40,113 bases of DNA from Treponema sp. GTDB lineage: Bacteria; Spirochaetota; Spirochaetia; Treponematales; Breznakiellaceae. The translations under genes and the position numbers were made by a program. Under the pieces are notes generated by a model. The model had not been told where the DNA came from, searched no databases, and saw only the letters and a program-made list of their open reading frames with translations. Numbering within the stretch: the first letter of the stretch is position 1; every line of letters begins with the position of its first letter. Positions 1 to 40,113 of this stretch are shown here, one piece after another. The stretch is taken from the NCBI GenBank assembly GCA_031288975.1, contig JAITQK010000076.1, forward strand, positions 1 to 40,113. The letters run 5' to 3'.

Positions 1-891
1 ACGGGAACGGGGAAGACCCTTCTCGCCAAGACCCTGGCACGGAAGTTGAAGGTGCCCTTTGCCATTGTGGATGCCACGACCCTCACCGAAGCGGGGTATG
101 TGGGGGAGGATGTGGAAAATATCCTCCTCAAACTCATCCAGAGCGCAGGGAACAATATCCCCGCAGCAGAACGGGGCATTGTCTACATCGACGAAATCGA
201 TAAGATCGCCCGAAAGGGGGAGAATGTGTCCATCACCCGGGATGTATCGGGCGAAGGGGTGCAGCAGGCCCTCCTCAAGATCATCGAGGGAAGCATTGCG
301 TCGGTGCCTCCCCAGGGTGGACGGAAACATCCGAACCAGGAGATGATCCGTATCAATACCACGGATATCCTCTTCATCTGTGGCGGGGCCTTTGTGGGAC
401 TTGAAAAATTCATCGAACACCGGGTGGTACAGCACCCCATGGGCTTTGGCGCCGATATACGGGATACCCGGGAAAAGGACCTCAAGGAACTGTATGAGGC
501 CCTCCATCCTGATGACCTTATCCACTTTGGCATGATCCCTGAATTCATCGGAAGGCTTCCCATCACGGTGAACCTTGAGGAACTGAAACGGGATGACCTG
601 AAACGGATCATCACTGAACCCCGGAACGCCATTATTAAGCAGTATCAGGCATCCCTGGCCATTGATGATGTTAAGCTGGAATTCACCGAAGGGGCCATTA
701 ATGCCATTGCGGACACGGCGATCAAGCAGAAGACCGGCGCCCGGGGACTGCGGGCCATTGTTGAAAAACTCATGACCGACATCATGTTTGAAATTCCTTC
801 TATGAAGGGCATGAAAGAGGTGATCATCACCAAGGAAGTGGTAGAGAAATTCGAAGCTCCTGAAATTCATTCGTTCCAGAAAAGCGCATGA
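1..891 (+). CDS. clpX: ATP-dependent Clp protease ATP-binding subunit ClpX (5' end missing)
   Basis: AAA+ unfoldase that recognises substrates and feeds them into the ClpP peptidase in the cytoplasm. The window opens inside the Walker A loop (TGTGKT), so the N-terminal zinc-binding domain and the first part of the AAA+ domain lie outside; 296 codons remain. Visible: the GYVGEDVE pore-region segment, Walker B ([11 protein letters not shown]), the [18 protein letters not shown] block typical of ClpX, the GFGAD loop, EFIGRLP, and the sensor-2 segment KTGARGLR. The stop overlaps the lon start by 4 bases (ATGA at 888-891), so the two are translationally coupled; clpP-clpX-lon is a common order and clpP is expected to the left. 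Identification is secure. Confidence 0.97.
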
Positions 892-3380
892 ATTTCCTTT
901 CTTCCTTGAAAGGAATACCCTTGAAAAGGAAACCCGAAGTGGAGGAATTTCCCCTGCTTCCCCTTCGGGAATTGGTGCTCTTTCCCCAGACCGTGGTACC
1001 GGTGTTTATCACCTATAAAATGGGCATCATCGCCGTTGATGAGGCCCTGAAACGGGATATGCGTCTCTTTGCAGCGTGTTTTAAAACCCAGGAGCGAGGC
1101 GAGACCTATGCCGCAGGCACGGTGGTCAGGATTGTTCAGCATTTACGGCTCCCGGACAGTACCTTCCGGGTGGTACTCCAGGGAGAATACCGGGGACTTA
1201 TTGTGTCTTCGGTACGCAACACCGCTGTTGCCGTGGTCCGGGTCGAACCTATCAAGGCGGTTTCAGAGGAGCCGGCGAGTCCTGAAGTTATTGCCCTGAT
1301 ACGGGCGGTCCAAAAATCCTTTATCCAATACGCGGAACTCTCCAAAAAGGTAAACAACGATACCATCACGGCAGTGGAAAAAACCGAAAGTGTCGAACGC
1401 ATCGCGAATCTCATCTGTAATGCCCTGGTTATTAAGGCGGATCGAAAAGTATCCCTCCTCAGCATTCGGGATCCCGGTGAACGGCTTGATACCCTCCTTG
1501 AAACCCTGGAACTGGAAAATGAAATCTTCGGTATTCAGAAGAACATCAGCGGCAAGGTCAAGACCCGCATGGAAAAGAACCAGCGGGAATACATCCTCCA
1601 TGAACAGCTCAAAGAGATACACAAGGAACTGGGGAAGAATGAGGAGGAGGATGAATTCGCCGAACTTGAGCGTTCTATCGAAGAAAAGCACCCTGGTGAA
1701 GAGGTGCTCCTCAAGGCTCAGAAGGAGATTACCCGTTTACGGAAACTCCAGCCCCTGTCCCCTGAAGCAGGGGTCCTCCGGGGCTACCTGGAATGGATCG
1801 CGGACCTGCCCTGGAGTGAATACAGCGCCGATGTGGGGGACCTGGGGAAAGCGGAACAGATACTCGATGAAGATCATTTTGATATGCGGAAGGCAAAAGA
1901 ACGGATATTGGAATTTATCGCGGTTCGTCAACTGGTCTCCCTGGAAAACACCCAATCAGGTATCAAAGGCCCCATACTCTGTTTTGTGGGGCCTCCGGGC
2001 ACGGGGAAAACGAGCCTGGGTAAGTCCGTGGCGCGGGCCTTGGGCCGACGTTTTGTGCGGATATCCCTGGGGGGAGTGCGGGACGAGGCGGAGATCCGGG
2101 GACACCGGAAAACCTATGTAGGGGCCTTGCCAGGGAAGATCATTCAGTCTATATGCAAGGCGGGGACCATAAACCCGGTATTTCTGCTGGATGAAATCGA
2201 TAAACTTTCCAGTGATTTCCGAGGTGATCCCGCGTCGGCTCTGCTTGAGGTACTTGACCCGGAGCAAAATTCGAATTTTACGGATCACTACATGGAAGTG
2301 GCCTATGACCTTTCCAAGGTGCTCTTCATCACCACTGCCAATTCTCTGCATAACCTGCCCTATCCCTTGTTGGACCGTATGGAAATAATCGAGATCCCCG
2401 GTTATGGTGAGAATGAAAAGCTGGCTATAGCCCAGCAGTTTCTCGTGCCCAAAGAACTGAGGGAGAACGGGCTTGGAGCGGCGACCATCACCTTTACCGA
2501 TGAGGCTATCCGGGAAATCATCCGCTACTGGACCATGGAATCAGGGGTACGGGGACTTGAGCGGGAGATTGCCCGTTGTGTCCGGCGTATTGCCCGGGAC
2601 GCGGTGAAGGATGAATATGGAAAGGATCCGGAAAAGCCCATCATCTCCTTCCATAAGGCCGTTGATCGGGAGGATTTGGAAAAGCTCCTGGGCAGGCGGA
2701 AATACAAGAACGATGTGGTCTTCAAGGAAGCGCGGATCGGGGTTTCCTATGGGCTTGCCTGGACTGAAACCGGGGGCACCATACTGCCGGTGGAAACCAG
2801 CCGCTTTGAAGGGAACGGGGAACTTATCATCACTGGCAACATCGGGGATGTGATGAAGGAAAGCGCCCGGATTGCCCTCTCGTACCTGCGGAGCATCCAG
2901 GATCGCTATGAATTTCTCGTGGAGGATCTGGGGAAAACCGATTTTCACGTCCATGTTCCCGAGGGGGCCATCCCCAAGGACGGCCCTTCCGCGGGTATCA
3001 CCCTGGCGGCTTCCCTCCTCTCCACCCTCTGTGAAGCGCCTCCCAAGGCGGGTATTGCCATGACCGGGGAACTCACCCTTACCGGCAGGATCCTTCCCAT
3101 TGGGGGACTCAAGGAAAAGCTCCTGGCCGCCATACGAAACGGCATGGAACAGGTCCTGCTCCCGGAGGACAACCGGGATGATTGGGCCGAGCTGGATGGG
3201 GATGTCAAGTCCTCCATTGCAATAGAGTTTGTGGAAAAGGCCGAGGACGCCTTTACCATACTGTTTGATGAAGGTATTCGTAAACTTGCCGGATCAACCA
3301 AGACCGCCATCAGGCCGGTGAGCCTGCGGCATCGAAAAAAACACGGATACGAAGGGTCCTTACATTATAAGGGGCATTGA
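888..3380 (+). CDS. lon: ATP-dependent endopeptidase La (Lon)
   Basis: Cytoplasmic AAA+ serine protease that degrades damaged and regulatory proteins. The 830-residue length is normal for bacterial LonA. Order: N-terminal LON substrate-binding domain (about residues 20-220, beginning [13 protein letters not shown]), a helical linker, AAA+ module with Walker [10 protein letters not shown] near residue 368 and Walker [10 protein letters not shown] near 433, then the protease domain with catalytic Ser701 in KDGPSAG and Lys744 in GGLKEK. The ATG overlaps the clpX stop, and no separate ribosome-binding site is needed. The C-terminal tail after about residue 800 is basic (RHRKKH). No terminator is visible after it; a new promoter for rpmH follows. 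Confidence 0.98.
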
Positions 3381-3417
3381 CCAGGGTTTGAGCTGGATGT
3401 GTACCGTTATGGAGCAC

Positions 3418-3446
3418 TTGACCGCCAGTATTGATTTCTTTATACT
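3418..3446 (+). promoter_or_regulatory. Sigma-70-type promoter for rpmH operon
   Basis: TTGACC (3418-3423), 17-nt spacer, TATACT (3441-3446). Start of transcription would be near 3453, about 24 nt ahead of the rpmH ATG with its AAGGAG site at 3464-3469. It separates the clpX-lon operon from the rpmH-jag operon. Confidence 0.7.
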
Positions 3447-3476
3447 ACTTTTAAAATACAGCAAGGAGATGTTCTT

Positions 3477-3632
3477 ATGAAACGGACGTATCAACCCAGT
3501 AAAGTAAAGCGTAATCGAAAATTCGGGTTCCGTGCCCGGATGCAGACCCGTGGGGGGCGGCTTGTGTTAAAGCGCCGCCGGGCAAAGGGGCGGATTAAAC
3601 TCAGCGCTTCTGACGAAAAGAAGCCCTATTAG
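3477..3632 (+). CDS. rpmH: 50S ribosomal protein L34
   Basis: Structural protein of the large ribosomal subunit. A 51-residue, very basic protein with the classic L34 opening MKRTYQPSK and the pattern [16 protein letters not shown] followed by an Arg/Lys-rich stretch; the C-terminal SASDEKKPY tail is slightly longer than in the 44-46 residue enterobacterial form. A good AAGGAG site lies 7 nt upstream. First gene of the conserved rpmH-rnpA-yidD-yidC-jag cluster, usually near the replication origin, but no dnaA or DnaA-box cluster is seen here. Confidence 0.97.
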
Positions 3633-3636
3633 GACG

Positions 3637-3996
3637 GTGTCTTTCCGGTTCAGGCGGGGGGAACGGTTAAAGAGCAGAGATGAGATACGGGAAGTATTTA
3701 AGCGGGGAAAAAGTGTTACCTGTTTCGGTGCGAAGTTGTTTATGGTGCAGAATAGATTGCCTTATAACCGGATTGCTTTTACCTTTGCACGGCATTTTGG
3801 AAACGCAGTGGAACGGAACCGTGCGCGACGGCTTGGCCGGGAAGCATACCGGCATATACGGCATGCCCTGAAGCCGGGTTATGATGTGGTTTTGTTGGTG
3901 TATCCGGCAAAGGGTGCTGCTCAGAAAGATGTTTTTGCGGTTCGGATGGAACAGTTGAAGATTTTGTTTTCTAAAGCCGGTTTGCATGGAAACTAA
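3637..3996 (+). CDS. rnpA: Ribonuclease P protein component
   Basis: Protein subunit of RNase P, which binds the RNA subunit and helps 5' maturation of tRNA. The 119-residue size is typical. The N-terminus FRFRRGERLKSRDEIREVFKRGK and the RNR signature (GNAVERNRARRLGREAYR, about residues 54-72) are diagnostic. Translation probably starts at GTG 3637, four bases after the rpmH stop; the site upstream is weak, suggesting coupling to rpmH. It is followed after 3 nt by yidD. Confidence 0.96.
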   Translation: MSFRFRRGERLKSRDEIREVFKRGKSVTCFGAKLFMVQNRLPYNRIAFTFARHFGNAVERNRARRLGREAYRHIRHALKPGYDVVLLVYPAKGAAQKDVFAVRMEQLKILFSKAGLHGN

Positions 3997-3999
3997 CGC

Positions 4000-4218
4000 A
4001 TGGTATTGTTGCGGAATGTAGTTCTTTTTTTGATTCGTTGTTATCAGAATGCCGTTTCGCCCCATTTTCCCGTATGTTGCAGGTATGTTCCGAGCTGTTC
4101 CGCTTATGCGTATGAAGCAGTACAGCGATATGGCATATTCCGGGGCCTTGTTTTGGCCGTCAAACGTATCCTGCGTTGTCATCCCTTTCATCCGGGTGGC
4201 TACGATCCGGTACCTTAA
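4000..4218 (+). CDS. yidD: Membrane protein insertion efficiency factor YidD
   Basis: Small membrane-associated protein thought to assist YidC-dependent insertion. 72 residues, with an N-terminal hydrophobic/amphipathic helix ([14 protein letters not shown]), the signature [19 protein letters not shown] with three conserved cysteines, and the closing [12 protein letters not shown], all standard for the family. The start ATG is 3 nt after the rnpA stop and lacks a strong ribosome-binding site, implying coupling. Position between rnpA and yidC is the usual one. Confidence 0.95.
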
Positions 4219-4248
4219 TTAAGGGGGCACTGTGCTCCGAGGAGTCGC

Positions 4249-6108
4249 ATGGAAAAGCGAACATTACTGGCCGTTGTACTTTCGGTCGTTGTTATATCAG
4301 GATATTATATCATTCAGGGTATCTTTTTCCCTCCTCGGGAGCCTGCCCGGGGGGTCTCGTCGGGAGAACAGTCGCTTGTAAGCGAAACCGCTACGACCAT
4401 AGCTGATACCGGATCGCCTTTTGCCGAGATTTTACCGGAGAGCGGGGAGGCTTTGGAGGTGGAGGAACCGGCGCTTGATGCCCCGCCTGTTGCCGAGGAG
4501 CGAGTGAGCATAGACACCGCCCTGATGAAGGTGATCCTGTCCAATGCCGGGGGAGACGTGGTTTCCTATAAGTTAAAGGAACACAATGACCGGGATGATT
4601 TTGTTGAGATGGTGCTTCCCGGTAATAAGGAGTCCCATGCCTTTACCGTGGCTTTTGGCAATATCAGTACCCAACCGCTCAGTTCTTACTTTACGGTAAA
4701 ACGCCTCTCCGAATATTCGGTCGAATTTTACCGGGATTTCGTGATTCCCGGGACAGGTACGAAGACCATTGCCGGAAACGACGTTCCGAATGGCACTGCC
4801 GGAGCGGCTGACAGCGGCTCCCGGTTCCGTTTAACCAAACGGTATGATTTTAAGCCCGATGAATATATGTTTGAGTTGACCATCACTCTGGATGGCGCCC
4901 ATTCGGTATCATCCTTTAATTTCTCCGGCGTCGCGTATACCCTGGCTTTTGGCCCCCAGATTGGGCCTAAGTTTGAAAAGCTAGACCAGCGCTATGAGTA
5001 CCGGCATTATTATACCTATGCTAATGGCAAACAGAAACAGGAAAAGGTAAACGCCAACAATCCCGCGATCATTGCTAACCGGCCCACCTGGGCAGCCATT
5101 GCGGGGAAATACTTCACCTTTATCGCCCTTCCCTATATCAATCAATACGAGCTGGTTTTTTCCGTTCAGCCTGAGCCGGGCATTCCCGATGCTTCCCGGC
5201 TGTATATTATCCGTCCCAGCTCGAATACCTCCCGGTTTGAGGATACCTACCGCTTTTACCTGGGCCCTAAAAACCAGGAATCCCTGATGATTTATAATAA
5301 CGGTAACAATAGCTACAACATCCGGGATATGGAACTCATCAAGGTGGCCAATACCAGCGGGTTCCTGGGTCCCCTGGAAACGGGCCTCAAATGGCTGTTG
5401 ATGATGTTCTACCGGATCATTCCGAATTACGGGGTGGCCATTATCCTCCTTACCCTGCTGGTGAAGCTGATACTTTTCCCCCTGACCAAGAAGGGATCCG
5501 AATCGACCTTGCGTATGCAGAGCCTGTCCCCCAAGATCAAGGAGATCCAGGAAAAATACAAAGATAACCCCACCCAGATGAACACCAAAATGGCGGAATT
5601 GTATAAACAAGAGGGGTATAATCCTCTGGCAGGGTGCCTTCCCATGATCCTGCAGATACCGATCTTCTTTGCAATGTACAACCTCTTCAACAACCACTTT
5701 GACCTGCGGGGGGCCATGTTCATTCCGATGTGGATTCCCGACCTTTCCCTTCCAGAATCGGTGTGGAGCTTTGCGCCCTTCCGCATACCCCTCCTGGGGT
5801 GGAGCGATATCCGGCTCCTGCCCTTCCTTTATGTCGGTTCCCAACTGCTCTTTGGAAAAGTAACCCAGACCCCGGATCAGCAGGGCAATGCCCAGATGAA
5901 GATGATGCTCTATGCCATGCCTATCATCTTTTTCTTCATGCTCTATGATGTGCCTTCAGGCTTGCTCGTGTACTGGATCCTGTCCAACCTGTTATCCATG
6001 GTTCAGCAGTTGGCTATTAACAAATATTTGGCCCGAAGGCGAGCAGTCATGGCTGCTTCAAATCCTGAGCCGGTGATTGCACCGAAAAAGAAAAAGAAGC
6101 GGCATTAG
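4249..6108 (+). CDS. yidC: Membrane protein insertase YidC
   Basis: Inner-membrane insertase/chaperone working alone or with Sec. 619 residues, the long Gram-negative type: an N-terminal membrane helix (about residues 7-26), an acidic Pro/Glu-rich linker (about 30-85), a large periplasmic beta-domain (about 85-370) and the conserved 60-kDa inner-membrane-protein core (about 378-600) with several membrane helices and the cytoplasmic loop SPKIKEIQEKYKDN. The C-terminus ends in a lysine run (KKKKKRH), as expected for ribosome contact. Start ATG 4249 is preceded by GAGGAG. A short spacer separates it from yidD. Confidence 0.97.
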   Translation: MEKRTLLAVVLSVVVISGYYIIQGIFFPPREPARGVSSGEQSLVSETATTIADTGSPFAEILPESGEALEVEEPALDAPPVAEERVSIDTALMKVILSNAGGDVVSYKLKEHNDRDDFVEMVLPGNKESHAFTVAFGNISTQPLSSYFTVKRLSEYSVEFYRDFVIPGTGTKTIAGNDVPNGTAGAADSGSRFRLTKRYDFKPDEYMFELTITLDGAHSVSSFNFSGVAYTLAFGPQIGPKFEKLDQRYEYRHYYTYANGKQKQEKVNANNPAIIANRPTWAAIAGKYFTFIALPYINQYELVFSVQPEPGIPDASRLYIIRPSSNTSRFEDTYRFYLGPKNQESLMIYNNGNNSYNIRDMELIKVANTSGFLGPLETGLKWLLMMFYRIIPNYGVAIILLTLLVKLILFPLTKKGSESTLRMQSLSPKIKEIQEKYKDNPTQMNTKMAELYKQEGYNPLAGCLPMILQIPIFFAMYNLFNNHFDLRGAMFIPMWIPDLSLPESVWSFAPFRIPLLGWSDIRLLPFLYVGSQLLFGKVTQTPDQQGNAQMKMMLYAMPIIFFFMLYDVPSGLLVYWILSNLLSMVQQLAINKYLARRRAVMAASNPEPVIAPKKKKKRH

Positions 6109-6139
6109 TTAAGCAATTTCTTTCACGAGGAGTGATAGT

Positions 6140-6874
6140 ATGGTATATGAATTTGAAGGTCGTACCGAAAAAGAGGCAATTGATAGGGCGGCAGAAGCCC
6201 TGGGTCTCGAAAAGGACGCCTTTGATGTGGAAATTTTTGAGACTCAGCGGGGAGGCTTGTTCAGGAAAGGGCATGTGAAGATCAAGGTTCACACAGATGA
6301 TCCTGCCCCGGCGGCTACGTCCGCTCCCTCACCCCGGACTGCCGGAGATGTTGAGGCCGGTCCCCCTCCAGAAAGGCCTGCGCTTAAGATGGCGTTTGAC
6401 AACCCTGATGCTCAACATGATTTTGAGCGGAAGATGATCGAATTTGTGGAAGGGATCATCGAACGCATGGGATACGGAGGAACGGTGGTGGTTCTTTTCC
6501 GGGAAGGACGCAAGATCGGGTTCAAGATTGATTCAGAATCTTCTTCTATTCTGATTGGGAAAAAAGGGAAAAACCTGGATGCCCTGCAACTCCTGGCAAA
6601 CATCTATGCCGGAAGATTGGGCCGGGAAGATATACGGATCATTCTGGACAGCGAGAATTACCGGATCCGCCGGGAGGAATCCCTGGTTCGCCTGGCCTAT
6701 ACCGTGGCCGACCGGGTGCGGGAAAACCGGGGCTCCATACTGCTGGAACCGATGAATCCCTTTGATCGTCGCCTCATCCACACTACCCTGAATGATATTG
6801 CCGATGTGGAAACAAAGAGTGAGGGAGAGGGCCTTTACAAACAGGTCCGGGTCTATTATCGGGGTAGCAGGTAG
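6140..6874 (+). CDS. jag: RNA-binding protein Jag/KhpB (Jag-N, KH, R3H)
   Basis: Cytoplasmic RNA-binding protein (Jag/EloR/KhpB) that accompanies yidC in many bacteria and has been linked to cell-envelope control. 244 residues. Jag-N domain at about 1-52 (YEFEGRTEKEAIDRAAEALG, ending in GGLFRKGHVKIKV); a low-complexity Pro/Ala linker (about 55-80); a KH-like domain with the GKKGKNLDALQLL loop (about 135-160); an R3H domain (about 175-240) with the defining Arg-x3-His in RRLIH. Strong GAGGAG-type site before ATG 6140. Same operon as yidC (31-nt gap). Confidence 0.94.
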   Translation: MVYEFEGRTEKEAIDRAAEALGLEKDAFDVEIFETQRGGLFRKGHVKIKVHTDDPAPAATSAPSPRTAGDVEAGPPPERPALKMAFDNPDAQHDFERKMIEFVEGIIERMGYGGTVVVLFREGRKIGFKIDSESSSILIGKKGKNLDALQLLANIYAGRLGREDIRIILDSENYRIRREESLVRLAYTVADRVRENRGSILLEPMNPFDRRLIHTTLNDIADVETKSEGEGLYKQVRVYYRGSR

Positions 6875-6896
6875 GGACCCCTTAGGGGTGCATGGT

Positions 6897-7748
6897 ATGA
6901 AACTGGTGAGCAGGGGGCATTGTGTGAAGCGCCTTTTTTTTCCCCTCCGTGCTCTAGGGTTGAGGCGCTTCTGGTATGGCTGGCTGTTTTTAATGGCCGC
7001 CATACCGGGGTTTTCTGTGTCCCTTGAAGAATTGATTGGGCCGGAACTCAAGGTGGCGCTCATCGGCCAGGGAACCCTGAGAGAGCTACAGTTTAAGGCT
7101 TCCCAGCCCCTTTTAATCCCCCGGCAAGGAGCGATTCAGGCCCTGGTTGATGCTGCCCTGCAGGATTTGGATGCCGTCATCCTTGTGGAAAGTCTTTCCC
7201 TGTATAAAAAGCCCGCTGCTTCGGCCTCTCCCCGCTGGAGTGAAACCGAAAGAACGGCGCTTTTTAATAGCGCCCTGGCCCTGAGTACCCTTGCGGGGAT
7301 TCAGTACTATTCTTCCAGCCGTAAAACCATGCGGACCTTCTATGAAACCTCCACGGTGATTGATGGACCTGATACCAAACGACCCCAGGTGGATCCTATT
7401 TATCCCCGGCCGCCGGCGGAATTGGTGCTGTATGCCCGTCAAAAGGACCTCACCTTTGGGGATACTATCTATCAATATGAGTACCATGCCCTATCTGATG
7501 CGTTGATTTTTGTCCAGCAGAACCTCACCGCCATGACCATTGGGATAATCCCCGCCATAGGCAAGCACAAGCTCCGGTCGGTCATTGCCGTATTCGACGC
7601 AGAGGACCAGCTCCTGATTTACGTGGCATCCCTGGCGCAAGCCGCTTCCATCCCTGGAATGAAAGAGCGGATCGGGAAATCCTTCTCCACCAGGACCGAT
7701 GCCATATTGAAGTGGTTTGCAGGTCAGGCTGATAAGGCACTGCAATAG
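6897..7748 (+). CDS. Exported protein of unknown function
   Basis: I do not recognise the family. From ATG 6897 (preceded by AGGGGT) the product is 283 residues; the frame is open further upstream to 6792 but that part overlaps jag and lacks a ribosome-binding site. The N-terminus has a long basic region (KRLFFPLRALGLRRFW) followed by a hydrophobic stretch (YGWLFLMAAIPGFSVS), consistent with a signal peptide or anchor. The body is a mixed alpha/beta protein without cysteine motifs. Being 22 nt after jag it is probably the last gene of the rpmH operon. A periplasmic role is inferred only from the signal-like N-terminus. Confidence 0.75.
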   Translation: MKLVSRGHCVKRLFFPLRALGLRRFWYGWLFLMAAIPGFSVSLEELIGPELKVALIGQGTLRELQFKASQPLLIPRQGAIQALVDAALQDLDAVILVESLSLYKKPAASASPRWSETERTALFNSALALSTLAGIQYYSSSRKTMRTFYETSTVIDGPDTKRPQVDPIYPRPPAELVLYARQKDLTFGDTIYQYEYHALSDALIFVQQNLTAMTIGIIPAIGKHKLRSVIAVFDAEDQLLIYVASLAQAASIPGMKERIGKSFSTRTDAILKWFAGQADKALQ

Positions 7749-7773
7749 GAGCCTAGAAAGGACCAGAAACTTA

Positions 7774-7803
7774 TTGATAAAAAAATATTAATTGATATAT
7801 AAT
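7774..7803 (+). promoter_or_regulatory. Sigma-70-type promoter for the NlpC/P60 gene
   Basis: TTGATA (7774-7779), 18-nt AT-rich spacer, TATAAT (7798-7803). Transcription would start near 7810, giving a leader of about 45 nt with a strong AGGAGG site just before ATG 7856. Confidence 0.65.
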
Positions 7804-7855
7804 AATTGCAGACATTCGGGGCATACTAACGAAGTACCACAAACAGGAGGTTTTT

Positions 7856-8401
7856 ATGAACAAACACTTACAAAGGGGAATACTCAACATGGCGCTGGTA
7901 TTCGCCATGACCTGCATCAATTGCGCGACTGTATTACGGGCGCAGGATGCTTCCCGTGAAACCGTGTCTTCCGAACCAACGCCGGAGGAGCTTGCCTTGC
8001 GTCAGAGCGTTATTGACGCAGGTCAGCAATATCTGGGCGCGAAGTATGCCTATGGCAAACAATCGCCTGTGACCATGGAGTTTGATTGCGCCGGCTTTCT
8101 CTCCTATGCGTTTCTGAAAGGTGCGTCCATCAAACTGCCCCGTTCATCAAAAGACATTGCCTTAGTTGGTACGGAAGTTCCCCCTGATCAGTTGCGCGTG
8201 GGCGATGTTGTCTACTTTGATACAGACGATAGGGACGGGAAGAAAGCGGTAACTCATGTCGCGATCTATGTGGAGCCGAACAAACTGCTTCATGCTGTTT
8301 CACGGCCATCGGCAAAGGCAGGCGTCCAGTTCACCGCCTTTAAAGAAGACCGGTACTGGTATTCGCGGGTGCTGGGCTATCGTAACCTGATAAACAAGTA
8401 A
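7856..8401 (+). CDS. NlpC/P60-family cell-wall peptidase
   Basis: Predicted exported cysteine peptidase (C40) cleaving peptidoglycan stem peptides. 181 residues. Residues 1-30 form a signal peptide (hydrophobic MALVFAMTCINCATVL, likely cut after LRA); a short Ser/Glu/Pro-rich linker follows; the NlpC/P60 domain spans about 48-178. Catalytic Cys78 is in the FDCAGFLSYAF motif, His134 in THVAIYV, and His146 (LLHAVS) can complete the triad. The motif RVGDVVYFDT is typical. It has its own promoter and a strong ribosome-binding site, and no operon partner. The substrate bond is not deducible. Confidence 0.9.
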   Translation: MNKHLQRGILNMALVFAMTCINCATVLRAQDASRETVSSEPTPEELALRQSVIDAGQQYLGAKYAYGKQSPVTMEFDCAGFLSYAFLKGASIKLPRSSKDIALVGTEVPPDQLRVGDVVYFDTDDRDGKKAVTHVAIYVEPNKLLHAVSRPSAKAGVQFTAFKEDRYWYSRVLGYRNLINK

Positions 8402-8450
8402 AACAAAACGGTGCCAGACACTTTTTCAAAATGCCGGTTATTTTTTGCCC

Positions 8451-8480
8451 TTGTCGTATACCAGAACCTCAGTGTAGTAT
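8451..8480 (+). promoter_or_regulatory. Possible promoter for the permease gene
   Basis: TTGTCG (8451-8456), 18-nt spacer, TAGTAT (8475-8480). A modest match; supported mainly by its position between the NlpC/P60 stop and the permease ribosome-binding site (AGGAG, 8494-8498). Confidence 0.35.
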
Positions 8481-8507
8481 ATGATGCATCGGTAGGAGAT
8501 TTTGACG

Positions 8508-9815
8508 ATGATTCATCATGAAAATATGGGACCCCGGGTACGGCCGCCGGTGGCTCATTGGATACCCTTGAGTATTCAGCATGTGTTTGCCATGTTTGGG
8601 GCAACGATTCTGGTGCCCTTGTTGACCGGGCTGAACCCAGCGACTGCTCTTTTTAGCGCCGGTACAGGAACCCTGATCTATATTATCATTACCGGTGCCA
8701 AGGTACCGGCGTTTCTGGGTTCTTCCTTCGCCTTTATTCCAGCCCTTATCGGCATATCTAGCGCTTACGGAATGCCCTATGCCCTGGGTGGAGCGGTCGC
8801 CGCAGGGCTTTTCTACTGCGTGGTAGGAGGCATTATCAAATTTACCGGAACCGGCTGGCTGGATAAGGTCCTTCCCCCGGTGGTCATCGGCTCGGTGATC
8901 GTGGTTATCGGCTTGAACCTTGCACCCACCGCCATGAATATGGCCATGAGAATCGGTGGTGGGGCGGACGGTGAATACAGTCTGGTTATGCTTTCCATTG
9001 CCGCTGTAACCTTGGGCGTAACCGTGGTGGCCAATATCTTTTTCAAGGGCTTTTTCAGCACCATCCCCATCCTTATCGGTTTGGTGGCGGGTTATGGTTT
9101 TACCTTGATCATGGGGATTTTTTTCCCTGCCTACAACCTTATCAACTTTCAGGGGGTACGGGATGCTCCCTGGTTCGGACTCCCGAGTTTTGCGGTTCCC
9201 CGCTTTAATATGGTTGCTGTGCTGACCTTTGTCATTGTTTCCCTGGCAACTATCTGTGAACACCTGGGGGATACCCTGGTCACCAGTAAGGTCGTGGGTC
9301 AGGACTTCTACAAAAACCCCGGGTTGCACCGTACCCTCGCCGGGGATGGTCTTGCCACTGCCTGGGCTGCTTTCTGGGGCGGCCCGCCGAATACCACGTA
9401 TGGTGAAAATATCGGCGTTATGGCCATCACCCATGTGTATTCGGTGTGGGTCATCGGCGGTGCGGCGCTCATTGCGGTGATCCTTTCATTTTTCAGAAAA
9501 TTCGGCGCCTTGATTCAGACTATCCCCACTCCGGTCATGGGGGGCATATCCATGCTACTCTTCGGCATCATCGCCTCAAGCGGCCTGCGGACCATTGTCG
9601 AAAGCGGGGTGGATTATAAGGATAAACGGAACCTGACCATATCGTCGGTTATCTTTGTCATTGGCATCGGAGGCGGGCGTCTTGCCTTTGCCATTACCAA
9701 GGATATTCACTTTGAACTTGCCGGGGTTGCCCTTGCTACAGTGGTGGGGATAGTGCTCAACCTCCTCTTCCCCGCAAGCCAGGAGACCATTAAGGAGAGC
9801 CACACCAGCCGGTAA
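8508..9815 (+). CDS. Uracil/xanthine permease, NCS2 family
   Basis: Inner-membrane nucleobase:cation symporter. 435 residues from ATG 8508, chosen over TTG 8502 because AGGAG (8494-8498) is correctly spaced only for the ATG. The protein is a run of hydrophobic segments, consistent with the 14-helix NCS2 fold. It carries the ICEHLGD segment and the GDGLATAWAAFWGGPPNTTYGENIGV region that match UraA, including the Glu and His residues that contact uracil in that protein, so uracil is the likeliest substrate, with xanthine/uric acid less likely. The start QHVFAMFGATILVPLLTGL is also typical of the family. Monocistronic. Confidence 0.9.
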   Translation: MIHHENMGPRVRPPVAHWIPLSIQHVFAMFGATILVPLLTGLNPATALFSAGTGTLIYIIITGAKVPAFLGSSFAFIPALIGISSAYGMPYALGGAVAAGLFYCVVGGIIKFTGTGWLDKVLPPVVIGSVIVVIGLNLAPTAMNMAMRIGGGADGEYSLVMLSIAAVTLGVTVVANIFFKGFFSTIPILIGLVAGYGFTLIMGIFFPAYNLINFQGVRDAPWFGLPSFAVPRFNMVAVLTFVIVSLATICEHLGDTLVTSKVVGQDFYKNPGLHRTLAGDGLATAWAAFWGGPPNTTYGENIGVMAITHVYSVWVIGGAALIAVILSFFRKFGALIQTIPTPVMGGISMLLFGIIASSGLRTIVESGVDYKDKRNLTISSVIFVIGIGGGRLAFAITKDIHFELAGVALATVVGIVLNLLFPASQETIKESHTSR

Positions 9816-9861
9816 TGCTCAGGTTTAAAAAAATGATACAGCTTTCCTGGTGTTTTTTCTC

Positions 9862-9889
9862 TTGACATAGGAATCGATTTTTATACTAT
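9862..9889 (+). promoter_or_regulatory. Sigma-70-type promoter immediately upstream of the aminotransferase
   Basis: TTGACA (9862-9867), 16-nt spacer, TACTAT (9884-9889). The expected start of transcription (about 9896) is only a few bases from ATG 9900, so the mRNA would be leaderless or nearly so. Confidence 0.6.
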
Positions 9890-9899
9890 AGTAAGGATT

Positions 9900-11189
9900 A
9901 TGAATAGTCTTGCAGAAGAACTCAATACCCTATTGACCGGTACGGTTGCCGGTCGCCTGCTTTCAGACCTAGGCCGCCGCCTTTATTTTCCCAAGGGGAT
10001 TATCGCCCAATCCGGGGAGGCCAAAAAATTAGCCCACCAGTCAAACGCGACCATAGGCATGGCTTATAGCAAGGGCAGGCCCTTGATGATGTCGGCGCTT
10101 GCCGATAGTATGCCTGGTCTTAAACCGGAAGAGACCGTGGTGTATGCCCCCACTGCTGGTATTGAACCAGTCCGCCAGGCTTGGAAGAATCGCTTGGTGC
10201 AGCAAAACCCCTCCCTTGATCCTGCAGGCTGTTCCCTTCCGGTGGTCGTTCCGGGGCTTACGGCAGGGATCTCCTATACCGCCGACCTCTTCCTGGAGGC
10301 GGGCACTTCCATCATTACCAGTGATCCTGCTTGGGATAACTACGAACTCATCTTTCAGGAACGGAGGGGCGCGACTGTACGGGAAGTTCCCTTTTTCGGG
10401 TCCAGGCCGGGACTGGATGTGGCCGCTATTGAACGGGCCATGCATGAGGGGGCACAAACCGGGGCGGTTCGTATCATCCTCAATTTCCCCAACAACCCTG
10501 CGGGGTATTCCCCTACCGGTGCAGAGGCGGATGCCCTTATCAACCGTATCAGGGCAATCGCCGAAGGGGGGGCCGACGTTCTGGTGCTCTGTGATGACGC
10601 CTATTTTGGTCTTTTCTATGAAGCGGATATCCTGCGGGAGTCCCTGTTCAGCCGCCTGTCCTCCCTGCACGAGCGGGTTTTGGCGGTTAAGATTGACGGT
10701 CCCACCAAGGAAGATTATGCCTGGGGCCTCAGAATGGGATTTATCACCCTGGGGTGCAAGGGCTTGGGACCTGAGCATTACGAGGCCCTGGTCAAAAAGC
10801 TCATGGGGGCGATCCGCTCCTCTGTTTCCTGCACCAATACCCCGGCCCAGTACCTCATGCTCAAAATCCAGGAAGATGAGCGGACCCTGGCTGAAAAGAA
10901 AGGGTACTATGCCCTGCTGAAAAAGCGGTACCAGGCGGTAAAACAGGTGGTTGCCGAGCATGGAGACCATCCGGTTCTCCAGCCCCTTCCCTTTAATTCC
11001 GGGTATTTTATGAGCTTCCGTTGTATCGGCATCAAGGCCGGTGCCTTACGGCAGGAACTGCTTGCAAAACACGGCATCGGCACCATCGCCTTTGGGGACA
11101 CCTACCTCCGGGTCGCCTTTGCCAGCATTGATGAGGAGCAGATCCCCGGTATATACCAGACGATTTATGATACTGCCACGCTCCATTAG
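9900..11189 (+). CDS. Class I/II pyridoxal-phosphate aminotransferase
   Basis: PLP enzyme transferring an amino group between an amino acid and a 2-oxo acid. 429 residues, fold type I. Visible family marks: the glycine/proline-rich PTAGIEPVRQAW segment near residue 82; the NFPNNPAGY motif (about 197-205); VLVLCDDAYFGLFY (about 226-239) with PLP-contacting Asp and Tyr; and the PTKEDYAWGLRMG motif (about 265-277) where the Lys should form the Schiff base and the Arg binds the substrate carboxylate. Substrate cannot be told; aspartate or aromatic amino acids are possible. The ATG has almost no upstream leader. Its end overlaps the next gene by 23 nt. Confidence 0.9.
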   Translation: MNSLAEELNTLLTGTVAGRLLSDLGRRLYFPKGIIAQSGEAKKLAHQSNATIGMAYSKGRPLMMSALADSMPGLKPEETVVYAPTAGIEPVRQAWKNRLVQQNPSLDPAGCSLPVVVPGLTAGISYTADLFLEAGTSIITSDPAWDNYELIFQERRGATVREVPFFGSRPGLDVAAIERAMHEGAQTGAVRIILNFPNNPAGYSPTGAEADALINRIRAIAEGGADVLVLCDDAYFGLFYEADILRESLFSRLSSLHERVLAVKIDGPTKEDYAWGLRMGFITLGCKGLGPEHYEALVKKLMGAIRSSVSCTNTPAQYLMLKIQEDERTLAEKKGYYALLKKRYQAVKQVVAEHGDHPVLQPLPFNSGYFMSFRCIGIKAGALRQELLAKHGIGTIAFGDTYLRVAFASIDEEQIPGIYQTIYDTATLH

Positions 11190-12432
11190 TCTGGTTATCG
11201 CCCTGAGCACCGGGCTTGGGTCCTGCGCTTTTTTTGAACCCAACACCGCCGTGCTCTGGACCAACCGGCCTGAGTTTGCCATATACGTGGCATATTTTAA
11301 TGCAAGCCAGGATAAGTATACCGTTGAAACCCGTTACTTTGAATCGCCGGCGCAAAAACTGACGGATACCAGGGAAGGTCCTGACATTGTGATTGGCGAT
11401 TGGCTCAAAAGTATCTCCACCCGTACCTTATTCAGGTCATTGGATCCCTTGTTCAAGCAGGAACTCTTATCATCAACTGCATTTTATCCACGGCTCCTTG
11501 CCCTGGGCAACATTGATGGTACCCAATACCTGCTCCCAGTGGCCTTCAATATTCCCGCCATAGTTTTTGCCCAGAGCAACGGGGGGATGCTGTCCGATCC
11601 CTTTACCATAGGGTTAGAAGAAATAAAAACCCTGGGCAAAGCCTATAATATAGAAAATAAAGGGGTCTATTCTCGAATGGGCTTTTCCCCAGCCTGGAAC
11701 GATGCATTCCTGTTCATTACCGCCACCCTGTTCAATACGGCTTTTAAGGAAGCTCCTGTACAGGAATCGATTCCCATAAGCTGGGATGCAGTGGCTCTTG
11801 AGCACGCCATGACCTATATAAGCAGTTGGATAGCAGAGGCGAATACCGGTATCCAGGCGGAGGATGATTTTGTCTTTAAATATTGCTATGATCCCCCTGC
11901 AAAACTTGCCATGTCCGGGCGGATCCTCTTTACCTATATGAACAGCGCGGAATTTTTTACCCTGGACCAGGAACAGAAGGCCAACCTTGATTTCCGCTGG
12001 ATCGCGGAAAACGACACCATTCCCCTATCCGAAGATACGGTGTATTATGGGATATCTAAAAAGGGGAAGGCAAAAGCGGCTTCCATTGCCTTTACCACAT
12101 GGTTTTTTAAACTTGAAACCCAGCGTTTACTCCTGGAAATAAGTAAAAATTACCGGATAAACGAGAACCTCTTTGGTATCGGTAATGGGTTTTCATCCCT
12201 GCGCATCGTTACCGAACAGGTATTCCCCCAGTTTTATCCGAGCCTCCTCGGGCACATGCCTCCCGAGGCGTTCCTTGCGCCTCCGAACATACTGCCCCGG
12301 AATTGGATCGCCTTGAAGGAACGGGTTATCCTCTCCTATTTACACGACCGGATCCGGTATACTGGCCAGGACGCACTGCGCCCCCTTGAACGACGGGTGA
12401 GTGACTGGTATCGCCTGAATAAGGGCCTCTGA
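11167..12432 (+). CDS. Lipoprotein resembling an extracellular solute-binding protein
   Basis: 421 residues from ATG 11167, which lies inside the end of the aminotransferase gene; the frame is open further upstream but the earlier codons lack a signal peptide. Residues 1-19 are a lipoprotein signal ending in LGSC, with Cys20 as the lipidated residue. The body has the look of a family 1 ABC solute-binding protein (DIVIGDWLKS, RSLDPLF, an internal segment LPVAFNIPAIVFAQ), but no transporter permease or ATPase is adjacent, so it may serve as a stand-alone binding lipoprotein or an orphan receptor. No ribosome-binding site is visible; coupling to the upstream gene is likely. Confidence 0.75.
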   Translation: MILPRSISLVIALSTGLGSCAFFEPNTAVLWTNRPEFAIYVAYFNASQDKYTVETRYFESPAQKLTDTREGPDIVIGDWLKSISTRTLFRSLDPLFKQELLSSTAFYPRLLALGNIDGTQYLLPVAFNIPAIVFAQSNGGMLSDPFTIGLEEIKTLGKAYNIENKGVYSRMGFSPAWNDAFLFITATLFNTAFKEAPVQESIPISWDAVALEHAMTYISSWIAEANTGIQAEDDFVFKYCYDPPAKLAMSGRILFTYMNSAEFFTLDQEQKANLDFRWIAENDTIPLSEDTVYYGISKKGKAKAASIAFTTWFFKLETQRLLLEISKNYRINENLFGIGNGFSSLRIVTEQVFPQFYPSLLGHMPPEAFLAPPNILPRNWIALKERVILSYLHDRIRYTGQDALRPLERRVSDWYRLNKGL

Positions 12433-12503
12433 GCGATTTTTATATTTTCCTATAAACTTTTTAGCGATTCATGCCGATAAAAATATTTATAAGGGGTAAA
12501 AAA

Positions 12504-12899
12504 ATGATCCATGGAGTGATCCATACAACGGCATTTTCGAGTATAGGATATAATATCCGTATATATGGGAATAAAAAACTATCTTTCCCGGTGTCTCATT
12601 CAAACTATATTTATTCCCAGTTTGAGCATGTGGCGGGGACCCCCGCCCCTGAGGGGATTCATGGGGTTACGATCACTAAACTCAAAACCCTGGATGTCCT
12701 CATCGACAAGCTGGTCGAGATCAAGAAAGAGGGGACATCCCACATCAATCTTGGGGGTTCCCTCTCGGATGATCGGATAGATGCTTTGATCAGACAATAC
12801 GAATATCAAATTCGTCAGGCTAAAGCCGCGACCGTTGCCCTATCCGCTATGTCCGTTTCTGAGGATTCTAGCGGGGGAGTTCTCGATTTCATGGTATAA
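12504..12899 (+). CDS. Small protein of unknown function
   Basis: 131 residues from ATG 12504, which has AAGGGG seven bases ahead; an earlier in-frame ATG (12471) has no such site. Not recognised. The N-terminal half is beta-like (HGVIHTTAFSSIGYNIRIYG) and the C-terminal half is helical (SDDRIDALIRQYEYQIRQAK), ending in a short acidic/glycine tail. No signal peptide, no cysteines. It lies alone between the lipoprotein gene (71-nt gap) and the PilZ gene (127-nt AT-rich gap). Codon use looks like that of its neighbours, so it is probably a real gene. Confidence 0.65.
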   Translation: MIHGVIHTTAFSSIGYNIRIYGNKKLSFPVSHSNYIYSQFEHVAGTPAPEGIHGVTITKLKTLDVLIDKLVEIKKEGTSHINLGGSLSDDRIDALIRQYEYQIRQAKAATVALSAMSVSEDSSGGVLDFMV

Positions 12900-12990
12900 G
12901 CCGGTTTGGGTGTTTTATAAAAAAATTGAAAAATTCTCGCTTGTATGTGGTATATTTAAAAAAAATATAGGTAGAATGGTCATTTCTTGA

Positions 12991-13020
12991 TTGACGTATC
13001 CCATATAATAGTTTTATAGT
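12991..13020 (+). promoter_or_regulatory. Sigma-70-type promoter at the start of the PilZ-like gene
   Basis: TTGACG (12991-12996), 18-nt spacer, TATAGT (13015-13020); a competing -10, TATAAT, sits at 13004-13009 but has no suitable -35. With the first pair the start of transcription falls at about 13027, exactly the ATG. Confidence 0.5.
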
Positions 13021-13026
13021 GTACTA

Positions 13027-13947
13027 ATGGGCGTTTTAAATTCGCAACTAATAACCAGATATTACGATCGGTTTAAATCGATTGATATTATTTTTACCAA
13101 AGAAATGAATCAAGCTATGGGCCTGATAACCAAGCAGATATATCTAAAATGTATGGGAGAGTTCTGGCCTTGTGTTTTGTATTCAGCATCCTTTCAAAGT
13201 GCGAAGATCTTGGTGAATATAAAGTCGGGTCTGATTCAAAATCTACAAGATGCCAATAATGTGGCTAGCATTAGGTTTACTTTTAAGCGTCTTGAAAGTG
13301 AGCCGGTGGTATTTTTTGTATCGGCTCGATCAATGGGATATTCTCCTTATGGGGGATCAAAAGATGTGGCTATGGTTACCCTGCAATTTACCCAGCGGCC
13401 ACCGGATGATTTAATTCAAATCATGGGGCGGATCCTGGATACCAGTGTTAATTTTGCCAAACGGCGGGAGGAACGGATACTCCTTTCTGACGCTAATCAA
13501 CGTAAATTAAAGATTATGTCCAAAGAAAGTGCCTTGTTTGTGCAAAGGGTGCCCCGGCATTGTATTCTGCGGGATGTTTCATTTTCCAGCGCAAAGGTTA
13601 TCATCCTGGGAGTGGCAAAATTCCTTGAGGACCGGGAAGCGAGTCTGTATATCGACTTTGAAGACCCCCGGGAACGGTTCCTGCTCAAGGGGAAATTTAT
13701 CCGTTCTGAACTGGTGGAGGGCAGGACGGATCTGGTGGCTTTTGCCATGGTCTTTAGTGACCCTATTCCGATAGGATATAAATTACGGATCAACGATTAT
13801 TTCAACCAAACCAGTAGCGTGGATCAAGGCTCATCATCCGATGACAGCGATGGGCCTGTGAAGGAGCAGAAACCCGATTCTGTAGAAACGAGCCTTGGAT
13901 CCCTGGATGCAAAAGGTGAAGCCACATCAGCGTATGAATTCGCCTAA
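13027..13947 (+). CDS. PilZ-domain-like protein (possible c-di-GMP effector)
   Basis: 306 residues, no signal peptide or membrane segment. The C-terminal part (about 155-265) resembles a PilZ domain: VQRVPRHCILRDVSFSSAKVI gives an Arg-rich strand followed by an Asp-x-Ser motif, the pattern used to bind cyclic di-GMP, although the usual final Gly of DxSxxG is not present, so binding is uncertain. The N-terminal half (about 1-150) would be a PilZ-associated N-domain as found in spirochaetal PilZ proteins. The last ~40 residues are polar and probably disordered. No ribosome-binding site precedes ATG 13027. The next gene starts inside its 3' end. Confidence 0.65.
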   Translation: MGVLNSQLITRYYDRFKSIDIIFTKEMNQAMGLITKQIYLKCMGEFWPCVLYSASFQSAKILVNIKSGLIQNLQDANNVASIRFTFKRLESEPVVFFVSARSMGYSPYGGSKDVAMVTLQFTQRPPDDLIQIMGRILDTSVNFAKRREERILLSDANQRKLKIMSKESALFVQRVPRHCILRDVSFSSAKVIILGVAKFLEDREASLYIDFEDPRERFLLKGKFIRSELVEGRTDLVAFAMVFSDPIPIGYKLRINDYFNQTSSVDQGSSSDDSDGPVKEQKPDSVETSLGSLDAKGEATSAYEFA

Positions 13948-15067
13948 TCGAGGTCCTATTGTTTTTCTACCGGTTCCCGAATCTCTCAGTGGGCGTCTTG
14001 AATCCCTTTCTGGGGCAGAGGAATCTGTTTTTACTTTTGATCCTGCCATTCCCATTCCAGTAGAACTGGGGCCGGGTATGACGGAGCTGGACCTGGAGGA
14101 ACTTTCTTGGGAGATGATCCTTTCCGGGATGATCCGGGTGGTTGCAGATAGTCCTGATGATGCTTATGCCCTCTATTACCGGCGTTTTGTCTTGGGGGTA
14201 AAACCGGATATCTTAAACGAATTGACCGAAGCGGCCATTCTTAAGGCTCGAAACGGTGATTTTGATATGGCTCTGGAGATTCTTTCGGCCCTGGAAGGGC
14301 TTTTTCCCCGGTCCCCAGTGGTACTCCTCAACCGTGCCCTGGTCCTGGAGGAGCAGGCTGAAGCATGGGAGCGGGTAGGCTTGGAAGCAGATGCCGAGGG
14401 TGGCTATGAATCGGCCCGGGAAGCCTACCAGGAAGTTCTTGACCTGGACCCACCCTTTCCCAATGGCATTTTTAACGCCGGTTTCTTCTTTATGAAACGC
14501 CGGAACTTTGACCAGGCACGGGCCTGTTTTTCCACCTATAGCTCCCTGGCAGATGATCCTGCAAAGCACGAGAAGGCCGAGGCGCTCCTCAAAGAAATTG
14601 AGAGCCAATGCCTGGATGACGCCTTGTTCCGGGAAGCTTACGACGCTATCCGCCAGGGAGAAGCGCAAACCGGGCTGCTCAAGATCCGGGACTTTCTTGA
14701 ACGGCACCCGGAGGTCTGGAACGGCTGGTTCATCCTGGGTTGGGGGCTGCGGAAGCTGGGCCGCTGGGAAGACGGGGTTGCGGCCTTTAGAAGAACCATA
14801 GAACTGGGAGGGGACACCAGTGACACCCGGAACGAACTGGCCATCTGTCTGATGGAGAGCGGTTCTTTACCGGCTGCCCGGAAGGAGCTTGAGATGGCCC
14901 TTCGGGAAGACCCTGAGAACATCAAGATCATCTCCAACCTGGGGGTACTGGCCCTCAAGAACGGGGATGATGATGAGGCTGCGGGATTTTTCCGCACGGT
15001 GCTGGAACTGGAACCTGCAGACCCATTGGCACAGGAATATCTGGCGAACGGGTTGGCACATAGTTAG
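13934..15067 (+). CDS. Tetratricopeptide-repeat protein
   Basis: 377 residues from ATG 13934 (overlapping the PilZ gene by 14 nt); an in-frame ATG at 13895 is an alternative, neither having a clear ribosome-binding site. After an N-terminal region of about 85 residues, the protein is a series of helical pairs with TPR spacing: ARNGDFDMALEILSALEGLF, ESAREAYQEVLDLDPPFPNG, RRNFDQARACFSTY, LGRWEDGVAAFRRTIELGG, GSLPAARKELEMALREDP and NGDDDEAAGFFRTVLELEPA. No signal peptide is seen, so a cytoplasmic scaffold role is inferred, perhaps with the PilZ protein encoded just before it. The stop codon overlaps that of the convergent MFS gene. Confidence 0.85.
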   Translation: MNSPNRGPIVFLPVPESLSGRLESLSGAEESVFTFDPAIPIPVELGPGMTELDLEELSWEMILSGMIRVVADSPDDAYALYYRRFVLGVKPDILNELTEAAILKARNGDFDMALEILSALEGLFPRSPVVLLNRALVLEEQAEAWERVGLEADAEGGYESAREAYQEVLDLDPPFPNGIFNAGFFFMKRRNFDQARACFSTYSSLADDPAKHEKAEALLKEIESQCLDDALFREAYDAIRQGEAQTGLLKIRDFLERHPEVWNGWFILGWGLRKLGRWEDGVAAFRRTIELGGDTSDTRNELAICLMESGSLPAARKELEMALREDPENIKIISNLGVLALKNGDDDEAAGFFRTVLELEPADPLAQEYLANGLAHS

Positions 15068-16275
15068 GATGACGTGCTGCGGGTCTCAACCTTGATGGTT
15101 GCCGCGTAGATTGAATTAAGAAGCCCCAGAAACGCGGAAATCGAAAAAAGTACCTCAATACCTGTGACTTTCCATATCCACCCACCCATGAGGGCAATGA
15201 AGATACTGATCAGATGATTCACTGAAATACCCGTAGAAAGGGTGGCGGTGATTTCCTGCTGGGATGAGGCTATGGCCTGTACATAGACGTTGCTAGCCAT
15301 ACTCGCCAGGGAAATGATGGAATCGAGCACGTAGTTGACGCAGACCACAATGAAGGCGACCTGTGGGGGAAATAGCCGATGGGCAAAGCCGTAGAAGAAA
15401 CACACTACAATTAAAAGCAGGGTATCGCTTACCATGATGAACTTATAGCCCAGGCGGTCGATGAGCTTTCCAGTGAGGGGGCTGAAGATGATCCCGAAAC
15501 CTGCGCAGATCGCCAGGAGCAGGGCAATGACAGAGGTATCGGCGCCGTATTGGAGGATGAGCACGTAGGGGGCAAAGGTGAGGAAGATCTGTTTCCTGGC
15601 GCCGTAGAAGACTTCCAGTATGTAGTATGTGACGAATTTCCTGGCAAAGTAAAAGCGCCGCCGGGGGGTCTTGATGGTGGATTCCTGGAGGGCAAGGACG
15701 ATGAGCACCGCCGCCACCATCAGGGCCACAGCCACCGCAAAGACCCCCTTGAACTGAAGCACGTCGGTCCGGGCAAAGCCCAGCCGGGAAAACACGAAGA
15801 ACATGGTGGTGACCATCAGGAAACCCAGGATATTCCCCGCGTTGCTGATGGCGCTGGTGACCCCTAAGGAAGCGCCACCCTTGCTGCTTTGGGCCAGGTC
15901 CAGGGAGATGGTGGTCCTCACCGGCATGATGATGTGTTCCCCGGTACTGAAGAGCACCATGCAAATCACGGTGATGACCTTGCCACTGGTACTGAGCAAT
16001 AGCCCGACAAGCCCTGCGGCCATGATGGCAATGCCGATCTTGAAGATCCGGCTTTCAGTAAACCGGTACATCCAGGCAAGAATCAGGACCACCAGAAGCC
16101 CCGGAGTTTCCCGGAAGAATTCCACGATACCCCGTTCAAAGGCGGTGATATGCACGATTTCCGCCAGGTAATTATCCTGGATGCCCCGGTACAGGCCGTA
16201 ACTGACGCCAAAGAGGGCCAGCACGCTTAAGAAGCGTGCTACCTTGGCATCAGGACGGTAAATATCCAATCGCAC
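15064..16275 (-). CDS. Major facilitator superfamily transporter
   Basis: 403 residues, translated from GTG 16275, 12 nt after the barrel-protein stop, with a GAGG site about nine bases ahead. The sequence is a series of about a dozen hydrophobic segments with an intracellular loop after the second pair and a central cytoplasmic stretch (KTPRRRFYFARKF) dividing two halves, as in MFS proteins. Segments such as GILFSPLTGKLIDRLGYKF-type (GIIFSPLTGKLIDRLGYK) match the MFS loop motif between helices 8 and 9. Substrate is unknown. Third gene of the minus-strand lipoprotein/barrel operon. It ends on an overlapping stop with the TPR gene. Confidence 0.85.
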   Translation of the reverse strand: MRLDIYRPDAKVARFLSVLALFGVSYGLYRGIQDNYLAEIVHITAFERGIVEFFRETPGLLVVLILAWMYRFTESRIFKIGIAIMAAGLVGLLLSTSGKVITVICMVLFSTGEHIIMPVRTTISLDLAQSSKGGASLGVTSAISNAGNILGFLMVTTMFFVFSRLGFARTDVLQFKGVFAVAVALMVAAVLIVLALQESTIKTPRRRFYFARKFVTYYILEVFYGARKQIFLTFAPYVLILQYGADTSVIALLLAICAGFGIIFSPLTGKLIDRLGYKFIMVSDTLLLIVVCFFYGFAHRLFPPQVAFIVVCVNYVLDSIISLASMASNVYVQAIASSQQEITATLSTGISVNHLISIFIALMGGWIWKVTGIEVLFSISAFLGLLNSIYAATIKVETRSTSS

Positions 16276-16287
16276 CGGTTGTTGTCC

Positions 16288-17652
16288 TCACCACCCAAAC
16301 CGTAGGCCAACGGCAATGTTCAAGCCATGCAACTTAAAGCTATCAGCAAATTCCTGGGACCTCAGCCCGGCTTCAACGTCCAGCTCAAAAGCACGGAGGT
16401 TCAGGGCAAAGCCCAGCCTATGCTTCCAGAGGGTTTCTTCCAAACCCGTACCAAGATGAACAGAAAACAAATAGGCATTATCAAAGGACTTATAAAAATG
16501 CAACAGATTCAACCGGGCATCAATACCCCAATTAAAGTAGGGCTTCTCCGCTGGCGTGAGCAGGGTAAATCCGATATTCGGCTTTAACACCAGCATATTG
16601 GATTTCAAGGGCTTGTAAAAAGCATAAAAATCAAACCGTAAAGGCCGGCGCACGGAATATGAAACATCCGATTCATACTCACGCTTAAGATCAAAGTCTG
16701 TATTAATCGTTCCTGTGTCGAGGATCTCACTGGAATTAATATTAAACTCGGGAAGCACTATGTTCATGCGATTGTTCAGTACCGCCGCGACCAGGGGAAT
16801 ATGGGTTACGGTTGCTCCTACATCAAGGATTGGGAAGATTGGGTATTCCGCCTCAAGGGAGATATCAAACCCCTTGGCGTTGAGAATACTCGTCGCATCC
16901 ACCCCTATATCCTCAAGAGAAAAAGCGCTGTATACATTTATCTCACCACTGGTGCTCACACTCAAGTCATCGTCAGCATCTAATTGATAGTGTATAGAAG
17001 ACTTGGGAATATAGACAAGGGGAACATACATGGCCGGTATAATGCTGATCTTCAGCTTGTTCAGCTTGCTGATTCTCGCATGAATGTCCACACGGGTATC
17101 CGCGAAAACGCTCCCCCAGGCAGTAATATCCCCTCCATTGGAGTGATTCTTTAAATTTCCCTCGGAGATCAAGGTAAACAAGGACTTAGGTAAATTAACG
17201 TGTATCCCACCCTCAACATTGGTGGATATTCCAAAACCCCAATGGTCCCCGGCATTCATATTAAGAAAAAAAGGAGTAAGCGCCATATCGAAATCTAAAC
17301 TTACCCCGGTATCATCGCGCACCTTATCACCGAGTTTATTCAAGTCAAGAACGATGTGTTGCTTGAGTATATCACCGACACCGATAAAGTTATTTGCCAG
17401 CCCTGCGCCAGCATCAATGCCGAACTCAAAAAAACGGCGAGGCCCTTCCGCAAACACCGGCTTGGGTTTATCCTGCTTCTCAGGCTTAGGTTCCTTTGCA
17501 GGCTTTTTCGCCGTATCCGCCGGGACAGCCTCTTTTGCAGACGCTTCCGCATGGTCCCGCACTGACTCAAGTTCCTTCTCCGTAGACTCTTGTCCATACA
17601 CATGCAGGGACAGGGTAAGGACGCACACGAATAGGGATATATATCTTTTCAT
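16288..17652 (-). CDS. Outer-membrane-type beta-barrel protein, copy 1
   Basis: 454 residues with a cleavable signal peptide (residues 1-20, ending VYG), then a Lys/Pro/Glu-rich linker (about 25-68) and a body rich in alternating polar and aromatic residues, ending in LRFGW, the aromatic C-terminus expected of an outer-membrane barrel. It is paralogous to the product of 21983-23209: shared blocks include EFGIDAGAGLANNFIG/EFGLDGYAGLASNYIG, PAMYVPLVYIPKSSIHYQLD, the GFDISLEAEY block, and RRPLRFDFYAFYKPL followed by LKPNIGFTLLT. The 68-residue linker is missing in the other copy. The gene begins 9 nt after the lipoprotein gene, with AGGAG overlapping that stop. Resembles FadL/DUF5723-type barrels; function unknown. 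Confidence 0.7.
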   Translation of the reverse strand: MKRYISLFVCVLTLSLHVYGQESTEKELESVRDHAEASAKEAVPADTAKKPAKEPKPEKQDKPKPVFAEGPRRFFEFGIDAGAGLANNFIGVGDILKQHIVLDLNKLGDKVRDDTGVSLDFDMALTPFFLNMNAGDHWGFGISTNVEGGIHVNLPKSLFTLISEGNLKNHSNGGDITAWGSVFADTRVDIHARISKLNKLKISIIPAMYVPLVYIPKSSIHYQLDADDDLSVSTSGEINVYSAFSLEDIGVDATSILNAKGFDISLEAEYPIFPILDVGATVTHIPLVAAVLNNRMNIVLPEFNINSSEILDTGTINTDFDLKREYESDVSYSVRRPLRFDFYAFYKPLKSNMLVLKPNIGFTLLTPAEKPYFNWGIDARLNLLHFYKSFDNAYLFSVHLGTGLEETLWKHRLGFALNLRAFELDVEAGLRSQEFADSFKLHGLNIAVGLRFGW

Positions 17653-17661
17653 ATTCCGCTC

Positions 17662-19230
17662 CTAAAAGGTAATGGTTTGATTGATTTTGGCCTTGGCTTC
17701 CACCACCAGGGAAAAATCAAACTCGGCAGTACCGCTACCAATACTGAGTGTACCGTAGTCCATGCCGTCGCTCTTGGGAATGAGGATTTCAAACTTAGGG
17801 CTAAATGGATAGGGCAGCTCATCCAGGTCAATCTTAATACTGTCCGATTCCCCATTATTTAAGGTAAGCACGTTACTATACGTCTTACCCGCAATAATTG
17901 ATATTGAGAACCCATCTTTTACTATGGTATTGTGGCAGTCATTTAAATAAATCTTAACATAGTCCAGACTCTCAAACAAATCGTCCTCTTTACCGGTCCT
18001 GCCGAACAAATCGTCATCACCCGTATCAGGCAGCAGATCACCCAGCTCCAGTTTTACGAAGTTGTCATACTGATCTTTCTGTTCAGATGTTAAAGAGTCA
18101 TAATTACCCGGCGTAGTAGGTGAACCGAAAATCTCAAATTTCAGCGGCAGCACAATAACCAAATCGATGGTGATTGTTTGTAGAGTATCGTCATTTTTTA
18201 TGGGTATTTCCTCCATTATCATTTCATACGACAATGCGATAGAATTGTCCTGCGACGGTATCAAAAAATCAGTAAATTCAAGAGCGTCACCACCAAAATC
18301 AATTGATTCTATCTCCTTATCATCATTCAGAGGAAGTTTCGGCATAGAATCATGAACTATACCTTTCTTAACTGGTTCTCCTCCATCAACTGAAAGCGTG
18401 ATTGTAGGCTCCCAGTCTTCAGGTAAACCCACATACATGTACGTCGGTATACTTTTAAATGAAACCCCTTTACCCAAGTAGTTTATCAGATCCCCTATGG
18501 AAAACGTATAATTTCCATTATAATCCAGACCTTCGCCTTTCTTGGGCTGAATTGTCGCACTCTCCCAGTCGAAATCCAGTGCCGGTTTGAAGGAATATCC
18601 GAAGGGGACTGTAATATTTATGGTGATACTGTTGTGGTCTTGAGGCTTCAATTCAAGAGGAGGATGGGTAAAATTACCTGAATCATCCTTAGTTTCAGTT
18701 TGGTCTTGCCCATTTATGTTAAAGGCAACAGAAACACCCATAGTAGGAATTTCACCCCCAAAGTCTAACGTAACTATGAACTGTGCACCCTTAACCGAGG
18801 TAACCCATTCAGTCATTTCGCCGAGGGGTATGGTAATGGATACCTGGCCGCCGGTCCCCGGTATATAGTCATCCGGCGTTCCAATCCCACCAGTAACATC
18901 AAGTTCCTTCACATATTGAGACAAGTCGAGGTTCATCTTCGCAATCTGATAATGCATCAGATAGGTCTGCACACCAGAGAAATCAGAGGAATCAGCAAAT
19001 TTGTACTTATACAGCGTTACTCCAGCCTCTGCTCCCCCCATCAAGTCCTTGATGGTCTCTTCATTAAAATAATGAGTTACCGTCATGTCCCCCGTGAAAG
19101 GATTCCCCAGGGGAAGATACACTCCCGGCTCCCCCTGGACCGTCAGCGATTCCGGGATCTGAAAATCACAGGCAGCCATGATCAACACGGCAAAGACCCC
19201 TACCCAACCAAATAACGTCTTTTTTTTCAT
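17662..19230 (-). CDS. Large lipoprotein of unknown function, copy 1
   Basis: 522 residues from ATG 19230, chosen because GGAGG lies seven bases upstream; the frame is open to 19281. Lipoprotein signal with the lipobox LIMAAC, Cys21 being lipidated. The body is acidic and beta-rich with no cysteine motif. It is a paralogue of the product of 19782-21980: both carry LPLKFEI/LPLKFKI, the block DLFGRTGKEDDLFESLDYV (DLLGRTGPNDPLDENLEYV in the other), a YPFSPKFEI/YPFKPEIEI segment near the C-terminus and a closing VEAKAKINQ/VQVKARIDQ strand. First gene of the minus-strand operon; the barrel gene follows after 9 nt. Family unknown to me; partner of the barrel by genetic linkage. Confidence 0.75.
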   Translation of the reverse strand: MKKKTLFGWVGVFAVLIMAACDFQIPESLTVQGEPGVYLPLGNPFTGDMTVTHYFNEETIKDLMGGAEAGVTLYKYKFADSSDFSGVQTYLMHYQIAKMNLDLSQYVKELDVTGGIGTPDDYIPGTGGQVSITIPLGEMTEWVTSVKGAQFIVTLDFGGEIPTMGVSVAFNINGQDQTETKDDSGNFTHPPLELKPQDHNSITINITVPFGYSFKPALDFDWESATIQPKKGEGLDYNGNYTFSIGDLINYLGKGVSFKSIPTYMYVGLPEDWEPTITLSVDGGEPVKKGIVHDSMPKLPLNDDKEIESIDFGGDALEFTDFLIPSQDNSIALSYEMIMEEIPIKNDDTLQTITIDLVIVLPLKFEIFGSPTTPGNYDSLTSEQKDQYDNFVKLELGDLLPDTGDDDLFGRTGKEDDLFESLDYVKIYLNDCHNTIVKDGFSISIIAGKTYSNVLTLNNGESDSIKIDLDELPYPFSPKFEILIPKSDGMDYGTLSIGSGTAEFDFSLVVEAKAKINQTITF

Positions 19231-19323
19231 TCCAATTCCTCCATAGAGTAATAAAATATTATAATAGCAAAAAATAAGCAATAAAAGATTAAACTACCTA
19301 TTCTCAAGCTCTATTATCATATA

Positions 19324-19352
19324 ATAATATCACAGGGAACTACGATATTCAA
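19324..19352 (-). promoter_or_regulatory. Sigma-70-type promoter for the minus-strand lipoprotein operon
   Basis: On the minus strand TTGAAT (19352-19347), 17-nt spacer, TATTAT (19329-19324). The leader to ATG 19230 would be about 85-90 nt and is very AT-rich. Confidence 0.5.
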
Positions 19353-19467
19353 GGAACAAGGGTAGCCGATTGATAAAAAAAAACTGCGTATCAAGTTGGA
19401 ACAGGTATCGTTATTTTGGACGATCTTTCCGCTGTCAACAGGTTAAGCGATATTATAAAGGAAGATT

Positions 19468-19545
19468 AACCACTAAGTTACACGAAGTAGCACAAAGTAT
19501 CTATTCTTCTTCTTACTTTGTGAAACTTTGCGATACTTCGTGGTT
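19468..19545. repeat. Imperfect palindromic repeat, copy 1
   Basis: Arms 19468-19499 and 19514-19545 are inverted repeats matching at 25 of 32 positions, separated by a 14-nt pyrimidine-rich loop. The arms begin AACCACTAAGT and end in TACTTTGTG. A related palindrome lies at 38767-38852. The sequence type (AACCACGAAGT...) resembles dispersed palindromes seen in many genomes; no coding or transposase signature accompanies it. Confidence 0.6.
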
Positions 19546-19552
19546 TTTTCTT

Positions 19553-19657
19553 CTGTGATTATATTCTTAGCGGGGTTTTCTCATAAAAGCATAGCTTTCT
19601 TGCCTATAAAAAATAAAATAAATAAATGCCGGTACCCTGACGAAAAACGGTGGGGTA
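19553..19657. other. Spacer between the palindrome and the plus-strand promoter
   Basis: AT-rich intergenic sequence with no gene, RNA fold or repeat that I can support. Together with 19231-19552 and 19658-19781 it forms the shared control region of the two head-to-head lipoprotein operons. Confidence 0.5.
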
Positions 19658-19686
19658 TTGAAAATTTCTCCTGGAAATCGTATCAT
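19658..19686 (+). promoter_or_regulatory. Sigma-70-type promoter for the plus-strand lipoprotein operon
   Basis: TTGAAA (19658-19663), 17-nt spacer, TATCAT (19681-19686). Transcription would begin near 19693, inside the G-tract of the hairpin that follows, giving an untranslated leader of about 90 nt. Confidence 0.5.
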
Positions 19687-19689
19687 TAA

Positions 19690-19715
19690 GGGGGGAAAAA
19701 TCCCCCCGCACCCCC
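19690..19715 (+). other. G-tract with two competing C-tracts in the mRNA leader
   Basis: Six G (19690-19695), then A5, then six C (19702-19707), GCA and five C (19711-19715). GGGGGGA and TCCCCCC can form a perfect 7-bp hairpin with a 4-nt loop; the second C-tract could pair with the same G-tract, so two alternative folds exist. Confidence 0.5.
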
Positions 19716-19723
19716 AAAAAGGC

Positions 19724-19760
19724 GTCTGGCCGTGTTCCATGGGAGACCGTGGATTGAAAA
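19724..19760 (+). repeat. Degenerate CRISPR-repeat-like sequence
   Basis: GTCT (19724-19727) and AGAC (19744-19747) form the outer arms of a poor hairpin; it is followed by CGTGGATTGAAA (19748-19759), identical to the 3' handle of the solitary CRISPR repeat at 24149-24180. No second copy and no spacer-like spacing is seen nearby. It lies just upstream of the ribosome-binding site of the plus-strand lipoprotein gene. Confidence 0.4.
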
Positions 19761-19781
19761 AGAAAGAGAAAGGAGTCTGTG

Positions 19782-21980
19782 ATGAATTATAACAAACCGT
19801 TTTGGGGCCTATGCTCCATTATAACCGTCCTGTTTATAAGCGCCTGCCCCGGGACATTTAATATGCCCGAAAAGGTGAAGATTACCGGTAGTCCCACCTT
19901 GGCCGTCCCCCTGGGTGGGCCAGGTTTTGACATAGATGAGTATCTGTCTATCAGCAGTGTCCAGGCTATGATTGGTGGTGAGGGGGAAAGTTCCGGTTTA
20001 GCGGCGTATGAGTATGTCGGTGCCCCAGGAACCAATCCCACCCAGACCTTCCTCATCCATTATCCTATTGATGCAATAGAGTATAAAATAAGCCCGGAAG
20101 CTCTGGACTTTAACCACATGCAGGAAGAAATTGAGATGCCTGAAGGTACGCCTTTTTACATAAAAATTCCCGAAATAAAACCAACATCAATGCTTGAAAT
20201 TGTTATACACATTTCGGAGGATATTAAGAATTTGGTAAGTCGTGCTTCAGATGATGATCCTATTACGCTGCCTGGAGATTTTGGTCCTATTTTATTGAAT
20301 TTGGCCGGACCCGGTTTTAATCGAGCGAAAATCGGCACTGGTAGGCTGGTTTTTGGAAATGAAGGGGAGAACCTGAATTTTTCGGAGGTGTCTTTTACGC
20401 TGAAAGGCGGCTCTATACCGGACCAGCAGATAAACGGCCAAGATCGGACCTGTCCTCTGAATGGAAAGGTTATTTTTGAAGATACGAACATAAGCCTAAG
20501 CGGGACCATCAAAACCACCGCCGGGATGCTCAAAAACAAGGCAGAGTTAAGTATTCCCATAGACGTGGAGATTACTCACTTCTCAGAAATAGCTATAGCA
20601 TCACCTGATAAGATTACTGCAGCAATTCCCGTTGATTTAACCTATATGGCCGCGTGGGTTGAGTCAGTTACGTTTCAGGAGCTTGGGATTACGTTGAAAA
20701 TCGCGCCCCGTATTGACGGCTTGAACGTAAATTTCCATGCTCCGGTTTTTGGTATTGATGAGACGCAGATATCATCAGAAACAACCTTCAAGGAGGGAAT
20801 GGCTTTTAGCCCTTCTGATGACTATATACTCAACCTCGCTACGGATTATAGTCCTATTACGATTACTGTTGGTCGCCAGGGAGATATACTGACTTTGTAT
20901 GATGTTACTCCCGGAGACCCAATAGAGCTTGCCATTGCGATTGAACAACCACTGGTTTTCGATTGGACGAAGGCGGTAGTATATCCAAACAAACTTTTCG
21001 ACTATTTGAAAACCGAGGCAGAGAAAGACCCGAATGCTGCTCCTCCACCTCAATTTAATGGTCACTTTCCTGCCGACGGGGAACAGGGGTTTGATCTGAG
21101 TCAATTTACCGAGTCTTTAAATAAGATCATGGCGGAAGGCGAAATTGACAAGATCGAGTTTGATAGCATTCCTATGAACCTCTATGTAACCGGGGCGGAT
21201 GTTCTGAGTAGTATCAGTATAAAGATGGATGCCCGATATAATTCAGATACAGTAGAACAACTTACAGAGGGGAAGTCTCAACCCCTTAAGAAGATGTCAG
21301 AACCCCTTGGTGATTTCCCTACCGATGGGAAATATTTAAGGAAACTGCCAGATGCATCTTTTTCAACCGACTTGGCCGGTATTTTCAATGCTAAACCAAA
21401 GGACCTCTTTCTGGACTATGAGTTAATGTTCGAGCCTACGATGACCCTCTATCGTGACGGAGGAGATTTGAACCTGACGCTCAAGCCTGATCTGATCATC
21501 GAACTGCCTCTGAAGTTTAAGATAGCAGCCGAGGAGCAACCTGATGACAATGGGAAGTACTATGCCCAATTAGACCTCCAGGGACTGATACCCCAGACGA
21601 GTGGAGATTTGCTCGGCAGAACCGGGCCGAATGATCCGCTTGATGAGAACTTGGAGTATGTTGACTATATTTCCTTTAATGTGAACTATACCAACACCCT
21701 AGGGTTAAGCGGTACCTCGATATTGCTAACGGTGAAAGAGGATACAGAGACCCGTTTTAGTAAACCCCTGCTCCAGTTATGGGATGGGGGACCCCATGAG
21801 AGTCTCTTGCAGCTTCAGGTGGAAGACCTCAAGTACCCCTTTAAGCCGGAGATCGAAATAAAGATTGATGCTAAACAACGAGGAGGTTATGGTATCCTGG
21901 AGATTAAGCAGGGCAAAAAACTGGAAATAGCCATAACGGTGCAGGTGAAAGCCAGGATCGATCAGGAAATTGAGCTATAA
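19782..21980 (+). CDS. Large lipoprotein of unknown function, copy 2
   Basis: 732 residues from ATG 19782 (AAGGAG at 19769-19774 favours it over GTG 19779). Lipoprotein signal with lipobox FISAC near residue 22. Acidic, beta-strand-rich, about 210 residues longer than the minus-strand paralogue, the extra length lying in the first half; similarity is clear at the N-terminus (a PEKVKITGSP-type start and PLGGP) and strongest in the last third (LIIELPLKFKIA, DLLGRTGPNDPLDENLEYV, YPFKPEIEI, VQVKARIDQ). Probably displayed on the periplasmic or outer face of the outer membrane with the barrel encoded 2 nt downstream. No enzymatic motif is visible; the family is unknown to me. Confidence 0.8.
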   Translation: MNYNKPFWGLCSIITVLFISACPGTFNMPEKVKITGSPTLAVPLGGPGFDIDEYLSISSVQAMIGGEGESSGLAAYEYVGAPGTNPTQTFLIHYPIDAIEYKISPEALDFNHMQEEIEMPEGTPFYIKIPEIKPTSMLEIVIHISEDIKNLVSRASDDDPITLPGDFGPILLNLAGPGFNRAKIGTGRLVFGNEGENLNFSEVSFTLKGGSIPDQQINGQDRTCPLNGKVIFEDTNISLSGTIKTTAGMLKNKAELSIPIDVEITHFSEIAIASPDKITAAIPVDLTYMAAWVESVTFQELGITLKIAPRIDGLNVNFHAPVFGIDETQISSETTFKEGMAFSPSDDYILNLATDYSPITITVGRQGDILTLYDVTPGDPIELAIAIEQPLVFDWTKAVVYPNKLFDYLKTEAEKDPNAAPPPQFNGHFPADGEQGFDLSQFTESLNKIMAEGEIDKIEFDSIPMNLYVTGADVLSSISIKMDARYNSDTVEQLTEGKSQPLKKMSEPLGDFPTDGKYLRKLPDASFSTDLAGIFNAKPKDLFLDYELMFEPTMTLYRDGGDLNLTLKPDLIIELPLKFKIAAEEQPDDNGKYYAQLDLQGLIPQTSGDLLGRTGPNDPLDENLEYVDYISFNVNYTNTLGLSGTSILLTVKEDTETRFSKPLLQLWDGGPHESLLQLQVEDLKYPFKPEIEIKIDAKQRGGYGILEIKQGKKLEIAITVQVKARIDQEIEL

Positions 21981-21982
21981 GG

Positions 21983-23209
21983 ATGAAGCAGCCGATACCG
22001 GTCTATACATTTCTGTTGTGGATAAGCTGCTGGTGGACGCAGCCCCTCTGGGCCGAAAAACCCTTCAGATATGTTGAGTTCGGCCTTGATGGATATGCAG
22101 GGCTGGCGTCCAATTATATCGGCCTCTGGGATGTTTTTAACGAAGACCGGGTCGTTAAGCTCGATTTAGATGCCCTGCCGAGCGGTGATTTTGCGGTGAA
22201 TGGCGAAGCAGGGGCGCGGGTGTTCTTTAATATCAATGTTGGCGAGAAGTTCGGGCTTGGATTTTTCGCCGGTGTGAACACCCTATTCTACCAGAGCCTG
22301 TCCCACACGCTGCTCAAATTTCTAGCCCAGGGGAATGGGGATATGCGGCAGTATACGTCGGATATCGCCCTGGGGGGAAGTGTGTTCGCCGACGCGGGTA
22401 TACAGATGTCCCTCAAGATCGGGAAACTGCATGCCGGGTTTTCACCGGCCATGTATGTTCCACTCTTGTACCTGCCGAAGCCGCTCATACGGTATCAATT
22501 CGACAGCAGCCTGGATAGTATGTATCTTGATATAAATGCAGATGTAAACGCCTATACCCCTATTTCCATTGAGAACGTCATGGAGGGTAATCTGGCTATT
22601 TCTACAGACACCATCATGGATCTGCTTGATGCACGGGGCTTCGATGTTTCCCTCAACGCCGAATACGCCCTGGTCCCCATGCTTGATGTGGGAGGGATCG
22701 TTACCAACATACCGCTGATACCTGCGGTGCTGGCCCACCAGACCCATATTGACTTTCATTATCGTTATGATCCAGCTGAGGGTATCTACGACTCGCTGCT
22801 TAATAACAGCTTTGAGTTTGATGACCTGGAGTTTAATGATCCGGTCTATTCAGATAACGCATCCTTCCGTGTTTTCCGCCCCCTGCGCTTTGATTTCTAC
22901 GTGTTATTCAAACCCCTAGTAACCAATACGGTGATCATCAAGCCGAACATAGGGTTTTCCGTGTTGACCGTATACGATGAAGCCTGTTTTAACATGGGCC
23001 TTGAGGCACGGTTGCGGGTTGGGCGCATACTTTTTTTCCGTATCGGGACGCTGTACCAGGAGAAAATCTGGCGGAATCAGTTTAACCTGGGCTTGAACCT
23101 GCGGCTCATTGAACTGGACCTGGGATTGAATCTCCAGTCCCAGGATTTAAAGGGCATTTTCGATATTAAAGGCGCCGGGGTATCTATTGGCATTCGTATA
23201 GGTTTTTAG
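21983..23209 (+). CDS. Outer-membrane-type beta-barrel protein, copy 2
   Basis: 408 residues; signal peptide about 1-24 (hydrophobic FLLWISCWWTQPLWA). The body alternates polar and hydrophobic residues and ends ISIGIRIGF, with the C-terminal Phe expected for barrel assembly. It aligns along its length with the minus-strand barrel protein (PAMYVPLLYLPKPLIRYQFD, the GFDVSLNAEY block, FRPLRFDFYVLFKPL, IKPNIGFSVLT). It lacks the Lys/Pro-rich linker of that copy. The start ATG is 2 nt after the lipoprotein stop (TAAGGATG), so translation is coupled. The two proteins very likely act together; transport or anchoring are both possible. Confidence 0.75.
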   Translation: MKQPIPVYTFLLWISCWWTQPLWAEKPFRYVEFGLDGYAGLASNYIGLWDVFNEDRVVKLDLDALPSGDFAVNGEAGARVFFNINVGEKFGLGFFAGVNTLFYQSLSHTLLKFLAQGNGDMRQYTSDIALGGSVFADAGIQMSLKIGKLHAGFSPAMYVPLLYLPKPLIRYQFDSSLDSMYLDINADVNAYTPISIENVMEGNLAISTDTIMDLLDARGFDVSLNAEYALVPMLDVGGIVTNIPLIPAVLAHQTHIDFHYRYDPAEGIYDSLLNNSFEFDDLEFNDPVYSDNASFRVFRPLRFDFYVLFKPLVTNTVIIKPNIGFSVLTVYDEACFNMGLEARLRVGRILFFRIGTLYQEKIWRNQFNLGLNLRLIELDLGLNLQSQDLKGIFDIKGAGVSIGIRIGF

Positions 23210-23233
23210 CATACTGTTAAAGGGAGGTTTTAT

Positions 23234-24124
23234 ATGTTTGGAACGATGTTTTTTTTGTCGCGTTCCAGTGGGGCACCCAGGTTGAAACCGGGTATGATGT
23301 GCGGTGTTTTATTCGGGGCCGCCATTGCCGTTGCCGCAGACCCTATGGTTTTTACCTACAAGGTGGGCGGATTTGAGGTTTACATGCTGGTGGAGAACCG
23401 GGGCCAGGGGCGCAGTTCCATCCTCATCGGTGTGAATGATGCCCAGCTCAAACAGTATGTACCTGGAGGTACTTATCAATCGGAGACGAATACCTTTCTC
23501 ATCCGCACCCCGGATCGTATCATCCTGGTGGATACGGGGTTTGGAAGCACGCTGTTTGAAAGCATGGGCGTCCTGGGGATAAAGCCCGAGCAGGTTGATA
23601 CGGTACTCCTCACCCACCTGCACGGTGATCACATCGGGGGGCTTCAGAAGAACGGGCAGGCACTGTTCCCCAAGGCTGAGGTGTATCTTGCCCACCAGGA
23701 ACGGGAATACTGGACCCGGACCAATGTGAATCAGGCTGCAGTGGCGGCCCTTGCCCCCTACGGTTCCAGGGTCCATACCTTTCTGCCTGGAGACTTGGGC
23801 GCTGCCGGGGAACTCTTGCCTGGGATCACCCCCATTGCGGCCTTTGGTCACACCCCGGGGCACACCCTGTACCTGGTAACATCGGCGGGGAAAAAGCTCC
23901 TCATCTGGGGCGATCTGATGCACGTTCAGGGCATACAGTTTCCCCTTCCTGGTATCTCAGTAAGCTATGACACGGACCCCGCAGCAGCCGCGGCCATACG
24001 CAGGCGGGTCTTGGAATATGCTGCCCAGAACAGCATACCGGTTGGTGGCATGCACCTGAACTACCCTGCTGTGGGCACAGTACGCGCCGAAGGGGATGGT
24101 TTCGGGTTCCGTCCGCTTAATTAA
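23234..24124 (+). CDS. Exported metallo-beta-lactamase-fold hydrolase
   Basis: 296 residues, ATG 23234 after GGGAGG. An N-terminal hydrophobic stretch (MMCGVLFGAAIAVAA, about 21-35) ending AVAA makes a signal peptide, so the enzyme should act outside the cytoplasm. The MBL metal-binding motif THLHGDHIGG is at about 127-136 (His128, His130, Asp132, His133); further ligands are His in GHTPGHTLY (about 210-218) and Asp in LLIWGDLMH (about 228-236). The NTFLIRTPDRIILVDTGFG start of the fold is also typical. Substrate unknown (lactonase-like or other hydrolase). Third gene of the plus-strand lipoprotein operon. The stop overlaps that of the convergent NFACT gene. Confidence 0.85.
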   Translation: MFGTMFFLSRSSGAPRLKPGMMCGVLFGAAIAVAADPMVFTYKVGGFEVYMLVENRGQGRSSILIGVNDAQLKQYVPGGTYQSETNTFLIRTPDRIILVDTGFGSTLFESMGVLGIKPEQVDTVLLTHLHGDHIGGLQKNGQALFPKAEVYLAHQEREYWTRTNVNQAAVAALAPYGSRVHTFLPGDLGAAGELLPGITPIAAFGHTPGHTLYLVTSAGKKLLIWGDLMHVQGIQFPLPGISVSYDTDPAAAAAIRRRVLEYAAQNSIPVGGMHLNYPAVGTVRAEGDGFGFRPLN

Positions 24125-25614
24125 GAATCCCCCACCATGAAGACACGGGTCGCGCTCCGTGGGAGCGCGTGGATTGAAACAATTCGGCACTGTTCCAGTT
24201 CCTTGAGGCGTTTTTCCTCCACTTTTATGTGGAGGTTTTTTTCCTGCGTCGGAATCACCAGCCCCTTTGGTCCGTTCTTTGAGCGGCGCAGGAATTTAAC
24301 CGAGGTGTAGAAAAGGTCCCCTTCGCCGTTGTTGCGGCCCTTTGAATAGAATATCCCCAGGTTCCCTGCGTCCAGGAGTATGTCCAGGGGAACGGTTTTG
24401 CCAGAGCGTTGCTTAATAAACACGTATGACCCGGGGTAGTCCCGGGCGTGGAGCCAGAGGTCGTTTCCTTTGACGTGTTTCCGCAGGAGTTCGTCATTTT
24501 CCGCCGCGTCCCTGCCGACGATGATGAGCCAATCCTTACGGCGGAAGGAGAGTCCCGGCCGTTTCCGGTCCAGCTTGCGATCCGGCGGCGTTTTTACACT
24601 CCCGGTTTTAAGGAGCTTGTACAGTCTGAGGGGATTGGTCTCTTCGAGGAAAGCCCCCAGGCTTGATTCGAGCCTGATCAGCTCCGCTTCCTCAGCCTCG
24701 ATTTCAGCCCGAAGCTCCGCAAGGCCCTTGGTTGCCTTCCGGTAGTGATCATAGTACTGTTCCGCCTGGGCCACCGGGCTTTTCTTGGGGTCCAGCTTAA
24801 TCCTTATGGTGTCCCCTGCAGCGTAGAAATTGTCCGCCTCAAGCCATTCGTCCCCGGTAGTGATGGATCCCATATTCGCCAGGATGATATCCCCATATTC
24901 CCTAAACCGGTCTGCAGTGGCATAATCGGTTTCCTTGACCTTGAGGTGTTCCAGGGAAACCTTCAGGCGCCCGATGCTCCCCTCAAAGCGCTTCCGTGCC
25001 TGTTCCCGCAGGGCCTCCAGGGACAGGGCGCCCCCCTGTTCGGCGTACCAGGCATCGATCTTTTCATTAAAGGAACCTGGACCGGGCAGTTCCCGGACTG
25101 CATACTCCCGGACCTTTTCAGGGGGCCTCTCCTGGGTTGCTGCCGCTGCCAGGGCTGTTTCCGGCGCATAGTGGCCGCCGCTTATTTCTCCCCGTTTGGG
25201 AAGGCGCCGCATAGCATCCAGGACCGCGCCTTCCTCATCAGTAACCACCACATTGGCCGCATTAGACCAGAGCCTGATGTAGAGCCTGAACCGGTGCACC
25301 CCCAAGCGGACTATGATGCGGATGATGCGGTTATCCCCTAACTGAACCACTTCTTCTATCCAGCCATTGACGATCCGGGAATTGAGGAATTCCGCGAAGC
25401 GCAGGGGGGTATCATTTTTAGGAATCCCCTTAAAGGTCTCGTGGATTCTGCAAGCCCCGGGGGTCAGGGCAATGAGCAGGGTTTTGCTGCCCCCTTTCCC
25501 GTGAATCTTGAGGGAGAGCACATCATAGGTACTTTGCACCACCTTCTGTATTTGAGAACCAGGCAGCTCCAGCTCAGAGAGGATGAGGTTAATTTCTTTC
25601 CAGTTAAGGGACAT
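24121..25614 (-). CDS. NFACT family (RqcH/FbpA-like) RNA-binding protein
   Basis: 497 residues, somewhat shorter than the usual 560-580. NFACT-N domain at about 1-160, a coiled-coil middle (about 190-330, LEHLKVKETDYATADRF, AELRAEIEAEEAELIRLESS) and the NFACT-R/DUF814 domain (about 365-480) with DLWLHARDYPGSYVFIKQ and KGRNNGEGDLFYTSVKF. Family members bind stalled 50S subunits and tRNA (RqcH) and were once called fibronectin-binding proteins. At the place where RqcH has Asp-Arg, I read DNR, so its Ala-tailing activity is uncertain. The last 12 or so codons come from a CRISPR repeat (24149-24180), an abnormal C-terminus. ATG 25614; the gene is divergent from the GH3 gene. Confidence 0.88.
   Translation of the reverse strand: MSLNWKEINLILSELELPGSQIQKVVQSTYDVLSLKIHGKGGSKTLLIALTPGACRIHETFKGIPKNDTPLRFAEFLNSRIVNGWIEEVVQLGDNRIIRIIVRLGVHRFRLYIRLWSNAANVVVTDEEGAVLDAMRRLPKRGEISGGHYAPETALAAAATQERPPEKVREYAVRELPGPGSFNEKIDAWYAEQGGALSLEALREQARKRFEGSIGRLKVSLEHLKVKETDYATADRFREYGDIILANMGSITTGDEWLEADNFYAAGDTIRIKLDPKKSPVAQAEQYYDHYRKATKGLAELRAEIEAEEAELIRLESSLGAFLEETNPLRLYKLLKTGSVKTPPDRKLDRKRPGLSFRRKDWLIIVGRDAAENDELLRKHVKGNDLWLHARDYPGSYVFIKQRSGKTVPLDILLDAGNLGIFYSKGRNNGEGDLFYTSVKFLRRSKNGPKGLVIPTQEKNLHIKVEEKRLKELEQCRIVSIHALPRSATRVFMVGDS
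24149..24180 (+). CRISPR. Solitary type I-C-like CRISPR repeat inside a gene end
   Basis: A 32-nt element: 8-bp perfect stem CGCGCTCC (24151-24158) / GGAGCGCG (24162-24169), loop GTG, and the 3' handle GTGGATTGAAAC (24169-24180). Length, stem position and the ATTGAAAC end match type I-C repeats. No second repeat within spacer distance and no cas genes are present. On the minus strand it is translated as the end of the NFACT protein (VSIHALPRSATR). Confidence 0.75.
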
Positions 25615-25657
25615 AAGGGCCTCCAGATTACTATCAGCATAGTCTATCCATTACTGA

Positions 25658-27001
25658 TTGACAAACCAGGAGCCGGAATCTACAATCGGCAAGGTGTTTG
25701 CCATAGCGGGGAAATATGTTACGAATTTTTTCTTTTTTTTCTTTTTTTTCTTTAGTGCCCTTGTTTGCCTGCTCATCTCGGGCTGTACGGGAGAGGTCAA
25801 AGGGGGGGTAAGGGGTAAAGCTCCGGCGGAAGCGGGCACGGCGCTTGCCAATGCTGTTGCTGAGGAGCCGGCCTTTGAAGACCCTGTGGAATACCGCGAA
25901 CAGGCGGCCCGCATCGCCGCTCTTATGGATGACCGGCTCCTTGCAGGGCAGGTGTTGATGACCGGTATTGACGGGAATGTGGTCTTGGGGGAAACCATGG
26001 AGGACCTGCTTCGGGCCAGTCCCCCAGGGGGAATCATGCTTTTTAAGTACAACCTTGACGCTGAAAAAGACCAGGTCCGTTTTTTTTTGGAAGCCTGTTC
26101 AGCCCTTATCGCGGCGGCAGCTTGTCCTGAGCCAGCCCCTGGAGGTGAAATGGGAGCAGGTCCGGGAATCGCCCCGTTTATCGCCGTGGATCACGAGGGG
26201 GGACAGGTTTTCCGTTTTGGGCCTGAGGTGGGCCGGCTTCCCGCAGCGGCTTCGTTCTGGGAGACAGCCCAATCAGCGGGAAGGGACTATGCCCTCCATG
26301 CGGTTGAGGAGGGGGCTTACCGGTCGGGACAGGAAATCCGGGACCTGGGCATCACCATGAACCTTGCCCCAGTGGCGGAGATCCTTGATGAGGAGAACGG
26401 GCTGTTTTTGGAGACCCGTTCCTACGGACCGGATCCGGTTTTCGTTGAGGCCGCAGCGGCGGCGTTTATCCAGGGTATGGAAGCGGCGGGCATTGCCTGC
26501 GTGGTGAAGCATTTCCCTGGAAACACCGGTGCAGACCCCCATAGCGGGAGAGCCGTATTATCGGTGGATGGGGAGGTCCTGGATAGGATGGTCCAGCCCT
26601 TTGCCTCCCTGATCCATCGAGTGAAGCCCCCAGGGATGATGGTCTCCCACATCGTGGTACCTGCCTGGGATGGAGAACACAACGCAAGCCTTTCCCCCCG
26701 GGTCATCCAGGATTGGCTCCGGGGGAACCTGGGATTTACCGGTATCCTGTTGGCAGATGATTTTTCTATGGGCGCGGTGGCGGTTTTCGACTTAAGCCCC
26801 GAAGACGCAGCAGTGGAGGCCCTCAACGCGGGTATTGATATGGTGATGACCTGGCCCCGGAACCTGAGTGCTGTACACGGCGCAATCCTCGCTGCAGTAC
26901 AGGAGGGCCGCCTCCCCAGGGAACGGCTTCGGCAGGCAGTGGAACAGATCCTGTTTGAGAAAATCCGGTATGGACTGGTGCCGGAGAACAATGGATGGTG
27001 A
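25658..27001 (+). CDS. GH3 family (NagZ-like) beta-N-acetylhexosaminidase lipoprotein
   Basis: Predicted exported glycosidase of family GH3, probably acting on peptidoglycan-derived N-acetylglucosamine. The open frame gives up to 447 residues; the start is unclear because no ATG exists in frame (TTG 25658 or GTG 25694). A poly-Phe stretch from a T-tract forms the signal, followed by the lipobox LLISGC. NagZ marks: FIAVDHEGGQVFRF, KHFPGNTGADPHSG (acid/base His) and the nucleophile Asp in LADDFSMGAV. An out-of-frame ATG (25716) with a GGGGA site precedes the tract, so the gene may be frame-shifted in this clone (see findings). Its end overlaps the pseudouridine synthase start. Confidence 0.8.
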   Translation: MTNQEPESTIGKVFAIAGKYVTNFFFFFFFFFSALVCLLISGCTGEVKGGVRGKAPAEAGTALANAVAEEPAFEDPVEYREQAARIAALMDDRLLAGQVLMTGIDGNVVLGETMEDLLRASPPGGIMLFKYNLDAEKDQVRFFLEACSALIAAAACPEPAPGGEMGAGPGIAPFIAVDHEGGQVFRFGPEVGRLPAAASFWETAQSAGRDYALHAVEEGAYRSGQEIRDLGITMNLAPVAEILDEENGLFLETRSYGPDPVFVEAAAAAFIQGMEAAGIACVVKHFPGNTGADPHSGRAVLSVDGEVLDRMVQPFASLIHRVKPPGMMVSHIVVPAWDGEHNASLSPRVIQDWLRGNLGFTGILLADDFSMGAVAVFDLSPEDAAVEALNAGIDMVMTWPRNLSAVHGAILAAVQEGRLPRERLRQAVEQILFEKIRYGLVPENNGW

Positions 27002-27747
27002 AAGATATGGTAAAAATCGAAGATTCCAGAATACTCTATATGAGTGAACCCTGTCTGGTACTGAACAAAGTGCCTGGAGAAGCGGCCCAGGGGACAGGAA
27101 CAGGGATGGTGAACCTTCCTGCAGTATTGGCGGCGCAATTCGGGGGAGTACCAAAGAAGGGCGGCGGTACCTTCTTCCCAACTGCGGTGCACCGGCTGGA
27201 TGTTCCTGTTTCAGGATGCCTCCTCTTTGCCCGCACGCCCCAGGCGCTTTCCTTTCTAAACGCCGCCTTTGCCACAGGGAAGACGGAGAAACGCTATTGG
27301 GGGATCATAGAGATGCCCCCATCCTCCCTGACCCTGCCTGAGCAGGGGGAACTGATCCATTGGCTCATAACCGATACCAAACGGAATAAAACCATAGCCT
27401 ATGCTGAAGAACCCTCCAATCGTCACCTGAAAAAGGCGATACTCCGTTACCGCGTGAGGGGCCAGGGCACCCATTATATGTTTTTGGAAATAGAACTCAT
27501 CACCGGCGGGCATCACCAAATCCGCGCCCAGCTCGCTCGTCTTGGGCTTCATATAAAGGGAGACCTGAAATACGGCGCCCGCCGGGGGGAAAAGAGCGGC
27601 GGCATAGGACTTCACGCCTATTCCCTCTCGTTTCCAAACCCTGGGGTGAAAGGTGAGACGGTGCAGGTGACTGCCCAGCCGCCTGCTGGTCATGCGCTCT
27701 GGGAAGCCTTTGAACAGGCAGGTGAGCATGTTTACAAGCCGGCTTAG
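26995..27747 (+). CDS. RluA-family pseudouridine synthase
   Basis: Isomerises specific uridines in RNA to pseudouridine. 250 residues; ATG 26995 has GGAG eight bases ahead and overlaps the end of the GH3 gene. The catalytic Asp sits in the family motif VHRLDVPVSGCLLFART (about 64-80); KRYWGIIEM and GGHHQIRAQLARLGLHIKGDLKYGA (about 164-188) are also characteristic of the RluA group. There is no N-terminal S4 domain. The target (23S rRNA or tRNA) cannot be told from sequence. A stop precedes the thioesterase gene by 36 nt. Confidence 0.9.
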   Translation: MVKDMVKIEDSRILYMSEPCLVLNKVPGEAAQGTGTGMVNLPAVLAAQFGGVPKKGGGTFFPTAVHRLDVPVSGCLLFARTPQALSFLNAAFATGKTEKRYWGIIEMPPSSLTLPEQGELIHWLITDTKRNKTIAYAEEPSNRHLKKAILRYRVRGQGTHYMFLEIELITGGHHQIRAQLARLGLHIKGDLKYGARRGEKSGGIGLHAYSLSFPNPGVKGETVQVTAQPPAGHALWEAFEQAGEHVYKPA

Positions 27748-27783
27748 GGTGCATTATCTTTAACAACAGGAGATAAAAAAGTA

Positions 27784-28194
27784 ATGGGTGCTATAGCATT
27801 TGAGACCTATGTAAAGCCCGGCATGAAGGGCGAAAAAGAAACGGTGGTAACGGAACAGTACACCGCCCGTGTCTGGGGAAGCGGTGGGCTGCCAGTATAC
27901 GCGACTCCCGCCATGATAGGCCTCATGGAAGGGGCCTCGGTTGCCGCAGTGGACAGCAATCTACCTGCAGGCTTTTCCACAGTGGGGACGCTTCTCAATG
28001 TGTCCCACATCGCCGCCACACCCCTTGGCATGACGGTCCGCGCTTCTGGTGAGCTGCTGCAGATTGAAGGCCGGCGCCTGGTGTTTAAGGTCGAGGCCTT
28101 TGATGAAGTGGAAAAGATCGGTGAAGGTACCCATGAGCGATACATCATCGAAAATGAAAAATTCTTAAAAAAAGCGGAAGCTAAAAAGCACTAA
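27784..28194 (+). CDS. FlK-like hotdog thioesterase
   Basis: 136 residues, a single hotdog domain. It resembles fluoroacetyl-CoA thioesterase-type proteins: ATPAMIGLMEGASVAAV holds the Thr and Glu, and GTLLNVSHIAATPLG the His of the family's catalytic Thr-Glu-His set; FKVEAFDEVEKIGEGTHERYI is the standard C-terminal strand pair. Such proteins are common in anaerobes and probably hydrolyse short acyl-CoA species rather than fluoroacetyl-CoA. GGAG lies 11 bases before the ATG. Probably co-transcribed with the gene before it. Converges on the GH57 gene with 7 nt between. Confidence 0.88.
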   Translation: MGAIAFETYVKPGMKGEKETVVTEQYTARVWGSGGLPVYATPAMIGLMEGASVAAVDSNLPAGFSTVGTLLNVSHIAATPLGMTVRASGELLQIEGRRLVFKVEAFDEVEKIGEGTHERYIIENEKFLKKAEAKKH

Positions 28195-28201
28195 GCTCAC
28201 C

Positions 28202-30139
28202 TCAGTGGCAAATCTTCAAGGTAAACCTGGTGGCAAAACGTTCTTGTGGCGCCAGGGAAAGGGGTATGAGGGGCATAATGCAGGTGGATTGGTACATATC
28301 CACCATGCGCCCTCCTAAGGGACAGGGGGTGTGGATGGGCAAGATCCAGGCGTCAAAGTTCCGGTCTCCCATAAGGTATAGGATCGCCTCGTTTTTTATA
28401 TCCTGAAATTTGATCCCTTCAAGGCCCTCCAGGAACGTTTCCTGGGGGGCGGTTACTTCTGTTACCCGGGTATTGAGTTTAAAAATCCTCAGCAAGGCAT
28501 CCTCCTCCCCAGGAAAGGAAAGGTCTATACTGGGAATAAAGGTAAGCTGTTGCTCCGCTGGTCCGTGATTGGTCATGGAATAGTAGAGGGTAAGGGTATC
28601 TTCGTTAAGATGATAGGTTTTGTCCAGCTCTATGGTCCCATAAGGCCCCTCGGTTTTTGGGGGCAGTCTGAAATGCACTTTTCCATGTTCCCGGTCCATT
28701 TCTACCAATTCAAAGCGTTCGTTTCCACATATACGGATACTGCGGGCTTCCTCAGCACTGGGGTCGCTTACCCAGCCTTTCAGTAAGTGGTCTTTAAGGG
28801 CATCCTGAAAAATAGGGTCCGGCGAAACCAGGTGATCCGCAAAGGCAGTACGCCGGTTTCCCCTTTTACCGGGAAGCTCCTGCACGCGCCGGGAAAAGGT
28901 ATCCAGATAATTCCAGGTCTTGGGAAGGTAATCCAGTTCAAAAACACTAGCCCCCTCAAGTTTGATGTAACAATTGATATACTCACCCTGAAAAAGATAC
29001 TCCCCTTCGCCGTCCAAATCAAAATCAAAATTCATAAGCGACGGGATAAAGTCCCCTTTTTCACGGGTGATCTTTTCCGCCCCCAACAGGGCCTTGTATG
29101 CGGCTTTCCTGATGCTATGACGGTAGATACCGCCATGCATCGCAGGGCAGAAGGAATCATAGCCCTGGGCCTTCCACAGTTCCTCCCGTGCAGCACGTTT
29201 GCGGGCCTTATCCCCCCGGAGTTGGTGGATGAGTACATGGGTAAACATCATCTTGGAATAGATGCCGTTTGCCTCGGGGAAGCTGATCAGGAAGCGCTGG
29301 GGCAGACTCGTAGGGGGGTCGCCTTCTTCCTGCATGGAGCTGGGGAAATAGGCTTTTTTAAGACCCTTGAGGTTCTTGAAGAACTTACCGGGGCTGGTAA
29401 ATTCAAGCTGGGACTCGAAACGGGAAAGGTCTTCAAAAAACTGGTGAAAGGTTAGCTCCGTGGATTGGGAATCGCCGTTTTCAGCAAAGAACCGCTCCGG
29501 GAAGGTGCAGATAATACGCTCCGTTCCCGGAGGAGTATCCCGAATCAGGTCTTCCAAAACCGAGACCGCCCTTTTCTGGGCAAACGCGGCGTTTATCCTG
29601 CTGGAAACCGGAAAAATCGTGATGAGTTTTCCCTGATCCTCGCTGATACAGGGGGCAAGCGCCTCACCGGATAAGCCTGCCAGCGTAAACTGCCCTTCAG
29701 CAAGGAAGGTATACCCCATCCCGCAAGTACTCAAAGGCCCCACCAGATGCTGTTCCCAGGCCAGGGCCGGGAGTCGACAGCCCTGGGGCCGCTTCCCGAA
29801 TTGCTTGCGGAGGTAGGTGGTAAGGAGTTCGATTTGTCCTATTTTGTCCGAGAGGGGGAGCAGGGGCATCATCGGTTCATAGAACCCACCTCCCAGCAGT
29901 TCCACCTGTTTCCGGGAAACCAGATCGTCGATGAGCATGAAAAATTCAGGGTGGGCTTTTTCTATCCAATGCAACAATACCCCGGAATAGTGCAGAACCA
30001 CCTGGATCTTGGGGTATTTATAGAGGGTGGAGATAAAGGGTTTTAACCTGGCAGTATAAGCTCCTTCAAATTCATCATCTCCAGCTCCATAGGGAATATG
30101 ATGATGAGCACCTAAAATAAAACTAAGCGTATGGTTCAT
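28202..30139 (-). CDS. GH57 family protein (alpha-amylase/4-alpha-glucanotransferase-like), probably catalytically altered
   Basis: 645 residues, cytoplasmic, no signal peptide. GH57 barrel at about 1-300 with GAHHHIP (region 1), VELLGGGFYEPMMP (region 2), then the helical DUF1925 part (KMMFTHVLIHQLRG ... HGGIYRHSIRKAAY) and a C-terminal beta-sandwich (DUF1926, about 390-640). In region 3 the usual WLTER with the nucleophile Glu reads RLPAL (Ala125); in region 4 the usual DDGEKFG with the acid/base Asp reads TFPERFF. Both catalytic positions appear to be lost. Family membership is firm; activity is doubtful. Start ATG 30139 with AGGAAA upstream. Monocistronic or read from groES by read-through of the terminator at 30204. 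Confidence 0.85.
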   Translation of the reverse strand: MNHTLSFILGAHHHIPYGAGDDEFEGAYTARLKPFISTLYKYPKIQVVLHYSGVLLHWIEKAHPEFFMLIDDLVSRKQVELLGGGFYEPMMPLLPLSDKIGQIELLTTYLRKQFGKRPQGCRLPALAWEQHLVGPLSTCGMGYTFLAEGQFTLAGLSGEALAPCISEDQGKLITIFPVSSRINAAFAQKRAVSVLEDLIRDTPPGTERIICTFPERFFAENGDSQSTELTFHQFFEDLSRFESQLEFTSPGKFFKNLKGLKKAYFPSSMQEEGDPPTSLPQRFLISFPEANGIYSKMMFTHVLIHQLRGDKARKRAAREELWKAQGYDSFCPAMHGGIYRHSIRKAAYKALLGAEKITREKGDFIPSLMNFDFDLDGEGEYLFQGEYINCYIKLEGASVFELDYLPKTWNYLDTFSRRVQELPGKRGNRRTAFADHLVSPDPIFQDALKDHLLKGWVSDPSAEEARSIRICGNERFELVEMDREHGKVHFRLPPKTEGPYGTIELDKTYHLNEDTLTLYYSMTNHGPAEQQLTFIPSIDLSFPGEEDALLRIFKLNTRVTEVTAPQETFLEGLEGIKFQDIKNEAILYLMGDRNFDAWILPIHTPCPLGGRMVDMYQSTCIMPLIPLSLAPQERFATRFTLKICH

Positions 30140-30203
30140 TTTTTCCTATGAGGTATTGTAGCCTACTTTCTCGTTCCTGAAAAGCTCAATCCAGGGCCGA
30201 TCA

Positions 30204-30229
30204 AAAAACCCGGCGTTGAGCCGGGCTTT
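30204..30229 (-). terminator. Intrinsic terminator after groES
   Basis: Minus strand: GCCCGGC, short loop, GCCGGG, then TTTTTT (plus-strand coordinates: CCCGGC 30210-30215, GCCGGG 30221-30226, A-run 30204-30209). Six to seven GC pairs with a U-tract. Confidence 0.85.
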
Positions 30230-30273
30230 TACATCATACCGTTACGTCGTTTAAACTCAAGGGCAACAAGATG

Positions 30274-30540
30274 TTACTCGATAACCGCGATAATATCCGA
30301 CATCTTGAGGATAAGATGCTCCACCCCGTCAATCTTGACCTGGGTTCCGGCATACTTATCGTACATAACTTTTTGCCCCACCTTAACCTTGATCACCTCT
30401 TGGTCATCACCGATGGCCACCACCAGACCGGTCTGGGTTTTTTCCTGGGCGGTATCGGGAATGATGATACCACCGGCAGTTTTAGCCTCATTTTTTTCGA
30501 GTTTAACCATGACTCGATCTACTAAAGGTTTTACGTTCAT
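30274..30540 (-). CDS. groES: Co-chaperonin GroES
   Basis: 88 residues, the single-domain 10-kDa lid of the GroEL chamber. MNVKPLVDRVMVKLEKNEAKTAGGIIIPD is the standard N-terminus, followed by the flexible mobile loop (EKTQTGLVVAIGD) and the roof-forming segment KVKVGQKVMYDKYAGTQVKID, ending in ILKMSDIIAVIE. GGAGG lies eight bases before ATG 30540. groEL is not next to it, so the two are split in this genome. No CIRCE inverted repeat is seen in the promoter region, arguing against HrcA control. Confidence 0.97.
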   Translation of the reverse strand: MNVKPLVDRVMVKLEKNEAKTAGGIIIPDTAQEKTQTGLVVAIGDDQEVIKVKVGQKVMYDKYAGTQVKIDGVEHLILKMSDIIAVIE

Positions 30541-30572
30541 ATTTTATGCCTCCATTTGTGTTATAATAATAG

Positions 30573-30602
30573 AATATACGAAGAAATTATCCTGATGGTC
30601 AA
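30573..30602 (-). promoter_or_regulatory. Sigma-70-type promoter for groES
   Basis: Minus strand TTGACC (30602-30597), 18-nt spacer, TATATT (30578-30573). The leader to ATG 30540 is about 25 nt. Confidence 0.6.
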
Positions 30603-30769
30603 GAAAATATATTGAATTTTTAACAGGATCATTTTGATACACTTTTTGGCCTCTTTTTGAAAAAAGGGTCAGAAGGGCCTAGCCAATGGGGGTATCCTTA
30701 CCAGTACCTCTGTGCTCATGCCTTTAATGCCTTCCTCATCATCAAATTACCGCATCCAGCGGCATCCTC

Positions 30770-30799
30770 TTGACTTGGCATACTTATTGCTTCTATTAT
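30770..30799 (+). promoter_or_regulatory. Sigma-70-type promoter for the first sigma factor gene
   Basis: TTGACT (30770-30775), 18-nt spacer, TATTAT (30794-30799). It places the start of transcription near 30806, downstream of the earlier in-frame ATGs, and therefore supports ATG 30826 (AAGGAG eight bases ahead) as the start. Confidence 0.65.
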
Positions 30800-30825
30800 G
30801 CATGATGAAACAAGGAGCTATTACC

Positions 30826-31707
30826 ATGACAACCATAAAAATGAAAAAAGAGAATGATCTCGCAGGGAACGCTGGTTCTGATGAAAATGTTCTTTCCATG
30901 TATTTAAAAGAAATTAACCGAATACCTCTTTTGACCAAGGAGGAAGAAGAGCAGATTGCACGGGCAGCGGCCCAGGGTAATAAAGCGGCGCGGGATAAAC
31001 TAGTGAGCGCCAATCTTCGTTTTGTGGTCAATGTGGCCAAGAAATATCAAGGGCAAGGGCTTCCCCTCTCGGATCTTATCAGTGAGGGCAATATCGGCCT
31101 CTTAAACGCTATCGAACGCTACGATGTGGATAAGGGGTATCATTTCATTTCTTACGCGGTCTGGTGGATAAGACAGGCCATTCTCAAGGCGATTTGTGAG
31201 AAGTCCCGGATGATCCGGCTTCCCCTGAACCGGGCCAACGAACTGGTGCAGATTGAAAAGGCCAGGAAGCTGGTCCAGGACGATCATGGCACCCGGGCGG
31301 AGATCATCGAGATTGCCCGCTTGCTGGAAATGGACGCGGATCATGTGGAAGACCTGGTGAACATCAGCCGGGACCTTATATCCCTAGAAAATCCCGTATA
31401 CGCTGAGAAGGATTCTTCCAGCTTGGGGGATTTTATTGAAGATGAAAACTACTGCGCTCCGGACGAGCATGCCGTTACCAGCGCCCTGCAGGACGATATC
31501 GAAATGGTCCTGCGCACCCTCAATAAAAAAGAAGCGGAGATTATCCGTTTCCGTTTCGGGTTGGGGGATAATGTGCCTATGTCATTAAAGGAAATTGGAG
31601 ATCGCTTTAACCTGACCAAAGAGCGGATCCGGCAGATTGAAAAGAAGGCCCTAAAACGGCTTCAGCATCCTTCCCGGCAACGGATCCTAGAAAGCTATGT
31701 AGCTTGA
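30826..31707 (+). CDS. Sigma-70 family RNA polymerase sigma factor (group 2 type)
   Basis: 293 residues. Regions 1.2 (VLSMYLKEINRIPLLT), 2.1-2.4 (LVSANLRFVVNVAKKY ... YHFISYAVWWIRQAI), 3 (RANELVQIEKARK...) and 4.2 (SLKEIGDRFNLTKERIRQIEKKALKRL) are all present and close to consensus. There is no region 1.1, so it is a stand-alone alternative factor of the RpoS/SigA-like group rather than the housekeeping RpoD, although recognition of a -10/-35 promoter is expected. A sigma gene divergent from groES is an arrangement I associate with treponemes, from memory. The gene is followed by a strong hairpin. Confidence 0.9.
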   Translation: MTTIKMKKENDLAGNAGSDENVLSMYLKEINRIPLLTKEEEEQIARAAAQGNKAARDKLVSANLRFVVNVAKKYQGQGLPLSDLISEGNIGLLNAIERYDVDKGYHFISYAVWWIRQAILKAICEKSRMIRLPLNRANELVQIEKARKLVQDDHGTRAEIIEIARLLEMDADHVEDLVNISRDLISLENPVYAEKDSSSLGDFIEDENYCAPDEHAVTSALQDDIEMVLRTLNKKEAEIIRFRFGLGDNVPMSLKEIGDRFNLTKERIRQIEKKALKRLQHPSRQRILESYVA

Positions 31708-31724
31708 CCGGTTGGCCGTCGGGC

Positions 31725-31760
31725 AGTATCACTATTCGTGTCTATGAATAGTGATACTTT
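31725..31760 (+). terminator. Hairpin after the first sigma factor gene (probable terminator)
   Basis: Perfect 13-bp stem AGTATCACTATTC (31725-31737) / GAATAGTGATACT (31746-31758) with an 8-nt loop. Only two T follow, so termination may be weak; a regulatory palindrome is the alternative. Confidence 0.55.
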
Positions 31761-31825
31761 ACCATCAATTTGGCTTTGCCAATGTATAAAATTCTTTTTT
31801 TCCTCTGAAAATATACGGTATGGGC

Positions 31826-31853
31826 TTGACTTTATTTATGTTTCTTGTATTAT
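31826..31853 (+). promoter_or_regulatory. Sigma-70-type promoter for the HigA-like gene
   Basis: TTGACT (31826-31831), 16-nt spacer, TATTAT (31848-31853). Transcription from about 31860 gives a leader of about 70 nt. Confidence 0.6.
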
Positions 31854-31931
31854 GGAGAAAGGGGATAGTAACATTATCAGATAGATTAGTGTAACTCTCT
31901 CAAATTAAATACCTTGCAAGGGGTTGTGAGT

Positions 31932-32345
31932 ATGAAAAAGCAAGCAGTACTACTGCCTGGAACCGTATTAAAAGAGACTTTTCTTGATACCTATCAAATT
32001 ACGGTTGCTAAATTGGCGGAGGATATCGGGTTGAGTCCTTCCGCAATACGGCAAATCGTCAATAATAAGGCAAAGGTCAGTCCGCATATTGCATTACGGT
32101 TATCAAAATATTTTGGTACCGATGTGTCCTATTGGGTCAATTTACAAAACGCCCATGATATCGCCGAACTGGATAAGGATGAAAAATTGGTGGAGGCAGT
32201 GAAAAACATTGTCAAGGCCAAAAAGCCGGCGCCTTCAAAACAAGCGGTTGTTAAACCGACTCGGGCTAAGAAAGGTGCAGCCGCAGCCGCCGATACGATT
32301 ACGTCCTCTAAGAGACGGCAGACGAAAAAAGCTGCTGGAAACTAA
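31932..32345 (+). CDS. HigA-family HTH protein with a basic histone H1-like tail
   Basis: 137 residues from ATG 31932 (AAGGGG eight bases upstream; the frame is open to TTG 31914). Residues 8-80 form an XRE/HigA helix-turn-helix domain: LPGTVLKETFLDTYQITVAKLAEDIGLSPSAIRQIVNNKAKVSPHIALRLSKYFGTDVSYWVNLQ in outline, with the recognition helix around SPSAIRQIVN. The remaining 45 residues are Lys/Ala/Pro-rich (KKPAPSKQAVVKPTRAKKG...), like a histone H1 or Alba-type DNA-binding tail. No HigB toxin gene is next to it. It is monocistronic, with its own promoter and a terminator inside the convergent sigma gene. It may be a regulator or nucleoid protein rather than an antitoxin. Confidence 0.85.
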   Translation: MKKQAVLLPGTVLKETFLDTYQITVAKLAEDIGLSPSAIRQIVNNKAKVSPHIALRLSKYFGTDVSYWVNLQNAHDIAELDKDEKLVEAVKNIVKAKKPAPSKQAVVKPTRAKKGAAAAADTITSSKRRQTKKAAGN

Positions 32346-32387
32346 TACGTAAGACAAGGTGATGGTACCCTCCGTGGCAGGGGGACA

Positions 32388-33257
32388 TCATATCGCTTCG
32401 ATGTATATACTATCCCGAAAATCCGCCGCTATGCGGCGGATTTTTTGGATCGTCTTAATTTCAATCTGGCGGACCGATTCAGGGGAGATTCCCAGTTTAG
32501 CGCTGATTTTTTTCAGGGTATGCCGTTTGCAGCCGTTAAGCTCATAGCGGTATATGAGGATTCGTTTTTCCCGGTCTGCAAGCTGGGCGAGTATGCGGCG
32601 AGTATCATCCAGGGAACAGCGCTTGAAAAATGCCCGCTCAGGACTATAGGTATAGTCCTCGTGCATATCTATCACCCCGAGGGATTCATCTGCACTATGT
32701 TCTGTTTCCAGTGGTAAGAGGCCGTTGGTCAGGTTGAGAATCAATGCAATGTCCTCCAGGGGAAACCCTATTTCGGTGGCTATTTCCTCCAGTTTGGGCC
32801 GGCGCATGAGGGTTTGGCCTAAGCGCTGAGAAGCTTTCTGTACCTTGCGCAACATTTCTTCTTTCCGGTGGGGCAGATAAATGGTGCGTCCATTATTCGA
32901 CAGGGAACGGACAATGGCCTGGCGGATCCACCAATTGGCATAACTTGCGAAGCGGACCTTCTTTTTACCATCATATTTATCCGCGGCATACATAAGCCCC
33001 ACATTCCCTTCCTGAATAATATCCATTAAAGGAACATCCGGCCTGAGATAGGTCTGGGCTATCTTGACCACCAGCCTCAAGTTTGCCTCGATCAATCTGG
33101 TGCGGGCCGTTTCATCCCCCTGCTTTCTGCGTTCAGACAGTTCCTGTTCCTCTTCAAAGCTTAAGAGCGGAATTGCCTTGATCTGCTTAAAATACATCAG
33201 TAAAGCGCCATCTTTTTTATGGGATGCTGCGGGGGATACTTCTTTTTTCAGGTTCAC
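32388..33257 (-). CDS. Sigma-70 family RNA polymerase sigma factor, divergent
   Basis: 289 residues from GTG 33257, GGAGG five to six bases ahead. Regions 1.2 (LLMYFKQIKAIPLLS), 2 (ANLRLVVKIAQTYL ... VRFASYANWWIRQAIVRSL), 3 (PHRKEEMLRKVQKASQRLG...) and 4.2 (TLKKISAKLGISPESVRQIEIKTIQKI) can be followed, but several positions in region 3 and the 4.1 linker depart from consensus (NGCKRHTLKK). It is only about a third identical by eye to the other sigma factor at 30826-31707, so it is probably not a recent duplicate. Its promoter specificity is unknown. Its 3' end contains a terminator hairpin for the convergent higA-like gene. Confidence 0.85.
   Translation of the reverse strand: MNLKKEVSPAASHKKDGALLMYFKQIKAIPLLSFEEEQELSERRKQGDETARTRLIEANLRLVVKIAQTYLRPDVPLMDIIQEGNVGLMYAADKYDGKKKVRFASYANWWIRQAIVRSLSNNGRTIYLPHRKEEMLRKVQKASQRLGQTLMRRPKLEEIATEIGFPLEDIALILNLTNGLLPLETEHSADESLGVIDMHEDYTYSPERAFFKRCSLDDTRRILAQLADREKRILIYRYELNGCKRHTLKKISAKLGISPESVRQIEIKTIQKIRRIAADFRDSIYIEAI
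32420..32446 (+). terminator. Intrinsic terminator overlapping a sigma gene's coding end
   Basis: Perfect 10-bp stem AATCCGCCGC (32420-32429) / GCGGCGGATT (32433-32442), loop TAT, then TTTT. It lies 75 nt after the HigA-like stop and inside the convergent sigma CDS, whose codons near its end it supplies. Partially bidirectional because A-rich sequence also precedes it. Confidence 0.8.
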
Positions 33258-33280
33258 GAGGTCCTCCAGAATGAAATCTT

Positions 33281-33310
33281 AGTATTCTTAATAAGCAACT
33301 TTCATGCCAA
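33281..33310 (-). promoter_or_regulatory. Possible promoter for the second sigma factor gene
   Basis: Minus strand TTGGCA (33310-33305), 18-nt spacer, AATACT (33286-33281). A moderate match; the leader would be about 20 nt. Confidence 0.4.
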
Positions 33311-33393
33311 TTGCCGCTACTATACCTGAAATTACCTTAATTCTTTTACGATAATGAACGGCGCCGAGACGCCCGGCAGGTTTGTATGATATT

Positions 33394-33423
33394 TTATACA
33401 GTTGTCTGTATAATAACTATAAT
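33394..33423 (+). promoter_or_regulatory. Palindromic operator over a promoter of the rnf operon
   Basis: An 8-bp perfect inverted repeat TTATACAG (33394-33401), 4-nt spacer TTGT, CTGTATAA (33406-33413). A likely promoter overlaps it: TATACA (33395-33400), 17 nt, TATAAT (33418-33423). A repressor bound to the palindrome would block RNA polymerase. Confidence 0.5.
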
Positions 33424-33481
33424 CTAAAACAATCACTTGACAGCGGATTCAAGGAGGTATAGACTCTAGTGTTATACACTC

Positions 33482-33542
33482 ATGGTTGCAACAAAGTCTT
33501 CCATAGAACTGAACATATATGGTTGTAACAAAACCTTCCATA
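33482..33542 (+). repeat. Two tandem 24-nt direct repeats in the rnf leader
   Basis: Copies at 33482-33505 and 33519-33542 match at 21 of 24 positions with a start-to-start distance of 37 nt. Each begins ATGGTTG and ends CTTCCATA, with TATGG/CCATA as weak inverted ends. They lie downstream of the predicted start of transcription and 114 nt or more before the rnfC ATG. Confidence 0.7.
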
Positions 33543-33655
33543 AATAATACGATTAAAAAATCTCACCATTAAACCGTATCAAAGAACTATGATGCTGGAG
33601 ACTAACGAGTATTAGGTCCTATGGTTTCGGTTTTTATTAAAAGGAGAAGCTTGGA

Positions 33656-35080
33656 ATGTCTGTAAGTACATTTAAGAGAGGCTTGCGTTTTCCTTCAACC
33701 CGAAAGGACGCTACCGAGGGAAAACCGGTAGATTTGACGCCGCCTCCGAAGCAGGTGATTATTCCCATTAATCAGCATCTTGGCGCGCCGAATCAGAGTC
33801 TCGTCAAGGTTGGGGACCGGGTTACCCGGGGGCAGAAAATTGCCGATGCGGCAAGTCCTGGCCCCATGACTGCGCCGGTTCATGCCTCTATTACGGGGAT
33901 TGTGAAGAAAATCGAGCCACATACCCAGTCGAATAACAGCGACGGGCCGTGTATCATTATCGAGGCTGCCCCTCCTGAAGAGGGCGCTCCTGATACGGTA
34001 TTGATGCCGCCTTTGGACCCGTTTACCTGCACCAAAGAGGAGGCCCTCAAACGGATTCGGGACGCGGGTATCGTGGGCATGGGGGGTGCGGGTTTCCCCA
34101 CCCATGTGAAACTGAATCCACCGCCGAATAAACGCATTGATTTCATCATTGCCGACGGCGCTGAATGTGAGCCATATCTCACCACCGATGAGGCGGTACT
34201 GACTGAAAAACCCCACCTTCTGGTGAAGGGGCTTGCCATTGTGATGAAGATTACCGGGGTGAACCGGGCCATCATTGGGATGGAGGACAACAAGGAAAAG
34301 CTTATTCCCATGATCGAGCGGGAAGTCCGGCTGGGGGAGTATCCAGGGGACATCCAGGTGGGGCTTTGTAAGACCCGCTACCCCCAGGGAGGAGAAAAAC
34401 TGCTCATCACTGCCCTGACCGGCAGAGAGGTGCCTTCTGGCGGGCTTCCGGCAGACGCGGGCTGCATCGTCCAGAACGTGGGAACCCTGGTGGCCATTGC
34501 CGAAGCCTTTACCCTGGGGAAGCCTCTGATTGACCGGGACCTCACGGTGAGCGGCAATGCCTGCAAGACCCCCCGGAACATCCGAGCTCCCATTGGTACG
34601 CTGATCCCGGACCTGCCCCCGGAATTTATAGACGTTGATTACGGTAAACTCAAGCGGATCCTCTTTGGCGGTCCCATGATGGGCAGTTCCGTGCCGAATC
34701 TGCTGATTCCGATTCAGAAAAACACCTCGGGGATCATCCTCATGACCGCGGAAGAAACCGCTGCGGTTGCCGAAAGTCCCTGTATCCGGTGCGGACGCTG
34801 TCTCAGGAACTGCTCCTGCCGGCTCTCGCCGGTGATCATGAACATGGCCCTGGAAGCGGGGGACTTGGACGAAGCGGTCAAGGCAGGACTCATGGATTGT
34901 ATTGAATGTGGGGCTTGCACCTACATGTGTCCTGCCCGGATTAAACTGGTGCAGCGGTTCAGAGTGGGGAAGGGACGCTTACGCGCCCGGCAGCAAGCTC
35001 AACAGGCTCAACAGGCCCAGAAAGCAGCGGCAGAGCAGAAAAACGCTCAGGCGGGCGCCCCGGCCCCGACGCGTACCTAA
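33656..35080 (+). CDS. rnfC: Electron transport complex subunit RnfC
   Basis: Peripheral NADH-binding subunit of the Rnf complex, which couples ferredoxin oxidation and NAD reduction to Na+ or H+ export across the inner membrane. 474 residues. N-terminal part begins FKRGLRFP...ATEGKPV; a GMGGAGFPTHVKL segment (about 141-153) belongs to the NAD/FMN-binding fold. Two [4Fe-4S] clusters follow: Cys376, 379, 382, 386 (CIRCGRCLRNC) and Cys415, 418, 421, 425 (CIECGACTYMCP). The tail is Gln/Ala-rich (QQAQQAQQAQ). First gene of the operon, AGGAG before ATG 33656. The order rnfCDGEAB is common in anaerobes. Confidence 0.96.
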   Translation: MSVSTFKRGLRFPSTRKDATEGKPVDLTPPPKQVIIPINQHLGAPNQSLVKVGDRVTRGQKIADAASPGPMTAPVHASITGIVKKIEPHTQSNNSDGPCIIIEAAPPEEGAPDTVLMPPLDPFTCTKEEALKRIRDAGIVGMGGAGFPTHVKLNPPPNKRIDFIIADGAECEPYLTTDEAVLTEKPHLLVKGLAIVMKITGVNRAIIGMEDNKEKLIPMIEREVRLGEYPGDIQVGLCKTRYPQGGEKLLITALTGREVPSGGLPADAGCIVQNVGTLVAIAEAFTLGKPLIDRDLTVSGNACKTPRNIRAPIGTLIPDLPPEFIDVDYGKLKRILFGGPMMGSSVPNLLIPIQKNTSGIILMTAEETAAVAESPCIRCGRCLRNCSCRLSPVIMNMALEAGDLDEAVKAGLMDCIECGACTYMCPARIKLVQRFRVGKGRLRARQQAQQAQQAQKAAAEQKNAQAGAPAPTRT

Positions 35081-35095
35081 AGGAAAGGAGTTCTT

Positions 35096-36097
35096 ATGGC
35101 AGAAAATAACCAACAGCCCTTGCTGTTTCTTTCATCCAGTCCGCATATTGTTTCTCCGGTTACCACCCAGCAGCTCATGGTACATGTGCTTATCGCCTTG
35201 GCGCCGGTATCGATTTTCGGCGTTGTCATTTTTGGCGTGCCTGCACTGTTAAATATCCTGGTCTCGATGGTAACGGCGGTGGTTGCAGAAGCCCTGTTTC
35301 GGTGTATCACTAAACAGGATATCCGTATTAAAGACGGTTCTGCAGCGATAACCGGGCTGCTCCTGGCCCTGGTAATCCCCCCCTCAACCCCCCTCTGGAT
35401 GACCATCCTGGGGGCGATTTTCGCTATCGTCATTGCCAAGGAGTTCTTTGGCGGGCTTGGGGCCAACGTGTTCAACCCCGCCCTCGTCGGCAGGGCCTTC
35501 CTTATCATGAGCTTCCCTGCGGCGATCACCACCTGGACCCGTCCAGACGGCGTAACTGGCCCAACTCCCTTGGGCATCGTCAAGCTGGGAGGTACCATCC
35601 TGGATGTGGGAGCGGATTTCGGCATTGATCCGGTTACCTATGGCGGGGTCCTCAAAACCCTGTTCCTGGGCAACTACGCCGGGTGTATCGGTGAAACCTC
35701 TATACTGCTGATCCTGGTGGGCGCGGTGTACCTCCTCGTGGTCAAGGCCATGGATTGGCGGGCTCCTGCGGCCATGGTGGGCGCCACGCTCATCCTGTCC
35801 GCCCTGCTGGGGATGGACCCACTCTTTGCCCTTTTGAGCGGCGGCGTGTGTTTCGGCGCGGTGTTCATGGTTACTGACTATGTGTCCGCACCGCTTACCG
35901 CCAATGGTAAATTCATCTTTGGGTGCGGCGCGGGGATCATCACGGTGCTTATCAGGAAGTGGGGCAATTACCCTGAAGGGGTTACCTACGGCATCCTCAT
36001 GATGAATGCCCTCACGCCCTTCCTCAACCGGTTGCTGCAGAAGAAATACGGCTATGTGCCGCCAAAAAAGCCTGAAGCAAAGGGGGCTGCAAAATGA
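35096..36097 (+). CDS. rnfD: Electron transport complex subunit RnfD
   Basis: Inner-membrane subunit carrying a covalently bound FMN. 333 residues with about nine hydrophobic segments. The FMN attachment site is recognisable as Thr157 in DGVTGPTPLG (RnfD proteins usually read SGATPL). GGLGANVFNPALVGRAFL is another conserved block. Starts 15 nt after rnfC with AGGAG (35087). The last 4 nt overlap the rnfG start. Confidence 0.95.
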   Translation: MAENNQQPLLFLSSSPHIVSPVTTQQLMVHVLIALAPVSIFGVVIFGVPALLNILVSMVTAVVAEALFRCITKQDIRIKDGSAAITGLLLALVIPPSTPLWMTILGAIFAIVIAKEFFGGLGANVFNPALVGRAFLIMSFPAAITTWTRPDGVTGPTPLGIVKLGGTILDVGADFGIDPVTYGGVLKTLFLGNYAGCIGETSILLILVGAVYLLVVKAMDWRAPAAMVGATLILSALLGMDPLFALLSGGVCFGAVFMVTDYVSAPLTANGKFIFGCGAGIITVLIRKWGNYPEGVTYGILMMNALTPFLNRLLQKKYGYVPPKKPEAKGAAK

Positions 36098-36681
36098 AGG
36101 ATATGTTAAAACTCGGTATTGTGCTGGCCCTGTATGCCACGGCGGCTTGCGTGGGTCTTGCGTTTGTGTATTCCGGTACTGAAAAAGTCATTGCCGAACG
36201 GCAAGCAGCGGATTTGAACGCGGCCCTGCAGGAACTCTTTCCCCAGGCCGATAGTTTCACGGATATTACCGGAGACCTCACGAGTCCCAATCCCCTGGTC
36301 GCCTTTGAATCCCAGTACGAGGCGCGGCAGAACAACGCGATCATAGGCGTTGCGGTTCGGGCTTCCACGGGCAGCTATGGCGGCCCCATCAAGGTCCTGG
36401 TAGGGGTCGGGGTTGACAACAAGCTCAGCAGGATTAAGGTGCTGGAGCATCAGGATACCCCGGGACTCGGGGCAAACGCCGGTTCTCCTACCTACTACGT
36501 GGATAAGCCCAACAAACTCACCTTTTACGGTCAGTTTGAAGGAAAATCCATCACCGATGCCTTTGAACCCCAAGCAGATGTTGTGGCCATCACCGCCGCC
36601 ACTATTACCAGCCGGGCCGTTTCCTCGGTTGCTAAGGCTTCAGGCTCCGCGGCTGCCGCATGGCTCGCCGTACATAAATAG
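36094..36681 (+). CDS. rnfG: Electron transport complex subunit RnfG
   Basis: Subunit with a single membrane helix (residues 7-25) and a periplasmic FMN domain. 195 residues. The covalent FMN is expected on Thr170 in ITAATITS; in other RnfG proteins the motif is SGATITS, so the Gly is replaced by Ala. LEHQDTPGLGANAGSPTYY (about 117-135) is the other family block. ATGA overlap with rnfD ensures coupling. Follows rnfD and precedes rnfE as in many rnf operons. Confidence 0.93.
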   Translation: MKDMLKLGIVLALYATAACVGLAFVYSGTEKVIAERQAADLNAALQELFPQADSFTDITGDLTSPNPLVAFESQYEARQNNAIIGVAVRASTGSYGGPIKVLVGVGVDNKLSRIKVLEHQDTPGLGANAGSPTYYVDKPNKLTFYGQFEGKSITDAFEPQADVVAITAATITSRAVSSVAKASGSAAAAWLAVHK

Positions 36682-36693
36682 GGAGGTTCCTTC

Positions 36694-37326
36694 ATGAAAC
36701 TATTCAGAATCTTCACCAACGGCCTGGTACGGGAGAATCCCCTCCTCATGCTGATGATAGGGCTGTGCTCATCCCTGGCGGTAACCACCAGTGTTGCCAA
36801 TGGGATCGGCATGGGACTGTCCATGACCTTCGTGCTCCTCATGTCAGAAGTGGTCATCAGCATCTTCAGGAAGCTCATTCCCGATTCCATCCGTATCCCG
36901 GTGTTCATCATTGTCATTGCCGCCTTTACCACGGTCATTGACTACGTGTTAAAAGCCTATTTCCCGGATCTTTCCAAGGCCATGGGGGTGTTCATTCCCC
37001 TCATCGTCGTGAACTGCATCATCATGGGCCGGGTTGAATCCTTTGCCTCAAAACAGGGTATCATTAATGTCATCCCCGACGCCCTGGGCATGGGCCTGGG
37101 CTATACCTGGGTACTAACTGGCATCGCCGTGGTCCGGGAACTCCTGGGAGGCGGAACCCTCCTGGGTATCCAGATCCTCCCTGAAAGTTACCAGCCCATC
37201 CTGTTTTTCGTCCTGCCTCCGGGCGGATTCTGTGTGTTCGGCCTGTTTATCAGCCTGAACCTGTACATCCAGTCCCGGTTAAAACCCCTGGCGCCAGAAC
37301 TTGAGAAGGGAGAACAAGCAGCATGA
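36694..37326 (+). CDS. rnfE: Electron transport complex subunit RnfE
   Basis: Integral membrane subunit, one of the pair (with RnfA) of six-helix proteins that form the ion channel and cradle a [2Fe-2S] cluster. 210 residues; hydrophobic throughout, with the NGLVRENPLLMLMIGLCSSLAVTTS start and VNCIIMGRVESFA conserved. The Cys in each family block (LCSSLA, VNCIIM) suits the cluster ligands. Follows rnfG after 12 nt with GGAGG; overlaps rnfA by 4 nt. Confidence 0.95.
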   Translation: MKLFRIFTNGLVRENPLLMLMIGLCSSLAVTTSVANGIGMGLSMTFVLLMSEVVISIFRKLIPDSIRIPVFIIVIAAFTTVIDYVLKAYFPDLSKAMGVFIPLIVVNCIIMGRVESFASKQGIINVIPDALGMGLGYTWVLTGIAVVRELLGGGTLLGIQILPESYQPILFFVLPPGGFCVFGLFISLNLYIQSRLKPLAPELEKGEQAA

Positions 37327-37898
37327 CTCTGTTTAAAATTTTTATTTCAGCCTTTTTGATCGATAACGTGATTCTCATGCGGTTCCTTGCCCTCTGTCCC
37401 TTTATCGGGATGAGTACCGATGAGGATAAATCCATTGGCATGGGCCTGGCGGTTACCTTTGTTACCGTACTGGCAACCTGCGTTACCTGGCCCATCTATA
37501 AGTTCATCCTGGAACCCTTGGGGCTGGTGTTTCTGCAAATCCTGGTTTTCATCCTGGTTATCGCGGCCCTGGTTCAGCTCGTGGAATTCTACCTGAAAAA
37601 GACGGCGCCTGCCCTCTATGGGTCTATGGGTATATACCTTGCCCTGATTACTACCAACTGCGCCATCCTCGCGGTTACTTTTGACAACATCAGCAACGGG
37701 TATAACTTCATCGAATCCGTGGTGTACGCCATCGGGGTGGCCATGGGATTCCTCTTGTCCTTGCTGCTCCTGGCGGGAATCCGAAAGCGGATCCGCACGA
37801 GTCCTATCCCAGCGTTCTTGCATGGACGGCCCATCCTCTTCATTACTGCGGGCCTCATGTCCATGGCCTTTGCGGGTTTCTCTGGATTGGTTAAATAG
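37323..37898 (+). CDS. rnfA: Electron transport complex subunit RnfA
   Basis: Six-helix membrane subunit paired with RnfE. 191 residues; FLIDNVILMRFLALCPFIGMS opens the protein and TTNCAILAV (about 108-116) matches the RnfA/RnfE cluster-binding pattern; both contain single Cys residues that would ligate the [2Fe-2S] cluster. ATGA overlap with rnfE. Precedes rnfB by 9 nt with GGGGGAT. Confidence 0.95.
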   Translation: MTLFKIFISAFLIDNVILMRFLALCPFIGMSTDEDKSIGMGLAVTFVTVLATCVTWPIYKFILEPLGLVFLQILVFILVIAALVQLVEFYLKKTAPALYGSMGIYLALITTNCAILAVTFDNISNGYNFIESVVYAIGVAMGFLLSLLLLAGIRKRIRTSPIPAFLHGRPILFITAGLMSMAFAGFSGLVK

Positions 37899-37906
37899 GG
37901 GGATAT

Positions 37907-38737
37907 ATGAACATTGTACTAATTACCGCCCTTTTTGCCGTACTGCTGGCGTTTGTCCTGGGTTTAGCCCTGGGGTTTTTCAAGGAATTCTTCAAGGTTG
38001 AAGAGGACCCGTTGAAAGGCAAGGTCCGTGAGGCCCTGCCCGGAGCTAACTGCGGGGCCTGCGGGTTTCCTGGTTGTGATGGGTACGCCGGGGCAGTGGC
38101 TTCTGGTCAAGCGGAAATCAACCGCTGTTCTGTGGGCGGCGCGGCAGTGGCAAAACAGCTTTCCGCCCTCATGGGGGTAAGCGGCGCGTCGGTCGTGCCG
38201 GTGATAGGGGTGCTGGCCTGTCAGGGTTCCAAAGACCATGCCCGCCTCAAGGGGGAGTATGCGGGGCTGCAAACCTGCCGGGGGGCGAAGCTCTCCGCCG
38301 GGGGCACCAAGCTCTGCGCCTGGGGCTGCCTGGGCTTCGGGGACTGTGTAAAAAGCTGCCAATTCGGTGCTCTCAGCATGGGGGCTAACGGGCTTCCCCA
38401 GATCGATACCCAGCTCTGCAAGGGCTGCAAGGGCTGCATGGCTGAGTGCCCCCAGCAGCTCATCCAGGTGCTTCCCATGGACCGGAAGGGAGCTGTGACG
38501 CTGTGCTCCAACCGGAATCCCCTCAAGGCCCAAGTGAAGAAGACCTGCGATGTTGGCTGTATCAAGTGCGAGCTGTGCGTGAAGAACTGCCCTGAAAAGT
38601 GTATCACCATGGAAAACGGTATTCCCAAGGTGGATTACGCCAAATGTACTTCCTGCGGGACTTGTGTTGCCAAGTGTCCGATGAAGGTGCTTAAGGTGGT
38701 TCAGGAGGGTCGTTTTATCGAGGCGAGTGCGGTGTAA
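37907..38737 (+). CDS. rnfB: Electron transport complex subunit RnfB
   Basis: Ferredoxin-accepting iron-sulfur subunit. 276 residues: an N-terminal membrane helix (about 3-24), the special [4Fe-4S] site GANCGACGFPGCDGYAGAV (about 47-65), and downstream ferredoxin-type clusters, including CKGCKGCMAECPQQ and the pair CIKCELCVKNCPEKC and CTSCGTCVAKCPMKV. Closing gene of the operon, so the complex is complete (C, D, G, E, A, B). No terminator with U-tract is obvious after it; a palindromic repeat at 38767-38852 takes the place. Confidence 0.95.
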   Translation: MNIVLITALFAVLLAFVLGLALGFFKEFFKVEEDPLKGKVREALPGANCGACGFPGCDGYAGAVASGQAEINRCSVGGAAVAKQLSALMGVSGASVVPVIGVLACQGSKDHARLKGEYAGLQTCRGAKLSAGGTKLCAWGCLGFGDCVKSCQFGALSMGANGLPQIDTQLCKGCKGCMAECPQQLIQVLPMDRKGAVTLCSNRNPLKAQVKKTCDVGCIKCELCVKNCPEKCITMENGIPKVDYAKCTSCGTCVAKCPMKVLKVVQEGRFIEASAV

Positions 38738-38766
38738 AGCGGCAAGGCAATAAGTGAGTATCTTGT

Positions 38767-38852
38767 AACCGCGAAGTCGAATAAGTCAAAGAAGGAAAGA
38801 AAAACTACATTTAGTTATAAAAAACTTCTGCGACTTTCACGACTTTGTGGTT
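38767..38852. repeat. Imperfect palindromic repeat, copy 2
   Basis: Arms 38767-38794 and 38825-38852 are inverted repeats at 21 of 28 positions around a 30-nt AT-rich loop. Arms start AACCGCGAAGT and end GACTTTGTGGTT on the other side. Similar in type to the palindrome at 19468-19545 (both start AACC and contain AAGT). May act as a weak transcript end for rnf. Confidence 0.55.
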
Positions 38853-38911
38853 GTTTTATATTGGCAATTTCTCTCTTGACCACTCCCTTCCTGGGAACGT
38901 GCTGTCGGGTA

Positions 38912-38940
38912 TTGACAGAAAACGCCTTCTTTACTATATA
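38912..38940 (+). promoter_or_regulatory. Sigma-70-type promoter for the histidine kinase gene
   Basis: TTGACA (38912-38917), 17-nt spacer, TATATA (38935-38940): among the best matches in the window. Start near 38947, leader about 34 nt. Confidence 0.7.
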
Positions 38941-38980
38941 CTAAATTCACATTTTAGTCCCTTGGAGGACAACCCTAACC

Positions 38981-40113
38981 ATGCTGATATTATATTTCTT
39001 GATGATCCCTGCGGTATTGATGTTTTTGGTGGGTCTCTACTCTCTCTATGACAGCCGGAAAGCGCTCAAGGCAAATATTCCTTTGTATCTGTGCAGTTTT
39101 GGTTCGATGATCTGGACTGTCGGTATGTGGTTGTGCTACATGCAATTTTCGCCCTGGCTGAGTAAGCTGGGACTGTTTGTGGCTGAAGGGGTTACCTCCG
39201 CCGCGCTACCCATCATTACCTCCGCGATGTATCAAAAAAGTGACGCCTCAAAACTTGGAAAATATGGCCTGATTATTCAAAGCATCTTGTACCTGTTTTT
39301 TATGATTTTTCATTGCCTAGGGTACTATGTGAACGTAGAAAGTATAAATGGCGCCTTGGTCATGAGCGCCGGGGACAGTCCCATCTATTACGCATACATC
39401 TTGTTCAATGTATTGTCCCCCTTGCTCTGTATCGCCATATTATTGGAAATAGCAATCAAGATGCGTTTCAAGCGGGAATGGTATTTTTCATTAGCCCTCA
39501 TTCCCCTGTTTGTATTCGGCGATTACCTTTTGTACATCCGGTTCTTCGTGCCTGATTCGCGCCTCTTTGGATGCTTCGTACAAACTGCGATTGTAGTCGT
39601 ATTGTTTCTTTTTACCAAACAGTACAATATTCGTTTGATCGCAGATACCAAGGCCGCTGAGATTGTGTTTTCTACGGTACGGACCCCTTTTTTATTCGCC
39701 AGTTTTCAGGGGAACATCTTTTACGCCAATACTGGCGCCTTGGGATTTTTCGGCTTATCCCTGAAAGGAATCCGGGGAAAAACCCTGGGGGATTTGTTTC
39801 AATTTGAGGGTATCGCCCCAGGCGGGTTTATCCGCCACAGGGCTTCCGCGCCGGTACAGGATACGTACCGGGCTATCGCCCGCAATAACCAGGCCCTCTG
39901 TCACCTTACCGTCATGTACCAGTATGACAACTTTGACGAACTGTTGTGCGCGGTCATTGAGGTATCGGATGTTACCGAACGGGAACAGCTCATTTCCCAG
40001 CTTGAGCGGGAACGTCAGAATGCCGAGGCTGCGGTGGTGGCAAAAAGTAACTTCCTTGCCAACACCAGCCATGAGATCCGTACCCCCATGAACGCGATCC
40101 TGGGGATGGCGGA
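38981..40113 (+). CDS. Sensor histidine kinase, 3' end beyond the window
   Basis: 377 codons are visible from ATG 38981, which has GGAGG 12 bases ahead. The N-terminal part (about 1-215) holds about seven hydrophobic segments, a multi-span sensor region; a PAS-like domain follows (about 220-325, VRTPFLFASFQGNIFYANTGALGFFG), then a linker helix (DVTEREQLISQLERERQNAEAA) and the HisKA H-box SNFLANTSHEIRTPMNAILGMA with the phospho-accepting His. The ATPase domain and any receiver domains lie outside. The H-box form is typical of hybrid kinases. The ligand and partner regulator are unknown. It is monocistronic at its 5' end. Confidence 0.93.
   Translation, partial: MLILYFLMIPAVLMFLVGLYSLYDSRKALKANIPLYLCSFGSMIWTVGMWLCYMQFSPWLSKLGLFVAEGVTSAALPIITSAMYQKSDASKLGKYGLIIQSILYLFFMIFHCLGYYVNVESINGALVMSAGDSPIYYAYILFNVLSPLLCIAILLEIAIKMRFKREWYFSLALIPLFVFGDYLLYIRFFVPDSRLFGCFVQTAIVVVLFLFTKQYNIRLIADTKAAEIVFSTVRTPFLFASFQGNIFYANTGALGFFGLSLKGIRGKTLGDLFQFEGIAPGGFIRHRASAPVQDTYRAIARNNQALCHLTVMYQYDNFDELLCAVIEVSDVTEREQLISQLERERQNAEAAVVAKSNFLANTSHEIRTPMNAILGMA

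Follow-up and report, generated by a model that had tools for sequence, protein, structure and literature searches.

The closest described systems to the locus studied here are found in Bacteroidota, where the barrel BamG (a member of the FadL family) and the lipoprotein BamH are reported to be universal and core to BAM, where BamH docks via a conserved N-terminal tail that is wedged into BamG, and where BamG2 and BamH2 constitute another FadL-like barrel and lipoprotein in an operon-like pair (PMC12578637, PMC12611786). In Treponema pallidum, five FadL-like proteins have been described (TP0548, TP0856, TP0858, TP0859 and TP0865; PMC8407342), and a PopA-type family, associated with lipid-trapping oligomers, has a member in T. 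denticola (PMC12228718).

We analysed a stretch of 40,113 nt from a Treponema sp. (referred to as the window), which represents contig C145 of a 2.8-Mb genome that is divided over 248 contigs and is approximately 80% complete. The closest named relatives of this genome are MAGs assigned to Treponema or Spirochaetaceae, which we take to be of termite-gut origin on the basis of their isolate series. The window contains two head-to-head units, each consisting of a lipoprotein gene (LP) followed by a gene encoding an outer-membrane barrel (B), and the features that are relevant here are the following:

15064..16275, minus strand: MFS transporter, encoded third in the type I unit (Pfam MFS_1, 5e-21)
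16288..17652, minus strand: B1, type I barrel, 454 aa, with a signal peptide and a linker (residues ~20-70); last residue Trp
17662..19230, minus strand: LP1, type I lipoprotein, 522 aa, with Cys21 in the lipobox MAAC; opens the LP1-B1-MFS unit
19093..19170, minus strand: Cys21 and conserved N-terminal tail of LP1 (CDFQIPESLTVQGEPGVYLPLGNP...), the proposed, inferred dock on the barrel
19466..19551, no strand: palindromic hairpin repeat of ~86 nt between both units (fold z -6.2)
19782..21980, plus strand: LP2, type II lipoprotein, 732 aa, with Cys22 in the lipobox ISAC
19845..19922, plus strand: Cys22 and conserved N-terminal tail of LP2 (CPGTFNMPEKVKITGSPTLAVPLGGP...), the putative dock on the barrel
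20079..20618, plus strand: extra region of LP2, ~180 aa, not in LP1 according to alignment and column occupancy
21983..23209, plus strand: B2, type II barrel, 408 aa, with a signal peptide; last residue Phe
23234..24124, plus strand: MBL-fold hydrolase with a signal-peptide-like N-terminus

All four open reading frames that a preliminary description had put forward (a lipoprotein and a barrel, twice) were present at these positions, with gaps of 9 nt (LP1-B1) and 2 nt (LP2-B2), and the sequence blocks quoted there (GRTG..SLDYV/NLEYV, YPF, PAMYVPL and PLRFDF) were recovered as well. An RBS-like GGAGG or GGAG precedes the ATG of LP1 and LP2, and in both proteins a signal peptide leads up to the lipobox cysteine. 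For the MBL-fold hydrolase the nearest curated model was that of the AidB lactonase, with a score far under the cut-off.

Two repeats in the window deserve mention in their own right. The hairpin repeat at 19466-19551 occurs in 40 copies in the window's genome, in one copy in a genome of the same genus and in none of 18 other relatives; it is probably a REP/MITE-like element that expanded recently and it has no part in the mechanism discussed below. At 25726-25753, 3.1 tandem copies of TTTTTTCTT lie in the part of a GH3 (NagZ-like) gene that encodes the signal peptide, giving rise to a poly-Phe stretch; the G002 orthologue of this gene has an ordinary signal peptide, and the repeat is possibly a length-variable tract.

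The proposal that the two units are paralogous gene by gene was borne out by direct comparison. LP1 and LP2 could be aligned over 472 columns at 25% identity (BLASTP E 9e-17), with a second N-terminal segment also aligned (E 2e-11), and B1 and B2 over 411 columns at 35% identity (E 1e-78). The arrangement is likewise conserved in relatives: a lipoprotein gene is located immediately upstream and on the same strand for 51 of the 54 barrels, where these numbers refer to distinct loci in the spirochaetes sampled and to barrels with sufficient upstream sequence. Treponema and its relatives from termite guts have retained the two genes as neighbours, and G268 contains two pairs in tandem. The conserved pairing, the lipobox on the lipoprotein and the aromatic residue in which 27 of 33 barrels end together support the earlier suggestion of a two-gene outer-membrane unit. 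The lipoprotein and barrel distance matrices were found to be concordant (Spearman 0.74, a value reached by none of 2000 permutations; 0.73 when confined to the window's family), an agreement that is partly accounted for by shared ancestry and tight linkage.

The three exceptions to the adjacency are G001, contig C67 of G013 and the second copy in G040. In G001 (83% complete) a type I lipoprotein gene and a type II barrel gene are divergently oriented at a distance of 66 nt (L034, 5440-8430), and no further lipoprotein or barrel was found in that genome; the two possibly represent a mixed pair, and the pairing between lipoprotein and barrel may therefore not be strict. On contig C67 the barrel has no lipoprotein gene beside it and is neighboured by unrelated large proteins. 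The barrel of G040 (L048, 7943-9367) has no upstream lipoprotein gene, whereas the pair is complete at the syntenic locus of G037 (L051, 7128-10718); G040 has a full pair at another locus.

Relatives of the barrel were identified by profile in at least 48 of 297 spirochaete genomes, a count in which absences may be overcounted. As a query, an 8-row subset of the alignment worked, the full 27 rows being too diverse; a single-protein search of the genome contigs with P0002 gave no match. The barrel profile also had no match in some of the single-contig relatives. In trees of both the barrels and the lipoproteins, many deep branches of which are weakly supported, type I unites LP1-B1 with pairs from G011, from G012 and from several MAGs, and type II unites LP2-B2 with that of G002 and other pairs with a long lipoprotein. 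A third set (type III) includes G003, the second copy of G012, G016 and one barrel of G002, and in this set the pair is followed by a gene for an unannotated protein of ~500 aa (c3). Members of this ~500-aa family, which appear outer-membrane-like, are found at L033 5595-7115 (minus strand), L039 9221-10813, L040 8683-10176 and L044 4712-6178, and the two members tested had no Pfam match.

We obtained single-chain AF2 models of B1 (built from 17 sequences) and LP1. The B1 model is an outer-membrane barrel of moderate confidence (pLDDT 75, pTM 0.68, TM ~0.4 to FadL-type structures) with about 16 strands, an uncertain count, compared to 14 in FadL. A Foldseek search of the PDB yielded TodX (E 2e-7), TbuX, the BamG proteins of three Bacteroidota and PorV (8gl6_F, 6h3i_F) among the best matches, with E-values between 2e-7 and 6e-5 and TM scores of ~0.3-0.4. 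PopA-type lipid-trapping oligomers (PMC12228718) had been considered as well and were set aside on the indirect ground that the fold search led to FadL-type barrels.

At the level of sequence the relationship to FadL appears to be an indirect one, via DUF5723 (PF18990), a family without a characterised function that was not named in any paper found in the literature searched. B1 scored just below the DUF5723 cut-off (24.9 against 26.8 bits), B2 did not match this family, and DUF5723 matched 5 of the 27 barrel family members at E 0.01; a barrel of G228 passed the cut-off (30.9 bits), but most members of the window's family do not. In profile comparisons, the barrel family matched DUF5723 at 89-95% (spirochaete DUF5723 at 94.6%) and spirochaete DUF5723 in turn matched FadL at 96.6%, whereas a direct comparison of the barrel profile with FadL (hhalign) gave only 2%. 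PF03349, the family of FadL, TodX and TbuX, had no match in the window's genome. The earlier view that the barrel has no family was not supported: its profiles lead to DUF5723 and from there to FadL, and its best fold matches are FadL-type proteins, BamG and PorV. Nevertheless, the window's barrel family differs from FadL in that the NPA hatch motif is missing from its alignment consensus, in its GLANN N-terminus and in having a dedicated lipoprotein partner. The T. pallidum FadL-like proteins are also treponemal FadL-type barrels but apparently belong to another family, as neither the barrel nor the lipoprotein profile had a match in G045, a 1.1-Mb genome of the same order that, going by its size, we guess to be T. 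pallidum.

Distant DUF5723 barrels in two other spirochaete families are also encoded directly after a lipoprotein gene and do keep NPAG (LYNPAG); the lipoprotein-barrel arrangement therefore extends past the window's family. Examples of such NPAG barrels are found at L161 3541-7267, L162 5367-8949 and L163 5138-7829, behind lipoproteins with the tail PxWxxxxxxP[IL]. The likeness of this tail (PxWxxxxxxP[IL]...L) to that of the window's lipoproteins is superficial, and homology between the two lipoprotein groups was not supported by profile comparison (6%).

Within the lipoproteins, the lipobox cysteine (C21) is invariant in the 23 aligned sequences, and the tail at and directly after it is the best-conserved block of 20 residues (1.83 bits in LP1 and 1.87 bits in LP2, where ~1.1-1.2 is typical), with a consensus of approximately IPExVxIxGxPxxxxPLGxP. 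The model of LP1 (pLDDT 72) is beta-rich and among its top 50 Foldseek matches only generic beta-sandwiches were found (TM normalised by query length no higher than 0.15). The lipoprotein family profile had no match up to E 10 among the PDB sequences, and PDB sequence searches with the lipoprotein and barrel family profiles generally gave chance matches or none. LP2 owes its larger size mainly to residues ~100-280, which about half of the family members share (column occupancy is 0.3-0.6 for the greater part of this region). The difference in length (522 versus 732 residues) had been taken as a sign of functional divergence; the copies have indeed diverged, but the size gap is not specific to them.

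Another finding was that the lipoprotein changes fast. For LP2 and its orthologue in G002 (dN 0.18, dS 0.21) we obtained a dN/dS of 0.87 (bootstrap 0.68-1.16), compared to 0.26 (0.13-0.44) for B2 and 0.07-0.40 for five neighbour genes, the values for LP2 and B2 being derived from one genome pair; some windows along LP2 exceeded 1, single windows being noisy. This rate is consistent with exposure of the lipoprotein to a changing environment, while relaxed constraint or recombination could produce it instead.

The association with the MFS gene proved to be a conserved one. The order lipoprotein-barrel-MFS was found in 10 loci, all of type I, with MFS proteins that are 69-83% identical to that of the window. 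In the seven loci in which all three genes are complete, the distance between the barrel and MFS genes varies from an overlap to 33 nt (one apparent overlap, of 155 nt, hinges on the start codon chosen), and the mean pairwise identity rises from the lipoprotein (39%) through the barrel (54%) to the MFS protein (76%), an order that holds in 21 of 21 comparisons. The MFS gene is therefore a regular member of the type I operon and not just one of the different third genes that the preliminary description had noted. The idea of a fixed partner beyond the lipoprotein and the barrel in all types was rejected, as MFS is restricted to type I, c3 to type III, and the other neighbours vary.

By analogy with BamG and BamH, we infer that each unit would give rise to an outer-membrane complex of a lipoprotein with its own FadL-superfamily barrel. 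The lipobox cysteine of the lipoprotein would carry the lipid, the conserved tail of ~25 residues would pack onto the barrel or insert into it, and the body, which is large, variable and beta-rich, would be held at the barrel, most likely at the cell surface, like BamH on BamG. In type I, lipoprotein and barrel would then hand a probably hydrophobic substrate towards the inner-membrane MFS protein encoded in the same operon, while type II would be an outer-membrane pair without MFS. The passage of a hydrophobic compound is suggested by the MFS gene in type I and by the relationship to FadL. We give this reading as a whole, with a tail-docked lipoprotein on a FadL-like barrel that in type I feeds an MFS protein, a probability of roughly 0.5. 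More tentatively, the type I products could constitute a three-part route for a hydrophobic compound across the envelope (surface lipoprotein, FadL-like barrel and MFS), in which the outermost part diversifies fast and the MFS protein is fixed; in that case a docking mode like that of BamGH would have been put to use in transport.

The same FadL relationship, the MFS gene in the type I operon and the fast evolution of the lipoprotein would also fit a barrel that acts on its own as a FadL-like channel for hydrophobic compounds, next to a merely co-transcribed lipoprotein that serves as an exposed decoy, an adhesin or a phage-facing protein. We consider this unlikely, as the adjacency of the lipoprotein is near-invariant in families whose other neighbours differ, its tail is conserved, and barrels without an adjoining lipoprotein are rare (2 of 54).

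A role in the assembly of surface proteins seems distinctly unlikely. The units would then correspond, in spirochaetes, to the BamG-BamH accessory module, with the barrel as a BamA-bound platform and the lipoprotein as part of an extracellular canopy that aids the assembly of surface lipoproteins and barrels. The fold search with B1 indeed ranked the BamG proteins of three Bacteroidota near the top, BamG2 and BamH2 likewise represent a FadL-like barrel and a lipoprotein in a putative operon (PMC12578637), and the conserved tail of BamH docks on BamG (PMC12611786), so that both systems combine a FadL-superfamily barrel with a lipoprotein that has a highly conserved N-terminal tail. The spirochaete pair, however, is patchily distributed, whereas BamG and BamH are reported to be universal in Bacteroidota, and the lipoprotein shows no sequence or fold match to BamH (BamH was absent from the 50 best structural matches of the LP1 model, which is of moderate confidence), which makes a role in BAM less likely; in addition, the linkage to MFS would be left unexplained. 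As the likeness to BamH is positional only, we do not claim membership of the BamGH system and compare the working principle alone.

PorV was also among the fold matches of B1, and a DUF5723 relative in G073 weakly matches the NCBIfam model PorV_fam (27 bits, cut-off 90), but a PorV-like barrel that shuttles or anchors secreted surface proteins, with the lipoprotein as its resident cargo, is very doubtful since no type IX component was recognised beside the pairs in the neighbourhoods examined.

The preferred reading, a lipoprotein docked on its own barrel, applies to two units whose head-to-head order had been explained as an inversion of a whole two-gene unit. A recent inverted duplication would account for this order and for the homology, but it is scarcely credible, being contradicted by the trees, in which B1 and B2 are clearly not mutual nearest relatives (B1 clusters with the barrels of G011 and G012 and shares 52% identity with a barrel from a different genome but only ~36% with B2, while B2 clusters with G001 and G002), and by L029 and L059, in each of which MBL and MFS genes border a single type I unit. 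Judged from these relationships, LP1-B1 and LP2-B2 are best described as old paralogues belonging to types I and II.

The neighbouring genes suggest how the two came together. In the window, LP1 and the MBL gene are the immediate neighbours of LP2-B2 on either side; an MBL gene comes after B2 in G002 as well. In L029 (G012) and L059 the MBL gene is found divergently upstream of the type I lipoprotein gene, so that it is to be regarded as part of that neighbourhood. Taken with the gene order in L029 and L059, the position of LP2-B2 would suggest that a type II pair was inserted into the intergenic stretch separating LP1 from the MBL gene, and that this happened in an ancestor of the genus. For the few genomes at hand this would be the simplest history, simpler than an inverted duplicate. 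In L057 an MBL gene upstream of the type I lipoprotein gene was not found; the sequence of most of the other type I contigs stops before that position. The arrangement in G001, in which a type I lipoprotein gene faces a type II barrel gene, appears to be derived from the head-to-head arrangement by later reduction.

The outer membranes of spirochaetes are markedly unlike those of other Gram-negative bacteria, and to our knowledge little is known about the uptake of hydrophobic nutrients and the display of lipoproteins in these organisms. The conserved two-gene unit and the lipoprotein-barrel-MFS operon provide a concrete, testable system for the spirochaete outer membrane, and the conserved tail motif of the lipoprotein provides a handle for finding further lipoprotein-barrel partners. 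The comparison also suggests that the arrangement of a lipoprotein on a FadL-type barrel, as found in the BAM of Bacteroidota, has a counterpart in a second phylum.

Follow-up and report, generated by a model that had tools for sequence, protein, structure and literature searches.

A dispersed, hairpin-rich element with a type I-C CRISPR-like repeat as its 3' end in Treponema and related genera

Why should the last codons of a treponemal NFACT-family gene be written by what looks like a single type I-C CRISPR repeat? The 32-mer in question, GTCGCGCTCCGTGGGAGCGCGTGGATTGAAAC, was read on the plus strand of the window (the whole stretch of DNA that was analyzed, 40,113 nucleotides), in which no CRISPR array was found. 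A sequence-only reading had recognized a perfect 8-bp stem and a type I-C tail in it and had proposed three origins, namely, a collapsed array, an off-target insertion, or a repeat reused as a hairpin between two convergent genes. The analysis reported here points elsewhere: with a probability of roughly 0.7, the 32-mer terminates a mobile element, rich in hairpins, non-coding, and non-autonomous, which occurs in dispersed copies and carries a type I-C repeat as its fixed 3' end. That the element constitutes a mobile family is well supported.

The repeat at the end of the NFACT gene

The 32-mer folds into a perfect 8-bp stem with a 3-nt loop (-14.7 kcal/mol, z -3.1). With type I-C direct repeats it shares the length of 32 nt, the GTCGC start, the stem, and the GTGGATTGAAAC end, and it is identical to two array repeats of relatives at 28/32 and 29/32 positions and to five others at 25 to 27/32. 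Both the stem and the I-C tail were confirmed. The terminal motif GTGGATTGAAAC occurs exactly once in the window; when one mismatch is allowed, there are two matches against 0.20 expected, and the second (at position 19749) is part of another copy of the element. The only Rfam match of the window 32-mer is to CRISPR-DR9, at 20.6 bits and thus below the gathering score of 45; a search of 18 of 19 loci with the element (L015 was left out) returned no Rfam match at the gathering threshold except a tRNA.

The closest relative with this locus, L180, carries an NFACT gene that is 96% identical and has no repeat. Its empty site reads CCGCTTAATTAA, 22 nt, and AATCCGG, against CCGCTTAATTAA, 56 nt, and AATTCGG in the window, and the 22 nt that were replaced carried the normal NFACT stop. 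In L180 and eight other loci, the protein continues from CRI or CRV into EK in 9/9 cases, with the stop directly after EK in six, one residue later in two (L184 and L186), and twelve residues later in one (L181). The window protein reads CRIVSIHALP... at this point, and because EK follows CRI/CRV in all nine relatives read, the window end represents the derived state. Read from 24180 downward through the element, the ORF gives VSIHALPRSATRVFMVGDS and a stop, i.e., 19 residues, so that the last 19 codons plus stop (24121-24180) consist of element and host junction in place of the normal EK-stop. Hence, the earlier proposal that the repeat lies in frame in the minus-strand gene and supplies its C terminus was roughly right, and the comparison with close relatives bears out that inserted sequence extended the protein. 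The stop codon of the convergent metallo-beta-lactamase-fold gene, TAA at 24122-24124, is host sequence and is present at the empty site too. The 19-residue replacement of the NFACT EK-stop is the one visible effect of the window copy. This copy has no evident regulatory role, lying as it does where two convergent genes end. No promoter-like site was found at it.

Table 1. Features of the window that bear on the element, with the basis of each assignment
Feature	Positions	Strand	Basis
Type I-C CRISPR-repeat-like 3' terminal module, 32 nt	24149..24180	+	Sequence, genome copies, array-repeat comparison, fold, Rfam sub-threshold match
8-bp hairpin; 24151-24158 pairs with 24162-24169	24151..24169	+	Fold
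Inserted element, short form; 56 nt absent from empty site	24125..24180	+	Covariance model R1, 60.2 bits, E 1.2e-14; L180 empty site
AATCC; predicted partner GGATT (24171-24175), closing stem of element	24126..24130	+	Fold; 28 long-form copies
NFACT-family gene (NFACT domains by Pfam)	24121..25614	-	ORF and Pfam
Metallo-beta-lactamase-fold gene, convergent to NFACT	23234..24124	+	ORF, Pfam, empty-site comparison
Second, decayed long-form element copy	19617..19760	+	R1 matches, sequence, fold z -2.65; start 19617 set by eye
Promoter-like TTGAAA-17-TATCAT inside second copy	19658..19686	+	10/12, best of 4 in the intergenic region, where shuffles expect 1.2 at >=9/12
ORF downstream of second copy, GTG 19779 or ATG 19782	19779..21980	+	ORF list

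Anatomy, spread, and insertion of the element

Alignment of the copies revealed about 30-60 nt common to them 5' of the 32-nt repeat. The order of modules is AATAAAGAATCC, usually a GC hairpin (GCCGCAGAGCGGC), GGGGTATTAAACCCC, GTGAAG...GGCGCTGG, and then the repeat, with total sizes ranging from about 56 nt in short forms to 180 nt in long ones. Long forms (about 165-180 nt) hold an extra middle module with TATTGAAG-N17-TATNNT, and two more hairpins. Of 45 long forms counted, 37 matched the search expression for a promoter-like site, TTGAAG/TTGCAG-N-TATNNT, and 36 of these 37 have a 17-nt spacing; the commonest -10 hexamer, TATCGT (29/37), is a weak match. Read in reverse, the 5' end of the element resembles the hairpin of an intrinsic terminator. 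Folding is pronounced in a 177-nt long form of genome G001 (z -6.2), and 28 long forms have a consensus structure in common that is closed by AATCC/GGATT, each of the five column pairs being standard in 26-28 of the 28 copies; the RNAalifold covariation term is small (-1.11), with two-sided changes in 4/41 pairs. Near the element ends, only this 5-bp pair could count as a terminal inverted repeat, and there are no long ones. Among 30 central-module loci read (from 76 matches), the I-C tail is present at <=2 mismatches in 23; the other seven, judged by eye, comprise two with a decayed tail, one cut by a contig end, and four without a tail. An alternative 5' module was seen in L317, L339, L342, L350, and L364, which start with TCAAGTTTAGC, often after GTGGG, and not with AATAAAGAATCC.

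The window holds a short and a long version. The R1 match to the copy at the NFACT gene spans 24116-24180, its first bases being host TTAATTAA microhomology, and this short form is missing the GC hairpin. The second copy gave R1 matches at 19622-19669 (the 5' half, E 0.54) and 19685-19760 (E 0.0012), and points the same way as the ORF behind it, with a Shine-Dalgarno-like AAAGGAG and the ATG at 19782 following immediately.

The repeat had been taken as solitary, which is true only locally: the 2.80-Mb assembly (80% complete, 248 contigs) contains 19 dispersed copies at <=3 mismatches, each alone on its contig, against 0 for a reversed-pattern control, and R1 finds 27. R1 counts are 27, 11, and 32 in three congeneric genomes and 27 and 23 in two of another genus. 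Across the family, the element was detected in 25 of 195 genomes searched (R1, E<=1e-6), some with many near-identical copies; genera g1, g4, and g10 and one genome of g23 hold many copies. All genomes are fragmented MAGs, in which copies often lie at contig ends and binning errors are possible. Near-identical long forms occur in several genomes, and the element has spread recently in them. The treponemes that carry it presumably come from termite guts, to judge by isolate naming. Many copies unrelated to CRISPR had been named as an outcome that would count against the CRISPR interpretation; copies are indeed many, but they are CRISPR-like, so the link to CRISPR survives in the form of a mobile element ending in a CRISPR repeat.

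Insertion could be followed at a second empty site, where the copy in genome G132 was compared with four congeners. Here, 10-14 nt were replaced that had stood between CTTTAAT (CTTTAAC in one congener) and AAACAAGGGC-like sequence, and the insertion adds 12 nt of AAAC/AAAT-type tail. Neither of the two empty sites has a target-site duplication; both show small target deletions and microhomology instead. Thus, the element inserts as a unit with small target deletions. Flanking sequences are biased on the 5' side toward T at -3 (70%) and -2 (68%; n=96) and on the 3' side toward A, which stands at +1 and at +2 in 82% of cases (n=148) and recurs at +5 and +6. REP/BIME, BOX, ERIC, and MITE sequences are likewise short, non-coding, hairpin-rich, modular, mostly intergenic, and present in many copies. 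The element differs from them in its CRISPR-repeat 3' end and in the lack of a target-site duplication at the two empty sites; since there are no long terminal inverted repeats either, it is not a textbook MITE. In many copies (L338, L344, L369, L354, L320, and others), the final GAAAC gives way to runs of the tetranucleotides AAAC, AAAT, or AGAC; in L338, 12 nt of such a run are absent from the empty site. These runs resemble the slippage tails of retroposons.

Type I-C systems and the probable acquisition of the repeat

The absence of cas genes that had been noted near the repeat is true of its immediate surroundings, where it stands alone, but not of the genome, another contig of which (C100) encodes type I-C effector proteins: cas5c (214 bits, NCBIfam cut-off 85), cas8c (556 bits, cut-off 219), a contig-cut cas7 above its NCBIfam cut-off, and a partial cas3 identified by PADLOC models. 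Cas1 was not found in this genome (G000) or in G001 and G002; the break of contig C100 falls within cas7, and the G002 contig does not include the cas genes beyond cas5c. In G057, cas1, a cas2-like gene (by eye), and a canonical leader are present, and the contig ends where the array should begin. A type I-C system with effector genes and neither adaptation genes nor an array was considered and rejected as an assembly effect. Bona fide I-C arrays, with a 66-nt period, are found in genomes of the family (e.g., G133, G020, and G027), and G133 combines Cas5d, Cas1, and a 12-repeat array on one contig with dispersed elements. As to gene order, an opposite-strand block, by eye mazG-ppx-ppk, separates cas3 from cas5c-cas8c-cas7 in G000 (L264, on C100) and G002 (L265, on C10), and G057 (L266) has other genes upstream of cas5c and an HNH-like gene between cas7 and cas1.

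How might a hairpin element have come to end in such a repeat? By eye, relatives with the 5' module and no tail were recognized in other genera (L282 in G117, L060 in G007, L063/L074 in G006, and the G183 copy, L283/L389). Among 16 extra loci examined, ten (L272-L281) have an I-C tail, complete or decayed, five are the tail-less copies just named, and one (L082) could be placed in neither group. Because related 5' modules without the I-C repeat occur in other genera, the order of element first and repeat second is favored: an older hairpin element without the I-C repeat probably captured one, although loss in the tail-less relatives may have occurred instead. A viral or plasmid origin of the element was rejected: the exact pattern of its core had 0 matches in IMG/VR viral contigs, the long form had no match in phage and plasmid collections, and a 17-mer from the 5' module occurred in eight stretches of viral contigs, never ahead of an I-C tail, a number near chance by our own estimate. 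All copies seen lie on MAG contigs, and for single copies an unrecognized prophage is possible. In the titles and abstract openings of open-licence PMC literature on dispersed CRISPR or treponeme repeats, no such element appeared.

Selection on the repeat and its possible role

To judge from 131 unique cores (26 of 179 copies, with no gap-free 32-mer at <=9 mismatches, were dropped), each stem pair is standard in 114-125. Common, within-genus one-sided stem changes kept the pair in a ratio of 112:22 (126:66 for all one-sided changes minus 14:44 for rare ones); rare, copy-specific ones kept it in only 14/58, so that resident copies appear largely to decay. Two-sided changes kept pairing in 11/11 rare and 0/5 common cases. 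C>T outnumbers G>A by 98:45 in stems against 56:63 at unpaired positions (p 6e-4, with copies not independent of one another). Copies within a genus are in general not independent, which makes the p-values rough. We read these substitution patterns as a structure that is kept in spreading lineages and mostly decays in resident copies. When orthologous copies were compared in 22 groups, neither hairpin nor tail was better conserved than the flanks.

Orientation was scored in two sets. The first (97 loci, being part of the R1 matches in five genomes, with the weakest left out and one pattern match added) has a 3'-side gene that is co-oriented in 68 and opposed in 15; 12 loci lie inside called ORFs, and two have no gene. 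The second (82 copies from genome-search places that were refound locally, with 15 weaker of 97 matches left out) gave a ratio of 35:26, with 17 inside ORFs and 4 unassigned. Collapsed from 179 copies to 143 loci, the ratio is 21:2 at loci present in two or more genomes (p 6.6e-5), 31:22 at private near-identical loci (not significant), and 25:13 at private diverged ones, where private means that no other fetched locus matches and some may have unfetched orthologs. Shared and private near-identical loci differ (Fisher p 0.006), and the contrast is not uniform across genera, private loci of g1 alone giving 21:5. The ratios of the private near-identical copies and of the second set suggest that the bias arises mainly by retention. 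Given the resemblance of the reversed 5' end to an intrinsic terminator, purging of antisense copies would be a sufficient cause; the orientation bias of retained copies thus needs no regulatory function.

Four accounts of the repeat have to be weighed against these data. That it is left over from a type I-C array that collapsed or was dispersed, its leader and repeats scattered by recombination, would fit the arrays in the family and the effector genes in the window genome, but it is extremely improbable: array leaders (GACACAGAAAA...TTCGCA...TTTGACA) have nothing visible in common with the 5' part of the element, and in place of tandem copies, spacers, and an I-C leader there are dozens of single, dispersed copies fused to common non-CRISPR 5' modules of their own, which, like the empty sites, contradict a collapsed array. 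Off-target insertion by Cas proteins found no support either, nor did reuse between convergent genes as the reason for the repeat's existence. A host regulon, in which Cas5c would process the copies retained in gene leaders, or these copies would govern translation of the gene that follows in some other way, draws on the co-orientation of the first set and the shared loci and on intact cas5c and cas8c in G000 and G057. We consider it improbable, given that the bias seems due mainly to retention and that antisense copies before genes could be purged without any regulatory function. Moreover, the orthologous groups show no extra conservation of hairpin and tail, the window copy precedes no gene, and the downstream genes are mixed (among ten proteins, SAM synthetase, starch synthase, rpS15, adenylate kinase, T6SS VipA, Pta, and others).

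In the reading that we favor overall, the element is a chain of GC-rich hairpins with AATCC...GGATT as its closing stem, and a putative mobilizing enzyme would act on it as single-stranded RNA or ssDNA, with the terminal stem and the repeat hairpin folded. Within this reading there remain two accounts of the repeat. In the first, whose chances we put at somewhat short of even, the repeat would be a structural passenger, a convenient terminal hairpin for mobilization that does not come into contact with Cas proteins. Consistent with this are the many element-carrying genomes with no detectable cas5d, the base pairs between the tail and the 5' end of the element itself, and the common variants that keep pairing; against it, the full 32-nt I-C signature, including the unpaired starting GT and final GAAAC, is the consensus in all four genera compared, which is more than a hairpin alone needs. 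The second, which we regard as unlikely, adds a decoy function resembling that of Racrs: transcribed from the promoter-like site of the long form, a solitary repeat would be bound and cut by Cas5c and titrate Cas5c/Cas7 away from type I-C interference, which would protect the element or its carrier. A precedent lies in the solitary repeat units of phages, which inhibit CRISPR by such a decoy route (PMC10651486). The array repeat of G133 and the dispersed consensus of g10/g4 agree at positions 1-7 and 17-32 and differ only at 8, 9, 11, 14, and 16, in the upper stem and loop; the promoter-like spacing is nearly constant; and Cas5d is commoner in element genomes (6/25 versus 16/170 others; Fisher p 0.043, kinship ignored), with Cas1 at 4/25 versus 15/170 (p 0.28). 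On the other side, Cas5d was not detected in 19 of the 25 element genomes (one of them G124, which is 90% complete), no promoter-like site is present at the window copy and the usual -10 hexamer is weak, viral, phage, and plasmid records lack the core or long form as searched, and the hairpin of old copies is conserved no better than its flanks.

As described in PMC10651486, Racrs are, like the element, single CRISPR-repeat mimics without array or cas neighbors whose hosts are enriched for the same subtype; the search for them covered prophages, plasmids, and viral contigs, whereas the element is chromosomal, exists in dozens of copies, and is part of a mobile hairpin element. It is tempting to go further and suppose that the element spreads an RNA anti-CRISPR, each copy transcribing or supplying a Cas5c-cleavable repeat that blunts I-C immunity and seeding leader processing sites of which some are retained. 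We hold this extended claim to be rather doubtful; if true, one mobile family would both blunt type I-C immunity and place Cas5c sites in host gene leaders. Another lone CRISPR-repeat-like unit outside an array is known from crRNA-like control RNAs such as CreA; the element differs in that no toxin partner or ordered guide was found and its copies decay freely.

Palindromic interspersed repeats and solitary CRISPR repeats have been known separately; here, the fixed 3' end of a chromosomal mobile family mimics a complete CRISPR repeat, and at least four genera within a single bacterial family carry it. This offers a natural, testable case of whether non-viral mobile DNA uses CRISPR mimicry. The element also accounts for stray "orphan repeats", which would mislead array finders, and its insertions rewrite gene ends. 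Elsewhere in the window, an ORF at 25658-27001 crosses a long T run at about 25725-25760 (translated as a run of F), possibly a phase-variable tract or an assembly error.
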